Shown here piece by piece: positions 1 through 64,000 of a stretch of DNA of 64,000 nucleotides. The notes beneath the pieces were generated by a model. That model was not told the DNA's origin. It made no database searches and worked only from the letters and a program-made list of their open reading frames with translations. Origin of the DNA: Phycisphaeraceae bacterium (lineage in GTDB: Bacteria > Planctomycetota > Phycisphaerae > Phycisphaerales > UBA1924); the NCBI GenBank assembly GCA_019636675.1, contig JAHBXC010000002.1, positions 248,001 through 312,000 on the forward strand. The letters run 5' to 3'. Both the position numbers and the translations under genes were made by a program. Each line of letters starts with the position of its first letter. The stretch's first letter is position 1.

Positions 1-125
1 AGCGCGTAGCGGATCGCCTCGCGCAGGGATTCCGCGAGTTCGATCGACGAAAGGAAGCGGTCGAGGCGCCCGTCCACGAGCGCGGCGGCGCGCGAGAGCG
101 ACTCGGGCGTGGTCGGCTGGGTCAT
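1..125 (-). CDS. ispA: Polyprenyl (farnesyl/geranylgeranyl) diphosphate synthase, N-terminus only
   Basis: An ATG at 125 on the minus strand opens a frame that runs off the left edge, leaving about 41 residues that start MTQPTTPESL and end LREAIRYAL. An N-terminal helix ending in L-x-x-A-x-R-Y-x-L is typical of short-chain trans-polyprenyl synthases, where it comes just before the GGKRLRP motif; that motif would lie outside the window. The enzyme would condense IPP with allylic diphosphates in the cytoplasm. IspH, an earlier step of isoprenoid supply, is encoded about 6.5 kb away. The catalytic DDxxD motifs cannot be seen, so the family call rests on this short N-terminus alone. Confidence 0.55.
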   Translation of the reverse strand, partial: MTQPTTPESLSRAAALVDGRLDRFLSSIELAESLREAIRYA

Positions 126-187
126 CGCGGGGGTCGTGGTGGAGGGCGGGTTCACGACGGGAGTGTACCTGTGCGCGCCGGGCGCCC

Positions 188-652
188 TCAGGACGCGACG
201 TGCTCGCGCGACGCCAGCATCGAGTACATCTCGTCGGCGCTCATCGCGTTGTAGAGCTGTTCGCGGAACTCGGCGTCGGCCATGAGGCGACTGATCTTGG
301 CCAGCGCCTGGATGTGGTCGCTGGTCTTGTCCGGGGGGCTCGCGAGCAGGACGATGAGGCGGACCGGCTTCTGGTCGATCGCGGCGAACTCGAGAGGGTT
401 CGCCGGCTTGCCGATCGCCATCGCGAGCCCGGCGACCGAGGCGCACTTGCCGTGGGGGATCGCCAGCCCGTGCCCGATCCCGGTGGTGCGAGTCTGCTCG
501 CGGGTCCAGACCGCCTGCTTGAGCGACTCGGCGTCCAGCACGCGACCGGACTGGGCGAGCGCGTCGACCAGCTCGAAGATCGCGCCCTTCTTATCGAGGG
601 CGACGAGCGGGACTTTGACGCAGGTCGGCTTGAGGATCTCGGTCAGATTCAT
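188..652 (-). CDS. PTS sugar transporter subunit IIA (fructose/nitrogen type, PtsN-like)
   Basis: The 154-residue protein starts MNLTEILKP; an in-frame ATG ten codons upstream is less likely because the domain begins exactly here. It matches the PTS EIIA type 2 fold. The phosphorylatable histidine sits in AIPHG (about residue 67), inside the family signature running from GIGHG to the glycine after the histidine. Length fits a stand-alone PtsN-type IIA domain, with no IIB or IIC fused or nearby, so a regulatory role is more likely than sugar uptake. It lies 90 bases downstream of the rRNA methyltransferase gene on the same strand and may be co-transcribed with it. Confidence 0.85.
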   Translation of the reverse strand: MNLTEILKPTCVKVPLVALDKKGAIFELVDALAQSGRVLDAESLKQAVWTREQTRTTGIGHGLAIPHGKCASVAGLAMAIGKPANPLEFAAIDQKPVRLIVLLASPPDKTSDHIQALAKISRLMADAEFREQLYNAMSADEMYSMLASREHVAS

Positions 653-742
653 CGCGGAAACCACACGAGTTTGGTGAAGCACGGGCTCTGGAGACGAAGC
701 CGACCGGGTGACTCAAGAGTGTAGCCGTCGCGTGGGGCCCGG

Positions 743-2236
743 TCAGGACAGCAGGGCCGCGAAGGAGCCGTCGGAGTACTTCTCGGGGGGGTCGCCGGGC
801 CCGCCCTGGGGGGCGCGCCGGTTGATGCGAGAGGGCTTCATCGCGTGCCAGCGCTCCATCCACGCCAGCTGCTCCTCATTCTCCTCTTTCTCGAGCGAGC
901 AGGTGGAATAGAGGATCTGCCCCCGGCGCGCTCCCGAGTCGGTCGTCGCGACCAGGCGCATCGAGTCGGCGAGGATCTGGCGCTGGATGTTCGTCAGCTC
1001 GGTCTGCTTCTCGTCGTTGAAGCGGTACCTCGCCTCGACGCGGCGCGCGAGCACGCCGGTGTTCGAGCAGGGCACGTCGAGGAACACCAGATCGGCCTTG
1101 CCGGCGTACTCGATCAGGCGCTTGTACACGACGACCTCGACGCGCGGGTTGTTCGCGAAGACCTTCTTGAGGGTCTCGCGGCGCTGGTCGTGCGTGTCCG
1201 TCGCGATGATCTTCGCGTTGGGGAACGCCGCCGCGAGCTGGCGCGTCTTGGTGCCCTGCCCGGCGCAGGCGTCGATGATCAGCGAGGGGCTGAGGTCGAG
1301 CACGCTCTGCACCGCGAGCGACGACGCCGGGTCCTGCACCCACAGGTCCGACCGGCTGGCGAGCAGCGCGAGGAGCTGGTCGCGCGAGCCGAGGAACGCG
1401 TGGTGCCCTGGCGCGGCGTGGGGGCGGGTGAGGTCGGGGGGCAGCGGCTCGCGCGCGTGCTGCGTGTTCAGGATGATCGGGGGCTGGGTCATCCCGTGCA
1501 TCGCGAGGGCGCGGACCTCGCGCATCGGCATGTGCTTGAGCCACGAGCGCAGCAGCGAGAGCGGGTGGCTCGTCGCGATCGCCAGACGCGACGCGGCGTC
1601 CTCGGGCAGTGGGGTGTTGATCAGCACGAGCGCACGCCCGTCGGCGAGCGGGATCTCGTCGAGACGGTCCGTCCAGGTGTCGCGGAAGCGCGCGGTCTCG
1701 TCCTGGTGCACGTCTTCCGAGATGCGGCGCAGCACCGCGTTCACCATCGCGCCGGCGCCGGGCCGGATGCGACGCTTCGCCCACTCCACCGTCGAGTGCA
1801 CCGCGGCGCGAGGGGGCACCTTGTCGAGGAAGAGGATCTGGGCCGCGCCGCCCAGCAGCGCCGCGCGGACCTTCGTCTCGAGCTTGTCCCACTCGGCGCG
1901 GATGTGGCGCGTGATCAGGAACTCGAGCGTCAGCCAGCGACGGATCGTCGCGTCGTAGACGGCGTGCGCGAAGGCGGCGTCGAGGGGCTCGAGCGCCTCG
2001 TCGCGCAGGCCGTCGATATCCAGGTTGGGGTACTCTTTCACCTGCTTCGCGATCGCGTGGTACACCGCGTCGCGGGCGCGATCGACCCCGGCGCCCAGGT
2101 CGCTGGGCTTGACGAGGGGGGAATCGAGCCGGTCGCGTCGGAATCGCTCCGAGCCGGGGCCTCCCGAGGTGGGGGGGGCGGATTCGACGGGGCGGAGTGC
2201 CGGCGTGGGCTGGTCTGGAAGGTTCTGGTCGCTCAA
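743..2236 (-). CDS. rsmB: 16S rRNA (cytosine-C5) methyltransferase, RsmB/NOL1 family
   Basis: The 497-residue protein has an N-terminal NusB-like helical region (about 45-190). A Rossmann methyltransferase domain follows, with the SAM-binding loop DACAGQGTKTRQLA near residue 320. The two family cysteines are present: VPCSNTGVLARR (PC motif, general catalysis) and STCSLEKEEN (TC motif, nucleophile). It would methylate a cytosine (C967 in E. coli numbering) of 16S rRNA using S-adenosylmethionine. The likely start is TTG at 2236. A TACAGT hexamer lies 8 bases before it and there is no Shine-Dalgarno, so the transcript may be leaderless. The start choice is the least certain part. Confidence 0.88.
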   Translation of the reverse strand: MSDQNLPDQPTPALRPVESAPPTSGGPGSERFRRDRLDSPLVKPSDLGAGVDRARDAVYHAIAKQVKEYPNLDIDGLRDEALEPLDAAFAHAVYDATIRRWLTLEFLITRHIRAEWDKLETKVRAALLGGAAQILFLDKVPPRAAVHSTVEWAKRRIRPGAGAMVNAVLRRISEDVHQDETARFRDTWTDRLDEIPLADGRALVLINTPLPEDAASRLAIATSHPLSLLRSWLKHMPMREVRALAMHGMTQPPIILNTQHAREPLPPDLTRPHAAPGHHAFLGSRDQLLALLASRSDLWVQDPASSLAVQSVLDLSPSLIIDACAGQGTKTRQLAAAFPNAKIIATDTHDQRRETLKKVFANNPRVEVVVYKRLIEYAGKADLVFLDVPCSNTGVLARRVEARYRFNDEKQTELTNIQRQILADSMRLVATTDSGARRGQILYSTCSLEKEENEEQLAWMERWHAMKPSRINRRAPQGGPGDPPEKYSDGSFAALLS

Positions 2237-2244
2237 GGGAGGCG

Positions 2245-2250
2245 ACTGTA
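2245..2250 (-). promoter_or_regulatory. -10-like hexamer TACAGT before rsmB
   Basis: Read on the minus strand, TACAGT lies 8 bases before the TTG start of rsmB. No convincing -35 is visible. It belongs to the set of -10-like hexamers found just before start codons in this window. Confidence 0.3.
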
Positions 2251-2260
2251 CGCGCCGGGA

Positions 2261-3589
2261 TCAGTCGTGGCGCAGCGCGACGATCGGGTCCTGCTTGGCG
2301 GCCATCTTGGCCGGGTAGATCCCGAAGATCAGGCCCGTCGCCGTCGCGACGGCGAAGGACACGATGATCGACCAGGAGGTGACCTGGGTCGGGAGGGTGA
2401 CATCCCGGGGGAAGAACTTGCCCACGACCGGGGCGCTGGGCAGGGCCGGCACGCCGTAGCCGATCGCCAGAGACAGCCCGATGCCCAGCCCGACGCCGAT
2501 GAGCCCGCCGATCGCCGAGAGGACCGAGGTCTCGACGAGGAACTGCCAGATGATGTGCTTGCGCGTCGCGCCCAGGGCCCGGCGGATGCCGATCTCTCGC
2601 GTGCGCTCGGTGACGCTGGCGAGCATGATGTTCATGATGCCGATGCCGCCCACGAGCAGGGCGATCCCGGCGATCGCGCCGAGCACGAGCGACCAGGTCA
2701 GCGCGGTCTTCCTCGCCGACTCGAGCAGCTCGTAGGGCACGATGAGCGTGATGTCGGTCAGCCCCGGGTGACGCACGTTCATGATGCGGTTGACGCGGGC
2801 GGCGTCGAGCAGCACGGTGTCGCGCGTGGGCGAGGCGATGTAGATCTCCTCGATCTGCACCTCGTTGGCCTGCTGCGACCCCGACGCGCGTCGGATCACC
2901 AGGTCGCCGAAGACCAGGGTCGCCGTCGTCAGGGGGATGTGGATGTCGAGGTTCAAGTCGCGCCCGACGAGCGCCGCGCCGGCGCCGCCCGACAGCCCGA
3001 CCGGCGCGAGGACGCCCACGATCGTGAACACCTTGTCGTCGATGCGGACCGTGTCATTCAGCGGGTCGGAGAAGGGAAAGAGCTTTTTCGCCACTTCCTG
3101 CCCGATCACCGCGACGGTCGCGTTCTCGTCGAGGTCTGCCTGCGTCAGATAGCGCCCGCGGTCCATCCGCAGGTTGATGATCTGCGCGAGATCGGGCGTC
3201 ACGCCGAACGCCTGGCTCGTCAGCCGGCGTTCTTCCTTGAGCATCTGGCTGCCCACGGATTTCAGGGGGACGATGTGCTCGGCGTTCGGGAAGTTCGCCT
3301 TGATCACCGCGAAGTCCTCGCGCGTGATGCCGAACTTCGACGACCACGACCGGTTCCCGCCGCCGCCCTGCTGGGTCTCGGGGGGCTTCTGCGACCGGAT
3401 GATGATGTTGCGCGCCCCGAGGCGTTCAAGCTGCTCCAGCGCCTGCTGCTTCGACCCCTCGCCGATGCTCACCATCGTGATCACCGCCGAAACGCCCAGG
3501 ATGATGCCCAGCGCCGTCAGGATCGACCGCAGGATGTGCAGCCGGAGGTTCTTCAGGCCCAGCTTGATGGTTTCGAGCAGGAAGGTCAT
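2261..3589 (-). CDS. ABC transporter permease, MacB/FtsX family
   Basis: The 442-residue membrane protein has the MacB layout. A first transmembrane segment (about 18-45, ALGIILGVSAVITMVSI) is followed by a large periplasmic MacB_PCD domain (about 45-290). Three C-terminal FtsX helices follow, around ALTWSLVLGAIAGIALLVGG, the stretch after HIIWQFLVETSVL, and the last helix before FGIYPAKMAAKQDP. The cytoplasmic loop TERTREIGIRRALGAT is the FtsX-family coupling helix. Such proteins move lipoproteins, peptides or drugs by mechanotransmission with a MacB-type ATPase. No ATPase or adaptor gene is adjacent, so the partner must lie elsewhere. The gene ends 24 bases upstream of the rsmB start on the same strand. 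Confidence 0.87.
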   Translation of the reverse strand: MTFLLETIKLGLKNLRLHILRSILTALGIILGVSAVITMVSIGEGSKQQALEQLERLGARNIIIRSQKPPETQQGGGGNRSWSSKFGITREDFAVIKANFPNAEHIVPLKSVGSQMLKEERRLTSQAFGVTPDLAQIINLRMDRGRYLTQADLDENATVAVIGQEVAKKLFPFSDPLNDTVRIDDKVFTIVGVLAPVGLSGGAGAALVGRDLNLDIHIPLTTATLVFGDLVIRRASGSQQANEVQIEEIYIASPTRDTVLLDAARVNRIMNVRHPGLTDITLIVPYELLESARKTALTWSLVLGAIAGIALLVGGIGIMNIMLASVTERTREIGIRRALGATRKHIIWQFLVETSVLSAIGGLIGVGLGIGLSLAIGYGVPALPSAPVVGKFFPRDVTLPTQVTSWSIIVSFAVATATGLIFGIYPAKMAAKQDPIVALRHD

Positions 3590-3718
3590 CGGGGCGTCGG
3601 CTCGCGAAGGAGAGAGGGGACCCAGGCATGGGAACGGCGCCGGGGGCGGAGTTCCCCCGGGCCCACTTGTACCGCGCCGCGGCCGACCGGTGGCGAGCCC
3701 GCTCCGCCCGGGCCGGAC

Positions 3719-5647
3719 TCAGGACCCGGCGTCGGCGTTGTCGGCGTTCTCTCGCGACGCGCGCCGCCCGACCTCGCGGTAGTTCAGGCGCTGGCGCAGG
3801 TTCTCGAGCGAGAACGGGTTGTCCTCGGAGGTGTTCAGCTCTCGCTGCATGGCCGCCAGCACGATCCGCGACTGCAGAGACTCGTACTCCTCGCGCGTCA
3901 GCGGGTCGCGCGCCGTAATCCGGACGAACGCGACGGAAAGGGCCTCGCGCACCGGCACGATCAGGACCCGGCTGTCCATCGGCTGCAGGTCGATCGGCTC
4001 GGTCGGCGTGAGCGCACGGGCGGCGCCCATCACCGCGTCGCGGAACGAACGCTGCGCCAGCGTGCGCTGGAGCGTCTCGGACGCCATCGGCTCGAACAGC
4101 GGCACGGCCTGCTCGTCGGAGACCGAGAGCATCGTGGACCGGGCGCCGGGCTGGAGCATCTGGGCCGCCGCGTCGGGGCCTCGCGCCACCAGCGTGTCGC
4201 GCAGGCCCTCAGCACGCTCCTTCATCACCTCAAACGCGCTGAGGCGACGAAGGTCGCGCTCGACCTGAGCGCGGACCTCGTCGATCGACGCCGGCGGGCC
4301 GGCGGGGCGCACATCGAGGAACCGGAAGTAGTGGCGCTGGTCCGCCGAGTCGGCGGAGGGCATGTTCAGCACGCCGACCTGGAAACGCGCCGTCGTTTCG
4401 TCGGATGTCTGCAGTTCGCGGATCTCTCCCAGCACCTGCGAGAGCGCGAAGACGCGCAGGCCGTCCTGAATGAACGACTGGCCGATGCCCGGGAGCTGCG
4501 CGAACTCCGCAGGGGAGAGCCACGCGTCCGCCTCGACGCCCACGAAGGGGTGGGGCAGCGTGAGATTGTGCTGCGTGCGGAAGCGCTGGACCACCTGGTC
4601 GGCGATCGCGGTCAACTCGGTGCGCGACTCGCGCCAGTTCCCGGGCAGCGTGCGGAAGCCCCGCCCGTCGGTGGCGATGTCGCGAACATCGGCCAGGCCC
4701 GCGGCGCGGACGACCTGGTCGGCTTCCTGCATCAGGGCCTTCACGCGCTCTCGCGCCAGGTCGTCGCGGACGCGCGCACGCTCGGCGCTGAACTCGCCGG
4801 GGTACGCGTCGCGGTTGGCCTCGAAACGCTTGCGCACATCGATGGGATCGAGGGTGATCGTGTCGAGGAACGCCTGCGGGTCGATGGTGATCCACTCGAC
4901 CTTGACGCCGATGGGCAGGCGGTAGCCGAAGCCGTACTCGTTGCCGGACTCTGCGCCCGGGTCGACATCGCGGTGCTTCGCGAACTGGGCCTCGAGCTCC
5001 GCCGTCGACGGCGCCGGGACCTGCGACGCCAGCGCGTCCGCCGGCACGATGGCCGCCTGCACGCGCGCCGTGTCCAGCACGGACTCGGCGAACCGCAGCG
5101 CGCGCGCCGACGAGAGCTTGGGCGCCCCCAGATACGCGGCGCGCAGACGCTGCACGCCGAAGAGGTTCGCGAGCGCACGATCCAGCGTCGAGGACACGCC
5201 GCCGCCGGACAGCTGCATGCGGCGCTGCTCGAGCTCGGAGCGCACCTGCGCGTAGGCCTGGTCGATGGAGATCTGCCCGCCGGCCTGCATCACGAACTGC
5301 TGCGCATACTCACGCGCCAAGCGGTCGAGCAGCGCGAGCGAGTCGCTCACGCCGCCGGCGTACCCGGCCCTGCGCGCCTCGGCGACGAGCAGGATCCAGT
5401 GCTCCTCGTCCTCGATGCCCAGCGACTGAGGGTCCAGGCCCAGCATGTCGGTGAGCAGTCGCAGCTCTCCGGCGGCGAACTGCGCGTCCTGCAGCGAGAT
5501 CTCCCCGCCGTCGAACTTCGCGTAGGCGCGCCCGGCCGCTGCCTGTCCGACCTGCTGGAGCGCCTGGGGAACGAGGAACGCGATCATCAGCAGCCCGCCG
5601 CCGATGACCAGGATCCACTTGTTGTACTTGCGGAAGAATTTCAGCAT
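3719..5647 (-). CDS. Membrane-anchored SurA/PpiD-like periplasmic chaperone
   Basis: The 642-residue protein has one N-terminal membrane anchor (about 12-32, WILVIGGGLLMIAFLVPQAL) preceded by FFRKYNK. A long alpha-helical periplasmic part resembles the SurA_N/PpiD N-terminal chaperone region. I could not find a parvulin (rotamase) signature such as the GGDLG loop, so peptidyl-prolyl isomerase activity is doubtful. The role suggested by fold and anchor is folding of exported proteins. A -10-like TATCCT lies at 5678-5683 on this strand. Downstream, 129 bases with GC-rich inverted repeats separate it from the permease. The family is assigned with moderate confidence, since only the N-terminal part is recognisable. 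Confidence 0.6.
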   Translation of the reverse strand: MLKFFRKYNKWILVIGGGLLMIAFLVPQALQQVGQAAAGRAYAKFDGGEISLQDAQFAAGELRLLTDMLGLDPQSLGIEDEEHWILLVAEARRAGYAGGVSDSLALLDRLAREYAQQFVMQAGGQISIDQAYAQVRSELEQRRMQLSGGGVSSTLDRALANLFGVQRLRAAYLGAPKLSSARALRFAESVLDTARVQAAIVPADALASQVPAPSTAELEAQFAKHRDVDPGAESGNEYGFGYRLPIGVKVEWITIDPQAFLDTITLDPIDVRKRFEANRDAYPGEFSAERARVRDDLARERVKALMQEADQVVRAAGLADVRDIATDGRGFRTLPGNWRESRTELTAIADQVVQRFRTQHNLTLPHPFVGVEADAWLSPAEFAQLPGIGQSFIQDGLRVFALSQVLGEIRELQTSDETTARFQVGVLNMPSADSADQRHYFRFLDVRPAGPPASIDEVRAQVERDLRRLSAFEVMKERAEGLRDTLVARGPDAAAQMLQPGARSTMLSVSDEQAVPLFEPMASETLQRTLAQRSFRDAVMGAARALTPTEPIDLQPMDSRVLIVPVREALSVAFVRITARDPLTREEYESLQSRIVLAAMQRELNTSEDNPFSLENLRQRLNYREVGRRASRENADNADAGS

Positions 5648-5713
5648 ATGGAACGATCTTCTGGGTGCGGAGCAGGCAGGATACGCGGAAGGGTCGCGCC
5701 GAGCGCGGCGGGG

Positions 5714-5746
5714 AATGAAAGCGCCCCGGCGCGAGAGCCGGGGCGC
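5714..5746 (-). terminator. Terminator after rpsD
   Basis: A perfect 10-bp stem (5721-5730 with 5737-5746, GCGCCCCGGC) with a 6-base loop lies 35 bases past the rpsD stop on the minus strand. A short T-rich run (TTTCATT) follows. The stem is strong but the T run is weak. Confidence 0.6.
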
Positions 5747-5780
5747 CGTGGATGCCGTGCGCTCGCGAGCCCGCCGCGGT

Positions 5781-6380
5781 TTAGCGGTAGAACTCGACGA
5801 TCAGGTTGGTGTTCACGTCGAAGGGGATCTGGTCGGGGGTCGGCATCGCCGTCACCGCGCAGGTCAGCTCCGAGGGGTTCACGTCGATCCAGCCGGGCGT
5901 CACGTGCCCGACCAGCGACTCCATGTGCTCGCGGACGAGCTTCTGGGTGCGCTCCTTGATCGTGATCTTGTCGTTCAGGGAGACCTGGAAGGACGGCCGG
6001 TCGACCTTGCGCCCGTTGACGCGAACGTGCCCGTGCGCCACGAGCTGGCGGGCCGCCCAGATCGAGCGGGCGAAGCCGGCGCGCCGGATGACGTTGTCAA
6101 GGCGACGCTCGAGGAGCTGCAGCAGCACCTCGCCGGTGTTGCCCTGGCGACGCGCCGACTCTTCCATGTAGCGCTCGAACTGACGCTCGAGCACGTTGTA
6201 GTGGTAGCGCAGCTTCTGCTTTTCGTTCTTGCGGATGCCGTAGTCGCGAAGACGACGACCGCGCAGGCCGTGCATGCCCGGGGGGTTGAGCTGGCGCTTC
6301 GAGGTGTGCTTGGGGAGGTCGGCGATCGGGACGCCCACGCGTCGGGACAGCTTGACCTTGGGGCCGGTGTAATTGGCCAT
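5781..6380 (-). CDS. rpsD: 30S ribosomal protein S4
   Basis: The 199-residue protein starts MANYTGPKVKLSRR, the normal S4 N-terminus; the frame is open a further 49 codons upstream but that part has no S4 similarity. A GGAG lies 8 bases before the ATG. The S4 RNA-binding domain is clear around RRLDNVIRRAGFA and RQLVAHGHVRVNGRKVD. S4 binds 16S rRNA early in 30S assembly. It lacks the usual alpha-operon neighbours (rpsM, rpsK, rpoA, rplQ) and stands alone between the chaperone gene and divergent ispH, an arrangement seen in several phyla. Confidence 0.97.
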   Translation of the reverse strand: MANYTGPKVKLSRRVGVPIADLPKHTSKRQLNPPGMHGLRGRRLRDYGIRKNEKQKLRYHYNVLERQFERYMEESARRQGNTGEVLLQLLERRLDNVIRRAGFARSIWAARQLVAHGHVRVNGRKVDRPSFQVSLNDKITIKERTQKLVREHMESLVGHVTPGWIDVNPSELTCAVTAMPTPDQIPFDVNTNLIVEFYR

Positions 6381-6581
6381 CGTTCGAACTCCGTCTCCTC
6401 CGCCGGTGGGCGAAGGGTGCTTCGGGGGTGAGTGGAAGCGACCGTCGGGTGGCCGCGGCTGCGGTCCGAGTCGGTCCGGTCCAGATTGACGATCCGAGAA
6501 GGGGGGTACCCCCTCACGGGACGCCAATAGAAGGGCGCCCCGGGCGGTAAATCAACCCCCCGCCTCCGCGACGTCCGGGCG

Positions 6582-6587
6582 TAGAGT
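6582..6587 (+). promoter_or_regulatory. -10-like hexamer TAGAGT before ispH
   Basis: TAGAGT is followed by only 6 bases before the ispH ATG, so a start of transcription 6-7 bases downstream would fall on the ATG (leaderless). No clear -35 is visible and no Shine-Dalgarno is present. Confidence 0.4.
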
Positions 6588-6593
6588 AGCCCG

Positions 6594-7643
6594 ATGCGCA
6601 TCCTCCTGGTCAGCCCCCGTGGTTTCTGCGCCGGCGTCGAGATGGCCGTCGAGGTCGTTGAGCAGATCCTCGACGCTCTGAACGACGCCGGCGCGGATGA
6701 GCCGGTCTACGTCTACCACGAGATCGTCCACAACAAGCATGTCGTCGGGAGGTTCCGCGATCGGGGGGTCGTCTTCGTCGAGCGTCTCGAGGATGTCCCC
6801 CCCGGGTCCCTCGTCGTCTTCTCGGCCCACGGCATCTCGCCCCAGGTCCGCGAGGAGGCCCGCGCACGGAACCTCACCGCGATCGACGCGACCTGCCCCC
6901 TGGTCACCAAGGTCCACGCGGAGGCCATCCGATACTCCCGGCAGGGCTACCAGATCCTCCTCGTCGGGCACGCCGACCACCAGGAGGTCATCGGCACCCG
7001 GGGCGAAGCCCCCGACGCGATCCAGGTCGTCGAGTCGCCCTCCGACATCCCGAATCTGCGAATCGACGACACCGACATGCTGGTCTACCTCACCCAGACC
7101 ACCCTCAGCACCGACGACGCGCAGGTCATCATCGACGCGCTCAAGCGGGCGTTCCCCAACATCAAAGAACCCCCGACCAGCGACATCTGCTACGCGACGA
7201 CCAACCGCCAGCACGCCGTTCGCACCTTCGCGCCGCGCGCCGAGCTCGTCCTGGTGGTCGGCTCGCGCAACAGCAGCAACTCGGTCCGCCTCACCGAGAT
7301 CGCGCAGAACGTCGGAACGCCGGGCCGCCTCGTCGACGACGCCAGCGAGCTGCGCAAGGAGTGGTTCGAGGGCGTCGAGACCGTGCTGCTCACCGCCGGC
7401 GCGTCGGCGCCCGAGGACCTCGTCGCCGGCGTCTGCCGCACGCTGCTCTCGTGGTTTGGCGGCGATATCCGGCTGGTCTCCACCGCCGACGAGGACCAGG
7501 AATTCAACCTGCCCTCGAGCCTGCGGCGATGGATGGCCGACCGGGGGCTCGACCCTGCGCACGAGCGTGTGCGCATCGGCCACTACGACTATTCGGCCGA
7601 GGCCTACGGCGCGGTGCCCCTGACGATCAGCGCGAAGGCGTGA
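6594..7643 (+). CDS. ispH: 4-hydroxy-3-methylbut-2-enyl diphosphate reductase (IspH/LytB)
   Basis: The 349-residue enzyme performs the last MEP-pathway step, reducing HMBPP to IPP and DMAPP with a [4Fe-4S] cluster. The three cluster cysteines are visible: C12 in RGFCAGVEMAV, C101 in DATCPLVTKVH and C199 in SDICYATTNRQ. The substrate-binding motifs HEIVHN, HADHQE and SxNSxx (SRNSSNSVRL) are also present. It is slightly longer than the E. coli enzyme. It is divergent from rpsD across 213 bases and ends exactly where the convergent flavin reductase gene ends (stops at 7641-7643 and 7644-7646 abut). Confidence 0.96.
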   Translation: MRILLVSPRGFCAGVEMAVEVVEQILDALNDAGADEPVYVYHEIVHNKHVVGRFRDRGVVFVERLEDVPPGSLVVFSAHGISPQVREEARARNLTAIDATCPLVTKVHAEAIRYSRQGYQILLVGHADHQEVIGTRGEAPDAIQVVESPSDIPNLRIDDTDMLVYLTQTTLSTDDAQVIIDALKRAFPNIKEPPTSDICYATTNRQHAVRTFAPRAELVLVVGSRNSSNSVRLTEIAQNVGTPGRLVDDASELRKEWFEGVETVLLTAGASAPEDLVAGVCRTLLSWFGGDIRLVSTADEDQEFNLPSSLRRWMADRGLDPAHERVRIGHYDYSAEAYGAVPLTISAKA

Positions 7644-8312
7644 TCACCCCAGTGGCAGCGGTTTCCCGGCGAGTTCCATCGCCGGGGCGCCCCACGGCAG
7701 GTCGAACCGCTCGCGCGTCGTGCAGTACGACAACCCGGCCAGGCGCCCGACCGCCGCCAGTTTCGCCGGGTCGACGTGCATCCGGTCGTTGATCAGCCCC
7801 TCGTGCGCGTGCACGTGCACCACGCGCCCGAGCACCACGTTGCCCCCGGCGCGCTGGCCTGGGTTCGTCCGGATCACCTGGGTCGTCTCGCACTCGAAGC
7901 TCACGGGCGCTTCGAGGACCCGGGGCGCCCTCACGACCACGCTCGGCGCCGGCGTGAGCCGAGCGAGCGCGAACTCGCTCTCCGCGTAGGGCAGCTCGTG
8001 CGCGCACGCCGCCATCTGCGCCGCGATCCCCTCGCTCACCACGTTCACCACGAACTCGCCGGTCCCGCCCTCCTCGCGAGGCTTCGCGTTGCGCAGCGTG
8101 TCCTTCTCGCTGCCGTCCGCGTTGTTCGCCGGGCAGAACATCAGCATCATGGGGTTCGAGCCCACCGCCGTGAAGAACGAGAACGGCGCCAGGTTCGTCG
8201 ACGACCCGTCGGGCGAGATGGTCGAGACGAACGCGATGGGGCGAGGCACGACGGCGCCTACGAGGAGCTTGTACCGTTCCGCGACGTCGAGCGATGAGGG
8301 GTCCAGGTGCAT
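7644..8312 (-). CDS. Flavin reductase family protein (FMN-binding split barrel)
   Basis: The 222-residue protein contains the flavin reductase-like domain. Its signature is near the N-terminus (VVPRPIAFVSTISPDG, about 19-34), followed by NLAPFSFFTAVGSNPMMLMF, the stretch that binds FMN in this family, and DTLRNAKPREE. Members use NAD(P)H or partner proteins to reduce flavin, and the substrate cannot be predicted. It lies 22 bases downstream of recQ on the same strand and is probably co-transcribed with it. The family is sure, the exact function is not. Confidence 0.82.
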   Translation of the reverse strand: MHLDPSSLDVAERYKLLVGAVVPRPIAFVSTISPDGSSTNLAPFSFFTAVGSNPMMLMFCPANNADGSEKDTLRNAKPREEGGTGEFVVNVVSEGIAAQMAACAHELPYAESEFALARLTPAPSVVVRAPRVLEAPVSFECETTQVIRTNPGQRAGGNVVLGRVVHVHAHEGLINDRMHVDPAKLAAVGRLAGLSYCTTRERFDLPWGAPAMELAGKPLPLG

Positions 8313-8334
8313 GCCAGAGCGTAGCGCCGCGCTG

Positions 8335-10152
8335 TCAGGCGCCGATGCACGCGAGGAACGCCTCGCCGAACTCCTCGAGCTTGCGCTGGCCCACGCCCTT
8401 GACCTCGAGCAGCGCGTCGCGCGTCGCCGGGCGTCGTCGGGCCATCTCGCGAAGCGTCGCGTCGTCGAACACCAGGTACGCCGGGATCGCGCGCTCCTGC
8501 GAGATCTCCCGGCGAAGCGAGCGCAGCCGATCGAACAGGTCCCGGTCGACGCCCTCCCAGTCGGCCCCGCTCGCCCTCGACTCCGCCCTCGTCGGCGCGA
8601 CGCGCGGCGAGCGCAGCGTCACCGAGCGCTCGCCCCGCAGGAACTCGCCCGAACGCTCCGTGAGACGCACCACGGGCATCTCGTCGGTCGTCCGCTCCAG
8701 CGCGCCCTGGTCGCACAGCTGGTCGATGTACGACTGGATCGCCGACGCTGGCGTGCCGGCCATCAACCCGTAGACGCTCAGCGCGTCGTGGCGCAGGCGT
8801 CGGATCTTCTCCTTGTTCGCGCCGCGCAGGACATCGCTGATGTGCGCCGCGCCGAAGCCCACGCGCAGGCGCGCCACGCACGAGAGGATCTTCTGGGCCA
8901 CCACCACGCTGTCCGCGACCGCCTCGCACTCGTCCAGGCAGATGTCGCACGCGCCGCAGTTCGGCTTGTCGAACGCCTGACCGAAATACGCCGCCAGCGC
9001 CCGGTGACGACAGGTCATCGTCGAGCAGAAACGGCGCATGTGCTCGAGCAGCTCGGTCTGGTGCTCGGGGGGCGAGGCGTCGCCGTTCTCGCGCGCCGCG
9101 TGCTGCATCAGGCGGCGCCAGTTCGAGACATCCGCCGATGAATACAGCAGCGTGCACTCGGCCTCGAGCCCGTCGCGCCCGGCGCGACCCGCTTCCTGCT
9201 GGTAGTGCTCGACGGACTTGGGCATCGCCATGTGGATCACGCAGCGAACGTCGCTGCGATCGATACCCATCCCGAACGCCACCGTCGCGACGACAACCTG
9301 CAGACGCTCCTGCATGAAGCGATCCTGGACGCGCTGGCGCGCAGACGAAGACAGCCCGGCGTGGTACGCGCTCGCCTGCACGCCCTGATCGGTCAGCCAC
9401 GCCGCCATCGTTTCCGTGTCCTTGCGGCTGATGCAGTACACGATGACCGCCTTGCCCTCGTGGCGCTTGACGATCTCGAGGAGCTGTTCCCTGCCGGAGA
9501 CTCTGGGCAGCACCCGGTACACGAGGTTCGGCCGGTCGCAGTCGCCCACGAGAACCGCAGGGTCTCGCAGCCCAAGCTGACGCGCGATGTCGGTGCGCAC
9601 CCGCTCGGTCGCCGTCGCCGTGAACGCGTGCCACGCCGCGTCGGGGACGGTTTGCTTCAGGTCCGTCAGCCGGCGGTACTCGGGGCGGAAATCGTGCCCC
9701 CAGTGGCTGATGCAGTGCGCCTCGTCCACCACGATCGACGCCGGCTTCGCCCGGCGCAGGATCGCGCGCATCCGCGAGGTCAGAAGGCGCTCGGGCGCGG
9801 CGAAGACCATCCGAACCTCTCGCGCCTCGATCGCGCGCTCCGCTTCGGCCTGCTCCTCGGGCGTCAGCCCGCTGTGCAGCGCGACGGCCGGGCACCCGCG
9901 CGAGACCAGGCCGTCGACCTGGTCCTTCATCAGCGAGATGAGCGGCGAGACGATTACATCGAGCCCTTCGCGCATCATCGCGGGCAGCTGGTAGCACAGG
10001 CTCTTCCCGGCGCCCGTCGGGAGAACGACCAGACTGTCGCGCGCCTTCAGGTTCGCGCGGATCGCCTCTTCCTGCATGGGGCGCAACGAGTCAAAGCCCC
10101 AGTGCAGGCGAAGCAGCTCGAACAGTCGTTCTCGTGTCGCGTCGTCGGACAT
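8335..10152 (-). CDS. recQ: ATP-dependent DNA helicase RecQ
   Basis: The 605-residue protein has the full RecQ order. Walker A is in LPTGAGKSLCYQLPA (about 40-55) and the DEAH box in VVDEAHCISHWGHDFRPEY. Helicase C motifs include AYHAGLSS and QEAGRAGRDG. RQC zinc cysteines follow (the CTMTCRH region, then CGACDIC). A C-terminal HRDC-like segment around LEVKGVGQRKLEEFGEAFL closes the protein. It unwinds DNA 3' to 5' during recombination repair. The ATG is preceded at 6 bases by TAGGAT with no Shine-Dalgarno. Confidence 0.95.
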   Translation of the reverse strand: MSDDATRERLFELLRLHWGFDSLRPMQEEAIRANLKARDSLVVLPTGAGKSLCYQLPAMMREGLDVIVSPLISLMKDQVDGLVSRGCPAVALHSGLTPEEQAEAERAIEAREVRMVFAAPERLLTSRMRAILRRAKPASIVVDEAHCISHWGHDFRPEYRRLTDLKQTVPDAAWHAFTATATERVRTDIARQLGLRDPAVLVGDCDRPNLVYRVLPRVSGREQLLEIVKRHEGKAVIVYCISRKDTETMAAWLTDQGVQASAYHAGLSSSARQRVQDRFMQERLQVVVATVAFGMGIDRSDVRCVIHMAMPKSVEHYQQEAGRAGRDGLEAECTLLYSSADVSNWRRLMQHAARENGDASPPEHQTELLEHMRRFCSTMTCRHRALAAYFGQAFDKPNCGACDICLDECEAVADSVVVAQKILSCVARLRVGFGAAHISDVLRGANKEKIRRLRHDALSVYGLMAGTPASAIQSYIDQLCDQGALERTTDEMPVVRLTERSGEFLRGERSVTLRSPRVAPTRAESRASGADWEGVDRDLFDRLRSLRREISQERAIPAYLVFDDATLREMARRRPATRDALLEVKGVGQRKLEEFGEAFLACIGA

Positions 10153-10158
10153 GGCGGA

Positions 10159-10164
10159 ATCCTA
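10159..10164 (-). promoter_or_regulatory. -10-like hexamer TAGGAT before recQ
   Basis: On the minus strand TAGGAT is followed by TCCGCC and the recQ ATG. The same hexamer with CCGCCG follows the same rule in front of folE2. This suggests a leaderless recQ transcript. Confidence 0.38.
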
Positions 10165-10218
10165 ACCAATTCCGGACAGGGAGCGAGCCGTGCCCCGAGC
10201 CAAGCGATTGCGGCGGTG

Positions 10219-10281
10219 TTGGCGGATAAACAGATCGATTTCAGCCAGTGCTTTCCGCCAAGATTGACTAAATCGGCCGAT
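10219..10281. promoter_or_regulatory. Divergent recQ/chemoreceptor region with inverted repeats
   Basis: The 237 bases between recQ and the chemoreceptor gene are locally less GC-rich than their surroundings. They hold a perfect 8-bp inverted repeat (TTGGCGGA at 10219-10226, TCCGCCAA at 10254-10261) and a 10-bp palindrome ATCGGCCGAT (10272-10281). Either could be an operator. A TTGACT at 10264-10269 has no good partner -10. Confidence 0.3.
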
Positions 10282-10389
10282 CTTTGGCGTCGATGACTCC
10301 GGCAGTGGACGCCGCCACGGTGCGGCATGGTGACAGTCGCGACGGCGCGACGACAAGACATGACGCCCTCGGGGCCGGAGTTTTCTCCA

Positions 10390-12672
10390 ATGGTGTGTTG
10401 CATACTCGCGTTGTCGCGGGCCTGCGCCTTCGGTGCGCGCGGCCTGCTCGGGGTCGTTCTCGTCCTCCTCGCTCTGGCCTCGGCTCCGAGCTTCGCCTCG
10501 GGCGCCGACCCCTTCACGCCTGCCGAGCAGACCGCGACACGGAGCGTGGGAGACACTTCCGGACTGACCGCCAAGCTCGTCTCAGAGCTGGGAAACACCG
10601 GGACCTTTGTCGCTCCGGAGCTCAAGCCGACGCCCCGCCCCGCGTTCGGCGCCAACGCCGGGCGCGCCGAGCCCTCGTCGCTGAGCCACTTCGAAACCCC
10701 GCCCTCGACGCTGGTGACGGCGTTCTGGATCCTCACCGCCTTCGCCGGCTTTGTCACCGCGTTTGCCGCGTGGCGACTCGCGCGGCTCCGTAAGCCGGAC
10801 GGAACGGTGGCGCGCGGGTTCACGCTGGGCAGCAAGCTCACCCTCGCCTTCGGCTCGCTCGGCTGCATGATCCTCGTAGTCAGCACGATGTCGCTGAAGT
10901 CGCAGCACTCCGCAGAGGCCGCGACGAGCGAGTTTGAAGAGATGATCCAGGACGTCGCCGCCTCGGAAGAGATCATGCTCGATCTCTACCGTGCGCAGGT
11001 CCGCGTCCGCGACTTCATGCTTGATCCTTCCGACCGCGCGCTCGCCAGCTACTCCGACGCGATGGCCCGTTCGGTCGCCAGCGTCGAGGGTCTGTCGAAG
11101 GTCATGACCGACCCATCGAGCGCGCGGATCCTCTCGGAGGTCCGAGAGCATGTCAACCAGTACGACAAGGGGTTCGCCCGGCTCGTCGCCGTCCTCGACG
11201 AGGAGCACGCGATCCTCGAGTACCAGCTCGCGCCCACCGCGGAGCGCATCGTCGCGCTGCTGAGAGCCATCCGCGACACCGCCCGCGCCGACGGCGACGC
11301 GCAGATCGCGTTTGCCGCGGGCGACAAGATCGAGACCATCCTTCTGGCGCACATCGAACTCGAGCGCTATGTCGTCACCCGCGACGCGAACCACGCCCGG
11401 CTCGCGACCGAGCTTGCCCGCCGCAGCGCACGCGACGCCGCCGAGCTGCGCGCCTCCATGCGCAACCCGGTGCGCCAGCGATGGGCGGCCGAGATCGAGC
11501 AGGGCGCGAACTTCTTCGCGACGGGCATCGACCGCGTGACCGCCGCGAGCCAGAACCGGGCACGCGTGCTTGCCGAGCAGATCGACCGCCCTGGCGACGC
11601 CGCGATCGCCAACGGCTACGAGCTTGTCAAGCTGATCAACGAGCGCGAGCACGAGCTGAAGGCGCGCCTCGCGTCCGAGGCCGAGCTGATCCGCGCCGAG
11701 GTGCTGATCATCAGCGCCTTCGCGCTGCTTACCGCGACCTTCGTCAGCGTGCTTCTCATCCGTGTCGTGACGCGAGGCGTCAGCCGCGTCCTCTCCGTGC
11801 TTCAGTCCGTCGCGGCGGGCGACCTGACGCGTGAGGCGCTCAAGCTCAAGTCCTCCGACGAGATCGGGGAGCTGGCCCGCGCCACCGACTCCATGAACGA
11901 GTCCCTCAAGCAGATCATGGCCGACGTCTCCACCTCCGCCGGGGGCGTCGCCTCCGCCGCCACCGAGATCGCCGCCTCCAACGAGGAGATGTCCGCCGGG
12001 CTCGCCGAGCAGGCCGACCAGGTCTCGCAGGTCTCCGCCGCCACCGAGGAGATGTCCGCCACCTCCCAGGAGGTCGCCAACAAGTCCACCGAGGGCAAGG
12101 GCGTGGTCGAGCAGACCATCTCACGCATCGAGGAGATCGCCTCCGAGGTGCGCGCCTCCGCCGCCGCCGTCAACTCGCTCGGGCAGAAGAGCGAGGAGAT
12201 CGGGCAGATCATCTCCGTCATCAACGACATCGCCGACCAGACCAACCTCCTCGCGCTCAACGCCGCCATCGAAGCCGCACGCGCCGGAGAGCACGGGCGC
12301 GGGTTCGCGGTCGTCGCCGACGAGGTGCGTCAGCTGGCCGAGCGGACGACCAAGGCCACCGAGCAGGTGGGCCAGTCGATCCGCGAGATCCAGCAGGAGA
12401 CCACGGGCGCGGTGCAGCGCATGGAGGGCGGCACCGAGAAGGTGGCCGCCGGCGTGGAGTACGCCAAGCAGGCCGGCGACGCGCTGAGCAGCATCGTGAC
12501 GGCGGCGGAGCAGCAGAGCAGCGCGACCATCGAGATCGCGCAGAGCGTGGAGCAGATCAACTCGGTGGCGCTGCAGAGCCGCGAGGGCGCCGCCCAGGCC
12601 GCCGCCGCCGCCGCGCAGCTCTCCGCCGAGGCCGAGAAGCTCCAGTCACTCGTCAAGAAGTTCAAGGTCTGA
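10390..12672 (+). CDS. Methyl-accepting chemotaxis protein with extra N-terminal secretion-type region
   Basis: Start chosen at 10390 (760 residues), because GGAG lies 9 bases before this ATG and a signal-peptide-like segment (about 1-37) follows directly; ATGs at 10327 and 10360 are weaker. After an about 70-residue linker come two further hydrophobic segments (about 109-131 and 149-168). Then come a helical sensor region, a transmembrane segment near 435-460, a HAMP domain, and the cytoplasmic coiled-coil signalling domain with tip [20 protein letters not shown]. It would signal through CheA/CheW, but no che gene is near. The extra N-terminal hydrophobic segments are unusual for a receptor. 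Confidence 0.9.
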
Positions 12673-12761
12673 GACCCAGACAACGGGCGGATCGGGCCGA
12701 GAGAGTGTGCGCTCTCTGCCCAATCCGAGCATGGTCGGCGCTCACGCGTCGGCTGTGAATC

Positions 12762-12799
12762 AAGAACGCGGGCCTGCGCTGGCCCGCGTTCTTCTTTTT
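12762..12799 (+). terminator. Rho-independent terminator after the chemoreceptor gene
   Basis: A perfect 13-bp stem (12762-12774 with 12781-12793, AAGAACGCGGGCC) has a 6-base loop and is followed by CTTTTT. It lies 89 bases after the stop. The gene that ends at 12822 comes in from the other strand. Confidence 0.93.
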
Positions 12800-12821
12800 G
12801 ATCCGCTGTCGTCGCGATGGT

Positions 12822-13460
12822 TCAGCGCTGGCCCCACGCCGCGGGAGGCGCCGGGACCGGTCGAGTCAGGTCGAACTCCACGCGGAATCGCCGGTCGGCG
12901 CCCTGGCGCTCGAGCCCGTAGGTGTAGGTCCTGCCGGGGATGATCTCGACGGTCCAGACATTCGTGGTCGCCGCGGGGAGCATGCGCGAGGTCTCGTAGT
13001 CGGCGTGGAATCGCTGCGTGGTCGGGCTGCCCGGCCCGCGCGTGTCCCCGCCGTACTGCGTCAGCTCGTCTTCGGCGCCGTCCTCGTGTCTGTGGTCATG
13101 CTTGAGGCGTATGCCGTTGATGGTGCGCGTGAAGATCCACGTGCGTGACCGGTCTTCTCCGACATGGAAGGGGACCTGGATGCGATCGCCCTCGCAGTGC
13201 CGGACCTGCATCACGAGGCGTTTGCCGGCGAAGTCGGGGCTGCTGGTCGAGTCCTCGACGACGCGCCCCTCGAACGACTGCCCGCACAGCGAGGCGAGCG
13301 CGTCCCAGAACTCCTCCTGCGCGTCGTGCAGCGGCGCACGGTGCGCAGTCGACGCGGGCGGGTTCGCGCAGCACGCGCACCCGGCGAGCGAAACGACCGC
13401 CGCCAGCGAGCCGGCGACGAGCGCCGACCGGTGGCGGCGCGAGCGATGTGGAGCTGTCAT
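12822..13460 (-). CDS. Putative lipoprotein of unknown function
   Basis: The 212-residue protein starts MTAPHRSRRHRS. An AGGA-containing stretch (AAAGGACAGGACC) lies just before the ATG. The signal sequence is short (about 13-30, ALVAGSLAAVVSLAGC) and ends in a lipobox LAGC, so the mature protein should be lipid-anchored at cysteine 30. The rest has no domain I recognise. It has WIFTRTINGIRLKHDHRHED in the middle and a C-terminal beta-like part with YTYGLERQG. It starts 34 bases after the tricorn-like gene ends and is probably in the same transcript. Function unknown. Confidence 0.75.
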   Translation of the reverse strand: MTAPHRSRRHRSALVAGSLAAVVSLAGCACCANPPASTAHRAPLHDAQEEFWDALASLCGQSFEGRVVEDSTSSPDFAGKRLVMQVRHCEGDRIQVPFHVGEDRSRTWIFTRTINGIRLKHDHRHEDGAEDELTQYGGDTRGPGSPTTQRFHADYETSRMLPAATTNVWTVEIIPGRTYTYGLERQGADRRFRVEFDLTRPVPAPPAAWGQR

Positions 13461-13494
13461 GGTCCTGTCCTTTCGCGTCGGTGGCGGCGGCGGG

Positions 13495-16400
13495 TCAGCG
13501 CTGATCGATCTCCGCGAGCAGCGCACGCACCGCGGCCTCCATCTGTGGGTCTCGCCCGGCGGCCTCGTCGGCAGGGGAGAGGGCCACGTCGATGTCGGGC
13601 ATCGCGCCGTTGTTCTCCATGTCGGTCCCGTCGGGCAGGTACCACCCGCGGAAGGGCACGCGAACGAAGGTCCCGTCGATGAGCGAGGTTCCGCCGGTGG
13701 AGATCACGCCGCCGAAGGTCTGCGTGCCGACGAGCTTGCCCCGCCCGATCGTCTTGATCGCGTGCGCGAAGATCTCGGCGTTGGAGAAGGAGTTCTCGTT
13801 GATGAGCACGATGATGGGGCGCGCGTAGCCGTGGATGAGCCGGCGGTCGCGCGGGTAGGTGTCGAACGACGCCTTCTCGCGGTCGGCGCCGCGAGGCACG
13901 GTGTAGGCGTGCGCCGGGGCCGTGAGCGAGGACAGCAGGATGTCGGCGGTCGAGCCGCCCCCGTTGTCGCGCACATCGATCACGAGCCCGTCGCGACCGC
14001 TCGCGGCGGCGAAGAGGTCTCGCTCGAAGTCACGCACGCTCGCGAGGTCCATCCCCCGGATGTGCAGGTATCCCAGACGCCCGTTCGAAAGGGCGTGCAC
14101 CGCGGCCTCGCGCTGGCGCACCTCGTTCTCGTAGCCGAGCCCGGTCAGCTGCCCGCCGCTGATGGGCGTGATCAGCACATACGAGGGCTTGTCGGCGTTC
14201 GCCTCGGCGCGACGGACGTCCAGCAGCGTCTCCCTGCCCGCGGCGCCGGCGAGCGCCTCGGCCATCGAGATGTTCGGGCGCTCGTTCTCGGAAGGCGCGA
14301 GCGCGCGCCCGTCGACGCCGGTGATGATGTCGCCCTCGTAGAGGCGCGACAGCGGGTGCGCCGCCGGCGACTTGGGCATCACCGAGACGACGCGGTACCC
14401 GCCCGACGCCGGCTCGACCGTCGCGCCGAGATGCCCGACGCGCGGGGACGGGGACGAGAACGAATCGCCCCCTCGGATGCCTGTGTGCGAGCCGTCGAGT
14501 TCGCCGAAGAGGAACTGGACGACGCGGTTGAACTCCTCGTTGGTGCGCGTCCGCTCGGCGAGCGAGCCGTAACGCTCCGTCAGCGCGGGCCAGTCGAGCC
14601 CCTTCAGCGTGGGGTGATAGAAGCGATCGCCGAGGGTGCGAGCCGCTTCGGCGAACTTCTGTCGCTGCTGATCGCGGACGGCGATCTCGATGTCGGCGTC
14701 GATGTCGAGCCGGTCGGTCTTTCCCCCGGTCGGCGACGACATGTTCGCGCGCCCGGACGAGAGGAACACGACCTTGTCGCCCTTCAGCGACACGCTCACG
14801 CCGCCGGTCCCGCCGCCGGTGATCTGCTTGCGGTCCGAACCGCGGAAGTCGACGGAGAAGAGCGAGGTGGAGCCGTCGATGTTCGCGCTGAAGATCGCGC
14901 GGTCGGCGCCGGGGGTCATCTCGAGGTTGCCCTGCCCGGTCGGCACGCCGTAGAGACGCCTGATGCGCAGGTAGGCGTCGTCGAGCTCGCCCGTCTCGAC
15001 GGCCTGCGCGAGGTCGAAGCCGTCCGGCTTCTTCCACGCGCCGCTGAGGGGCGCGTGCTTCTTCGCGGCGGCGGCCGCGTCGTCGAAATACTTCTTCAGC
15101 TCGTACGGGCGCTTCTGGTCGAGCGACCGGTCGAGGTACAGCCGGTAGATGTCGTTCTGCCCGTTCTGCGTCGCGTCGCGGTCGGAGAGGAAGTAGAGCA
15201 CGCGACCGTCCGCCGAGAGTCGCGGCGAGGCGTCCCGGTCCGGGTGACGGGTCAGGTTGAAGAACCCGCGGTCAGGGTTCTCGGTGTCGAGCAGGTGCAC
15301 GTCGCTGTTGAAATCGAAGTCGTTGATCGCCAGCACGAGGTGGCGCGAGTCGTAGGCCCAGGCGACGTCCGCTTCGTCCCAGTGCTCGAGCACGACGCGG
15401 TCGTCCCCGGTGGCGAGGTCGCGCACCACGAGGTCGCCGTAGTTGCGGGTGAAGAGCAGCTTCGTGCCGCAGGGCGAGGGGATCGGCCTGCGGTCGCCCG
15501 AGCCGGTGTTGACGACCTCCTCGACGTGGAACCGGAGGGACGCGGCCCAGCGCTCGCCGTGGTCGGGCTTCTTGTCTTTCGCGGCGGGCTTCTTCGCGTC
15601 GTCCTTCTTCTCGTCGCCCTCGGCCTTGGGCTGCTCGCCCGCGTTGTCGTCCGTGGGCTTGTCGGCGTCGTCGGCCTTGGGCTCGGGGGCGGGCTTGGCG
15701 GGCTCGAGATCGGCGCGCGCCAGCGAGACCTCGGCGCGATGGATCGCGTAGCGCCCGCTCTCGTCGGAGCTGAAGTAGAGGTACTGCCCGTCGGGTGACC
15801 AAGCGAGGTCGCGCTCGCGCGCCGCGGTGCGTGTCACGCGCCGTGCCGGCATGCCCTCGTCGACGCTGCGCACGAAGACCTCGCCCCGCGCGACGACGGC
15901 GACGGTCTTGCCATCGGGGCTGAGCGCGGCCTCGCTGGCTTTGTCGCTCATCGTGATGCGCTGACGCAGCGCCGAGTCGGTGTCGGCGGACGCGGCGAGC
16001 GGGACCGCGACCGGGCGCGCGTTCGGGCGCGTCAGGTCGAGCGTGTACATCGTGTCCCAGACCGCGAAGACCGCGGTGCGCCCGTTGCGCGAGACATCCA
16101 GATCGCGGACGCCGGCGCCGATGGAGGCGACTCCGTCGGGCTTGAAGCTGGTGAGCTGGCGCGCGCGAGATTCGTCGGTGTTGCCCAGGGGCTTGGCCCA
16201 CAGGTTGTTCTGCCCGTCGCGCGAGGAGATGAACAGCACGCGCCCGTCGGGCAGCGCGAATCCGAAACCGTCGTTGGACACGGTGTTCGTGACGCGCGTG
16301 AAGCGGTTGTCCGACGGGTCGAACGACCAGAGCTGCGTCGCGCCGGGCCCGCGGTACTTCGGGCGGTCCCAGGCGTTGTAGCCGCGCTGGAAGAAGATCA

Positions 16401-17007
16401 CCGAGCCGTCGGGCGACATGTTCACGTGCGATCCGAACGCGTCGGTGAGGCGCTCGACGGGCCCGCCATTGACGGGGACGGCGTACATGCGCTGCTGGCG
16501 ATAGATCGAGGGCTCCTCACGCGAGGTGAAGAGGATCCGCGTGCCGTCGGCGCTGAACCCGCCCAGGGACTGCGCGCTGTCGGAGACGGTGACGCGCCGG
16601 GGCTCGCCGGCGAGGACGCCCTCGTCGGCGCGAGACAGGGGCATGACATAGATGTTCTGCGCGCCGTCGCGGTTGGACTCGAACGCGAGCAGCGAGCCGT
16701 CGGGGCTGAACGCGCTGCGCCCTTCGATCGCCGGGTGCGTCGTGAGGCGCGTCGACTTCCCGCCCGCGACGGGGACGGCCCACAGGTCGCCGGCCCACGC
16801 GTAGACGATCGTCGACGCGTCGGGGCTCAGCGAGGGGTATTGGGGGAACGCGACGCTCGTGGATTCCTGGAGCGCGTCGGTCGCGAGCGCGAGGGCGACG
16901 AGCTGGGCCGCGCTGGTCGGTGCGCTCGAAGCGGGGGGAGTCTGCGCCGTCGAGCAGCCAGAGAGCAGGCCGACAGCGAGCACGCCGATCACGGAGCAAC
17001 GCATCAT
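13495..17007 (-). CDS. Tricorn-like S41 family protease, secreted
   Basis: The 1170-residue protein starts MMRCSVIGVLAVGLLSGC, with GGAAGGA 10 bases upstream and a lipobox-like LSGC, so it is exported and probably lipid-anchored. Two N-terminal beta-propeller parts carry repeated WSPDGQYLYFSSDE-type TolB/WD motifs. Next come a PDZ region (about GYRVVSVMPKSPAAHP) and a C-terminal S41 core with DGSHTGIRGG (likely histidine), DVRDNGGGSTADILL and NENSFSNAEIF (likely nucleophile serine). A charged low-complexity stretch rich in K, D, A and P sits between the propellers. Tricorn enzymes degrade peptides; an exported version would act outside the cytoplasm. Confidence 0.9.
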   Translation of the reverse strand: MMRCSVIGVLAVGLLSGCSTAQTPPASSAPTSAAQLVALALATDALQESTSVAFPQYPSLSPDASTIVYAWAGDLWAVPVAGGKSTRLTTHPAIEGRSAFSPDGSLLAFESNRDGAQNIYVMPLSRADEGVLAGEPRRVTVSDSAQSLGGFSADGTRILFTSREEPSIYRQQRMYAVPVNGGPVERLTDAFGSHVNMSPDGSVIFFQRGYNAWDRPKYRGPGATQLWSFDPSDNRFTRVTNTVSNDGFGFALPDGRVLFISSRDGQNNLWAKPLGNTDESRARQLTSFKPDGVASIGAGVRDLDVSRNGRTAVFAVWDTMYTLDLTRPNARPVAVPLAASADTDSALRQRITMSDKASEAALSPDGKTVAVVARGEVFVRSVDEGMPARRVTRTAARERDLAWSPDGQYLYFSSDESGRYAIHRAEVSLARADLEPAKPAPEPKADDADKPTDDNAGEQPKAEGDEKKDDAKKPAAKDKKPDHGERWAASLRFHVEEVVNTGSGDRRPIPSPCGTKLLFTRNYGDLVVRDLATGDDRVVLEHWDEADVAWAYDSRHLVLAINDFDFNSDVHLLDTENPDRGFFNLTRHPDRDASPRLSADGRVLYFLSDRDATQNGQNDIYRLYLDRSLDQKRPYELKKYFDDAAAAAKKHAPLSGAWKKPDGFDLAQAVETGELDDAYLRIRRLYGVPTGQGNLEMTPGADRAIFSANIDGSTSLFSVDFRGSDRKQITGGGTGGVSVSLKGDKVVFLSSGRANMSSPTGGKTDRLDIDADIEIAVRDQQRQKFAEAARTLGDRFYHPTLKGLDWPALTERYGSLAERTRTNEEFNRVVQFLFGELDGSHTGIRGGDSFSSPSPRVGHLGATVEPASGGYRVVSVMPKSPAAHPLSRLYEGDIITGVDGRALAPSENERPNISMAEALAGAAGRETLLDVRRAEANADKPSYVLITPISGGQLTGLGYENEVRQREAAVHALSNGRLGYLHIRGMDLASVRDFERDLFAAASGRDGLVIDVRDNGGGSTADILLSSLTAPAHAYTVPRGADREKASFDTYPRDRRLIHGYARPIIVLINENSFSNAEIFAHAIKTIGRGKLVGTQTFGGVISTGGTSLIDGTFVRVPFRGWYLPDGTDMENNGAMPDIDVALSPADEAAGRDPQMEAAVRALLAEIDQR

Positions 17008-17065
17008 CCGTTGAGGTCCTTCCGAGAGGTTCAAGGGCAATCCGCGGCCTTGGGGCCCGCGGGCC

Positions 17066-17091
17066 GGGGGCCGGGGGTGGGGGCCGGGGGG
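17066..17091 (+). other. G-quadruplex-type motif in the tricorn/M16 intergenic region
   Basis: Four runs of five or six G (17066-17070, 17073-17077, 17079-17083, 17086-17091) are separated by loops of 2, 1 and 2 bases on the plus strand. It sits in the 163-base gap just upstream of the tricorn-like gene, on the strand opposite to its coding strand. Confidence 0.7.
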
Positions 17092-17170
17092 AAAGGTTGA
17101 GTCCCGCAGTGTACAGACTTCCTCGCCCTCGGTTCATGCGACGGACAGTCGTGCTCCGGAACCGACGAGA

Positions 17171-18487
17171 TCAGGGGGGCGGCGCGACGGTCCAGACCCC
17201 GGCCCCGCGGACGCCCGGGGCGAAGACCGCCTCGTAGCACGCCGCGAGGGCGTCGTCGTCGACCAGCGAGACGCGCTGCGCGAGCGCCGGGCCCGGAGTC
17301 CCCAGCTGCTCGGCGCGACCGATCGTGATCGCGGCGAAGTATGGGTTGCCTGCGGCCATCGCCTGGCTGATCGGCGTGGCGCGCAGCATCAGACCGAAGT
17401 TGTTCATCGCGCGCGTCGCGTCGGCTCTGGACATGGGGCGCGTCGCGATCGTGCGAACGATGGAATCCAGTCGCGCAATCGACGGGTTCGGCTCTTCTCC
17501 CGTGCCCATGGGAACGAGGAGGAACATCACCTCCGGCTGGTCGAGGGGCGCCCACTGCGCCGGAGGGGGCGTCCAGCGCCCGTCGCGCATCTCGTGCCGG
17601 AATCGCTCGAGCAGTCGCGCCGCGATGACGAGCGCCGCCGGGTAGTGATCGTCGGTCGGGGAGGGCATCGGGAACGCGAAGCAGACGCTTGGAGCGAGCG
17701 AGTCGCGCTGCCCCGACATGCGTACGACCTCACGGATCGGTTCGGCTCGCGCCGCGGGCGGCCCCGGCGCGAGTCCAGAGGGGATGTCCGCGAAGAGCTC
17801 CTTGATCCTGGCGCGCACCGCCTGCCCGTCCAACGCGCCGACGACGACGAGGCGGGTGTTCGCGGCCAGATAGAGCGCGTCGTGTCTTTGCTGGAGTTCT
17901 TCTGGAGTGACATCGCGGAGCTGTTCGATCACGCCGCCCTTTCGCGCGCCGACCTGCAAGGGAAGGGCCGCGTGCTTCACGCGGTTCATCAGGCCGAGGA
18001 AAGGGATCCCGCCCCACATGTTGCCCAGTTCGGCTTCGACACGGGGCAGCTCGCGTTCCAGATCTTCCCGCGTCACACGCAGCGATCGCATCCTCGACGC
18101 GGCCCGGCGCAGCTCCTCGTCGAGTTCGGCGGCGTTCACGACGCCGGCGATCAGCGTGGAGTCCTCGCCGGTCTGCGCGTTGAACTGATTGTTGTAGCGG
18201 GCGGCGAGCGCCTCAGCGGTCGTGGCGCCTCGTTCCGATGTCGCGGCGGTGACGAGCACGTGCTCGAGGAGGTGGGCAAGGCCGGACCTGCCAGGCGGGT
18301 CGTGGCGCTCGCCGATGTCGTGCAGCACGAGCACGCACGCGACCGAGCCCCCGGTCGTCGGCCAGAGCGTCACACGCAGGCCGTTGTCGAGGGTGAAATG
18401 CTCGAGCGAATGCTGCGCGACGGCTCGCGGCGAGAGCGTCGCGAGAAGAGTCAGCACGAACGCGAGCGAGAGGAGGCGGGTGGGCAT
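17171..18487 (-). CDS. M16 family (insulinase-like) zinc peptidase, secreted
   Basis: The 438-residue protein starts MPTRLLSLAF, with AGGA 7 bases before the ATG; its signal peptide ends near AVAQ (about residue 25). The zinc motif HxxEH is present as HLLEH in RSGLAHLLEHVLVT, followed by the acidic helix with the third ligand (NAAELDEELRRAASRM). An M16 C-domain occupies the second half. One N-C pair of about 440 residues is normal for a bacterial M16B subunit, which often pairs with a second, inactive one; no second copy is adjacent. The tricorn-like gene follows after 163 bases on the same strand, so both may process extracytoplasmic peptides. Confidence 0.88.
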   Translation of the reverse strand: MPTRLLSLAFVLTLLATLSPRAVAQHSLEHFTLDNGLRVTLWPTTGGSVACVLVLHDIGERHDPPGRSGLAHLLEHVLVTAATSERGATTAEALAARYNNQFNAQTGEDSTLIAGVVNAAELDEELRRAASRMRSLRVTREDLERELPRVEAELGNMWGGIPFLGLMNRVKHAALPLQVGARKGGVIEQLRDVTPEELQQRHDALYLAANTRLVVVGALDGQAVRARIKELFADIPSGLAPGPPAARAEPIREVVRMSGQRDSLAPSVCFAFPMPSPTDDHYPAALVIAARLLERFRHEMRDGRWTPPPAQWAPLDQPEVMFLLVPMGTGEEPNPSIARLDSIVRTIATRPMSRADATRAMNNFGLMLRATPISQAMAAGNPYFAAITIGRAEQLGTPGPALAQRVSLVDDDALAACYEAVFAPGVRGAGVWTVAPPP

Positions 18488-18520
18488 GGCGTGGTCCTCT
18501 CGGGCCATCGTACCGCGCGG

Positions 18521-19738
18521 TCAATCCGGCGAAGGCGGGTCGTAACAGCGCACCCCGAAGCTGCTCAGCAGCTCGTTGAGGTCGCCGAAGTCCACCGTGC
18601 CGTCGGCGTCGATGTCGCCCGCGCAGTCGTCCCCGACGCAGCCGAAAGTCGAGAGGATCGCGTTGAGGTCGGCGAAGCCGATCACGCCGTCGCGGTTGAG
18701 GTCGGCGGCGCACGAGGCGGGCCGGTCGAGGACCGCGACCCACGCCTCGCGACGCGTGGCGCCTTCGTCGGTGACGCGTTCGCCCCAGCCGGTGAGGGTG
18801 CGCCCGTCGTGGCTCACGCCGCGGATGAAGGTGAGGTGGAGGCCGCCCCGATCGAGACCGATCGAATCGAAGTACGCGTTGGGGTCGATCACGCGCCGAG
18901 TTTCGTCCCAGATCGCGGCGCGAAAGCCGTTGAAGCCCGTGAGACTGCTGCGCCCGGCGAGCGTGGCGCCGTTCCCGCTCGCGGCGTAGACCGCGGTGTA
19001 GGTTGCGCCGGGGAGAGGCGTGAGAACCGAAGAGACGCCGCTCTCCCACACGATCGCGCTGGCGGTGTTCCCGTCGGTGGCTTCGCCGGCGGCGGTCGCG
19101 CCGTCGGCGCTGATGGCGTAGGCGTAGACGATCGGGCCGGCGTCCGCCGGTGACTGGAGCGGTTCAACTCCCGACCCGTCGCGCCACAGGAACGGAGGGA
19201 ACGGGCCCCCGACGATCGACGCGCCGTCGGCGCTGGCGGCGTAGGCCTCTATGCCGAACGCGTCGTCGAGCAGCGTGAAGCCGTCGTCGGGTGTCCATCG
19301 GAACGCGCGGGAGTCGTTGCCGAGTGAGGTCCTGCCCACGACGGTCGACCCGTCGTCGCTCATGCCCATGGCGCTCAGACTCAGCCCGTCGGGGCGTGAG
19401 ATGATGTCGAGCACCCCGCCCGGCCCGAGTCGCCACCCGCGGTTGACGCCCTCGATGCGCGCGACGCCCATGAGGATCGCGCCGTCGGCGCTCACGCCGC
19501 GCATGCCGACGTTGATCGCCCCGGGGTGGGGGAGCGTGAAGGGCTGCAGCCCGGTGGCGAGCGTCCACACGAAGGGCCCGGCGGCGTCGTTGCCGACGAC
19601 CGTCGTGCCGTCGGCGCTGACCTTCCACGCGAGGGATTCGATCCCCGGCGCGCTGGCGCCGAGCGCGTAGAACGCCCCGCCTGCAGCGGCGGCGGAGCCG
19701 AGACACAGACTGATCGCGCACACGGACAGTGATCGCAT
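18521..19738 (-). CDS. Secreted HAF-repeat protein with C-terminal dockerin-like domain
   Basis: The 405-residue protein has a signal peptide (about 1-20) and then repeated segments of the form SADGTTVVG..AFxW (for example SDDGSTVVGRTS and SADGASIVGG), as in the HAF beta-propeller-like family. The C-terminus has two calcium-binding motifs, DLNRDGVIGFADLNAIL and DIDADGTVDFGDLNELL, each followed by SxFG. Cysteines lie just before and between them and near the C-terminus. These dockerin type I-like pairs are common at the ends of secreted planctomycete proteins. Their binding partner is unknown. A cell-surface or extracellular location is likely; no enzymatic motif is seen. Confidence 0.8.
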   Translation of the reverse strand: MRSLSVCAISLCLGSAAAAGGAFYALGASAPGIESLAWKVSADGTTVVGNDAAGPFVWTLATGLQPFTLPHPGAINVGMRGVSADGAILMGVARIEGVNRGWRLGPGGVLDIISRPDGLSLSAMGMSDDGSTVVGRTSLGNDSRAFRWTPDDGFTLLDDAFGIEAYAASADGASIVGGPFPPFLWRDGSGVEPLQSPADAGPIVYAYAISADGATAAGEATDGNTASAIVWESGVSSVLTPLPGATYTAVYAASGNGATLAGRSSLTGFNGFRAAIWDETRRVIDPNAYFDSIGLDRGGLHLTFIRGVSHDGRTLTGWGERVTDEGATRREAWVAVLDRPASCAADLNRDGVIGFADLNAILSTFGCVGDDCAGDIDADGTVDFGDLNELLSSFGVRCYDPPSPD

Positions 19739-19807
19739 CGATCGCCCTCGAAGTGGTGAGAGGCCTCGACGCAGTCTACCTCGGCGCCGGTGATCCGCCA
19801 GCGAAAA

Positions 19808-20632
19808 TCACTTCCCGCGGGTCACCACGTCCGGTAAATCTTCGAGCCCTGCGGTCATGACCTCCGGGCCCTCCTCGGTGATCAGGACGTCGTGCTCGTA
19901 ATGCACGCACTGCGAGCCATCGGCGGTGAAGACGGGCCACTGCCCGCTCGCCTGGATGGTTTCCGGGGTGCCGATGGCGATCATGGGCTCGACGGCGACG
20001 AGCGTGCCCGGCTCGCAGCGGGTGAAGGCGTCGGGCCATTCGCCGGGGTAGGTGGGGGTGGTGTTGCTGATGTAGGGGCGCATATGGAGTTTGCGCCCGT
20101 ACCCGTGGCCCCCGAGCCCGCGCACGAGGTGGAAGCGGTCCTGGAACTCGACGCGGTCCTGCACGGCGCGCGCCCATTCGAGGTAGGTGTTGCCGGGCTT
20201 GAGGGTCTGGACGCCCTCGCGCAGAGAGCGCTTGCCGCTCTCGCAGAGCCGGGCGACCTCGTCGGACGCGCCCCCGAAGACATAGGTCCAGGCGGCGTCG
20301 CCGATGAATCCCTTGTGCACGACGCCGATGTCGATCTTGAGGACATCGCCCGGCTTGAGCTTCGCGCCGGTGTAGGTCGCGGTCCCGTGCACGATGCAGG
20401 AGTTGAGCGAGAGGCACGCGTGGCTGGGGAACGCCGGGAGGCGCGGGATCTTGTACCCCCGGAACGCGGACACGCACTTGAGACCGGTCAGCGTCTGCGC
20501 GACGAAAAGATCGATCTCGAGAAGGGTCTGCCCGAGCGCGAGAAAATCGACGAGGCGCTGGTGAACCTCGACGACCTTGTACGCCGCTTCTCTGGCGAGT
20601 TCGGCTTCCTGCGTGGTGACCTTGGGCGTCAT
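19808..20632 (-). CDS. map: Type I methionine aminopeptidase
   Basis: The 274-residue enzyme removes N-terminal methionine from new proteins. The five metal ligands are all visible: the first Asp in KIDIGVVHKGFIGDA and the second in the same stretch, His in LGGHGYGRKLHMRP, Glu in VAVEPMIAIG, and Glu in EHDVLITEEGPEV. The substrate-side histidine region HGTATY is present. Its ATG overlaps the stop of hutI by four bases (ATGA), so it is translationally coupled to a histidine-degradation gene. That is an unusual neighbour for map, which is often near ribosomal genes. Confidence 0.94.
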   Translation of the reverse strand: MTPKVTTQEAELAREAAYKVVEVHQRLVDFLALGQTLLEIDLFVAQTLTGLKCVSAFRGYKIPRLPAFPSHACLSLNSCIVHGTATYTGAKLKPGDVLKIDIGVVHKGFIGDAAWTYVFGGASDEVARLCESGKRSLREGVQTLKPGNTYLEWARAVQDRVEFQDRFHLVRGLGGHGYGRKLHMRPYISNTTPTYPGEWPDAFTRCEPGTLVAVEPMIAIGTPETIQASGQWPVFTADGSQCVHYEHDVLITEEGPEVMTAGLEDLPDVVTRGK

Positions 20633-21861
20633 GAGCGGGCGATGATAGCGCCGTGAACGCAGACGACATCCACCGGGTTGTCCCCGAACTCGTAGGCGAG
20701 GGCCCGCTCGTCGGTGTGGCGGAGCAGGATCAGGTCGGCGCGCGCGCCCGGGGTCAGGCGGCCCCGGTCGTCGAATCCGAGGAGGGCGGCGGCGTTCGCG
20801 GTGCAGGCCGTGATCGCTTCGTTCGGGGTGAGCCCGTTGAACCGCGCCGCGAGCGCGATCGCCATCGGCATCGAGTGCGTGGGCGCCGAGCCGGGGTTGC
20901 AGTTGGTGGCGATGACCAGCGCGCCGCCCGCGTCGAGAAAGGCACGCCCGTCCGCGTAGCGCCCGTCGGTGTGGAAGGCGGCGCAGGGGAGCATCACGCC
21001 GAAGGTTTTCGACCTCGCGAGCAGCGCGAGTTCCTCGGGCGTGGACGCCTCGAGGTGGTCGACGCTGCGGGCGCCGCGCTCGACCGCCCAGCGAGTCATG
21101 CCCAGCGCGTTGAACTGGTCGGCGTGGACGCGGAAGGGGTGGCCGAGCGAGATGGCGCGATCGAAGAGGCGCGCGCACTCGTCGAGCGACCACGCGCCGG
21201 ATTCGCAGTACGCGTCGAGGGCGACGCCCGGGAACTCCGCGTGGACCGCGTCGAGGGTTTCGCCGATCGTCGTTTCGATGAACGCGTCGCGCGAGGGGTG
21301 GTCGGCGTCGATCGCGTGCGCGATGAGCGCGGTCGGGACGACGGCGCCCGGGAAGCCCTTCGCGGCGGCGCGGATCGCGCGCAGCATCTTGAGTTCGTCG
21401 TTGGTTGAGAGGCCGTAGCCCGACTTCACCTCGACGGTGGTCGTGCCGGCGAGCAGCATGCGCGTGAGGCGGTCGAGCAGCGAGGAGGCCAGGTCCTTCT
21501 CGCTCGCACCGCGCACGGAGCGGACGGTGGACATGATCCCGCCGCCGGCCTTCAGCAGTTCGAGATAGGTCGCGCCGGCGAGTTTCTTCGTCCACTCGTC
21601 GATGCGATCGCCAGCCCAGCACGCGTGGGTGTGCGCGTCGACGAACGAGGGCATGAGCACGCGCCCCTTCGCGTCGAGGGCATGGTCGACGCCCTTGGCG
21701 CTGAGCGAGCCGGCGGGTTCGATCGCTTCGATGCGCCCGTTGCGCACGAGCACATCGGCGCGGTCGAGCACATGCAGATCGTTCGCGGCGGCGCCCCGGT
21801 GAGGCCCGGGCCCCGGTGGAGTAACCACGCGCGCGTTGAGGAACACCGTCGCGCCGCTCAC
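20629..21861 (-). CDS. hutI: Imidazolonepropionase
   Basis: Start chosen at the GTG at 21861 (410 residues). It overlaps the hutG stop as GTGA and has GGAG 8 bases upstream, and this gives the usual length. The amidohydrolase hydrolyses imidazolonepropionate to N-formimidoyl-glutamate. The metal-binding HTHACWAGDR, the lysine/glutamate stretch EVKSGYGL, HADQFNALG and the later TNCNPGSAPTHSMP motif are typical. It follows hutG and precedes map, each with 4-base overlaps, so the three are read from one message. Confidence 0.95.
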   Translation of the reverse strand: MSGATVFLNARVVTPPGPGPHRGAAANDLHVLDRADVLVRNGRIEAIEPAGSLSAKGVDHALDAKGRVLMPSFVDAHTHACWAGDRIDEWTKKLAGATYLELLKAGGGIMSTVRSVRGASEKDLASSLLDRLTRMLLAGTTTVEVKSGYGLSTNDELKMLRAIRAAAKGFPGAVVPTALIAHAIDADHPSRDAFIETTIGETLDAVHAEFPGVALDAYCESGAWSLDECARLFDRAISLGHPFRVHADQFNALGMTRWAVERGARSVDHLEASTPEELALLARSKTFGVMLPCAAFHTDGRYADGRAFLDAGGALVIATNCNPGSAPTHSMPMAIALAARFNGLTPNEAITACTANAAALLGFDDRGRLTPGARADLILLRHTDERALAYEFGDNPVDVVCVHGAIIARS

Positions 21862-22814
21862 GAGGGGCGCTCCGCGAAGCCGGCGAGGAAGGTGAGCAGG
21901 CACAGGGCCGCGACGCGCGCCGTGCGGTCGGCGATGTCGTTGGGCGGGCTGAGTTCCATGATGTCGAAGTGCTTCACCGCCGGGTGCTCGCCGGCGCGCT
22001 CGAGCACCTTGAGGACGCGATCGACGGAGAGCCCGTCGGGGTTGACGGCGCTCACGCCCGGGGCGGACGCGCCGTCGATGACATCGAGGTCGAGCGAGAC
22101 GAAGCCGGGGTCGGCCTTGCCTGCCGGGAAGGCGCGGTCGAACGCGACGGGGATCGCGGCCTTGAAGTCGCGCGCTTTCTCGACGCCGATGAGCGCCGCG
22201 CTGCGCGCGCGCAGGTACTCGATGTGCTCGGCGCTGTTGCTGAAGCGACCCACGCCGAACTCGACGAAGCGCTGCGGATCAAGAAACCCGCCCTCGATCG
22301 CGGCCCGGTAGGGCATGCCCGATCCGACCGTCTCGCGCACATCGAGGTGCGGGTCGATGTTGACGCCCCCGACCGGGGAGCGGTAGTGCTGCGAGAGCGC
22401 GCGGACCGAGGGGAAGGTCAGGTCGTGCCCGCCCCCGACGCAGATCGTGACCAGGCCCATCTCGTGCAGTTCGCGCACGGCGCGTGTCACGCGGTCGTGC
22501 GTTTCGTGCAGCGCCGCTTCCGAATCGGCGCGCACCGGCTCGATGTCGCCGGCGTCGTAGACCGCGATGTCCATCGCGGCGGCGCGCTGGTAGTCGTGGT
22601 CGGCGCCGAAGGACGCGAGGACCCTGCGCAGCGCCGTCGGGCCCTCCTTCGCGCCGGGGCGTCCGTGGTTCAGACGCACGCCAAGGTCGTCGGGCAGGCC
22701 GAGCAGCGCGACGCGGCAGCCCTCAGGGGTGTCAGTCCGTATGTGCGACGCGAACCGGCCGGGCCGGATCGCGGGCCAGGCCGGGGGCGTGGTGAAGGGG
22801 ACGATTCGCTCCAT
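21858..22814 (-). CDS. hutG: Arginase/agmatinase-family hydrolase, probably formimidoylglutamase
   Basis: The 318-residue protein starts MERIVPFTTPP. The binuclear manganese site of the ureohydrolase family is complete: GGGHDLTFP, NIDPHLDVRET and SLDLDVIDGASAPG. Beside hutI the natural role is HutG, splitting N-formimidoyl-L-glutamate to glutamate and formamide. Agmatinase or arginase cannot be excluded from motifs alone, and a SpeA gene making agmatine lies about 11 kb away. There is no evident Shine-Dalgarno. It is 34 bases downstream of the SRPBCC-YCII gene and overlaps hutI. Confidence 0.8.
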   Translation of the reverse strand: MERIVPFTTPPAWPAIRPGRFASHIRTDTPEGCRVALLGLPDDLGVRLNHGRPGAKEGPTALRRVLASFGADHDYQRAAAMDIAVYDAGDIEPVRADSEAALHETHDRVTRAVRELHEMGLVTICVGGGHDLTFPSVRALSQHYRSPVGGVNIDPHLDVRETVGSGMPYRAAIEGGFLDPQRFVEFGVGRFSNSAEHIEYLRARSAALIGVEKARDFKAAIPVAFDRAFPAGKADPGFVSLDLDVIDGASAPGVSAVNPDGLSVDRVLKVLERAGEHPAVKHFDIMELSPPNDIADRTARVAALCLLTFLAGFAERPS

Positions 22815-22848
22815 GGGCGATGTTCTAGCACGCCGATCGCGCTCACGC

Positions 22849-23718
22849 TCATCGCGCGTCGCGGTCGCGGACGAGCGAGAGTCGCATCGGGTGCAGCTCG
22901 GCGGTGAAAACACCCCCGACGACCCCGGGATCGCCCTCCATGATCGCCCGGGCCGACGCTTCGTCCTTCGCCTCGAAGATCACCAGCCCGATCTGCAACT
23001 CGCCCGTGCAGGGCCCCGCGACGATCACGGCGCCCGACTTCGTGAGGTCCGACAGGTACCTGCTGTGGCCGGCGAAGGCGTCCTTCTCGGCCTGCGTGGT
23101 GGCGGTCATCAACTCGGGGCGCGAAAGCCGAAGCATGTACACCCAGCCGTTCTTCGGATCGTGCGAGGGGTCGGCCGGCTTCGCGAAGCTCTGCTGGATC
23201 TTCGCACCGACGGAGTTCCACGCCGCGACGAAGTACCCGCGCAGCGTGTTCCAGTCCTCGCCCTCGCCGAAGCCCAGGTGCGTGATGGTCATGCGTGTTC
23301 GCCCGTGGGGCAGCGGGCGCAGATCGACCGTCACCCAGGTGCGATCGTCGCGCAGCGACGCGAAGTTGGGCGGCGCGTTCCAGGTGAATGACAGCGTGCG
23401 CTCGGGCACGAAGGAGAGCACGACGCAGCCCTCGCTGCCGCGGCTGCCAGCCGGGGCGGTCGGCGCCCAGTGGATCTCGTACTTGCCCCCGGGCCTGAGT
23501 TCGCACTCGAGGTGCGCGCCGATGACCTCTTGGAAACCCTCGGCTGTGGTCCAGACGCGCCAGACCTCGGAGGGCGGCGCGTCGATGTCGCGGACGGTTT
23601 CGAGGGCCGGCGCGTCGAGGCGGAACTCGTGAGAGGGGAGGAGCGGCGCCTGCGCGAGCGTCGGGGGGGCGACCGCCGCGACGAGCAGCGCGCACGCGAG
23701 CGTGAGGATGCGTGTCAT
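22849..23718 (-). CDS. Secreted SRPBCC (AHSA1-like) and YCII-like fusion protein
   Basis: The 289-residue protein has a signal peptide (MTRILTLACALLVAAVAPP, cleavage near residue 22). An SRPBCC/AHSA1 ligand-binding domain follows (about 35-180; DIDAPPSEVWRVWTTAEGFQ and WNTLRGYFVAAWNSVG). The C-terminal YCII-type domain (about 190-280) contains GHSRYLSDLTKSGAVIVAGP and GEL-type strands. Each domain is common alone in the cytoplasm; joined and exported is unusual. It lies 11 bases after the next SRPBCC gene, in the arsR unit. The ligand is unknown. Confidence 0.75.
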   Translation of the reverse strand: MTRILTLACALLVAAVAPPTLAQAPLLPSHEFRLDAPALETVRDIDAPPSEVWRVWTTAEGFQEVIGAHLECELRPGGKYEIHWAPTAPAGSRGSEGCVVLSFVPERTLSFTWNAPPNFASLRDDRTWVTVDLRPLPHGRTRMTITHLGFGEGEDWNTLRGYFVAAWNSVGAKIQQSFAKPADPSHDPKNGWVYMLRLSRPELMTATTQAEKDAFAGHSRYLSDLTKSGAVIVAGPCTGELQIGLVIFEAKDEASARAIMEGDPGVVGGVFTAELHPMRLSLVRDRDAR

Positions 23719-23729
23719 GGGTGTTCCTT

Positions 23730-24260
23730 TCAGCGGGCGCGGACATCGAGCAGTTCGGCCTGCTCGGTGCGGGTCTTCTTCGGGAGCATGAAGGTCATCG
23801 CGCCCATCATGGCGTACTGCATGCGCGTCTTGACCGGGACATTGCCGGTTTCGAGTTCGTGCTTGAGCAGATCGAGGATCTGCGTCCAGCCCTTGGCGAC
23901 CTTGTGGTTGTCCTTGCTCGGCTCGGCGAAGACATGGGTGAGGGTGACGCGCGTGGCGCCGCCGCGGGGCTCGAGTTCCCAGGTCACGGTCGCCGGCTTG
24001 TCGTTGCCGAAGGTCATGACGAAGGTGTGCACGAGTCGTCGCGGCGGGTCGACCTCGAGGATCTCGCCCACGATGAAGGTGTTCTTCCCGCTGGCGTTGC
24101 TGTAGCGCAGGCGCGCGCCGGGAGTGAGCGTGCCGCCCTGCACATGCAGGGCGGTGTTGTACATGGGGCGCGAGATCTCGCCCTGCTTGGTGAGTTCGTG
24201 CCAGACCTTCTCGATCGGGGCGTTGATGTCGATTGAGAGCACCTTCGTCAAGTCATCCAT
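23730..24260 (-). CDS. SRPBCC family (AHSA1-like) protein
   Basis: The 176-residue protein starts MDDLTKVLSIDINAPIEKVW, a typical SRPBCC/AHSA1 opening. It has FIVGEILEVDPPRRLVHTFV and TRVTLTHVFAEPSKD in the beta-sheet and a C-terminal helix around WTQILDLLKHELE. This fold forms a hydrophobic pocket for small molecules. Its start overlaps the arsR stop by 8 bases, the classic arsR-SRPBCC pairing in which the regulator controls the binding protein. The ligand is unknown. Confidence 0.82.
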   Translation of the reverse strand: MDDLTKVLSIDINAPIEKVWHELTKQGEISRPMYNTALHVQGGTLTPGARLRYSNASGKNTFIVGEILEVDPPRRLVHTFVMTFGNDKPATVTWELEPRGGATRVTLTHVFAEPSKDNHKVAKGWTQILDLLKHELETGNVPVKTRMQYAMMGAMTFMLPKKTRTEQAELLDVRAR

Positions 24261-24738
24261 CGCGCGACCTCCCGGGGCGTGCGCGCGAGGCGCCGCCCCC
24301 GTTCCCCCCGGCCCCACGGTCTATCCGACGACGCCCGCCCTTGACCGGGGGCGCGGCCTCGTCGGTGGTATCCGTCTTTGGACGCGCGGGCGGGCGACGC
24401 TCGTCGCCCGGGGTGTCCTGCGCCTCCAGCGAGTCTTTCAAAGAGATCAGCGCCCCGGCCCAGTGCCCCTCGAATCGCGAGACCCAGCGCTCGTAGACCC
24501 GGCGCAGGGGCACGGCGTTGAGGTGGTTCATCCTCGTCCGCCCCTCCTTGCGCGCCACGATCAGGTTGGCCTCCTCGAGCACCGAAAGGTGCTGCATGAC
24601 CCCAAAGCGCGAGAGTTCGGGCAGTGCCGCGTCGAGATCGCCCGTCGAGAGGGGCCCGTCGCGCAGCAGGTCGAGGATGGTCCTGCGCCATGGGCTGGCG
24701 AGGGCCTTGAAGACGGGTTCGAGTGGGTCGGGTCTCAA
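24253..24738 (-). CDS. ArsR family transcriptional regulator
   Basis: The 161-residue protein has a winged helix (about 8-90; FKALASPWRRTILDLLRDGP and FGVMQHLSVLEEANLIVARK) and a charged, disordered C-terminal tail rich in R, G and P. No metal-binding CxC is seen, so this is the non-metal, SRPBCC-linked branch. The only upstream in-frame start before a stop codon is TTG at 24738. The promoter and palindrome just upstream suggest autoregulation. It heads a unit of SRPBCC, SRPBCC-YCII, hutG, hutI and map. Confidence 0.85.
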   Translation of the reverse strand: MRPDPLEPVFKALASPWRRTILDLLRDGPLSTGDLDAALPELSRFGVMQHLSVLEEANLIVARKEGRTRMNHLNAVPLRRVYERWVSRFEGHWAGALISLKDSLEAQDTPGDERRPPARPKTDTTDEAAPPVKGGRRRIDRGAGGNGGGASRARPGRSRDG

Positions 24739-24741
24739 TGC

Positions 24742-24776
24742 GTGATAGATATATCACATGTTGGGATGGGTGTCAA
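24742..24776 (-). promoter_or_regulatory. arsR promoter with overlapping palindromic operator
   Basis: On the minus strand TTGACA (24776-24771), 17 bases, then TATATC (24753-24748) is the best sigma-70-type promoter seen here. A 16-bp near-palindrome (24742-24757, arms GTGATA and TATCAC) covers the -10 and the probable transcription start. This is the classic position for an ArsR autoregulatory operator. Confidence 0.75.
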
Positions 24777-24778
24777 CA

Positions 24779-24803
24779 CGAAAAAACCCGCTGTCAGCGG
24801 GTT
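24779..24803 (-). terminator. Terminator after hutU
   Basis: On the minus strand the near-perfect inverted repeat AACCCGC-TGACA-GCGGGTT runs straight into a T run (six in all), 27 bases after the hutU stop. It ends just upstream of the arsR -35, separating the two units. Confidence 0.88.
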
Positions 24804-24829
24804 GCGACCTTCGGAAGTTGGACGGGGCC

Positions 24830-26569
24830 TCACCGCCCCTTCGGGCGCATCGGGATATCCACATCCCGCTCGTTCGCGGCCTTCCACGCCTCGTCGTAGC
24901 CGGCGTCGGCGTGGCGGAAGACGCCCATGGCGGGGTCGTTGGTGAGGACGCGCGCGATGCGTCGGCCGGCTTCGGGGGTGCCGTCGGCGACGACGACCTG
25001 GCCGGCGTGCTGGGAGAAGCCGATGCCCACGCCGCCGCCGTGGTGGAAGGAGACCCAGGACGCGCCGCTGGCGACATTGACCATCGCGTTGAGGAGGGCC
25101 CAGTCGGAGACGGCGTCGGTGCCGTCCTTCATGGCCTCGGTCTCGCGGTTGGGCGAGGCGACGCTGCCGCAGTCGAGGTGGTCGCGTCCGATGACGATGG
25201 GTGCGCCGACCTTGCCCTCGGCGACGAGGGTGTTGAAGAGCAGGCCCGCCTTGTGGCGCTCGCCGTAGCCCAGCCAGCAGATGCGCGCCGGGAGTCCCTG
25301 GAAGCCGAACTTGGGCGCGCAGTTGTCGAAGTCGCCTGCGATCAGCGCGTCGGGGTTGCTGTGGCAGCCGAGAATCCAGCGCCGGAGCCCCTCGTGCTCG
25401 GGGAAGAGTTTCAGCAGCGCGTGGTCGGTGACGAAGATGTCCTGGGGGTTGCCCGAGAGGGCGGCCCAGCGGAAGGGCCCTCGCCCCTCGCAGAACTGGG
25501 GGCGGATGTACGCCGGGACGAACCCGGGGAAGGCGAACGCGTCGCTGAATCCCTCGTCGTAGGCGCGCTGGCGGATGTTGTTGCCGTAGTCGAAGGTGAC
25601 GGCGCCGCGGCGTTGCAGCTCGACCATAAGTTCGACATGCTGGCGCATGGTCTGGAGACTGAGTCGTTCGTAGTCGGCGGGGTAGGCGGTGCGGAGTTCC
25701 TCGGCCTCGTGGATGGTCAGCCCGGCGGGGACATAACTCATCGGGTCGTGCGCGCTGGTCTGGTCGGTGAGTGTGTCGGGGGTGATGTCGCGCTCGATCA
25801 TGCGGTCGAGGAGTTCGACGGCGTTGACCGGGACACCGATGGAGACGCCCATGTGGCGCTCGCAGTAGTCGATGGCGGCGTCGATCGCGGAATCGACATC
25901 GTCGAGGATCTCGTCGAGGTAGCCGTCGTGGGTGCGGCGCGCGAGTTTGGAGCGGTCGATGTCGGCGATGAGGCAGACGCCCCCGTTGAGCGTGATGGCG
26001 AGGGGCTGTGCGCCGCCCATGCCGCCGCAGCCGGCGGTGACATTGAGCGTGCCCTTCAGCGTTCCTTCGAACTCGCGCCGCGCGCACTCGGCGTAGGTCT
26101 CGTAGGTTCCCTGGAGGATGCCCTGCGTGCCGATGTAGATCCAGGATCCGGCGGTCATCTGGCCGTACATGATGAGGCCCTTGCGGGCGAGTTCATCGAA
26201 GTGCTGCTGGGTGGCCCAGTGGGGGACGAGGTTGGAGTTGGCGATGAGGACGCGCGGGGCGTCTTCGTGCGTCTTGACGACGCCGACGGGCTTTCCGCTC
26301 TGGACGAGGAGCGTTTCGTCGGGCTCAAGGCGCCGGAGTGTTTCGACGATGGCGTCGAACGCTTCCCACGAGCGCGCCGCCTGGCCGCGCCCGCCGTAGA
26401 CGACGAGGTTGGCGGGGTCTTCGGCGACCTCTGGGTCGAGGTTGTTCATGAGCATGCGGAGCGCCGCTTCGGCTTGCCATGTTTTGCAGGTGCGATGCAC
26501 GCCGTGGGGCGCCTTGACGACGCGGGCGACGGAGGCGGACTTGGCGGTGTCGAGGACTGCAGGGCTCAT
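24830..26569 (-). CDS. hutU: Urocanate hydratase
   Basis: The 579-residue enzyme converts urocanate to imidazolonepropionate using tightly bound NAD+. The NAD-binding [18 protein letters not shown] stretch and the TGRGGWxx-equivalent conserved regions are present, as is [20 protein letters not shown] near the C-terminus. Length is close to the usual 550-570. GGGAG lies 5 bases before the ATG. It follows the peroxiredoxin gene after a terminator, so it probably has its own promoter in the 227-base gap. It is separated from hutG/hutI by its own terminator and the arsR promoter. Confidence 0.96.
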
Positions 26570-26698
26570 ACTCGCTCCCTCGCGCTTCGCTGCGTCGCCG
26601 CGTCTTCACACACATCGAAGGAACGCGGCTGGGTCTCTGAGACAAGGTAGGCGGCCTGCGTGGGCGGCACAACCGTCGGTATCGACCTCCTCGCGACG

Positions 26699-26736
26699 AA
26701 AGAAAAGCGCAGAGGACGCTTTGGCGTCCGCTGCGC
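26699..26736 (-). terminator. Terminator after the peroxiredoxin-like gene
   Basis: On the minus strand a 13-position stem (26707-26719 with 26724-26736, one mismatch) with a 4-base loop is followed by TTTTCTTT. It is 60 bases downstream of the stop, between that gene and hutU. Confidence 0.88.
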
Positions 26737-26796
26737 GGGCTCTCGTCGCGTCCGAGCGGGGCGCGGCGAGAGGGGGGGAGAGAGGTTCGTGGCTTG

Positions 26797-27447
26797 TCAG
26801 CGTGCGTCCTGGACGACGGCGCGGGTCGCTTCGACGACCTCGGCGATGGGGGCTCGCTTGGTGTAGTCCCAGCTCGACCAGGCGTATCGGATGACTCCGT
26901 CGCGATCGATGACGTAGGTCGCAGGGGCTGGGAGCTCCCAGGACTCGCTGGCGTTGGCCTTCTCGAGGTCGATGCCGTAGCCCTTGTACGTCTTCACGGT
27001 CTTGTCGTCGAGGGTGAACGCGAGTCGGAAGGCGCGGCTGACATCGCCGGTGGAGTCGGAGAGGATCGTCGTGCCGGGCGTGTGCTTGGCGCCGGTCTTC
27101 TGCGCGAGGTCGGGCTTCTCCATCGTGATGGCGACGAAGGCGGCGCCCATCTTCTCGATCTCGTCGATGCGCTTCTCCCACTTGGCGAGGTCTTTGGTGC
27201 AGTAGGGGCACCACCCGCCGCGGTAGAAGGTGAGGACGACGGGGCCCTCGGCCCAGAGGGATTCGAGGTCGATCTCTGCGTTCTCGACGGTGCGGAGCGC
27301 GACGCCGGCGGGGGCCTTGTCGCCCACGGCGAGGCCGGGCTTGTCGGTCTCGGGGTCGAGGTTTCGCGTGTTCGGGGCGGCGGACTGCGCGATCGCGAGC
27401 GACGAGACGCTCAGCGCGAGCGCGGCGGTTAGAACCTTGGTCAGCAT
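26797..27447 (-). CDS. Exported peroxiredoxin-like (AhpC/TSA) protein
   Basis: The 216-residue protein has a signal peptide (MLTKVLTAALALSVSSLAIA, cleavage near residue 20). GGAG lies 10 bases upstream. The thioredoxin fold shows FYRGGWCPYCTKDLAKWEK, with a CxxC pair in the place of the peroxidatic cysteine, and the later PATYVIDRDGVIRYAW strand. This is the Prx-like/redoxin group. It would reduce peroxides or shuttle thiols in the periplasm. It stands between hutH and hutU with its own terminator, so it is inserted in the hut cluster without an evident functional link. Confidence 0.85.
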   Translation of the reverse strand: MLTKVLTAALALSVSSLAIAQSAAPNTRNLDPETDKPGLAVGDKAPAGVALRTVENAEIDLESLWAEGPVVLTFYRGGWCPYCTKDLAKWEKRIDEIEKMGAAFVAITMEKPDLAQKTGAKHTPGTTILSDSTGDVSRAFRLAFTLDDKTVKTYKGYGIDLEKANASESWELPAPATYVIDRDGVIRYAWSSWDYTKRAPIAEVVEATRAVVQDAR

Positions 27448-27516
27448 GGGCCGGTGCTCCAGTGGTGTGGCGGGACTGGAAGCCCCGCGCACCGACGAAC
27501 GACCGGCGCGGCGCGG

Positions 27517-29055
27517 TTATTCCGAGAAGCGTCCCGCTCTGATCATGGAGCGGATCGCGGCGAGGTCGGGCGCCAGCGAGCGGTCGGCGTCCAGTTTCGG
27601 GACCCGTTCGCGGATGACCGCGTGCGTGCGCTCGACGCCCTCGCCCGAGCGGAGCGGTCGCTGGTGCTCGATGGCTTCGGCGGCGGTGAGGAGCTCGACG
27701 CTGACGACATGCTCGGCGAGTTCGACGGCGCGCCGTGCCTTGGCGGCGGAGCGCGGGCCGTAGGAGTTGTAATCCTCGGTGCCTGCGCAGGTGGGGACAT
27801 TGGCGACGCTGGCGGGGTTGGCGAGCCCGACGAGCTCGTTGACGCAGGCGGCGGCGGCGTACTGGGGGATCATCAGCCCGCTGTGGAGCCCGGGTTTTGG
27901 GCTGAGGAACATGGGGAGGGGGTTCTGGTCGTCGGAGGCGCCGGTGATGAAATAGACGCGGCGCTCGGCGATGCCCGCGATGTGGGCGAGCGCGATGGGG
28001 AGGGTGTCGAGCGCGAGGGCGATCGGCATTCCATGGAAGCACCCGGCAGAGACGATGGTGGTGGGGGCCTCGCCCCTGGCGGGGTCGCCCGGCCCGTCGA
28101 AGACGAGTGGGTTGTCGGTGACAGCGCCGAGTTCGCGTTCGATGCAGCCGCGCGCGTGGTCGATGAGGTCGAGCGCTGCGCCGAGGACGATGGGCGCGCA
28201 TCGGAAGGAATAAGGATCTTGCACGCGCGGATCATCGTCCTTGTGCGCGCGCACGATCTGACTGCCGGAGAGGAGTTCGCGCAGGCGCATGGCGACGCGC
28301 TCGGGCCCGGGCTGGTTGCGCGCGACATAGACGCGCGGGTCGAGGAAGGCGTCGGTGGCGCGCGCGCCGTCGATGGACATCGCGCATGCGCACAGGGCCG
28401 CGTTGAGCAGGCGGTCGATGTCGTTGAGGAGCAGCGCGCCCTCGGCGGCCATGAGGTGCGTGCCGTTGAGCAGCGCGAGGCCTTCTTTGGCTTCGAGGTC
28501 GATGGGTTCGAGTCCGGCGTGCTCGAGGGCGCGGTCCCCGGGCATGCGCTGGTCGTCGTAGATCACCTCGGCCTCGCCCATGAGCGCGAGGATCGCGTGC
28601 GCGAGCGGCGCGAGGTCTCCCGACGCGCCGACGGACCCGATCGACGGGACGACGGGGGTGACGCCGGCGTTGATCGCCGCGACGAGGCGCCGGACGGTCA
28701 CGGGTCGCACGCCGGATCGCCCCCGGCAGAGCGACGCCGCCAGGATGGTGAGCATGGCGCGGACGGTCTCGACCGGGAGCGGCTCGCCGACGGCGCTGGC
28801 GTGGCTTCGCACGAGGTTGCGCTGGAGGTCTCGCAGCTCGGCGTCGGGGATGCGCTGGCGCGCGAACTTCCCGAAGCCGGTGTTGACGCCGTAGAGGGGC
28901 TCGCCGGTGCGCGATTCGCGCTCGAGCGCCTGGCGAGAGCGCTCGATCAAGCCGAGGGCCTCGTCGGAGACGCCCAGGGTCGCCCCCCGGCGTGCGACCG
29001 CTTCGACCTGGGCTGGCGTGAGGGGCTGACCGGTGAGCGTGACCTTGGTGGGCAT
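27517..29055 (-). CDS. hutH: Histidine ammonia-lyase
   Basis: The 512-residue enzyme deaminates histidine to urocanate. The MIO cofactor-forming triad Ala-Ser-Gly is at 144-146 in GSVGASGDLAPLAH, and YGVNTGFG (about 55-62) is the conserved tyrosine loop. Length is normal. Start at ATG 29055 (MPTKVTLTGQ), with TTGCCA-17-AACACT upstream and only 7 bases between the -10 and the ATG. It is the first hut gene on this strand; the peroxiredoxin-like gene follows. Confidence 0.96.
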   Translation of the reverse strand: MPTKVTLTGQPLTPAQVEAVARRGATLGVSDEALGLIERSRQALERESRTGEPLYGVNTGFGKFARQRIPDAELRDLQRNLVRSHASAVGEPLPVETVRAMLTILAASLCRGRSGVRPVTVRRLVAAINAGVTPVVPSIGSVGASGDLAPLAHAILALMGEAEVIYDDQRMPGDRALEHAGLEPIDLEAKEGLALLNGTHLMAAEGALLLNDIDRLLNAALCACAMSIDGARATDAFLDPRVYVARNQPGPERVAMRLRELLSGSQIVRAHKDDDPRVQDPYSFRCAPIVLGAALDLIDHARGCIERELGAVTDNPLVFDGPGDPARGEAPTTIVSAGCFHGMPIALALDTLPIALAHIAGIAERRVYFITGASDDQNPLPMFLSPKPGLHSGLMIPQYAAAACVNELVGLANPASVANVPTCAGTEDYNSYGPRSAAKARRAVELAEHVVSVELLTAAEAIEHQRPLRSGEGVERTHAVIRERVPKLDADRSLAPDLAAIRSMIRAGRFSE

Positions 29056-29062
29056 CGTGGTC

Positions 29063-29091
29063 AGTGTTCGGCGTCGCAGGGGACTTGGCAA
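29063..29091 (-). promoter_or_regulatory. Candidate hutH promoter
   Basis: On the minus strand TTGCCA (29091-29086), a 17-base spacer and AACACT (29068-29063), then 7 bases to the ATG. This fits a leaderless hutH message. The same AACACT hexamer lies 8 bases before trmL. Confidence 0.45.
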
Positions 29092-29124
29092 GGCGGAAAT
29101 CTGTCCCGAGCGGCGATCGGGCGT

Positions 29125-29153
29125 TTGCCGGGGGGGTCGCGGGCGGGTATCAC
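29125..29153 (+). promoter_or_regulatory. Candidate promoter for the membrane protein gene at 29161
   Basis: TTGCCG (29125-29130), a 17-base spacer and TATCAC (29148-29153), 7 bases before the ATG. It is divergent from the hutH promoter in a 105-base intergenic region. Confidence 0.4.
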
Positions 29154-29160
29154 CACGGTC

Positions 29161-30012
29161 ATGGCGCGAACCGCGACGATGTGGGCTGTCCTCCTTCTCT
29201 GCCTTTTCGGGCTCGGTCCGGCGCTGACGCTGGCGATGGGCGGCGTGCGCGGCGGCGACGGGGGGACCGACGCGACCTTCCTGCTCTCGGCGTCGGCTCC
29301 GAGCGGGATCTTCGCGATGGCGCTGATCCTCGTGGTTGCCGGCGGCGTCGGCGTCGCGGCGTCGCGACTCCTCGGGATCAACGCCGGGCTGGGCGCGTTC
29401 GCGATGACGCTCATCGCCCCGGCGATGCGCCTCGGCGAACTCGTCCCCATTCTGCGCTGGGCAGAATCACCCGGCGCGTTCCGCGTCATGGCGATCGAGG
29501 GCGTCATCCTCGCGATCGCGGCGGCGTTCGCTGCGCTGCTGATCGAACGCGTCTCGCGCTCGTCGCACGAGTTGCAAAAAGCCGACGCCCCGAAGCTGCT
29601 GTCGATGGACTCCGCGATCGCGATGGGCGTGGCGCTCGCCGCCGGCGCGCTGGCGGCGTGGGTGATCGCGCGCGAGCCGACGAAGGGCCAGTCGATTTTC
29701 GCCGGGGTCGCGGCCGGCATCGGGGGCGGGGCGGCGGGTCGCATCGTGGCGATCCGGGCGCCGCTGGCGGCGCTCGCGCTGGGCGTGATGCTGGTGGGCG
29801 TGCTCGGTCCGGTGCTCGGGATGGTGTTGGCCGGATCGGACGCGCTGCGCGCCGCGTACGAGATGCGTCTGCCGGCGCTCTCGCATCCGATTCCGCTGGA
29901 TTGGCTCGCCGGCTCGATGCTGGGCCTGCCGCTTGGGTTGTCGTGGGCCGCGTCGGTCATCGAGAAGCGCAGCGGCGCGCCCCGGGCCGGGGAGTCTCGC
30001 GCCGCGGCGTAA
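29161..30012 (+). CDS. Integral membrane protein of unknown function
   Basis: The 283-residue protein has about six or seven hydrophobic segments, including WAVLLLCLFGLGPALTLAMG, GIFAMALILVVAGGVGVAA, VILAIAAAFAALLIERV, a long glycine/alanine-rich stretch and LAALALGVMLVGVLGPVLGM. It has a short basic, alanine-rich C-terminal tail. No known transporter or enzyme motif is seen. It stands alone between divergent hutH and folE2. Start at 29161 because the first transmembrane segment begins there and a promoter-like pair precedes it. Confidence 0.7.
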   Translation: MARTATMWAVLLLCLFGLGPALTLAMGGVRGGDGGTDATFLLSASAPSGIFAMALILVVAGGVGVAASRLLGINAGLGAFAMTLIAPAMRLGELVPILRWAESPGAFRVMAIEGVILAIAAAFAALLIERVSRSSHELQKADAPKLLSMDSAIAMGVALAAGALAAWVIAREPTKGQSIFAGVAAGIGGGAAGRIVAIRAPLAALALGVMLVGVLGPVLGMVLAGSDALRAAYEMRLPALSHPIPLDWLAGSMLGLPLGLSWAASVIEKRSGAPRAGESRAAA

Positions 30013-30104
30013 GCCCCCCGGCGACGGGCATAGGGGGAATCCGGGCGGCCCTCTCGGGCGAAAGAACCCATCCATCCCCGGTCGGATACTCAGCCCGCGC
30101 GACC

Positions 30105-30110
30105 TAGGAT
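30105..30110 (+). promoter_or_regulatory. -10-like hexamer TAGGAT before folE2
   Basis: TAGGAT is followed by CCGCCG and the ATG of folE2, matching recQ. There is no Shine-Dalgarno. Confidence 0.38.
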
Positions 30111-30116
30111 CCGCCG

Positions 30117-31019
30117 ATGAGCGGACAGGACTCTTCAACGCGCGGCGGGTCCGACCCCGCAGAGAGCACACGCATGGTCACGACGAAGACCCCTCCCGCC
30201 CCCGGCGCCCCCGGCGCCCCCGGTGTCATCCCCGACGTCCAGAGCAAGCGAGACGAGCGGCGGATCGCCATCGACCGCGTGGGCGTGAAGGGCGTGACCT
30301 ACCCCCTCGTGCTGCACACCCCCGATGGGGGCGAGCAGCCCACCGTCGCCTCCATCAATATGTACGTGTCTCTGCCCCATCACCAGAAGGGCACGCACAT
30401 GAGCCGCTTCCTGGAGGTGCTCAACGAGCACAACTCGGCGCCGATCAAGCCCGAGAACATCCCCCAGATCGCGCGCAGCGTGAAGGAGCGGCTCGAGGCC
30501 GAGCAGGCGCACATCGAGCTCGCGTTCACCTACTTCATCAAGAAGTTCGCGCCCGTCACGAAGATGCCGGGGCTTATGGACTACAAGGTCACCTTCGAGT
30601 GCACCTCGAACAGCCACGATGACTTCATCATCGGCGTCAAGGCGCCCGCGACGAGTCTGTGCCCGTGCTCGAAGGAGATCAGTCGCTACGGCGCGCACAA
30701 CCAGCGATGCGAGATCGAGGCCAAGGTCCGCTTCCGGGGCTCGCTGTGGATCGAGGACGTGGCGACGATGATCGAAGAGTCGGCGAGCGAGCAGGTCTAT
30801 GCCGTGCTGAAGCGCCCCGACGAGAAGTATGTCACCGAGAAGGCGTACGAGAATCCGAAGTTCGTCGAGGACATCGTGCGCGATCTGGCGATCCGGCTGG
30901 ACGACGAGGACCGCATCGTGTGGTACTCGATCACCAGCGAGAACTTCGAGTCGATCCACAGCCACAACGCCTACGCGATGATCACGCGCGACAAGCGAGA
31001 GGGCATCGCCCGGCGCTGA
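30117..31019 (+). CDS. folE2: GTP cyclohydrolase I type IB (FolE2)
   Basis: The 300-residue enzyme converts GTP to dihydroneopterin triphosphate, the entry to folate and pterins. FolE2 features are seen: IPDVQSKRDERRIAIDRVG near the N-terminus, the loop SLPHHQKGTHMSRFLE, the metal cysteine region SLCPCSKEISRYGAHNQR, and the C-terminal HSHNAYA. An internal ATG at 30174 would give a 281-residue form and is possible. The upstream start has the -10-like TAGGAT. Type IB enzymes can use metals other than zinc. 5-formyl-THF cyclo-ligase, another folate enzyme, is encoded about 12 kb away. Confidence 0.93.
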   Translation: MSGQDSSTRGGSDPAESTRMVTTKTPPAPGAPGAPGVIPDVQSKRDERRIAIDRVGVKGVTYPLVLHTPDGGEQPTVASINMYVSLPHHQKGTHMSRFLEVLNEHNSAPIKPENIPQIARSVKERLEAEQAHIELAFTYFIKKFAPVTKMPGLMDYKVTFECTSNSHDDFIIGVKAPATSLCPCSKEISRYGAHNQRCEIEAKVRFRGSLWIEDVATMIEESASEQVYAVLKRPDEKYVTEKAYENPKFVEDIVRDLAIRLDDEDRIVWYSITSENFESIHSHNAYAMITRDKREGIARR

Positions 31020-31113
31020 GCGCCGGGTTCGGGACGCTCCGACAACCAGCCGGCCCTTCGCCCTGCGCGGGCCCTCCGTCGTGCCGCCTGACCTCCCCGG
31101 GCTCCGGGGCGGC

Positions 31114-31119
31114 TATGCT
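31114..31119 (+). promoter_or_regulatory. -10-like hexamer TATGCT before the glutamine amidotransferase gene
   Basis: TATGCT lies 8 bases before the ATG at 31128, with no Shine-Dalgarno. This is the same layout as ispH and folE2. Confidence 0.38.
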
Positions 31120-31127
31120 GCGGCCCT

Positions 31128-31856
31128 ATGGCCATCCTCGTCTTTCAGCACGACGCGACCAACACCGCCGGCCGGCTCGGCGTCACCCTGCGCGACCACG
31201 GGCTCCGGATCGATGTCCGCCAGCTTTTCCGCGGCGATGCGGTCCCCCCGGACCTCGACGGCGTCGAGGGCATCGTGTCGCTGGGCGGCAGGCCGAACGT
31301 CGATGACCCGCGAGAGGATCACCCGTGGATGGACGAGGAGCTCTCGCTCCTGCGCGAGGGCCACGAGCGCGGCATCCCGGTCGTGGGGGTGTGCCTGGGG
31401 CACCAGATGATCGCCGCGGCGCTCGGGGGCACTGTCGAGAGATCCGCCAAGCAGGCGTTCGGGTTCCTGCCCCTGTCGATCGGGCCCGCCGGGCACACCG
31501 ACGAGGTCCTCAGCGGCGTGGCGTGGGACTCCCCCCAGTTCTACTGCAACACGCGCGAGGTCACGGCGCTGCCCCCGGGCGCCGTCACGCTGGCGTCCAC
31601 GCCCCGGTGCAAAAACTCGATCGTGCGTTTCGGCGCCCGGACCTACGGCTTCCAGCACCACTTCGAGCTCGACCGCGAGGGCGTCGCGCGGTTCGTTCGC
31701 GAGGGCAAGCAGTCGTTCTACGACAACGGGCTGACCTTCGACGACGTGAACCGGCAGGCGGAGCGTGACTACCCGATGTTCGCGCGCCTCAGCGATCGCG
31801 TCTGCGTGAACCTCGTGACATACCTTTTCGTGCCCGATTTCGTGCGCAGAGTGTGA
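31128..31856 (+). CDS. Class I glutamine amidotransferase
   Basis: The 242-residue protein is a stand-alone class I glutaminase domain. The nucleophile is C89 in GVCLGHQMIAAALGG and the His/Glu pair is in FQHHFELD (about 178 and 180). It resembles the GMP-synthase-like GATase1 group that acts on small molecules, for example gamma-glutamyl hydrolases, but no synthase partner is fused. The next gene starts 6 bases later, so the two are co-transcribed. Confidence 0.82.
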   Translation: MAILVFQHDATNTAGRLGVTLRDHGLRIDVRQLFRGDAVPPDLDGVEGIVSLGGRPNVDDPREDHPWMDEELSLLREGHERGIPVVGVCLGHQMIAAALGGTVERSAKQAFGFLPLSIGPAGHTDEVLSGVAWDSPQFYCNTREVTALPPGAVTLASTPRCKNSIVRFGARTYGFQHHFELDREGVARFVREGKQSFYDNGLTFDDVNRQAERDYPMFARLSDRVCVNLVTYLFVPDFVRRV

Positions 31857-31862
31857 TTCGTC

Positions 31863-32924
31863 GTGGGCACGCGCCTGTCCATCACGCCCCCGGGCGACTT
31901 CGTGCTGGCGCGCGACGCCTGCTCCTACGGCTACTTCCTGCTCGCGCCCAACCGGTGGAACCCCTTCGATCGGACGCTGACGCGCCCCCTCGCCCTCGAG
32001 GGCGGCGTCGCCACGCTGGCGATCGCGCAGGACGAGCGCGAGGCCGATCCCGGGCCCGACAGGGCCGGTCGCCTGCGCTGGGCGAGCGAGGGAAAGCCCC
32101 TGCGCGTGCGCGCCGATCGCGCGCTGTCCCGGCGCGAGCAGACGCAGGCGAAAGCGATGCTCACCCGGATGCTGCGCCTCGATGACGACGGGGTGGGGGA
32201 GTTCCACGGCGTCGACCCTCGCTGGCGCGCGAGCGGGCGAGGGCGCCTGTTTCGCAGCCCGACCTTCTTTGAAGATCTCATCAAGACGGTGACCAGCTGC
32301 AATGTCGCCTGGCCCAGCACGATCAAGATGAACCAGCGCCTGTGCGAGGTCGTCGCGCCGGCATTCCCGACACCGGCGCAGCTCGCGAGGAAGAAGGCGT
32401 CGACGCTGCGCGCGCGATGCTCGGTGGGGTATCGCGACGCGCGGATCGTGCTGCTCGCGAAGATGGCCGCGGCCGGGGAGATCGACGAGGCGCGCCTGAG
32501 CGATCCCGGCGTCGGCGACGACGAGCTGTTCGCGTTCCTGAAAGGGTTGCCAGGGCTGGGGCCCTATTCGGCGGCCAACGTGATGCAGCTGCTGGGGCGG
32601 TACGAGCGGCTGCCGATCGACACCGAGACGATGCGCCACGCGAGGACGGTGCTGGGCTTCGAGGGGACGGACGCCGAGCTGTGGAAGCGGGTGGAGGCGC
32701 ACTACGCCCCGTTCGGGGCGAGGAAGTTCCAGAGTTACTGGTTCGAGCTGTGGGACTTCTACGAGTCGAAGCGCGGGCCGGCGTGGACCTGGGACCCGTC
32801 GACGACGGGGAAGACCTTCACCGCAGCCGCGTTCAAGGAGGTCGAAGGGGACGACGACCGGCTGCCCGGGGAGCGCGCCGGGGCTCGTCGGAGCCGGCGT
32901 GCGAAGGGGTCCCCCCGGGTTTGA
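31863..32924 (+). CDS. HhH-GPD family DNA glycosylase (AlkA/OGG-like)
   Basis: The 353-residue protein begins with GTG at 31863, just 6 bases after the amidotransferase stop. The HhH-GPD core is in the second half: FFEDLIKTVTSCNVAW, then LPGLGPYSAANVMQLLGRY and the catalytic aspartate in LPIDTETMRH. Enzymes of this family remove alkylated or oxidised bases. The lysine typical of bifunctional OGG/Nth enzymes is not evident, suggesting a monofunctional glycosylase. The N-terminal third is unlike AlkA. Substrate uncertain. Confidence 0.8.
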   Translation: MGTRLSITPPGDFVLARDACSYGYFLLAPNRWNPFDRTLTRPLALEGGVATLAIAQDEREADPGPDRAGRLRWASEGKPLRVRADRALSRREQTQAKAMLTRMLRLDDDGVGEFHGVDPRWRASGRGRLFRSPTFFEDLIKTVTSCNVAWPSTIKMNQRLCEVVAPAFPTPAQLARKKASTLRARCSVGYRDARIVLLAKMAAAGEIDEARLSDPGVGDDELFAFLKGLPGLGPYSAANVMQLLGRYERLPIDTETMRHARTVLGFEGTDAELWKRVEAHYAPFGARKFQSYWFELWDFYESKRGPAWTWDPSTTGKTFTAAAFKEVEGDDDRLPGERAGARRSRRAKGSPRV

Positions 32925-33016
32925 CCCGCGTATAGTTCCCTTCGTCCCGGATTGCTCCGCACGGCCCCCCCGAGGCCCCCGCGCTCCCGCGATATGCCCA
33001 AGAGAGAACACCCTCG

Positions 33017-34990
<1,974 letters not shown>

Positions 34991-35134
34991 TCGGTCGCGG
35001 GCCGGATATGGTTTGGCGAGCAGACGCCCCCTTCGGGGCGGAGAGAGAGTCGGCGCCCTGCCCCGCGCGGCGTGGCGGCGCACTGTGTGACCGGCGAAGG
35101 CGCCGGCTGGCATTTCACGCGTGAGGGCGATCCC

Positions 35135-36199
35135 ATGACGAAGATCACGAAAGAGCAGCTCCTGTCCCGTCCCGTCGAGCACATCGACGTCGCGTCCTTC
35201 GACGCGCGCCCGATCGTCGACGGCTTCCGCCAGACCGCCTTCCAGGCGCGCAACCTGGCCCGCGCCACCGACATCTACAACATGATGCTCGCCGACAAGG
35301 ACTGCGCGGTCATCCTCACCCTCGCCGGGTCGATGGTCTCCGCCGGGCTCAAGAAGGCCATCGTCGCCATGATCGAGAACAACATGGTCGACGCCATCGT
35401 GTCGACCGGCGCGAACATCGTCGACCAGGACTTCTTCGAGGGCCTGGGCTTCCGCCACTACATCGCGCAGTGGTCCCCCGAGAACCCGCTCGTCACCGAC
35501 GAGCAGCTCCGCGATTTCCACATCGATCGCATCTACGACACACTGATCGACGAGGACGACCTGCGCGCGTGCGACGATGTCACCCGCGACATCTTCGACT
35601 CGCTGCCCCCGGGCGGGTACTCCTCGCGCGAGCTGATCGACGCGATGGGCGCCTACCTCGCGGACAAGCACCCAGAGATCCCCGGCGTCGTGCTCGCGGC
35701 CCATCGCAAGCGCGTGCCGATCTTCGTCCCGGCGTTCAGCGACTGCTCCGCCGGGTTCGGCATCGTCATGCACCAGATGGCGCGCCTCGACCAGCCCCAC
35801 CTGATGTTCGATTCGGGCAAGGACTTCCGCGAGCTCACGCAGATCAAGCTGCTCAACCCCAGCACCGGCCTGCTCATGCTGGGCGGGGGCGTGCCCAAGA
35901 ACTTCGCGCAGGACATCGTCGTCGCGGCCGAACTCCTCGGCAACGACGCGCCGATGCACAAGTACGCGGTCCAGCTCACCGTCGCCGACTCGCGCGACGG
36001 CGCGCTCTCGGGGTCGACGCTGCGCGAGGCGTGCTCGTGGGGCAAGGTCGACACCGTGCACGAGCAGATGGTCTTCGGCGAGGCCACCACCACCTTCCCG
36101 ATTTTGGCCAGCGACGCGCTGCACCGGCGCAAGTGGGCCGGTCGCCCCGAGCGCCGCTTCAACGAGCGACTGGGCGCCGCCCTGGCCGGCAAGGCCTGA
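35135..36199 (+). CDS. Deoxyhypusine synthase-family enzyme, probably polyamine-forming
   Basis: The 354-residue protein starts MTKITKEQLLSRPVEHIDV, with GAGG 9 bases upstream; a GTG further upstream is less likely. NAD-binding motifs include TLAGSMVSAGLKKAIVAMIE and TGANIVDQDFFEGLG. The catalytic lysine of the family is kept in SWGKV (about K304). Bacteria lack eIF5A, so the substrate is not the eukaryotic one. Related bacterial enzymes form homospermidine or act on agmatine derivatives; following speA directly, the latter is attractive. Exact product unknown. Confidence 0.87.
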   Translation: MTKITKEQLLSRPVEHIDVASFDARPIVDGFRQTAFQARNLARATDIYNMMLADKDCAVILTLAGSMVSAGLKKAIVAMIENNMVDAIVSTGANIVDQDFFEGLGFRHYIAQWSPENPLVTDEQLRDFHIDRIYDTLIDEDDLRACDDVTRDIFDSLPPGGYSSRELIDAMGAYLADKHPEIPGVVLAAHRKRVPIFVPAFSDCSAGFGIVMHQMARLDQPHLMFDSGKDFRELTQIKLLNPSTGLLMLGGGVPKNFAQDIVVAAELLGNDAPMHKYAVQLTVADSRDGALSGSTLREACSWGKVDTVHEQMVFGEATTTFPILASDALHRRKWAGRPERRFNERLGAALAGKA

Positions 36200-36270
36200 T
36201 CCGTTCCGAGACACCCGCGCCGGGGTCCGCGAGAGCTGGCCCCGGCGATTCCCCTGTGGAGAAGCCCCGG

Positions 36271-37221
36271 ATGCAGACCGTGCACGCGATGATGCGAGGC
36301 CTGATCGACTACGCGGGGCTCTTCCCGCCGGCGAAGCTCGAGATGGCCCCGACGGTGCGCAACTTCGCGTCGTACCGGGCGGACGCGCGCGACGAGTTCG
36401 TCTCGCGCCTGGTGATCCCCGTGTCGCGTCTCGACGAGTTCGAGGAGCACGCCGCCGACCTGCTGCCGCGCGATATCGGGGCCGGGGGTGGCGACGACGA
36501 CGAGGACGGCGAGATCCTCGTCGACCCGTGGCGCATCACGGCGCTGACGCGCGGGGCCGACGACGCCGGGCTCGTCGCCGACCTCGATCGCATCGAGCGG
36601 TTCAACGAGAAGTACTCCGACCCCGACAACGGGCTCGCGGCGATCGACGCGATCGAGCTGAAGGCGACGACGGCGGAGGAGATCGACCGCGCCGTCGGCT
36701 CGATCCCGTCCTATCTGACGGCGGCGTTCGAGCTGCCCTGGACGATGCCCGACCTGCGCGGCGTGATCACCGCTGTCTCGGGCGAGGGGCTGTGCGCCAA
36801 GATCCGCACCGGGGGGATGACGCCCGACCTGTTCCCGCCCCCGGACGCGCTGGCGCGGTTCATCCGCACCTGCGCGATGGCGCAGACGCCCTTCAAGGCG
36901 ACCGCCGGGCTGCACCACCCGATACGGCATCTGAACCAGGGCCAGGGCGTGACGATGCACGGCTTCGTGAATGTCGCGATGGCCGCGGCGATGGGGCTCG
37001 CGCTGCGCGCCGACGAGAAGACGCTGATCGAGGTGCTCGACGAGCGCGAGACGCGCGCGTTCGGGTTCAGCGACGAGGCGATCGTCTGGCGGGGGCATCG
37101 GGTGACGCTCGAGCAGATCGAGCGGACGCGCGAGAGCTTCTTCCTGTCGATCGGCTCGTGCTCGGTCGATGAGCCCCTGGACGACCTGAAGTCGCTGGGC
37201 CTGCTCGATGTGACGGTCTGA
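36271..37221 (+). CDS. Conserved protein of unknown function
   Basis: The 316-residue protein starts MQTVHAMMRGLIDYAGLFPP, with GGAG 10 bases before the ATG. It has an acidic insert (DDDEDGE, about residues 75-81), a conserved-looking TAGLHHPIR and an NQGQGVTMHGFVNVAMA stretch. It appears cytoplasmic, with no transmembrane segment. It lies between the DHS-like gene and fahA, 23 bases before fahA, and may belong to the same degradation pathway. I do not recognise a family. Confidence 0.7.
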   Translation: MQTVHAMMRGLIDYAGLFPPAKLEMAPTVRNFASYRADARDEFVSRLVIPVSRLDEFEEHAADLLPRDIGAGGGDDDEDGEILVDPWRITALTRGADDAGLVADLDRIERFNEKYSDPDNGLAAIDAIELKATTAEEIDRAVGSIPSYLTAAFELPWTMPDLRGVITAVSGEGLCAKIRTGGMTPDLFPPPDALARFIRTCAMAQTPFKATAGLHHPIRHLNQGQGVTMHGFVNVAMAAAMGLALRADEKTLIEVLDERETRAFGFSDEAIVWRGHRVTLEQIERTRESFFLSIGSCSVDEPLDDLKSLGLLDVTV

Positions 37222-37232
37222 GGCCGTTCGCA

Positions 37233-37238
37233 TACCCT
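37233..37238 (+). promoter_or_regulatory. -10-like hexamer TACCCT before fahA
   Basis: TACCCT lies 6 bases before the fahA ATG, in the 23-base gap after the upstream gene. It would let fahA be read alone from a leaderless message. Confidence 0.32.
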
Positions 37239-37244
37239 GCGGGT

Positions 37245-38597
37245 ATGACCAGCCCCGTTCATCGCAACACCGACCCGACGACCGACCCCGCCCTCCGTTC
37301 GTGGGTCGAGAGCGCCAACGACCAGCGCGCCGATTTCCCCATCCAGAACCTGCCCTTCGGGGTGTTCCGTCGGAAGGGGACCGCTGAGCCGGCGCGCGTG
37401 GGCGTGGCGATCGGCGACCGCGTGCTCGACCTGCGCGTGCTGCACGAGGCGGGGCTGTTCGATGGGGTGGTCGGGCTGGCGGGCAAGTCTGATTGTTTCG
37501 CGAGCGGGACGCTCAACGCGTTCATGGCGCTGGGGCGCCCGGCGTGGCGCGCGGCGCGCGAGCACCTCAGCCACCTGCTGCGCGAGGACAGCGACGCGCT
37601 GCGCGACGATGTCACGCTGCGCGCCAGGGCGCTCGTCGCGATGAAGGACGCCGAGATGCTCTTCCCGGCGCAGGTGGGCGACTACACCGACTTCTACGCC
37701 AGCGTGCACCACGCGACGAATGTCGGCTCGATGTTCCGCCCCGACAACCCGCTGCTGCCCAACTACAAGCACATCCCCATCGGCTACCACGGGCGCGCGA
37801 GTTCGCTCGTCGTCAGCGGCGCCCCTGTCAAACGCCCCAGCGGGCAGACCAAGGCCGACGACGCGAAGGACCCTGTCTTCGGCCCCTCGAAACTGCTCGA
37901 CTACGAGCTCGAGATGGGCTTCTTCGTGGGGACCGGCAACGCGATGGGAACGACGATCCCCATCGACGCGGCGCCCGACCATATCTTCGGGCTGTCGCTG
38001 GTGAACGACTGGTCGGCGCGCGACCTGCAGAAGTGGGAGTACCAGCCCCTCGGGCCGTTCCTCGCGAAGAGTTTCGCGACGACGGTGTCGCCCTGGGTGA
38101 CGACGCTCGACGCGCTGGCGCCCTTCCGCGTCGCGGGCCCGCTGCGTTTCGAGGGCGACCCCCAGCCCCTGCCCTACCTGACGGCGCAGAAGCCGATGGA
38201 CGCGTGGGGTCTGGACATCACGGTCGAGGTGTGGCTGCGCAGCGAGAAGATGCGCAGCGAGGGCGTGGCGGAGACGCTCATCAGCCGCGGCTCGTTCAAG
38301 CACATGTTCTGGACGATCACGCAGATGCTCACGCACCACGCGAGCAACGGGTGCAACATGCGCCCGGGCGACCTGCTCGCCTCCGGCACCATCAGCGGCC
38401 CCGAGCCCGACTCGCGCGGGTGCCTGCTCGAGCGCACCTGGCGGGGCACCGAGCCCCTGAAACTCCCCACGGGCGAAGAGCGCAAGTTCCTCGCCGACGG
38501 CGACGAGGTCATCCTCCGCGGCTACTGCCTGCGCGAGGGGGCGCGGAGGATCGGGATGGGGGAGTGTCGGGGGGTTATCGCGCCCGCGGCCAAGTGA
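37245..38597 (+). CDS. fahA: Fumarylacetoacetase
   Basis: The 450-residue enzyme splits fumarylacetoacetate to fumarate and acetoacetate, the last step of tyrosine and homogentisate breakdown. Two-domain FAH features are seen: an N-terminal beta domain (about 20-120), then DFYASVHHATNVGSMFRP, the YHGRASSLVVSG loop, the metal-binding ELEMGFFVG region and VNDWSARDLQKWEYQPLGPF, and the C-terminal TISGPEPDSRGCLLE. It ends 9 bases before the convergent DUF255 gene. No other tyrosine-degradation genes are in the window. Confidence 0.95.
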   Translation: MTSPVHRNTDPTTDPALRSWVESANDQRADFPIQNLPFGVFRRKGTAEPARVGVAIGDRVLDLRVLHEAGLFDGVVGLAGKSDCFASGTLNAFMALGRPAWRAAREHLSHLLREDSDALRDDVTLRARALVAMKDAEMLFPAQVGDYTDFYASVHHATNVGSMFRPDNPLLPNYKHIPIGYHGRASSLVVSGAPVKRPSGQTKADDAKDPVFGPSKLLDYELEMGFFVGTGNAMGTTIPIDAAPDHIFGLSLVNDWSARDLQKWEYQPLGPFLAKSFATTVSPWVTTLDALAPFRVAGPLRFEGDPQPLPYLTAQKPMDAWGLDITVEVWLRSEKMRSEGVAETLISRGSFKHMFWTITQMLTHHASNGCNMRPGDLLASGTISGPEPDSRGCLLERTWRGTEPLKLPTGEERKFLADGDEVILRGYCLREGARRIGMGECRGVIAPAAK

Positions 38598-38606
38598 GCG
38601 GATCGC

Positions 38607-41063
38607 TCACGCTTCCTTCCTCGTCATCCCAACCTCCAAAACCGCCGTCATCGCCTGCAGGCACTCCCGGTCGTTGCACGCCTGGAAGCGCACGGCGACT
38701 TTCGGCTCGCCTTCCCACGCGTCGGTGGTGCGCAGGGCGGTGATGTCGAGGCGCACCGTGCCCGAGTGGACGAGGATGGGCGCGAGCGTGCCCTTGGCGA
38801 TCGCTGGCTCGAAGGGGGTTCCGGCGGGGTAGTCGCACGAGAGGATGACGCCGCGGCCCCCGGTGACGCCGACCTGGAGGCCTTCGAGGCCGTCGACGCG
38901 TTTGCCGGTGGTGCTCTCGTCGTAGGGCTGGTTGGCGGTGATGTGGAAGCCCTCGCGGATGCGCAGTTCGATGGTGAACTCCTGCATGTCGCCCTCTGCG
39001 AGGTGGAAGCCGTCGACATCGGCGAAGACCTCGACGGGCGGGGCGATGGGCTCGCTGGGGTCGAGGTCGGGGCCGAAGCGCTCGGGCGATTCGGTCATGC
39101 CGAAGCGGTCGAGGAGCGCCGGGTCGAGCGCGAGGACGCGCCGGAGCGCGCGCGTCGAGTTGATCGCGCCCAACGGCGTGTCGTGCACGGCGCGGCTCAT
39201 CGCGGCGAGGAGCCGGCCGGCGCGTTCGAGGTGCTTGTCGTCGCGCGTGATCTCGTGCGCGTCGAGGAGGGCGTGCAGCATCACGGACTGCCCGCTCGGC
39301 ATGGCGCCGTCGGCGCGCGAGATGGCGCGGACGACCAGGTCGTCGCGCCCGTCGCGGGTGTCGAAGAGCGCGCCGGTGTCGGGGCAGGCGAAAAGAGCGA
39401 ACGCTTCGTCGAGGATGGAGAGCGCGCGTTCGAGTTGGGGCGCTGTGCCCCGGTTGAGCCGGGTGGACGCGCGGTGCATCGCGATGAGCCCCTGCGCGAG
39501 CATGGCGTAGTCCTCGAGCACGGCGGTGGTGCCCACGCGCCCATCGCGCCAGACGCGCACGAGTTCGCCCTTGTCGTTGCGCATCGCGGAGAGGATGAAC
39601 GCGGCGGCGCGGTTGGCGGCGTCGAGGTAGCGCGATTCGCGCAGCAGCATCGCGCCGTGCGCGAGGGCGCTGAGCATCAACCCGTTCCACGAGACGATGA
39701 CCTTGTCGTCGCGCAGGGGCTGGGTGCGTTTGGCGCGTGCGCCGAGCATCTTCCAGCGGATCTGGTCGAGCCGGGCGTAGAACTGCTCGGTGGTCAGGTT
39801 GAAGCGAGCGGCGATCTCTTCGGGTCGTTCGCCCAGCAAAAGCACATTCTTCGGGGGCAGGTGCTCGTGGTGGGGGTCCTTGAAGTTGGGGCCGCGATCG
39901 AGGCCGTAGACATGGGCGGCGAAGGACGCCTCGTCGCTCGTGAGCGTCTGCGCGAGGTCGTCGGGCGTCCAGAGGTAGTTGGCGCCCTCCATGCCGTCGA
40001 CCTCTGCGTCCTGCGCGCTGGCGAAGGCGCCGCCGGGGAGTTGCATCTCGCGGAGGGCGTAGTCGAGGGTGAGGCGGACGGTGCGCGCGTAGAGCGCGTC
40101 GGGCTCGTCGGCGTCTTCGCCGAAGGCCTCGCTGGCGCGCGCGTAGGTGGAGGCGAGTTGCGCGTTGTCGTAGAGCATCTTCTCGAAGTGGGGGACGACC
40201 CACGCGGGGTCGACGCTGTAGCGATGGAAGCCGCCGGCGAGTTGGTCGTGGATGCCCCCGAGGGTCATGCGGTCGAGGGTGTGCATGAGGGCGGCCTTGA
40301 TGGCGCCCTTCGTCGCGTCGTCGACCGGGTCGGCGAAGCGGTCGAGGAGGAACTCGAGGAAGACGGGCTGGGGGAATTTGGGCCCGGAGCCGGCCGTGCC
40401 GAAGCCGCCGTAGACGCGGTCGTACATGCGCACGAGCGCGTTGGTGGCGCTGTCGATCTCGTGCGCGCCGAGTCGCACCGGGAGGGTGCGCTGGCCGAGG
40501 AGTTCGCGCAACATGTCGGCGATGCGTTCGGACTGCCCGAGGACCTGCTCGCGCTGGGTGTTCCAGGCGTTGGCTATGCCCCCGAGGACCTGTTGGAAGG
40601 AGGGCAGGCCGTGGCGCGGCTCGGGGGGGAAATAGGTCCCGGCCCAGAAGGGCTCGAGCCCGGGGTCGGTCTCGGCGCGTGCGCCGGGGGGTGTGAGGAA
40701 GACGGAGGTGGGCCACCCGCCGCGCCCGGTGAGGGCCTGGCAGGCGTGCATGGCGATGTCGTCGACCTCGGGTCGTTCCTCGCGATCGACCTTGATGCAG
40801 ACGAAGTCGCGCGACATCTGGGCGCCGATGGAGGGGTTCTCGAAGGACTCGCGCTCCATGACATGGCACCAGTAGCAGGTGCTGTATCCGACGGAGAGGA
40901 AGATGGGGACGCGGCGGCGGCGGGCCTCTTCGAAGGCCTCGGGGCCCCAGGGGAACCACTCGACGGGGTTGTGGGCGTGCTGGAGGAGGTAGGGGCTCGA
41001 CTCGCCGGCGAGGCGGTTGGGGCGTCGGTCGGCAGTCGGGGAGGGCGGGTGGACCGAGGACAT
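38607..41063 (-). CDS. DUF255 thioredoxin-domain protein (YyaL/SPATA20-like) with C-terminal DsbD-N-like domain
   Basis: The 818-residue protein starts with a DUF255 thioredoxin-like domain (about 15-180; [27 protein letters not shown] with CxxC). An alpha/alpha six-hairpin barrel follows (about 190-650). The family is usually about 680-700 residues. Here a further roughly 130 residues ([20 protein letters not shown]) resemble the N-terminal domain of DsbD or its relatives, with a CxxxxC-type pair. No signal peptide is evident, so the location of the added domain is puzzling. Confidence 0.85.
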
Positions 41064-41172
41064 CGGCGGCTCCGGGCGGGTCGGGAGAGGGGAAGAATCG
41101 CGTGGAAGGGGAGGGTAGCGCGGCGTCCGGCGGTGCTCAGCCCCTGAGGATCAGGGGGCCCGGCGTTTGGGC

Positions 41173-41200
41173 TTGCCTTTGGGGGGTGTGGGCCTACCCT
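41173..41200 (+). promoter_or_regulatory. Candidate rpmB promoter
   Basis: TTGCCT (41173-41178), a 16-base spacer and TACCCT (41195-41200), about 44 bases before the rpmB ATG. This lies in the 180-base divergent region shared with the DUF255 gene. Confidence 0.45.
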
Positions 41201-41243
41201 TCCGCTCACCTGTTTGACCCACCCCGCCTCAGGAGGCGTTTCT

Positions 41244-41519
41244 ATGCCGCGCGTGTGCCATTTCACCGGGAAGAAGACTACTTTCGGCAAGCGTCGCGTC
41301 TATCGCGGCCAGAAGATCACGAAGGGCGGCTTCGGTCTGAAGCCCACGGGCATCACGCGCCGCACCTTCAAGCCGAATATCCAGACGGCGGTGGCGCTGG
41401 TCGACGGTCGCGCGCAGCGGATCAAGGTCTCGGCCGCGGCGATCCGCGCCGGGCTGGTCGTGAAGCCGGTGAAGCGTCGCTACGGGTACACCCGTCAGCA
41501 GAAGCAGAACGCGGCGTAA
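41244..41519 (+). CDS. rpmB: 50S ribosomal protein L28
   Basis: The 91-residue protein starts MPRVCHFTGKKTTFGKRR and contains RRTFKPNIQ, the L28 signature. A perfect AGGAGG (41231-41236) sits 7 bases before the ATG. L28 belongs to the large ribosomal subunit. It stands alone with its own promoter-like pair and terminator. Only one of the four cysteines of the zinc-binding (C+) form is kept, so this is the zinc-free type. Confidence 0.97.
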   Translation: MPRVCHFTGKKTTFGKRRVYRGQKITKGGFGLKPTGITRRTFKPNIQTAVALVDGRAQRIKVSAAAIRAGLVVKPVKRRYGYTRQQKQNAA

Positions 41520-41543
41520 TCGACGCGGATTCGAGCGATTCTC

Positions 41544-41575
41544 AACGGCTCCTTCGGGGGCCGTTTTCATTTTTC
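41544..41575 (+). terminator. Terminator after rpmB
   Basis: A 9-bp stem (41544-41552 with 41557-41565, one G-T pair) closed by a TTCG tetraloop is followed by TTCATTTTT. It starts 25 bases after the rpmB stop. Confidence 0.9.
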
Positions 41576-41578
41576 ACC

Positions 41579-41605
41579 GCAGAGGTCGCAGAGGGCGCAG
41601 AGAGG
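41579..41605 (+). repeat. Three tandem 9-base GCAGAG repeats
   Basis: GCAGAGGTC, GCAGAGGGC and GCAGAGAGG follow each other directly, right after the rpmB terminator and before the convergent trmL end. They resemble the GCAGAG-type dispersed repeats seen between genes in many environmental bacterial genomes (from memory, not checked). Confidence 0.6.
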
Positions 41606-41627
41606 GGGGTGGCGCGCGAGGGGCGCA

Positions 41628-42185
41628 TCACTGAAGCGTGTAGCGACCGTCGGGGTCGAGCGTGATCTCGGCGCGCGCGGCGCACTGGCGCAGCGCTTCG
41701 AGGACGACGGCGCAGACGGCGGTGGCGACATTGAGGGAGCGTTCGCCTTGGAGCATGGGGAGGCAGAGCGCGCGATCGGCGCGCACGAAGTCGTCGACGA
41801 GAGAGTCGGGCAGGCCTCGTGTTTCCTTGCCGAAGACGAGCGCGTCTCCCGGGCGGAGGTCGGCGTCCCACACCGGGCGCGCGGATTTGGTGGTGAAGGC
41901 CCACTGGGTGGGTGCGCGCGGCGTGCCGTCGCTGCGAGTGGGGAGCGCGTCCCAATACCGGACCCACTCGCTCCAGTCGTCGTGCTCGCGCGGCGCGAGG
42001 CGTTTCCAGTAGTCGAGCCCGGCGCGCCGGAGCGCGTGCTCGCTGGTGTCGAAGCCGAGGGGGCGCACGAGGTGGAGCGCGCAACCCGTCGCGACGCAGG
42101 TTCTTCCGATGTTCCCGGTGTTGTTGGGGATCTCGGGCTCGTGGAGGACGACGTGGAAGAGCGGGTTGTTGGTGGTGCGGGGCAT
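41628..42185 (-). CDS. trmL: tRNA (cytidine/uridine-34 2'-O)-methyltransferase
   Basis: The 185-residue SPOUT methyltransferase starts MPRTTNNPLFHVVLHEPEIP; upstream ATGs exist but the fold begins here. Knot motifs are HEPEIPNNTGNIGRTCVATG, LVFGKETRGLPDSLVDD and MLQGERSLNVATAVCAVV, typical of TrmL. It methylates the wobble ribose of certain leucine tRNAs. The AACACT hexamer 8 bases before the ATG resembles that of hutH. It is divergent from the cyclo-ligase gene. Confidence 0.93.
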   Translation of the reverse strand: MPRTTNNPLFHVVLHEPEIPNNTGNIGRTCVATGCALHLVRPLGFDTSEHALRRAGLDYWKRLAPREHDDWSEWVRYWDALPTRSDGTPRAPTQWAFTTKSARPVWDADLRPGDALVFGKETRGLPDSLVDDFVRADRALCLPMLQGERSLNVATAVCAVVLEALRQCAARAEITLDPDGRYTLQ

Positions 42186-42338
42186 CGGTGTGAAGTGTTC
42201 GCACGAAAGCATCGGTGATCCCGATGACGGGCGGGGGAGAGCAACCATTCCCCGAACGGACGCGTATAGGCGGGTGAACAAAAGTTAGGAAGGGCTACCT
42301 TTCGGCCCGATACTTCCTGACGAGTTCAAGGAGCGGTC

Positions 42339-42968
42339 GTGAGTGAATCGCTGGTCCAGGCGAAGGCAGCGCTCCGCGACGAGATGCGTCGGCAGCTGTC
42401 GGCTGTCTCGGCGGAGCAGGCGTCGGCGATGTCGCTGAGCGTGTGTCGGCGCGTGATCGCGCACGACGCGTTCCTGAACTCCGACACGATCATGATGTAC
42501 CTGCCGCTGCCGAACGAGGTTGATGTCTCGGCGGTGGCGCTGCGTTGCTTCCAGACGGGCCGGACGGTGTGCGTGCCGCGGGTCGACTGGGAGCGCAAGC
42601 GGATGACGGCGATCGAGGTGCGCGACTTCGAGACGGGCCTGCAGGAGACGCGCAACGGGGTTCGCGAGCCGGTGTCGGGCCGTCCGATCCCGCTCGAACA
42701 GATCGGGCTGGTGCTGGCGCCCGGGCTGGCGTTCGACGCGCTCGGGTCGCGCCTGGGTCGGGGCGGGGGGTTCTACGACCGGTTCCTGTCAGGTGATCCG
42801 TCGAACGAGCGGCTTCGCAGCCATCGCTGGTTCACGGCGGGCGTCTGCTTCGATTTCCAAGTGGTGGATCGCGTCCCGACCGATGAACTGGACATCAGAC
42901 TCGACGCGGTGGTGACCGATCGCCGGCTCATCGAGCCCACGCCGCGCCGGAGTTTGAGGGCGAACTGA
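42339..42968 (+). CDS. 5-formyltetrahydrofolate cyclo-ligase
   Basis: The 209-residue protein starts with GTG at 42339, with AAGGAG (42328-42333) 5 bases upstream. It has the family motif LGRGGGFYDRFL near residue 143 and an N-terminal helix with KAALRDEMRRQL. It converts 5-formyl-THF to 5,10-methenyl-THF using ATP. A GATACT-like hexamer lies in the 153-base divergent region with trmL. It precedes the L,D-transpeptidase gene by 79 bases. Confidence 0.9.
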   Translation: MSESLVQAKAALRDEMRRQLSAVSAEQASAMSLSVCRRVIAHDAFLNSDTIMMYLPLPNEVDVSAVALRCFQTGRTVCVPRVDWERKRMTAIEVRDFETGLQETRNGVREPVSGRPIPLEQIGLVLAPGLAFDALGSRLGRGGGFYDRFLSGDPSNERLRSHRWFTAGVCFDFQVVDRVPTDELDIRLDAVVTDRRLIEPTPRRSLRAN

Positions 42969-43047
42969 CGCTTTCCCCGGCGTGGATCGTCACATACCGT
43001 CGGCAGATCGCCCGCTTTGTCCGCGACACACGGAGGTTCGCGTTCTT

Positions 43048-44367
43048 ATGGCTCTTGCGTCGCAAACCGCCCGGATGACCAGCAACCGGTCCTACATGAT
43101 GTCGAACGCGTCGCGTCGGCGTCGTCGTGCGCAGCGTCGGAACCTCGCGATCGCGGTCGTGGGGATCGGCGGCGCGGTGCTCCTGCTGGGTTGGCTCGTC
43201 GTGCCGACCGGGGAGAAGGCGCCCCCGACCGACGCGATCGGCCCGGCGTCGACGCCCTCGCCGGTGGTTGCGAGCCCGTCGCCGTTCGGCCCGTCGAACG
43301 CGAACGCCGCCGATCGTGCCCCGGTGTCGCAGTCCTCGGCGCTTGCGCCCACGCAGAGCGAGAGCCGCCCGAGCGCGATGCTTCCCGATCCTCAGCCCAT
43401 CGTGCGGGCCGAGCCCCCGACGCCGGCCAACGCGACGGTCATCGAGATGGGCGCGCCGACTCAGCGGAACGCCGAGCCCGACCTGGCGCAGGCGAGCGTC
43501 CCGGCGCCGACCGAGTCGGCCCAGACCCCTGCGCCGGCCCCGCGGCGCCCCCAGTCGTCGCCCTCGGGCGTGCTTCCCGCGTCGGCGGCGACGGGCGATC
43601 TGCTCGCGCGGGCCGACGCGCTGGTCGCGCAGGGCAAGCCGGTGGACGCGCGCGACATCCTGAACCGCGCACTGTTCGACGGCGCGACGCGCGAAGCGGA
43701 CCGCGAGGCGATCCGCGCGCGCATCGCCGGCATCAACGAGACGGTCGTCTTCGGGCGCGCCGTCGTCGCTGGCGACAAGGTGACGGGCTCGTACACGATC
43801 GCGCCGGGCGATTCGCTCGCGCGGATCGTCAGCCGCGAGGGCCTGGACATCGACTGGCGACTGCTGGCGCAGGTGAACTCCATCAGCGATCCGCGTCGCA
43901 TCCGCGTTGGTCAGTCGATCAAGACGCTGAAGGGCCCCTTCCACGCGGTGGTGTACAAGAGCAAGTTCCGGCTCGACCTCTACGCGAACGCGACCGACAG
44001 CGCCGGGAACCGGCTGTTCATCCGCTCGTTCCGCGTCGGCCTGGGCGAGGCAGGCAGCACCCCGGTCGGGGCCTTCGTCGTGCGACCCAACAGCAAGCTC
44101 ATCAACCCGGTGTGGACGAACCCGCGCACGGGCGAGTACTTCGCGGCCGACAACCCGATGAACCCCATCGGCGAGCACTGGATCGGCCTCGATCCCGCGA
44201 ACGAGGCGTCGGCTGCGTACACGCAGTACGGCCTGCACGGCACCATCGAGCCGGGCTCGATCGGTCGCGAGATGTCGATGGGCTGTGTGCGACTCGACGC
44301 GCCCGACATCGAGCTGCTCTACGGCTTCCTGGTCGAGACGAAATCAACGGTCGACATCCTGCCCTGA
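43048..44367 (+). CDS. LysM domain L,D-transpeptidase (YkuD)
   Basis: The 439-residue protein starts MALASQTARMTSNRSYMM, with GGAGG 11 bases upstream. One transmembrane anchor follows a basic RRRRRAQRRN stretch (about 33-55). A proline/alanine-rich linker (about 60-185) leads to a LysM domain (YTIAPGDSLARIVSREG and RRIRVGQSIKTL). The C-terminal YkuD domain has the active-site pattern LHGT..SMGCVRL with the catalytic cysteine. It would form 3-3 cross-links in peptidoglycan or attach proteins. Together with the mur genes nearby it indicates a peptidoglycan wall. Confidence 0.9.
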   Translation: MALASQTARMTSNRSYMMSNASRRRRRAQRRNLAIAVVGIGGAVLLLGWLVVPTGEKAPPTDAIGPASTPSPVVASPSPFGPSNANAADRAPVSQSSALAPTQSESRPSAMLPDPQPIVRAEPPTPANATVIEMGAPTQRNAEPDLAQASVPAPTESAQTPAPAPRRPQSSPSGVLPASAATGDLLARADALVAQGKPVDARDILNRALFDGATREADREAIRARIAGINETVVFGRAVVAGDKVTGSYTIAPGDSLARIVSREGLDIDWRLLAQVNSISDPRRIRVGQSIKTLKGPFHAVVYKSKFRLDLYANATDSAGNRLFIRSFRVGLGEAGSTPVGAFVVRPNSKLINPVWTNPRTGEYFAADNPMNPIGEHWIGLDPANEASAAYTQYGLHGTIEPGSIGREMSMGCVRLDAPDIELLYGFLVETKSTVDILP

Positions 44368-44401
44368 CGGGCGCGATCGTCGCGCGATGGGGGGGCGAGA
44401 C

Positions 44402-44962
44402 TCAGGCGCACCGCGCGGCGAGGACGAGGCCGACGTACATCGCGCTCTCGACCTCGAGGTCGAAGTGGCGGAAGAGTTCGCAATCGATCGACAGCGCCGA
44501 GCGGCGCAGGCAGGGTGAGCGCGACACCAGCCGATCGGTCTCGATGGTGTCGAATGGGTCGCCGAAGCGCTCGGCCAGCCCGTTGCTGAAGCGGCGCTCG
44601 AGGGCGCTCTGGTCGGGGCTGAGCATGTTGAGCGCGAAAGCGCGGCTGTCGCGGATCAGGGGCTCGATCGGGTGCCCCTTGCGCAGCGCGACGCTGAGCA
44701 GGGGGGGCTCGACCCCGGCGCGCTGGACCCATCGCACGACGACCCCGGCCCGTGCGTCCTCGAAGGACGAGGTCATGAGCCACAGCCCGCTGCCGATGCG
44801 CGACAGCGCCTCGTCGCGCTGGGGGGACGGGGCGGCGGGCTTGCGCAGACTGTCCGTGGCCTGACGCTCCAACGAAGCACGCTCCTGCGACCACGGTCGC
44901 GCCGCCCCTCCTCGGGCGTTGCGGCCAGGCCATCTCCATGACAGAAAGAGGCCGGGAAGCAT
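44402..44962 (-). CDS. Flavin reductase-like domain protein
   Basis: The 186-residue protein has a flavin reductase-like split barrel: SRIGSGLWLMTSS (about 54-66), then EPPLLSVALRKGHPIEPLIRD and FALNMLSPDQ. It is different from the flavin reductase at 7.6-8.3 kb. The ATG at 44962 has no clear Shine-Dalgarno and the first about 45 residues are basic and unlike the family, so a later start is possible. It is convergent with the L,D-transpeptidase and divergent from mraZ. Confidence 0.7.
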   Translation of the reverse strand: MLPGLFLSWRWPGRNARGGAARPWSQERASLERQATDSLRKPAAPSPQRDEALSRIGSGLWLMTSSFEDARAGVVVRWVQRAGVEPPLLSVALRKGHPIEPLIRDSRAFALNMLSPDQSALERRFSNGLAERFGDPFDTIETDRLVSRSPCLRRSALSIDCELFRHFDLEVESAMYVGLVLAARCA

Positions 44963-45040
44963 CGTCCGGATCGGGGAGCCCCTTGATACACCGGGGAAAA
45001 CCCCCCGACATCACCCAAATCGCCGATTTTTCGGACGGAA

Positions 45041-45090
45041 GTGGGAAAAAGGTGTTGCAGAGTGGGGGAAAGTGGGGTAGAGTGCTCTGG
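45041..45090 (+). promoter_or_regulatory. mraZ promoter with TGGG direct repeats (MraZ-box-like operator)
   Basis: TTGCAG (45055-45060), a 17-base spacer and TAGAGT (45078-45083) form a promoter-like pair. Across it run GTG-headed units at 45041, 45052, 45062, 45072 and 45082. They are about 10 bases apart, three with TGGG (45042, 45063, 45073). MraZ is known to bind TGGGN repeats with 5-base spacers, which is exactly the 45063/45073 pair. Confidence 0.7.
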
Positions 45091-45112
45091 CTTAAACGAA
45101 GGGACCAGCCGC

Positions 45113-45577
45113 GTGCTCTTTACAGGGACCTACGAGCACACCGTCGACGAGAAGCAGCGGCTGGCGATCCCGTCGGAGATCCGCTCGCAGTGGAGCGACA
45201 GCGAAGACGGCGGCGCCTTCTTCGCGGTTCCCTGGCCTGGCGGCCTGCTCCGGCTCTACACCGAGACCCACTTCCGCAAGCTCGCGTCCAGTCGCTCCCT
45301 GACTCTGACGCCCGATGAGGACGAGGCGGAACTCCAGGCCACTTTGTTCGGCATGGCCCGGCGCCTCGAGATGGATAAGGCCGGAAGAGTCCGGCTCACC
45401 GACGACCACCTGACCCTCGCGGGTCTGACCAAGGAAGTGGTGCTCGTCGGCGCAGGAGACCGCCTCGAGATCCGCGATCGGGCCGAATGGAAGGCCAGCG
45501 TCGCGGACCGACTGAACCAGCTGCCGGAGCTCATCCGGCGCATCAACGCCAGGAAACAGCCCGACCATCGAGGCTGA
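45113..45577 (+). CDS. mraZ: Transcriptional regulator MraZ
   Basis: The 154-residue protein starts with GTG at 45113 (VLFTGTYEHTVDEKQRLAIP), the standard MraZ opening. Two SpoVT/AbrB-like halves are seen, the second around RLEMDKAGRVRLTDDHL. MraZ normally heads the division/cell-wall cluster and represses it. Here no rsmH or ftsL follows; the next 417 bases hold only a structured non-coding segment, and the mur genes lie on the opposite strand facing it. Upstream TGGG repeats suggest autoregulation. Confidence 0.95.
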   Translation: MLFTGTYEHTVDEKQRLAIPSEIRSQWSDSEDGGAFFAVPWPGGLLRLYTETHFRKLASSRSLTLTPDEDEAELQATLFGMARRLEMDKAGRVRLTDDHLTLAGLTKEVVLVGAGDRLEIRDRAEWKASVADRLNQLPELIRRINARKQPDHRG

Positions 45578-45963
45578 CACCCCGACCTCCACACGCCCGT
45601 CGTCGCGGAACACGCGACACGAGGCCTTCAAGGACGACCCGGCCCGGCGCAAGGACGCGCAGGGCAGACTCGCAAGGACGCGAGTCGAGACCGATGCCCG
45701 ACGGGTGTGCGTGGGCCACCCTTCGGGCGACTGACTGATCGACTCCGGCGCGCACGGACGCGCGACCTCGGACGACCTCGCGAGATTCACGACGCACGGA
45801 CGCGTCAGACGGATCGAACGAGGACAACCCAACGACGCGGCCCGGCGGGGCGCTCCCGTCTGCCCCGCCGCGCCGCGTCAAGGGTCACCCGGTCCGGGAC
45901 ACCCGGAGCATGTTTCAGACCACGCCGCGACGGAATCCCCTTCCGTCGCGGCGTTGTATTTTT
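45578..45963 (+). ncRNA. Candidate CsrB/RsmZ-like CsrA-binding RNA (or structured mraZ 3' UTR)
   Basis: The 417 bases between mraZ and greA hold no credible gene. By eye the plus strand folds into hairpins at 45602-45618, 45623-45644, 45647-45660, 45667-45686, 45696-45728, 45749-45764, 45791-45806 and 45843-45870, ending in the terminator at 45922-45963. Five of them (45623, 45647, 45667, 45749 and 45791) present the hexaloop AAGGAC or ACGGAC closed by C-G, that is CANGGACG each time. This is the known CsrA/RsmA site form. I saw no promoter of its own, so it may be part of the mraZ message. Confidence 0.6.
45922..45963 (+). terminator. Terminator of the mraZ/structured RNA transcript
   Basis: A perfect 14-bp stem (45922-45935 with 45941-45954) with a 5-base loop TCCCC is followed by TGTATTTTT. 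It is the strongest hairpin in the window and points in the plus direction. Confidence 0.95.
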
Positions 45964-45994
45964 CAGAGGGAATGGGGAGCAGGGGGGAGGGGGG

Positions 45995-46462
45995 TCAGGC
46001 GAGGATCTCGACGACCTCGAAGCGCTTGACGCCTCGCGGCGCGTCGACGCGCACCGTGTCGCCCACGCGCGACTTCATCAGGGCCTCGCCCATGGGGCTG
46101 TTGACCGAGACCTCGACGTACTCGAGGGTGACCTTGCCGGAGGGCTCGCCCACGAGCTTGTAGAGGTCGTCGTCGCCGCGGTCGAGGTCCTTGAGGCGCA
46201 CGGTGGAGCCGATGAAGACGATGGTCTCCATGCCTTCCTGCTTCTCGACGACCTTGGCGCCGGCGAGGCGTTCCTCGAGCCGGCGGACCTCGGCCTCGTT
46301 CATGGCCTGGTCCTCGCGGGCGGCGTGGTAGTCGCCGTTCTCTTTGAGGTCTCCGAGAGCGCGCGCCTCCTCGATGCGCTTGGCGATCTCGGGCCGGACC
46401 TTCTTCAGTTCGGCGAGTTTCGCGGAGAGGGAGGCGTGCTCTTCGGGCGTGAGGAATTCCAT
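45995..46462 (-). CDS. greA: Transcription elongation factor GreA
   Basis: The 155-residue protein starts MEFLTPEEHASLSAKLAELK, the normal GreA opening. The coiled-coil N-domain has ARALGDLKENGDYHAAREDQ with the two acidic tip residues (DLKEN, DYHAAR), and the C-domain ends in FEVVEILA. It rescues stalled RNA polymerase. It is convergent with mraZ and the structured RNA, and the same strand upstream carries the mur genes. Confidence 0.95.
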   Translation of the reverse strand: MEFLTPEEHASLSAKLAELKKVRPEIAKRIEEARALGDLKENGDYHAAREDQAMNEAEVRRLEERLAGAKVVEKQEGMETIVFIGSTVRLKDLDRGDDDLYKLVGEPSGKVTLEYVEVSVNSPMGEALMKSRVGDTVRVDAPRGVKRFEVVEILA

Positions 46463-46551
46463 GGGGTCGGGTCCGGATGCGAGAAACGAAGCGGCGAAAG
46501 AACAACCGGGCCGCGTGGGGTCACGCGCCCGGTGAATGGGCTGACGATGGC

Positions 46552-47400
46552 TCAACTGTAGCCGGAAACCGCCCGGTCGGGGCGGGGGCGCCGGGGGCTG
46601 CTGGGGCGACGGGGCCCTCGTCCGCTGGCGGCGCGCAGGGCGTCGGCGATTCCGGCGAGCAACCACAGCGCCAGCGCCGGCGCCAGCGGCAGCAGAACGA
46701 GTCTCCACGCGAGGTCGTCGGGGTACGGGCCGGCCGGGCTGGGATGCGAGGAGATCGCGAACGGCGCGCCGAAGGGCGAGAGCAGCAGCGCGACGCGCCA
46801 GCCCTCAGCGTCGAGCGGCGCGCCGGCATGCGCTGCGCCCCAGGCGTTCGCGAGCCCACCAGCCAGCGAGGCGGCACAGACGCCCAGGATCGCGAGCATC
46901 GAGAGCCCGCGGGCCGCGCCGCCCTCCCATCGCGTCGCGAGCGCGATCGCGCCGCCCACGAGGAGCGTCCACGACGCGACCGCAACGAGCATCGCGCCCG
47001 AAGCGTGCCAGTGCCAGCGCGTGAGGATCGAGGTCGAGCCGACGATCGCCAGACAAGGCGTGAGCACGATGAGCACGTCGACGAGCGCCGCCTTCGTGGG
47101 ATTGCGCGGGGGCGCCTGGCTCAGCCGGAACATCGGCCAGACGACCGCAACGCCCAGGCACAGCATGGCGACGAGCATGCGCGACGAGGTGCGGATGTGC
47201 ATCAGGTCGAACGAGAGCGAGAACGCCGGGCGAAAGAGCGTGACGGCGCACGCGCCCAGCAGGTAGCAAGACCACAGCAGCGCGAACCCTCGCGGCTCGC
47301 CGCGCCGGTGCGCCCAGCGGTCGGGGCGGTCCTTGGGCGCACCGATGAGCCACTCCTCGGGCGGCGGGTAGTCATCCTGATCCGGGGGACGGTCGCTCAC
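46552..47400 (-). CDS. Membrane protein of unknown function
   Basis: The 282-residue protein starts with GTG at 47400 and has a hydrophilic N-terminus (DYPPPEEWLIGAPKDRPDRW). About six or seven hydrophobic segments follow, for example LLWSCYLLGACAVTLF, MLVAMLCLGVAVVWPMF, and LVLLPLAPALALWLLAGI. The C-terminal tail is proline/arginine-rich. No known motif. It lies 18 bases downstream of the ftsQ-like gene, so it shares the mur/ftsQ message. Confidence 0.65.
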   Translation of the reverse strand: MSDRPPDQDDYPPPEEWLIGAPKDRPDRWAHRRGEPRGFALLWSCYLLGACAVTLFRPAFSLSFDLMHIRTSSRMLVAMLCLGVAVVWPMFRLSQAPPRNPTKAALVDVLIVLTPCLAIVGSTSILTRWHWHASGAMLVAVASWTLLVGGAIALATRWEGGAARGLSMLAILGVCAASLAGGLANAWGAAHAGAPLDAEGWRVALLLSPFGAPFAISSHPSPAGPYPDDLAWRLVLLPLAPALALWLLAGIADALRAASGRGPRRPSSPRRPRPDRAVSGYS

Positions 47401-47418
47401 GCGTGATTGTTCGCACGC

Positions 47419-48372
47419 TCAGCGGGTCTGGGTCTGGTCGATGTAGACGTGGGCGCCGAAGATCTCGATCCGCTGGGCCCCGTTGTCGATGCGCCCCTGC
47501 CCGGCGCCCGCCATCTGGACGAGCCGGGCGACCTTCTCCGCGGCGCGGACCTCGCCGGGCTTCTCGTCGCCCGGGGCGCTGCCCCAGACGATGCGCGAGC
47601 CGGTGTCGGTGACGATCAGCAGGCGCTGGCGCTGGCGGTACTCGGAGGCGTCGATCCCGGCGATCTGGCGCATGAGGTGGGGCGTCGGGCCGAACGCGCG
47701 CCGCAGCTCGGCGAGCAGCGCGAGCGAGGCCGGCACGTCGCCGCCGCGCCAGCGACGCCCGTACGCGAACCCGCGCGCCTCGTTCTCGGGCGGGCCGAAC
47801 TGCGGGTTGAGGATGACGGGGATGCCCGGCCCTGCGCCGCCCGTCGGGTACGACAGGGGCAGCAGCTCGCCCGACGCGCCGACGAGGTGATCGCGATCGT
47901 TGACGCGCACCGCGGCGACCGGGGTGCGCCACTCGCCGCGCACGCGCACCGTGTTCTCGGGCAGGCGCCGGACTTCCGTGACGCGGCTGAACCACCCGGA
48001 CGCGTCGAGCGTCGCACGCAGCGCCTCGAGCGAGTCGCGATCGAACACATCGGTCGACACCGTCTGGACGACCAGGTGCTCGAGCCGGCGCTGCTCGCTG
48101 GGGGGCAGCCATGTCGCGTTCGCGTCGCCCGGGATCGCCGGGTACTCGATCTTCGGTGTGACCGGCGCGGCGCGCAGCGTCGTGACGCGTTCCTTCAGCG
48201 GGCCGGCGCCCACGCCCGCCGTCAGCGCCAGGCCGACCCAGACGACGGCGAGCGTCGCGTTCGCGAGACGGCGCGGCTGCGAGAACCACGCCCCCCCCGA
48301 ACGCAGCCGGGACGCGAGCGAGGGCCCTGCGGCTCTCTTTTTCGGCTTCTTCGGGGCGGCTTTCCTGGCCAT
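47419..48372 (-). CDS. ftsQ: FtsQ-like cell division protein
   Basis: The 317-residue protein has a basic N-terminus (MARKAAPKKPKKRA), one transmembrane segment (about 38-55, LANATLAVVWVGLALTAG) and a periplasmic part. A POTRA-like first half contains DSLEALRATLDASGWFSRV and VRRLPENTVRVRGEWRTPVA. Its place after murC-murB-ddl is the usual ftsQ position. Sequence alone supports the call moderately; the context is strong. No ftsA or ftsZ follows, which fits the known loss of FtsZ in many planctomycetes. Confidence 0.75.
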   Translation of the reverse strand: MARKAAPKKPKKRAAGPSLASRLRSGGAWFSQPRRLANATLAVVWVGLALTAGVGAGPLKERVTTLRAAPVTPKIEYPAIPGDANATWLPPSEQRRLEHLVVQTVSTDVFDRDSLEALRATLDASGWFSRVTEVRRLPENTVRVRGEWRTPVAAVRVNDRDHLVGASGELLPLSYPTGGAGPGIPVILNPQFGPPENEARGFAYGRRWRGGDVPASLALLAELRRAFGPTPHLMRQIAGIDASEYRQRQRLLIVTDTGSRIVWGSAPGDEKPGEVRAAEKVARLVQMAGAGQGRIDNGAQRIEIFGAHVYIDQTQTR

Positions 48373-48425
48373 GGCTGGTGCGCCTCCTTGCGCAGGGTCG
48401 TCGCGGGCGCGCGGGCCCGGTGGTG

Positions 48426-49376
48426 TCAGTGGTGGACCGCGTGGCTGTCGCGCATCGCGCATCGCGCGAGCTGCGCGCACAGGTCGGGCATCTCGAGCCC
48501 GATGTGCTTCGAGGCCATCGGGACGAGCGAGTGGTCGGTGAACCCCGGCATGGTGTTGATTTCGAGCAGCACTGGCTCGATCGTGTTTCCCCGGACGGGC
48601 TCGTCCGGCAGGATGAAATCGGCCCGCGCGAGGTGGCGCACGCCCAGCTCGCGCGCGAGCGTGAGCGACGCGCGCTGGATCTCGTGCACGAGCCACGGGT
48701 CGAGGTCGGGCTCGACGACGTACCGCGTGTCGTTGCGGTTGTACTTCGCTTCGTAGTCGTAGAAGCCGTCCTTGGGCGTGATCTCGATCAGAGGCAGCGC
48801 CGTCAGCCCCTCGCCGCTGTCGATGAGCCCGGCGGTGAGCTCTCGCCCCTTGATGAACGGCTCGATCAGCGCGGCGCGCCCCGACGCACGGGTCGCGTCT
48901 CGCGCGAGAACCCATTCCTCGCGAGTCCTGCAGATGTGCAGGCCGATCGTCGAGCCCTCGAAGTTCGGCTTCAGCACCAGCGGCAGCCGGATGGGGGGCT
49001 CGTCGTCGTCGGGGTTGAACACGCCGCCCCCCGGGACGAAGAGCTCCGCGCGGGCGGCGGCGAGTTTCGTCGCGAGCTTGTCCATCGCGAGGCGCGCCGC
49101 CGACGGGCCGCAGCCCACGTACGGGCGCCCGTCCGCCTCAAGGATGTCCTGCATCGGCCCGCCCTCGCCCCAGGGGCCGTGGAGCAGGGGCCAGACGACA
49201 TCGGCCGGTCGCGCGCGCAGATCGCGGGCGCTTATCCGATCGATGACGACCTTCTCAGCGGTGAAGTCAGACGAGGCGTTGAGCGCGTCGGCGACGGCGG
49301 CGCCGCCGCGCAGCGAGACCTCTCGCTCGGCGTCCGGCCCGCCGCAGAGCACGAGGACGTGTGCTTGGCTCGTCAC
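48426..49376 (-). CDS. ddl: D-alanine--D-alanine ligase
   Basis: The 316-residue ATP-grasp ligase makes the D-Ala-D-Ala dipeptide of peptidoglycan. Motifs are LCGGPDAEREVSLRGG near the N-terminus, LPLVLKPNFEGSTIGLHICR, and near the end ARADFILPDE and LLEINTMPGFTDHSLVPM. The GTG start overlaps the murB stop as GTGA. It is in the order murC, murB, ddl, ftsQ. Confidence 0.95.
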   Translation of the reverse strand: MTSQAHVLVLCGGPDAEREVSLRGGAAVADALNASSDFTAEKVVIDRISARDLRARPADVVWPLLHGPWGEGGPMQDILEADGRPYVGCGPSAARLAMDKLATKLAAARAELFVPGGGVFNPDDDEPPIRLPLVLKPNFEGSTIGLHICRTREEWVLARDATRASGRAALIEPFIKGRELTAGLIDSGEGLTALPLIEITPKDGFYDYEAKYNRNDTRYVVEPDLDPWLVHEIQRASLTLARELGVRHLARADFILPDEPVRGNTIEPVLLEINTMPGFTDHSLVPMASKHIGLEMPDLCAQLARCAMRDSHAVHH

Positions 49377-50353
49377 GCGAGGGTCCCGCGCGAATCGCCC
49401 CGCTTCCAGACCACGACCTCCGGCTCGAGCGCGACGCCGTGGACCTGCGCGACGCGTTGCTGGATGGCGCTCATGAGGTTGAGCACATCGGTCGCGGTGG
49501 CGCCCTTGTCGACGACGAGGAAGTTGGCGTGGACCTGGCTGACGGACGCGCCGCCGGCCCGGAAGCCCTTGAGCCCGGCCTTGTCGATGAGACGCCCGGC
49601 GCTGACGCGCTCCATCTCGCCGGTGGTCGGGTCACGCATCGTGGGGTTCTTGAAGGCGCATCCGGCGGAGCTGTCGCCCATGGGCTGCGAGCCCTTCTTG
49701 TAGGCCATGATCTCCTTGAGGCGCTCGCGCAGCGAGAACTGATCGGCCGCGAAGGTCAGCTCGAGCTCGACGCCCGTGACGATCGCGCCGCGCAGGCCTT
49801 TGCGATACTCGAACCCGATCTCGTCGTGGGTGTAGGAGCGCGTCTCGCCCTCGAGGGTGACGGCCTCGACGGCGCGCACGATGTCGGCGATCTGCCCGAA
49901 CGCGCCGCCGGCGTTCATCGCGATCGCGCCGCCCAGCGTCGCCGGGATGCCGGCGAGCGCCTCGAGCCCCATCAGGCCGCGCCGCACCGATTCGGTGACC
50001 ATCTCCATCAGGCGCGCGCCGCCCTGCGCACGCACGACGAACTTCTGTCGCGGCTGCGCGCCGTTCGTGTCGGGCCACTCGACGCGCTCGAGCTTCGACA
50101 GCGACACAACCAGCCCGTCCACGCCCTCGTCGGCAACGAGCAGGTTCGCGCCGTCGCCCAGCACACGCACCGGCGCGACGCCCTTCTCGTGCGCCCAGCG
50201 CAGCAGCGCCGCCAGCTCGTCGAGCGAGTCGGGGGTCGCGAAAAGATCGGCGGACCCGCCCACGCCGAACCAGGTCGGGATCGGCGCGTTCGGTTCGATC
50301 AGGCAGGGGGCGTCGTCGAGTCGGTGCTGCATAGGGGAACCCACGGGGGACAT
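49373..50353 (-). CDS. murB: UDP-N-acetylmuramate dehydrogenase (MurB)
   Basis: The 326-residue FAD enzyme reduces UDP-GlcNAc-enolpyruvate. Seen are NAPIPTWFGVGGSADLF, the FAD-binding LGDGANLLVADEG, GIPATLGGAIAMNAGGAFG, and the catalytic serine in MGDSSAGCAFKNP (type I/II feature). Start at ATG 50353, 7 bases after the murC stop, with AAGGAG 10 bases upstream; an ATG at 50332 is also possible. Confidence 0.94.
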   Translation of the reverse strand: MSPVGSPMQHRLDDAPCLIEPNAPIPTWFGVGGSADLFATPDSLDELAALLRWAHEKGVAPVRVLGDGANLLVADEGVDGLVVSLSKLERVEWPDTNGAQPRQKFVVRAQGGARLMEMVTESVRRGLMGLEALAGIPATLGGAIAMNAGGAFGQIADIVRAVEAVTLEGETRSYTHDEIGFEYRKGLRGAIVTGVELELTFAADQFSLRERLKEIMAYKKGSQPMGDSSAGCAFKNPTMRDPTTGEMERVSAGRLIDKAGLKGFRAGGASVSQVHANFLVVDKGATATDVLNLMSAIQQRVAQVHGVALEPEVVVWKRGDSRGTLA

Positions 50354-50360
50354 GCGTCGC

Positions 50361-51956
50361 TCACTCCTTCGAGCCGGTGTCGATCTTGAGGTACCCGTGG
50401 GCGATCTGCCACACCGGGCCGGCGCCCATGACGACCAGCAGGTCGCCCGGGCGGCACATGACTTCGAGCTGTTCGATGATCGCCTCGAACGGGTAGAGGT
50501 GCATCGCCTGGATCTTCCGCTTGCGCAGGCGGTCCACAAGGTCCGCGGCGCTCACGCGCGTCTTCTCGATCTCGCTGTCGCGCACGAAATAGATATGCGG
50601 CACGATCACCACGTCCGCCTGGCTGAACGCCTGGGCGAATTCTTCGAGCAGGAAACGCGTGCGGCTGTGCTGGTGGGGCTGGAAGACGCAGATCAGCCGC
50701 CCGTCGCGCTCTTCGGGGCGCTCGTGGTCGCGCAGCGCGCGCAGCGTGGTCTCGACTTCGGTGGGGTGGTGCCCGTAATCGTCGTACACGCGCACCCCCG
50801 AGCGGTCGCCCAGGTACTGCAGGCGCCGATCGACGCCGCGAAACCCCGACAGCGCCTCCGCCGCTTTCTTCGGGTCGGCCCCGAGGTAGGTCGCCAGCAC
50901 GCACGCGATGGCTGAGTTGATCGCGTTGTGCTCGCCCGGCATCTGGAGCAGCCAGCCGGCGACCGCTTCGCGATCGTGGTGGAGCACGACGCGACGGGTC
51001 TGGGCGTCGTACTCGATCACCCAGTCGGCGCCCGGCGCGAAGCCGATGGTCTCGATGCGCGCGCGCACGCCGGCGGTCACCTCGCGACGGTGCGCTCCCT
51101 CGTGGGCGATGAGCAGGCGCCCGCCCTCGTCGGCAGCGGGCAGCAGCAGCGCGAACTCCCGGAACGACTGCACGACGGCGTCGAGCGACCCGTAGATGTC
51201 GAGGTGGTCCGCCTCGACGCTCGAAATCGACGCGATCGTGGGGTGCAGGTTGTGGAACGAGCGGTTGAACTCGCACGCCTCGGCCAGCAGCGCGCCGGGC
51301 CGGCCCGCGAGGTCGCCGGTGGGGATCGTCGCGCCGCCCAGCCGGAAGCCGGTGGGGGTCTTCCCATCGGCCGACAGCTGCGCGCAGGTCGCGCCGACGA
51401 TGACGGTCGGGTCGATGCCGGCGTGCGTGAGCGCGACGCCAAGCATCGCGGTCGTCGTCGACTTGCCGTGCGTGCCGGCGATCGCGACGCCGGTCGTGCC
51501 CAGCATGCACTGGCCCAGCGCCTCGGCGTAGGACAGGACGGTCAGCCCGCGCCGGGTGGCTTCCATGTGCTGGGGGTTGTCGGGCTTGATCGCGGCCGAC
51601 GCGACGACGACATCCACCTCGTCGGGGATGCCGCCGGCTGTCTGATCGAACCCCACGCGCACGCCGCGCCGGTTGAGGTGGTCCGTGACGGGGGAGGGGG
51701 TCGTGTCGGACCCGGCGACGATCCCGCCGCGCGCCTGCAGCATCTGCGCGAGCGCCGACATCCCGGCCCCTCCGACGCCCATCAGGAAGCAGCGCTTCCC
51801 GGCGACGTCGAACGCGCGGCCGGCGCGCGCGCCGCCCGAAGGGGATGAAGCCGGGTTGGAAGGATTGGACGCTGGCACGATCGGGGTGGCGGGAGTCGGG
51901 GCGTTCACCAAGTGTAAATCGGTCGGACGCGCAGCGACGGGCGAACGAATCGACAT
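50361..51956 (-). CDS. murC: UDP-N-acetylmuramate--L-alanine ligase
   Basis: The 531-residue Mur ligase adds L-alanine to UDP-MurNAc. The N-terminal domain has GVGGAGMSALAQML, then the P-loop GTHGKSTTTAML and the central EADHLDIYG. The C-terminal part has FQPHQHSRTRFLLEEF. An N-terminal extension of about 45 residues, proline/alanine-rich, makes it longer than usual. It is the first gene of murC-murB-ddl-ftsQ and is divergent from the Nudix gene across only 31 bases. Confidence 0.94.
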   Translation of the reverse strand: MSIRSPVAARPTDLHLVNAPTPATPIVPASNPSNPASSPSGGARAGRAFDVAGKRCFLMGVGGAGMSALAQMLQARGGIVAGSDTTPSPVTDHLNRRGVRVGFDQTAGGIPDEVDVVVASAAIKPDNPQHMEATRRGLTVLSYAEALGQCMLGTTGVAIAGTHGKSTTTAMLGVALTHAGIDPTVIVGATCAQLSADGKTPTGFRLGGATIPTGDLAGRPGALLAEACEFNRSFHNLHPTIASISSVEADHLDIYGSLDAVVQSFREFALLLPAADEGGRLLIAHEGAHRREVTAGVRARIETIGFAPGADWVIEYDAQTRRVVLHHDREAVAGWLLQMPGEHNAINSAIACVLATYLGADPKKAAEALSGFRGVDRRLQYLGDRSGVRVYDDYGHHPTEVETTLRALRDHERPEERDGRLICVFQPHQHSRTRFLLEEFAQAFSQADVVIVPHIYFVRDSEIEKTRVSAADLVDRLRKRKIQAMHLYPFEAIIEQLEVMCRPGDLLVVMGAGPVWQIAHGYLKIDTGSKE

Positions 51957-51975
51957 TTCCGCGAGGGCGGCGGGC

Positions 51976-51981
51976 TATTCT
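51976..51981 (+). promoter_or_regulatory. -10-like hexamer TATTCT before the Nudix gene
   Basis: TATTCT lies 6 bases before the Nudix ATG, within the 31-base gap to the divergent murC. There is no Shine-Dalgarno. Confidence 0.4.
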
Positions 51982-51987
51982 CCGCCG

Positions 51988-52506
51988 ATGCCCGACCAAT
52001 CCACCCCGACCACGCCGCTTCCCTACAAGATCGCTGTCCTCACCGACCTGCGCGATGCGCAGGGGCGGATCCTCCTCATCCGGCGCAAGAAGCACCCCAA
52101 CTTCGGGATGTGCTCGCCCATCGGGGGCAAACTCGACATGCACACCGGCGAGAGCCCGGCCCAGTGCGCACGGCGCGAGATTCTCGAGGAAGCCGGCATC
52201 GAGGTCCCGATCGAGCGACTCCGGCTCGCCGGCATGATCAGCGAGACCGCGTTCGAGGGCAACGGGCACTGGCTCATCTTCTGGTATCGCGTCCTGGGCG
52301 CCGTCGAGGTCCAGACCCAGGAGATCCGCGAGGGCTGGCTCGAGTGGCACGATCCTTCCACGATCGAGTCCCTCCCCCTCCCCGAAACCGACCGACGCAT
52401 CATCTGGCCCCTCGTGAACAAGCACGAGGGCGGCTTCTTCGCCGTCCATATCGACTGCGGCAAGGACCCGACCGACCTCCGCTGGGTCGTCGAGCAGGCG
52501 GACTGA
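51988..52506 (+). CDS. Nudix hydrolase
   Basis: The 172-residue protein has a Nudix domain (about 12-150). The Nudix box reads GGKLDMHTGE followed by SPAQCARREILEEAGI. The catalytic REILEE part is normal, but the segment between GG and GE has six residues instead of the usual four, a two-residue insertion (HT or MH). The rest (RRKKHPNFGMCSPIGGK before it) is typical of small pyrophosphohydrolases. Substrate unknown. It is divergent from murC. Confidence 0.85.
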   Translation: MPDQSTPTTPLPYKIAVLTDLRDAQGRILLIRRKKHPNFGMCSPIGGKLDMHTGESPAQCARREILEEAGIEVPIERLRLAGMISETAFEGNGHWLIFWYRVLGAVEVQTQEIREGWLEWHDPSTIESLPLPETDRRIIWPLVNKHEGGFFAVHIDCGKDPTDLRWVVEQAD

Positions 52507-52565
52507 CCCCCCGGCCGCCACTCGGTCCGGATCTTCACGCAACCGGGGAGGGCGCATCCCCGATC

Positions 52566-52571
52566 TATACT
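52566..52571 (+). promoter_or_regulatory. -10-like hexamer TATACT before the NfeD-type protease gene
   Basis: TATACT lies 10 bases before the ATG at 52582. The same hexamer in CTCTATACTCC lies about 50 bases before floA, where AAGGAA serves as Shine-Dalgarno. Confidence 0.42.
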
Positions 52572-52581
52572 TCAACGAACG

Positions 52582-54513
52582 ATGCGAGCCACTCACCGAC
52601 GAGCAACATCCCATCCGACGCTCGCGGCAGCACTCGCCGCGATCCGGGCTGTCCCCGCCTCGACGCTGCGCACCCTCGCGTGGGCGACCCTGGCGCTCGT
52701 CGCGATGGTCGCACCGGTGGGGGCCTTCGAGACCGCCCAGCCCGGCGCGCCGTCCGCCGCCCCCGCGTCGCGCCAGGCCGACAAGATTGCCGTCATCACC
52801 ATCCACGAGCCGATCACCTCGGTCACCGAGTACAGCGTGCGGCGCCGCCTCGCCGAGGCCGAGGCGCGCGGCGCCCAGGCGGTCGTCTTCGACATCAACA
52901 CGCCCGGCGGCGACCTCTTCGCCACCCTCGCGATCTGCAACGCGATCAAGGGCGGCCCGATCCCCACCACGGTCGCCTGGATCAACCCCGACGCCTACTC
53001 GGCCGGCGTGTTCATCGCCCTTGCCTGCCGTGAGATCGTCACCGCGCCCTACGCGACGCTGGGCGACGCCGCCCCCATCGCGATCATGCCCGGCATCGGG
53101 CTCCAGAGTCTCCCCGAGACCGAGCGCCAGAAGATCCTCGCGCCCGTCCTCGCGGAACTCGTGAACTCCGCGCGCCGCAACGCCTACGACGAGAAGTTCG
53201 TGCAGGGCTTCCTCTCGCTGGGCGCCGAGCTGTGGCTCGTCGAGGACACCCGCACCGGCGAGCGCTATTTCATCGACGAGCCCGAGTGGCGAACGGTGTT
53301 CGACAGCGACCCGCCGCGCATCTCGCCGCGATTCTCCGCCGGAGCGACCCGCGGCGCCGGCGCGTCCACGCCCGACACCCAGCCCCTCGTCGATCTGCCG
53401 CGACCTCGGGCCCGACCCGCCCCCGGCGAGCCACGAGGCGACGACAGCGAGTTCCGGCCCGCGATCCCCGGGCTCTCCGGCGAGACGCTCTCCGCCGTCT
53501 CCCAGAACCTCGACCAGCCCTCGCTTCGTCCTCAGTTCACCAGCGCCGACCGGGGGCGCTTCCGGCTCATCGAATACACCAGCGACGGCACCACGCTCCT
53601 CACGCTCAAGCAGGACGATCTGCTCCGCTACGGCTTCTCCTCGGGCGTGATCCGAAACGACGAGGAACTCAAGGCGTTCTTCGGCGCCAAGGAGCTCGTC
53701 CGCCTCGACAAAAGCGTCGTCGAGCACATCGTCTCGTTCCTGCGCAACAACTGGGTCCGCGGCGGGCTGATCGCGATCTTCCTCCTGTGCATGTTCCTCG
53801 AGCTGGTCGCGCCGGGCGTGACCGCGCCGGGGCTCATCGCGGGCGTCTGCCTGCTCGCGCTGCTCGCGCCGCCGCTGCTGCTCGGCGCCGCCGGCTGGTG
53901 GACCATCGCCGCCGTGGGCGCAGGCGTCGTGCTGCTGCTGGTCGAGCTCTTCGTGCTGCCCGGGATGATCATCTTCGGCGCAGTCGGGGTGCTCCTGCTG
54001 CTCGCGGGGCTGGTGGGCTCGTTCGTGAACACCAACGACCCGCGCATGGGCGACCAGATCGTGCACGGGCTGGCGATCACGCTGCTGGCGACCTTCGTCG
54101 CCGCGATCGGCATGTATTTCGTCGGGCGCGTCTACGGCTCCGTGCCCGTCCTCAACCGACTCGTCCTCACCGGCACGCAGGAACGACCCGAAGAAGGCGA
54201 TCTCCTCGCGAGCGACCACGCTCCCGAGCAGGGCCTCGTCTCGGTCGGCGACGAGGGCGTCGCCACCACGCCGCTGCGCCCGGCAGGGTCCGCGCAGTTC
54301 GGCGACACGATCGTCGATGTCGTCAGCGAAACCGGCTTCGCCGACAGCGGCACGCGCGTGCGCGTGCTCAGCGTCACCAGATACCGCGTCGGGGTCGAAG
54401 CGCTCGAGACAGGCGGTCAACCCGCGCCAGGCGAGCGCGATAAGCCCGTCGACGCCAACGAGCCACCCGATCATCACATTGAGCCCGTCGACGGCCCGGA
54501 GACACACGCGTGA
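52582..54513 (+). CDS. NfeD-family membrane-bound ClpP-class serine protease
   Basis: The 643-residue protein has a signal/anchor (about 28-50). A ClpP-like serine protease domain follows (about 65-230; VFDINTPGGDLFATLAICNA, then DAYSAGVFIALAC with the likely nucleophile serine). A long polar linker comes next (about 260-300 is proline/arginine-rich). Then four or so membrane helices (about 390-520) and a C-terminal soluble NfeD beta-barrel (about 545-610) complete it. This is the long NfeD type that works with stomatin/flotillin proteins, cutting hydrophobic substrates. The next two genes encode a short NfeD and FloA, as expected. Confidence 0.9.
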   Translation: MRATHRRATSHPTLAAALAAIRAVPASTLRTLAWATLALVAMVAPVGAFETAQPGAPSAAPASRQADKIAVITIHEPITSVTEYSVRRRLAEAEARGAQAVVFDINTPGGDLFATLAICNAIKGGPIPTTVAWINPDAYSAGVFIALACREIVTAPYATLGDAAPIAIMPGIGLQSLPETERQKILAPVLAELVNSARRNAYDEKFVQGFLSLGAELWLVEDTRTGERYFIDEPEWRTVFDSDPPRISPRFSAGATRGAGASTPDTQPLVDLPRPRARPAPGEPRGDDSEFRPAIPGLSGETLSAVSQNLDQPSLRPQFTSADRGRFRLIEYTSDGTTLLTLKQDDLLRYGFSSGVIRNDEELKAFFGAKELVRLDKSVVEHIVSFLRNNWVRGGLIAIFLLCMFLELVAPGVTAPGLIAGVCLLALLAPPLLLGAAGWWTIAAVGAGVVLLLVELFVLPGMIIFGAVGVLLLLAGLVGSFVNTNDPRMGDQIVHGLAITLLATFVAAIGMYFVGRVYGSVPVLNRLVLTGTQERPEEGDLLASDHAPEQGLVSVGDEGVATTPLRPAGSAQFGDTIVDVVSETGFADSGTRVRVLSVTRYRVGVEALETGGQPAPGERDKPVDANEPPDHHIEPVDGPETHA

Positions 54514-55028
54514 ACGAGGCGCTCCTCTGGTGGGGTTTCGGCCTTCTGATCGCCAGCGCCGTCGTTCTGGCGCTCGAGCTCTTTGTCCCCAGCGGCGGGG
54601 TGCTCGGGCTGCTCTCCGCGGCCCTCGCGATCGTCGCGGTCGTCTGCTTCTGGCGGGTCTCCCCGGCCTGGGGCATGAGCTCGCTGCTGGCGGTGCTGAT
54701 CCTCGGCCCGCTCGCGCTGGGGTTCTTCGTCAAGATATGGCCCGACACGCCCATCGGGCGCATGATGATCCTCGGGTCCAACGCGCCCGAAGAGCGAGAG
54801 CGCGCCGGGCGCGAGATCGCCGACGCCGCCAAGCAGGGCGAGATGGACGCCCTGGTGGGCGCCACCGGTCGCGCCATCACCGACCTGCGCCCCGTGGGCG
54901 TCGTCCTGCTCGATGGGCGCCGCCGCGAGGCGCTCGCCGAGGGCGCCTGGATCGAGAGCGGGAGCGAGGTTCGCGTCGTCCGGGTCGAGGGCACGCAGAT
55001 CCGCGTCCGCGAAGCCGCGAAGGCCTGA
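54510..55028 (+). CDS. Short NfeD-like membrane protein
   Basis: The 172-residue protein starts with GTG at 54510, overlapping the previous stop (GTGA). Membrane helices (about 7-70; LLWWGFGLLIASAVVLALEL and LLAVLILGPLALGFFV) lead to a soluble beta-barrel of the NfeD C-terminal/OB type (about 112-165; LVGATGRAITDLRPVGVVLL, VVRVEGTQIRV). It may assist FloA in membrane microdomains. Confidence 0.85.
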   Translation: MNEALLWWGFGLLIASAVVLALELFVPSGGVLGLLSAALAIVAVVCFWRVSPAWGMSSLLAVLILGPLALGFFVKIWPDTPIGRMMILGSNAPEERERAGREIADAAKQGEMDALVGATGRAITDLRPVGVVLLDGRRREALAEGAWIESGSEVRVVRVEGTQIRVREAAKA

Positions 55029-55121
55029 TTCCCCATTCCGGGGCGACGACGCGTCGCCTGCTTCTCTATACTCCGCCCCCATCCGGAGTCTGAGTTCCGG
55101 CCCGACCCGTAAGGAACCGCC

Positions 55122-56150
55122 ATGCACCCGATCCTGCTCGCCGCCATCGTCATCGTCGGCATCCTGCTCCTGATCCTCTTCTTCGTTCTCCTCCAGTTCA
55201 TCAACCTCTGGATCCAGGCGCTGTTCTCCGGCGCGAAGGTCTCGCTGTTCGACCTGATCGGCATGCGATTCCGGAAGATCGACCCGCGCATCATCGTGCT
55301 CAGCCGCATCCGCGCCGTGAAGGCCAACCTCAACATCGGCACCGCGCAGCTCGAGACGCACTACCTCGCCGGCGGGCGCGTCCCCAGCGTCATCACGGCG
55401 CTCATCGCCGCCGACCGAGCGAAGATCGACCTGCCCTGGGACACCGCCTGCGCCATCGACCTCGCCGGTCGCGACATCCTCGACGCCGTGCAGACCTCCG
55501 TGAACCCCAAGGTCATCGACTGCCCCGGCGTCGCCTCGGGTCGCGCCACCATCGACGCCGTCGCGCAGGACGGCATCCAGCTCAAGGTCCGCGCTCGCGT
55601 CACCGTTCGCGCCAACATCGCGCGACTCATCGGCGGCGCCACCGAGGAAACCATCATCGCGCGCGTCGGCGAGGGCATCGTCACCACGATCGGCTCCGCC
55701 AAGACCCACAAGGAAGTCCTCGAAAACCCCGATCGCATCTCCAAGACCGTGCTCTCCAAGGGCCTCGACGCCGGCACCGCCTTCGAGATCCTCTCCATCG
55801 ACATCGCCGACATCGACGTCGGCCAGAACATCGGCGCCATCATCCAGGCCGACCAGGCCGAGGCCGACAAGAAGCGCTTCCAGGCAGAAGCCGAGAAGCG
55901 CCGAGCCCTCGCGACCGCCGTCGAGCAGGAAAACCGCGCCAAGGTCCAGGAGAACCGCGCGAAGGTCGTCGCCGCCGAGGCCGAAATCCCCCTCGCCATG
56001 GCCGAGGCCTTCCGCAAGGGCCAGCTCGGCATCATGGACTACCACCGCCTCAAGAACATCCAGGCCGACACCGACATGCGCACCGCGATCAGCGGCGGCA
56101 CCGAAACCACCGCCCAGCAGCAGCAGTCGCGCAGCGGCTCCGGCTCCTGA
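55122..56150 (+). CDS. floA: Flotillin-like protein FloA
   Basis: The 342-residue protein has an N-terminal hairpin membrane segment (about 5-28, [20 protein letters not shown]) and an SPFH/Band-7-type domain (about 40-240). A C-terminal coiled coil rich in A, E and K (about 245-300) and a short QQQQ-type tail follow. AAGGAA sits 5 bases before the ATG. FloA scaffolds membrane microdomains, often beside an NfeD gene, as here. It is convergent with the next gene. Confidence 0.93.
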
Positions 56151-56159
56151 CCAAATCCC

Positions 56160-56915
56160 TCAGCGTTTCTGAGAAGCGTCGCGCAGCAGCACGCCCATCC
56201 GCGAGGCGCGGTACGCCTCGTCCGTGAGCATCGTCGGCGCGCTCGCCTCCGCCTCGGGCGTGCGCGCAGGCGCGGCTGTCACGCTGCCGGACCGATACCC
56301 GATCCCCCCGAACGCCGGTGGGGACGCGGGGGGCCCGGAGGACGCTGTGGATGCGTCGCTCACGCTGTTGCGCAGCGGGCCGCCTCGCCGCCCGTCCACG
56401 CGCGGGAACACCCGCGTCGGACCCTCGCCGAGCGCCTCGGGAGGCAGGCCCCCGGTGTAATAGATCGTCCCCGGAGGCACTTCCGGATACACGCCCCCGG
56501 GCCCGGCGACATACGACGACCGCTCGAACGCCGCGACGAGCGAACCGCTGATCCGGTAGAACCGCCCGTCCGCCCCGACATAGACGCGATCGAACCCCGT
56601 GGGCGTGCGCAGGTCCGCCTCGCCCCCGAGGTGGTACATGCTCGCGCGCGAGGGATCGAAGTCCGCGAAGCCCGGATCGACTTCGCGAAGCCCGCCCGCG
56701 CCAGGCGCGCCGACGAACCCGCCCACGCCGGCGTGGTTGGGGAAGAAAATCGACGGGTTGCTCCACTGCTGCCCGGGCCAGCCCAGCCCGCCGCCCAGCC
56801 CGACGCCGCCGTACGCGCCCACGCCGGAAGACTGCGCAAGGGCCCCGCACGCCAGCAGCCACGCGCCGGATGACGCGAGGGCGACAAGTCGTGCTGTGCG
56901 CGTCAGTGCGTGCAT
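56160..56915 (-). CDS. Exported glycine-rich protein of unknown function
   Basis: The 251-residue protein has a signal peptide (about 1-28, ending ACGALAQ). The mature part is glycine/proline-rich with few charged residues; it contains VYVGADGRFYRISGSLVAAF and PEVPPGTIYYTGGLPPEALG, which look beta-rich. No domain recognised. It ends 9 bases from the convergent floA and is divergent from the next gene by 45 bases. The signal peptide is the surest feature. Confidence 0.6.
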   Translation of the reverse strand: MHALTRTARLVALASSGAWLLACGALAQSSGVGAYGGVGLGGGLGWPGQQWSNPSIFFPNHAGVGGFVGAPGAGGLREVDPGFADFDPSRASMYHLGGEADLRTPTGFDRVYVGADGRFYRISGSLVAAFERSSYVAGPGGVYPEVPPGTIYYTGGLPPEALGEGPTRVFPRVDGRRGGPLRNSVSDASTASSGPPASPPAFGGIGYRSGSVTAAPARTPEAEASAPTMLTDEAYRASRMGVLLRDASQKR

Positions 56916-56960
56916 CCGTGGGTTCCTCCGGCCGACGCCAGATAGTACGCTGTCAACCCA

Positions 56961-57617
56961 ATGTCCATCGGCGAAAGACCATCCTGGCTTTCCAGCCCGT
57001 CCCTCGCGTCGCAGTGGCCCGTCCCCGTCCGCTGGCTTCGGATGTGGGGAAAGGTCTGGGTCATCCTCGCCGCGATCTCGTTCGTCCTTTTGACGGCGAT
57101 CTCGGTCTTCTGGCTCGCTGTCGCCGGCTGGAAGCCCGAGGAATCCGGGATCGGCGTCGGCCCGTGGCACTCCGCGTTTGGGTTCGATGACTGGCGTTTC
57201 TGGATCGCGGCGCCGGTGATGCTCGGGGGCGTGCTCGCGACCATTGCCTCTTTGGTGCGCCCTCGCGCCGTGATCGCGCTGATGGTCTGCGCAGTCATCG
57301 CAGTCCTCGCCGATCGGCTGCTCTCCCCGACGCAGGCGCAGATCGCGCAGCAACGCTACCCGGCGCTCAAGAGCCTCTTCGTCCCCGGGAATCCGCGCAG
57401 CGTCGCGTCGGTCGTGTTCGAGGTCGCGATGTTCGCGTCGGTCTTCCTGGCGTGGTTGCACCTCGCGTTCGTGCGCGACCCGTGCCCCAAGCCGTGGGAG
57501 TGCCCGCACTGCGCCTACGACGCGCGAGGGCTGCCGACCCACGCGGAGCAATGCCCCGAGTGCGGTCTGTCGCTGTGCCCTCCGGTGAAGGTGAAGTCGC
57601 GCCGTTTACGCCGCTGA
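56961..57617 (+). CDS. Membrane protein with C-terminal double-CxxC ribbon
   Basis: The 218-residue protein has about four transmembrane segments (VWVILAAISFVLLTAISVFW, WIAAPVMLGGVLATIASLV, AVIALMVCAVIAVLADRLL, VAMFASVFLAWLHLAF). Its cytosolic tail carries CPHCAYDARGLP and CPECGLSLCPP, a four-cysteine zinc-ribbon form common at the end of planctomycete proteins. Function unknown. It overlaps the 3' end of the convergent ctaA by 12 bases. Confidence 0.75.
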   Translation: MSIGERPSWLSSPSLASQWPVPVRWLRMWGKVWVILAAISFVLLTAISVFWLAVAGWKPEESGIGVGPWHSAFGFDDWRFWIAAPVMLGGVLATIASLVRPRAVIALMVCAVIAVLADRLLSPTQAQIAQQRYPALKSLFVPGNPRSVASVVFEVAMFASVFLAWLHLAFVRDPCPKPWECPHCAYDARGLPTHAEQCPECGLSLCPPVKVKSRRLRR

Positions 57618-59006
57618 CTTCTTCGGCAGCACCAGGCGCCTCGTCCACACCGCCGCCAGCGTCGCCAGCGCGAGCAGCGCCGCGCCGTTCGCCTGGTGCG
57701 CCGTGGTCACGAGCACCTCGGGCCAGGGGTCGCTGTCCTTCCACAGCAGCACCGCGGCGAGCGCGCCCACTCCCAGCACCATCTGCAGAATCGTCGTGTG
57801 CATCACGCCCGTGCCGACGATGCGCGTCAGCGCGTCGGGGCTGCGAACGCTCATCGCCGGCGCGAGGCACTGACGCGTGCGCAGACCGGCGCCGATCGCG
57901 ATCGCCGCAACCAGCACGCTGTTGGTGATGTGCGTCAGCAGCACGTGCGAATACCCCGCCGAACCCTCGAAATGGCGCGTCATCACGCCCAGCAGCAATT
58001 GGATCGTCAGGAACACGAGCAACAGCGTCGTGATGAAGCGCCCGCACCCCGGCAGCGCGCCGGGCTTCTTCGGCTCGTTGCGCTTCCAGCGCACGCTCGC
58101 GAACGCCGCCACCGCGACGAAGAACGCGAAGATCAGCTGCCCGGTCGTCCCGTGCAGCGCCGCGAGCGCGCGGTTGTCGAGGAACACGCGCGCGCCGCCG
58201 ATGTAGCCCTGCGCCGCGACGAACAGACCGCCCGCGAACACCAGCGCCCACATCCACTTCCGTCGGTCGCACGCGATCGTCACGAACCAGCCCACGAGCA
58301 CCGTCACGCCCACGAGCGACCCGATCAGCCGGTGCGCGTGCTCGTAGTAGATCCCGCCCGTCATCTTGCTCAGCGGGAACAGGAACATGTTCCGACCGAA
58401 CGAGCCGGGCCAGTCCGGCACCGCCATGCCCGCTTCCTTGCTCGTCACCACGCCGCCCACCACGATCAGCGGCACGAACGACAGCGCCGCGATCTTCATG
58501 TACAGCGCGTGCCAGTCGCGAGGCGAGCCGTCCGCCCTCGTGTCGCCACGGTGCAGGCCCGTCCTCGAGCCCAGCACGCCGCCCAGCGCGCCCACGATCG
58601 CCGACAACGCCAGCCACCCAAGGGCGATCTGCGCCGCGTTCTCGCGGAACACCGTCGCGTCGCTGGGCTCGGTCGTCTCCACGGCGTTGGCCGCGACATT
58701 CTCCGCGAGCTGCTCGGTCTCGCTCCCCAGCACCGAGCCCACCATCAGCAGGAACAGCAACCCCGCGAGCACCCCTGCGCCGATCCCCACCGGGATCGCG
58801 CGCGACTTCCCGACCCGGGAGGTCCCCAGCGCGATCACCGCCAGGAAGGTCGCGACCAGCAGGAAGAACACGACAGGGGAGGGCGCGCGCAGGTCGGGCA
58901 GGTGCGTGAAAAACCCGACCCCGGCCATCGCGACGGCGGCGCCGAAGCCGATCGTGACCGCCGCGACAGCAGGGGAGTGCGCGAGGGGCTTGACGGGAGA
59001 GAGCAT
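57606..59006 (-). CDS. ctaA: Heme A synthase (COX15/CtaA)
   Basis: Start chosen at ATG 59006 (466 residues, MLSPVKPLAHSP), with AAGGG 8 bases upstream; an ATG at 59033 lacks a Shine-Dalgarno. Two extra N-terminal helices (about 12-70) and a hydrophilic linker precede the eight-helix CtaA core (about 155-460). Heme-ligand histidines are in HAHRLIGSLVGV, ALHGTTGQL, LLTHITNSVLV and TTAHQANGAAL. It oxidises heme O to heme A for cytochrome oxidase. It is divergent from actA, linking heme A supply with alternative complex III. Confidence 0.9.
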   Translation of the reverse strand: MLSPVKPLAHSPAVAAVTIGFGAAVAMAGVGFFTHLPDLRAPSPVVFFLLVATFLAVIALGTSRVGKSRAIPVGIGAGVLAGLLFLLMVGSVLGSETEQLAENVAANAVETTEPSDATVFRENAAQIALGWLALSAIVGALGGVLGSRTGLHRGDTRADGSPRDWHALYMKIAALSFVPLIVVGGVVTSKEAGMAVPDWPGSFGRNMFLFPLSKMTGGIYYEHAHRLIGSLVGVTVLVGWFVTIACDRRKWMWALVFAGGLFVAAQGYIGGARVFLDNRALAALHGTTGQLIFAFFVAVAAFASVRWKRNEPKKPGALPGCGRFITTLLLVFLTIQLLLGVMTRHFEGSAGYSHVLLTHITNSVLVAAIAIGAGLRTRQCLAPAMSVRSPDALTRIVGTGVMHTTILQMVLGVGALAAVLLWKDSDPWPEVLVTTAHQANGAALLALATLAAVWTRRLVLPKKSAA

Positions 59007-59325
59007 GTCGGAATCCCTTGATATGGGTGTCATCGGGGGCGTGCGCTCGGGCGGGACTGTCTGCGACTCAGTCTCATTTAGTGCAGAAGGCCCGACCCGA
59101 CTTGCATTTTCCGGCGGACTAGCACTCAATACGGCCTCGCAAGAATAGGCCCCGGTCTCTCGACGGCGACGAAGGTCTTTCCGGACCTCACCCGACCCGC
59201 CGCAGATCGCAGGAATCGCTATTCTTGCCCGCCTCGACCCACACGGACCCCTCACCCGCCGGTCCGGACCCCTGCAGACCCCGACCGGCGCGATCACCCC
59301 AGTCCTTCGGAAGGAAGCCCCAGCG
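59007..59325. promoter_or_regulatory. ctaA/actA divergent region with long-spaced inverted repeat
   Basis: The 319 bases between ctaA and actA hold no gene. They contain a perfect 10-bp inverted repeat, GCAAGAATAG at 59139-59148 and CTATTCTTGC at 59219-59228, 70 bases apart. A weak plus-strand pair TTGCAT (59102-59107) and TCAATA (59126-59131) has an 18-base spacer. GGAAGGAA just before the actA GTG is a good Shine-Dalgarno. Confidence 0.35.
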
Positions 59326-60057
59326 GTGACCACCATCTTCCCGAAGTGGACCAACCGGATCCGCGAGATCACGGCCCTGTCGGCCTTCGGCGGCCTGTGC
59401 TTCGCGATCGCCGTCGTTTGGTACTACTTCACGCCCAAGTTCTGGGAAGTCGGGTACATGCCCGATCAGCCCGTGAACTTCAGCCATCAGGTCCACGCCG
59501 GCCAGCTCGGCATGGACTGCCGGTACTGCCACACGCACGTCGAGCAGAGCTACCACTCCAACGTGCCGCAGACCAGCACCTGCATGAGCTGCCACACCGT
59601 CGTCGACGCGCTCAGCGGGTACCTCGCCAAGGCAACCAGCGCCGACGGCCAGCGCCCCAGCGCGCACTGGCTCAGCGCCGACCTCGCCCGCCTCCGCGGC
59701 GCGTACGAGTCGGGCAAGCCCATCGAGTGGGCGCGCATCCACAAGGTGCCCGACTACGCCCACTTCCCCCACGCCGTGCACGTCAACGCAGGTGTCTCCT
59801 GCTACTCGTGCCACGGGCGCATCGACACCATGCCCGTCGTCTTCCAGAGCGAGCCGCTCTCCATGGGCTGGTGCCTCGAGTGCCATCGCAACCCCGAGAA
59901 GTACATGGTCGACACCACCAAGGTGAAGGTGACCGACCTGCGCACCGTCGAGTCGCTGCTCTCACAGCCCAACTACGCCATGACCTCCGGCGTCGAGCTG
60001 GTCAAGCAGCGACTGCGCAACCTCCCGCCGCAGCAGTGCGCGGCGTGTCACTACTGA
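59326..60057 (+). CDS. actA: Alternative complex III pentaheme cytochrome c subunit (ActA)
   Basis: The 243-residue protein starts with GTG at 59326, with AAGGAA upstream. One N-terminal transmembrane anchor (about 16-36) is followed by five CxxCH heme sites: CRYCH, CMSCH, CYSCH, CLECH and CAACH. This number and the order before actB fit ActA of alternative complex III, which oxidises menaquinol and passes electrons to a terminal oxidase in place of the bc1 complex. Confidence 0.95.
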   Translation: MTTIFPKWTNRIREITALSAFGGLCFAIAVVWYYFTPKFWEVGYMPDQPVNFSHQVHAGQLGMDCRYCHTHVEQSYHSNVPQTSTCMSCHTVVDALSGYLAKATSADGQRPSAHWLSADLARLRGAYESGKPIEWARIHKVPDYAHFPHAVHVNAGVSCYSCHGRIDTMPVVFQSEPLSMGWCLECHRNPEKYMVDTTKVKVTDLRTVESLLSQPNYAMTSGVELVKQRLRNLPPQQCAACHY

Positions 60058-60118
60058 GTTTCCCCCCGTCCGCATTCCCCTCTCGTGATCCACTCGCGTC
60101 GAGCGACCCTCGCACGGC

Positions 60119-63100
60119 GTGATCACCGAGTCTCAGCAGGCGAGCATCACGCCCATGAGCGCACACGATCAATGCCCCTCGTCGAAGAAGGAGGGCAAGC
60201 CCGCCCTCAAGCCGCGCGTCGCGCCGGATACCTCCGCCGCGACCGGCGCACGCTTCTACCGGTCTGTCGACGACATCGCCGACACCCCGGAGTTTCGCGA
60301 GCACGCCGAGCGTGAGTTCCTCGCCGGCGCCTCCGAGATCAACGAGGAAACCCGGCGCGAGTTCCTGAAGATCATGGGCGCCTCGCTCGCGCTGGCCGGC
60401 GTCGCCGGTCTCGCCGCCTGCCGACGCCCGGACCACAAGATCCTCGCGTACAACAAAGAGCCCGAGGACCTCGTCCCCGGAAACCCGCTCTTCTACGCGA
60501 CCGCCATGCCCGGCGCCGCGGGCGCGCAGGGCCTGCTCGTCCGCACCATCGACGGGCGCCCCATCAAGCTCGAGGGCAACCCTCTCCACCCGATCAACCA
60601 GGGCAAGAGCGACCTCTTCGCGCAGGCCGCGATCCTCGACCTGTACGACGTCGATCGTCTCCGCTCGCCTCGCCAAGGCGCGCAGGCCAGGACCTGGGCC
60701 GAGTTCGAGTCCTTCGCCTCGTCGCACTTCGGCGCGTTCAACGCCACCGGCGGCGAGGGCCTCGCGTTCCTCGTCGACGCCCAGTCCGGCCCCACTCGCG
60801 CCGCGATGCGAGCACGGGTCCTCGACCGCTGGCCGCGCGCCCGCTGGGTCGAGCACGACGCGCTCGACACCGGCTCGGCCCACGACGGCGCAGTCCTCGC
60901 CTTCGGCGGCGCGAACCGAGAGGTCTTCAACCTCTCTCGCGCCAAGGTCATCCTCTCCGTCGGTCGCGATTTCATGACCGAGCCCGGCGCCCTCGCCGAG
61001 GCGCGCGGCTACGCGCAGGGACGCCGCCTCACCGGCCCCGACGCGACCCGCGACGAGATGAACCGTCTCTACGCCGTCGAGTCCGCGCTCACCATCACCG
61101 GCGGCAACGCCGACCACCGCCTCGCGCTCAAGCCCTCCGAGCTGCCCACCTTCCTCGCCACGCTCGCGAACAAGGTCTTCGCGCGCACCGGCACGGGCGG
61201 AGCGCTCTCCGCGTCCGTCGCAGGCGCCACGCTCCCGGCGCACGACGCCTGGATCACCGCGCTCGCCGAGGATCTCTGCTCGGCGCAGAACCGCGGCGCC
61301 GGCGCAGTCCTCGTCGGCGCGCAGCTCCCGGCCTGGTGCCACGCGCTCGCGCACGCCATCCACTCCGCGATCGCCGCCGTCGGCGCGACCGTGTCGTACG
61401 TCGCCCGCCCGGACGCCGATCGCGCCTCGGGGCCCCAGCGGTTCAAGTCGCTCGTCGCCGACATGAACGCCGGGCGCGTCAGCACCCTCGTGCTCATGGG
61501 CGTCAACCCGGCCTTCACCGCGCCGAGCGATCTCGACTACGCCGCCGCCCACGCCAAGGTCGGCACGACGATCGCGCTGTCCGCCAACCTCGACGAAACC
61601 GCCGCCGCGTCGACATGGGCCCTGCCCGCGGCGCACTTCCTTGAGGCGTGGGGCGACGCGCACGCCGCCGACGGGACCATCAGCCCCGTCCAGCCGATGA
61701 TCGCGCCGCTCTTCGGCGCACGCTCGCAGGCCGAAGTCCTCGCCGCGATCCTGGGCGACTCCACCCTCGACGGCTTCGACATCGTCCGCACCGTGTGGAA
61801 GGGCGTCCTCCGGCAGGACGGCGAGCAGTTCGAGCGCACCTGGCGCCGCGCCCTGCACGACGGCGTCGTGCCCAACACCGCCGCCCGCCGCGTCAGCCCT
61901 CCCGTCAACGCGTCCGCCATCGCGACGGCTATCCGAGAGGGCGTCAACGACGCGCCGGCGTCCAGCGACCTCGAGGTCGCGATCCTGCCGCACCCGTACC
62001 TTCGCGACGGCGCGTCGGGCAACAACCCGTGGCTCTACGAGACGCCGCACCCCGTCACCAAGGTCTGCTGGGATAACCCCGTTCAGATCCACCCCGAGAC
62101 CGCCAAGTCGCTGCGCCTGTCGCAGGGCGATCGCATCCGGCTCAACGCGAACGGGCGCTCCATCGAGGCGGCGGTCTTCGTGCAGCCCGGCGTCGCGCTG
62201 GGCACGCTCGTCGTCGAGCTGGGCATGGGGCGTCGCTCCGGCGGGCGCATCGCCGAGGGTCGCGGGTTCGACACCTTCCCGCTGCGCACGACCGGCGCGA
62301 TGGGCGCCGCCACCGGCGCCACCGTCGAGAAGATCGGCTCGGGCTACACCCTCGCCAGCACGCAGAACCACCAGTCCATCGAGGGTCGCGACATCATCCG
62401 CGAAGTCGACCTCGGCGCCTGGCAGAAGTTCGGCAACCAGATGGTGAAGGAGAAGGACACCTACGGGCGATACCGCGAACTGAACTTCGCCGGACGCCTG
62501 GGGACCGAGGCCCACACCCCGCTCAACCGCAACGTCTACCTCGAGTCGCAGACCCACGTCTACCACACGGTCGATTCCGAGGGCCAGCCCCGAGAGATCG
62601 GCCGGCGCGACCCGCACACCGGCGTCATCGACCCCCAGTCCGTGTACCAGCAGTGGGGGATGTCGATCGACCTGACCACCTGCACCGGCTGCGGCACCTG
62701 CATCACCGCCTGCCAGGCCGAGAACAACATCCCCGTCGTCGGCAAGGCCGAGATCGATCGCGGGCGCCAGATGCACTGGATCCGCGTCGACCGCTACTTC
62801 GCCGACGTCCACACCGGCGCCGGCGACGAGACCGCGATGCTCCTCCAGCCCATCGCGTGCGTCCACTGCGAGAACGCGCCCTGCGAGACCGTCTGCCCGG
62901 TCAACGCGACCGTCCACGACTACGAGGGCACCAACAACATGGCGTACAACCGCTGCATCGGCACGCGGTACTGCGCCAACAACTGCCCCTACAAGGTCCG
63001 ACGCTTCAACTGGTTCGACTACGCGACCAAGGAATACCCCGCGGAGTACGGCCAGATCGCCGAGGGCGCCAAGGGCTCCATCCAGCCCCCCAACGGGCAC

Positions 63101-63649
63101 TGGATCCCGGCGCGCATGCGCGAAGAAGTCAACGAGATCCGTCGACTGCAGTACAACCCCAACGTCACCGTCCGCTCGCGCGGCGTGATGGAGAAGTGCT
63201 CGTACTGCATCCAGCGCGTCAACAAGGCACGCATGGAGAGCAAGCTCGACCCCAAGGTCAACGCGCTCGGGCGCATCCCCGACGGCTACTTCCAGACCGC
63301 CTGCGAGCAGGCCTGCCCGACCGACTCCATCGTCTTCGGCGACATCACCAACCCCGACGCACGCGTCGCGAAGATGCGCGAGCACGGGCGATCCTACATG
63401 GTCCTCGCCTACCTCAACACCCGCCCGCGCACCACCCACATGGTCCGCGTGCGAAACCCCAACCCCGCCATCCGAACCCCCAACGACAACCCGTTCCACC
63501 ACGGCGATCACTCCTCCGGCGCGCACTCCTTCGCTGATCCCGCGCGCCTCGAGAGCGATCCCGGTCACAAGTTGAGTCTCCAGGTGCTGCCGACCGATCA
63601 CGGTCGTCGCGGCGCGATCAAGTCCGTCATCGCGGGAGTCCTGGCATGA
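60119..63649 (+). CDS. actB: Alternative complex III molybdopterin-like/iron-sulfur subunit (ActB)
   Basis: The 1176-residue protein is the fused form. A twin-arginine-like RREFLKIMGASLALAG (about 79-95) comes first, then a molybdopterin-oxidoreductase-like region (about 110-790). The C-terminal ferredoxin-like part (about 800-1100) has CTGCGTCITACQ, CVHCENAPCETVCP, CIGTRYCANNCP, CSYCIQ and CEQACP, enough for three [4Fe-4S] and one [3Fe-4S] clusters. ActB has lost molybdopterin in known complexes. Start GTG 60119 or ATG 60155 is unclear. Its stop overlaps the actC start by four bases. Confidence 0.93.
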   Translation: MITESQQASITPMSAHDQCPSSKKEGKPALKPRVAPDTSAATGARFYRSVDDIADTPEFREHAEREFLAGASEINEETRREFLKIMGASLALAGVAGLAACRRPDHKILAYNKEPEDLVPGNPLFYATAMPGAAGAQGLLVRTIDGRPIKLEGNPLHPINQGKSDLFAQAAILDLYDVDRLRSPRQGAQARTWAEFESFASSHFGAFNATGGEGLAFLVDAQSGPTRAAMRARVLDRWPRARWVEHDALDTGSAHDGAVLAFGGANREVFNLSRAKVILSVGRDFMTEPGALAEARGYAQGRRLTGPDATRDEMNRLYAVESALTITGGNADHRLALKPSELPTFLATLANKVFARTGTGGALSASVAGATLPAHDAWITALAEDLCSAQNRGAGAVLVGAQLPAWCHALAHAIHSAIAAVGATVSYVARPDADRASGPQRFKSLVADMNAGRVSTLVLMGVNPAFTAPSDLDYAAAHAKVGTTIALSANLDETAAASTWALPAAHFLEAWGDAHAADGTISPVQPMIAPLFGARSQAEVLAAILGDSTLDGFDIVRTVWKGVLRQDGEQFERTWRRALHDGVVPNTAARRVSPPVNASAIATAIREGVNDAPASSDLEVAILPHPYLRDGASGNNPWLYETPHPVTKVCWDNPVQIHPETAKSLRLSQGDRIRLNANGRSIEAAVFVQPGVALGTLVVELGMGRRSGGRIAEGRGFDTFPLRTTGAMGAATGATVEKIGSGYTLASTQNHQSIEGRDIIREVDLGAWQKFGNQMVKEKDTYGRYRELNFAGRLGTEAHTPLNRNVYLESQTHVYHTVDSEGQPREIGRRDPHTGVIDPQSVYQQWGMSIDLTTCTGCGTCITACQAENNIPVVGKAEIDRGRQMHWIRVDRYFADVHTGAGDETAMLLQPIACVHCENAPCETVCPVNATVHDYEGTNNMAYNRCIGTRYCANNCPYKVRRFNWFDYATKEYPAEYGQIAEGAKGSIQPPNGHWIPARMREEVNEIRRLQYNPNVTVRSRGVMEKCSYCIQRVNKARMESKLDPKVNALGRIPDGYFQTACEQACPTDSIVFGDITNPDARVAKMREHGRSYMVLAYLNTRPRTTHMVRVRNPNPAIRTPNDNPFHHGDHSSGAHSFADPARLESDPGHKLSLQVLPTDHGRRGAIKSVIAGVLA

Positions 63650-64000
63650 GCACCTTTGACCCCGACCAGGCGACCGCCGCCAGGCTCGCGGGCCTCGCCC
63701 CCGACGCGAACTACGCCCACGGCGATGTCGGCGACGGCACGCTCGTCGACGATCCCGCGCACGAGGCGCCCCTCACACTGGGCAACCAGACCTTCTCGTC
63801 GATCACCGACACCATCTGCGGCTGGGCCGAGAACCCCCAGCCGCGCATCTGGCTCCCGGTGTTCGGCATCGCCTCCATGCTCGCCACCGTCATGGGCGTG
63901 GCGATCCTCTACCTGTTCATCACGGGCGTGGGTGTCTGGGGCCTCAACACCCCGGTCGGCTGGGGCTTCGACATCACCAACTTCGTGTTCTGGGTCGGCA
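63646..64000 (+). CDS. actC: Alternative complex III NrfD-like membrane subunit (ActC), 5' part
   Basis: An ATG at 63646 overlaps the actB stop (ATGA) and the frame runs off the right edge with about 118 residues. It has a hydrophilic start (MSTFDPDQATAARLAGL). A first transmembrane helix (ASMLATVMGVAILYLFITGV) and a WGFDITNFVFWVG stretch follow, the typical NrfD/PsrC beginning for the quinol-binding membrane subunit. Order actA-actB-actC matches known ACIII operons. Confidence 0.88.
   Translation, partial: MSTFDPDQATAARLAGLAPDANYAHGDVGDGTLVDDPAHEAPLTLGNQTFSSITDTICGWAENPQPRIWLPVFGIASMLATVMGVAILYLFITGVGVWGLNTPVGWGFDITNFVFWVG

Follow-up and report, generated by a model that had tools for sequence, protein, structure and literature searches.

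Analysis of the DNA downstream of mraZ revealed an array of predicted CsrA-binding hairpins on the plus strand (45578..45963), probably the mraZ 3' UTR, which is conserved across the order Phycisphaerales. Judged from its sequence and predicted fold, the array is very probably bound by CsrA, and titration of CsrA by the mraZ 3' UTR is the best explanation for it and probably its main role. In favour of titration are the location of several sites past the stop codon, their varying number and position and the fact that no conserved downstream gene was found. The conservation of the array across the order suggests that Phycisphaerales probably soak up CsrA with RNA; the fuller proposal, that in these bacteria the mraZ-linked RNA is a CsrA sponge working beside the protein antagonist FliW, stands for us at even chances.

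The mraZ locus and its hairpins

The window, which is the whole 64-kb stretch of DNA that was analysed (G000:C2:248001-312000), lies on an 827-kb contig, read whole, of a 3.3-Mb genome. Within it, mraZ (45113..45577, plus strand; GTG start, 154 aa; Pfam PF02381, E 1.7e-18), whose best relatives within the family show up to 64% identity, is flanked upstream by a flavin-reductase-domain gene on the opposite strand and downstream by a convergent greA. In many bacteria rsmH comes after mraZ; in this genome the two genes are 0.5 Mb apart. The predicted mraZ promoter (45055..45083, plus strand) combines TTGCAG and TAGAGT with a 17-nt spacer carrying two GTGGG repeats that resemble MraZ boxes. A double GTGGG box was found 5' of mraZ in 54 of 110 Phycisphaerales loci and the entire −35/box/−10 pattern in 50 of the 110, with 0.3 expected from shuffles in each case, and we infer that the repeats are MraZ boxes and that the element functions as a promoter. 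Autorepression via MraZ boxes is described for MraZ of E. coli (PMC8475190, citing Eraso 2014).

The 386-nt segment downstream of mraZ (45578-45963) folds at −207 kcal/mol (z = −7.1), and its first predicted stem starts ~17 nt past the mraZ stop. According to the original prediction, this segment carries five copies of CANGGACG, each presented by a hairpin with a C-G-closed hexaloop. All five copies are indeed found on the plus strand (at 45629, 45650, 45673, 45753 and 45795), but partition-function folding of the full segment upheld only four of the hairpins, with stem-pair probabilities of 0.96-1.0 and a probability of at least 0.99 that the GGA is unpaired. The hexaloop of the first (45623-45644) had a probability of ~0.01, leaving site 1, CAAGGACG (45629..45636, plus strand), as a motif alone with no predicted hairpin. 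The four remaining hairpins, all on the plus strand, fall into two with the loop AAGGAC and two with the loop ACGGAC. The former are found at 45647..45660 (4 bp plus an outer stem; stem-pair probabilities 0.99-1.0) and 45667..45686 (7 bp; stem-pair probability 1.0), with the GGA of the latter 20 nt from the preceding GGA. The ACGGAC loops are found at 45749..45764 (5 bp; 0.96-0.97 in full context) and, 42 nt past that hairpin, at 45791..45806 (5 bp; 0.98-0.99), with the caveat that the interval 45740-45815 excised as a 76-mer preferred a different fold. Hairpin pairs spaced by ~40-50 nt recur in many relatives. Several predicted ANGGAN hexaloop hairpins thus reside in one RNA, as in RNAs that titrate CsrA.

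The further strong stems named in the original prediction (45602-45618, 45696-45728 and 45843-45870) were also recovered. The stem at 45696..45728 (plus strand; z −3.8 for 45693-45735) lacks an ANGGA loop and is perhaps a spacer, and a long G+C-rich stem (45838..45875, plus strand; z −3.1 for 45828-45875) occupies the interval between the array and the terminator. The segment closes with an intrinsic terminator (45922..45963, plus strand; z −7.1), in which the perfect 14-bp stem that had been predicted is present at 45922-45954, together with a U tract.

The 8-mer CANGGACG is not rare in the window, both strands of which contain 12 copies versus 19 in shuffles, so the significance of the array lies in clustering and structure. 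This is the only locus on either strand of the 827-kb contig where a 250-nt interval contains three ANGGAN hexaloop hairpins, and a three-site pattern matched only this locus in the 3.3-Mb genome, a search in which the reversed control pattern also matched once. The contig's sole other pair of ANGGAN hairpins (at least 4 bp) within 300 nt lies on the minus strand near 35879 of G000:C2.

Conservation of the array in Phycisphaerales

A DNA similarity search with the array in relatives gave no useful match because the stems have diverged, and loci were therefore compared by synteny with mraZ. This gene was located in 153 of 163 family genomes and, for the order as a whole, in 142 of 151 sampled genomes. 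In total 110 loci were read, 107 of which were long enough for counts in the 350 nt 3' of mraZ. Most relatives (Phycisphaerales and Planctomycetota, mostly metagenome assemblies) carried the array. The 107 loci contained 132 ANGGAN hexaloops with a perfect stem of at least 5 bp, compared to 1.7 expected and a maximum of 5 in shuffles; none was found on the reverse strand or at +700 to +1050 in the same set, and the 350 nt ahead of the mraZ stop contained 11. When stems of at least 4 bp were accepted, 178 ANGGA hexaloops were found on the mraZ strand and none on the reverse, with at least one hairpin in 87 and at least two in 55 of the 107 loci; the number of perfect hairpins per locus was mostly 1-4. 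Among 141 GGA hexaloops, position 1 was A in 134, position 2 was free and position 6 was a pyrimidine (C or U) in 118; the loop was closed by a C-G pair in 110. By sequence, the loops are of the CsrA/RsmE consensus, with an ANGGAN loop of the type that RsmE binds (PMC7652899).

To avoid the selection for pairing that is built into the hairpin finder, a second set of sites was defined purely by loop motif. The array region contained 444 of these, 54% of them with stems of at least 3 bp, compared to 6% for the contig and 4% for the reverse strand; the corresponding densities of ANGGA were 12.6, 2.3 and 1.6 per kb. Pairing at flanking pairs 1-5 exceeded permutation with z values of 7.6-14.5, which overstate the evidence since related genomes are not independent, a reservation that leaves the strand and shuffle controls unaffected; a genome control sample showed no such excess. 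The type of pair at a single stem position varied among G-C, C-G, A-U, U-A and G-U. Global alignment with RNAalifold recovered just the two anchored hairpins, because the spacing between hairpins varies. The original prediction would have been refuted by stems that are not kept in relatives and named conserved ANGGAC loops as support; stems and loops are both conserved, with covariation in the stems.

A CATCAGTGATCGG-like element that seems to occupy a hairpin loop was also found to be conserved among or after the hairpins, from ~+160 to +510 past the mraZ stop (loci L107-L118, L164, L167, L170, L171 and L178), with weaker GATCGG versions elsewhere.

CsrA, FliW and the case for titration

The genome contains csrA, on which the prediction had likewise depended, in three copies. 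Residues R6, V42 and R44 are kept in all of CsrA1-3, and CsrA with an intact RNA-binding surface is accordingly predicted for this genome; across the order, each of the 251 sampled genomes had a csrA match. The csrA1 gene adjoins fliW and an apparent flagellar gene, and csrA2 is found elsewhere. FliW is encoded in 112 of 121 genomes of the order. The nine genomes without a fliW match (G022, G191, G197, G201, G215, G225, G227, G231 and G239) contain only weakly scoring, csrA2-like csrA genes, and arrays are still present in three of them (G022, G197 and G215; loci L021, L086 and L094), which suggests that csrA2 is a partner of the array, with orthology judged from scores alone. As separate observations, an ANGGAN hairpin, ccgtcACGGATgacgg, is located ~60 nt upstream of csrA1, between fliW and csrA1 (L001, reverse strand), and is a candidate for CsrA autoregulation, and csrA3 adjoins a DUF3102 gene with phage-family matches (both in L003:93-1917), possibly making it a phage-borne CsrA.

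We propose that the mraZ transcript would begin at the promoter with MraZ-box-like repeats and stop at the terminator (45922-45954), giving it a 3' UTR of ~380 nt. Each of the ANGGAN hexaloop hairpins in this 3' UTR, four or more in number, would dock one face of a CsrA dimer. Whenever mraZ is transcribed, this 3' UTR, either intact or released as an sRNA, would bind CsrA and draw it off weaker mRNA targets. CsrA activity would thereby be coupled to the expression of mraZ, which MraZ itself probably represses. The original prediction of a CsrA-sequestering RNA, or of an mraZ 3' UTR with that role, thus gains strong support from the presence of csrA and from the conserved, covarying hairpins, with the 3' UTR favoured over an independent sRNA; CsrA binding, sequestration and the link to MraZ autoregulation are what we infer from these features.

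The main rival to titration is that CsrA acts in cis on the mraZ mRNA, through the 3' array and, in some families, through a hairpin immediately 5' of the ribosome-binding site, controlling translation or stability such that the array would serve mraZ with no global titration. This explanation ranks as the main rival because a CsrA-type hairpin lies ~25 nt upstream of mraZ in all seven loci of one family, f5. Such hairpins were found in 14 of 110 loci overall, compared to 1.1 expected, raising the possibility of CsrA control of mraZ translation, and their arrangement in f5 recalls the CsrA bridge between hairpin and Shine-Dalgarno sequence in glgC (PMC7652899). The loci with an ANGGAN hairpin in the 5' UTR are L100-L106 (f5), L020, L042, L049, L051, L059, L114 and L118. 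The continued physical linkage of the array to mraZ is also consistent with control in cis. However, a 5' hairpin is missing from most loci that carry a 3' array, and translational control has no need of several sites past the stop codon, leaving control in cis as the sole role of the array unlikely, though it is the strongest of the competing explanations. The two roles are not mutually exclusive, since a target mRNA of C. jejuni also titrates CsrA (PMC4894983), and both may hold here.

Comparison of the array with known systems revealed features of several of them. No Rfam family reached its gathering threshold in the window, and the best match under permissive settings was RsmW, at 16 bits versus a gathering threshold of 52 (E 5.2). 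Judged by its features, the array would act like a CsrA sponge, yet it is outside every Rfam CsrB/Rsm family and lacks a GacA-type box. Like CsrB/CsrC, RsmX/Y/Z and RsmW of Gammaproteobacteria, it combines multiple C-G-closed GGA hexaloops with an intrinsic terminator, and its structure is conserved while its sequence is poorly so. Unlike these sRNAs, it is attached to mraZ, shows no promoter of its own and no GacA/UvrY-type box, and belongs to another phylum; it also has fewer sites than CsrB, which contains 22 GGA. The flaA mRNA of C. jejuni, which is both CsrA target and sponge with sites in its 5' leader (PMC4894983), is similar in being a protein-coding mRNA with adjacent ANGGAN hexaloops in a genome with fliW, and the GGA spacing is close in both, 20 nt for one pair in the array and 21 nt in flaA (PMC4894983). 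In contrast to the two sites in the flaA leader, the array has at least four, located 3' of the coding sequence of a cell-division regulator and conserved across an order. The fimAICDHF leader of Salmonella, described in PMC4894983 as the 5' leader of a fimbrial operon that titrates CsrA and works beside CsrB/C, is likewise an untranslated part of an mRNA with the function proposed here, although the array is unrelated to it in sequence and place.

Our literature search, which had subscription papers and preprints outside its reach, found nothing on such an RNA in Planctomycetota. CsrB-type RNA antagonists are described as widespread in Gammaproteobacteria, the main group in which such an arrangement has been described so far, and which to our knowledge is without fliW; some other bacteria use the protein FliW as CsrA antagonist. 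According to a 2020 review, it 'remains to be determined' whether any species uses FliW and sRNAs jointly (PMC7652899). The occurrence of fliW, csrA and a conserved putative CsrA-binding RNA together across the order makes this question testable. If titration is correct, mraZ, a conserved gene of uncertain purpose, would gain a second output via its 3' UTR, and CsrA control would have an RNA arm with an origin separate from that of the CsrB family of Gammaproteobacteria. If, in addition, MraZ represses its own transcription, a cell-division regulator would be coupled to the CsrA-controlled lifestyle.

Transcription unit and distribution outside the order

The strong terminator, the compact structured segment and the variable number and position of the hairpins would also fit a separate sRNA gene of the CsrB/RsmZ type that has a promoter of its own and lies 3' of mraZ by chance. 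We consider such a gene improbable: the first predicted stem follows the mraZ stop at a distance of only ~17 nt, a consensus scan (weak in G+C-rich DNA) gave no σ70-like promoter match for the array, and the conserved promoter sits ahead of mraZ. No GacA/UvrY box (TGTAAGN6CTTACA, up to 3 mismatches) was found near the locus, the sole match in the window, at 27026, being at chance level. Furthermore, terminators were detected in 47 Phycisphaerales loci, and in only one of these did an intrinsic terminator precede the first hairpin. Since a conserved promoter lies before mraZ and a terminator hardly ever separates this gene from the hairpins, the array looks like an mraZ 3' UTR, and read-through from mraZ is the simplest reading.

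In other orders of the class (40 further loci), hairpins, where present, mostly occupied the long interval separating mraZ from rsmH, as would be expected of a leader or attenuator of downstream rsmH that became a relic where mraZ moved away. This origin is very improbable and was rejected, since rsmH was never found 3' of mraZ in Phycisphaerales, where the array nevertheless persists and is richer than in the other orders, and since no ANGGAN hairpins were found upstream of this genome's rsmH. The array stayed with mraZ after mraZ parted from rsmH, indicating that it follows mraZ and not rsmH. DNA-level inverted repeats or chance structure, which a G+C-rich, palindromic region might suggest, have a negligible probability and are refuted by strand bias (hexaloops on the mraZ strand alone, 178 versus 0) and by covariation, the stems including G-U pairs and not being reproduced by shuffles.

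Because csrA is universal in the order, the presence of csrA was compared to that of the array across the class. In f16, a csrA-less sister family, none of six genomes had a csrA match and none of six loci had hairpins (at least 4 bp) 3' of mraZ, whereas 18 of 35 loci from the other families of the class outside the order had at least one hairpin and about half had none; two genomes of this latter set are incomplete and yielded no csrA. As f16 is a single clade, this comparison supports, without proving, a dependence of the array on csrA. The absence of hairpins from about half of the loci in the other families counts against titration, as does the modest number of sites next to CsrB. No array was found in a Scalindua genome, a Brocadiaceae genome or three Nitrosomonas-labelled contigs. 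Of 246 genomes sampled in the phylum, 152 gave no csrA match. Within the same phylum, nine genomes of the family f49 (G507, G530, G550, G584, G628, G655, G667, G697 and G707) showed an unusual expansion of csrA, with 9 to 17 matches per genome.
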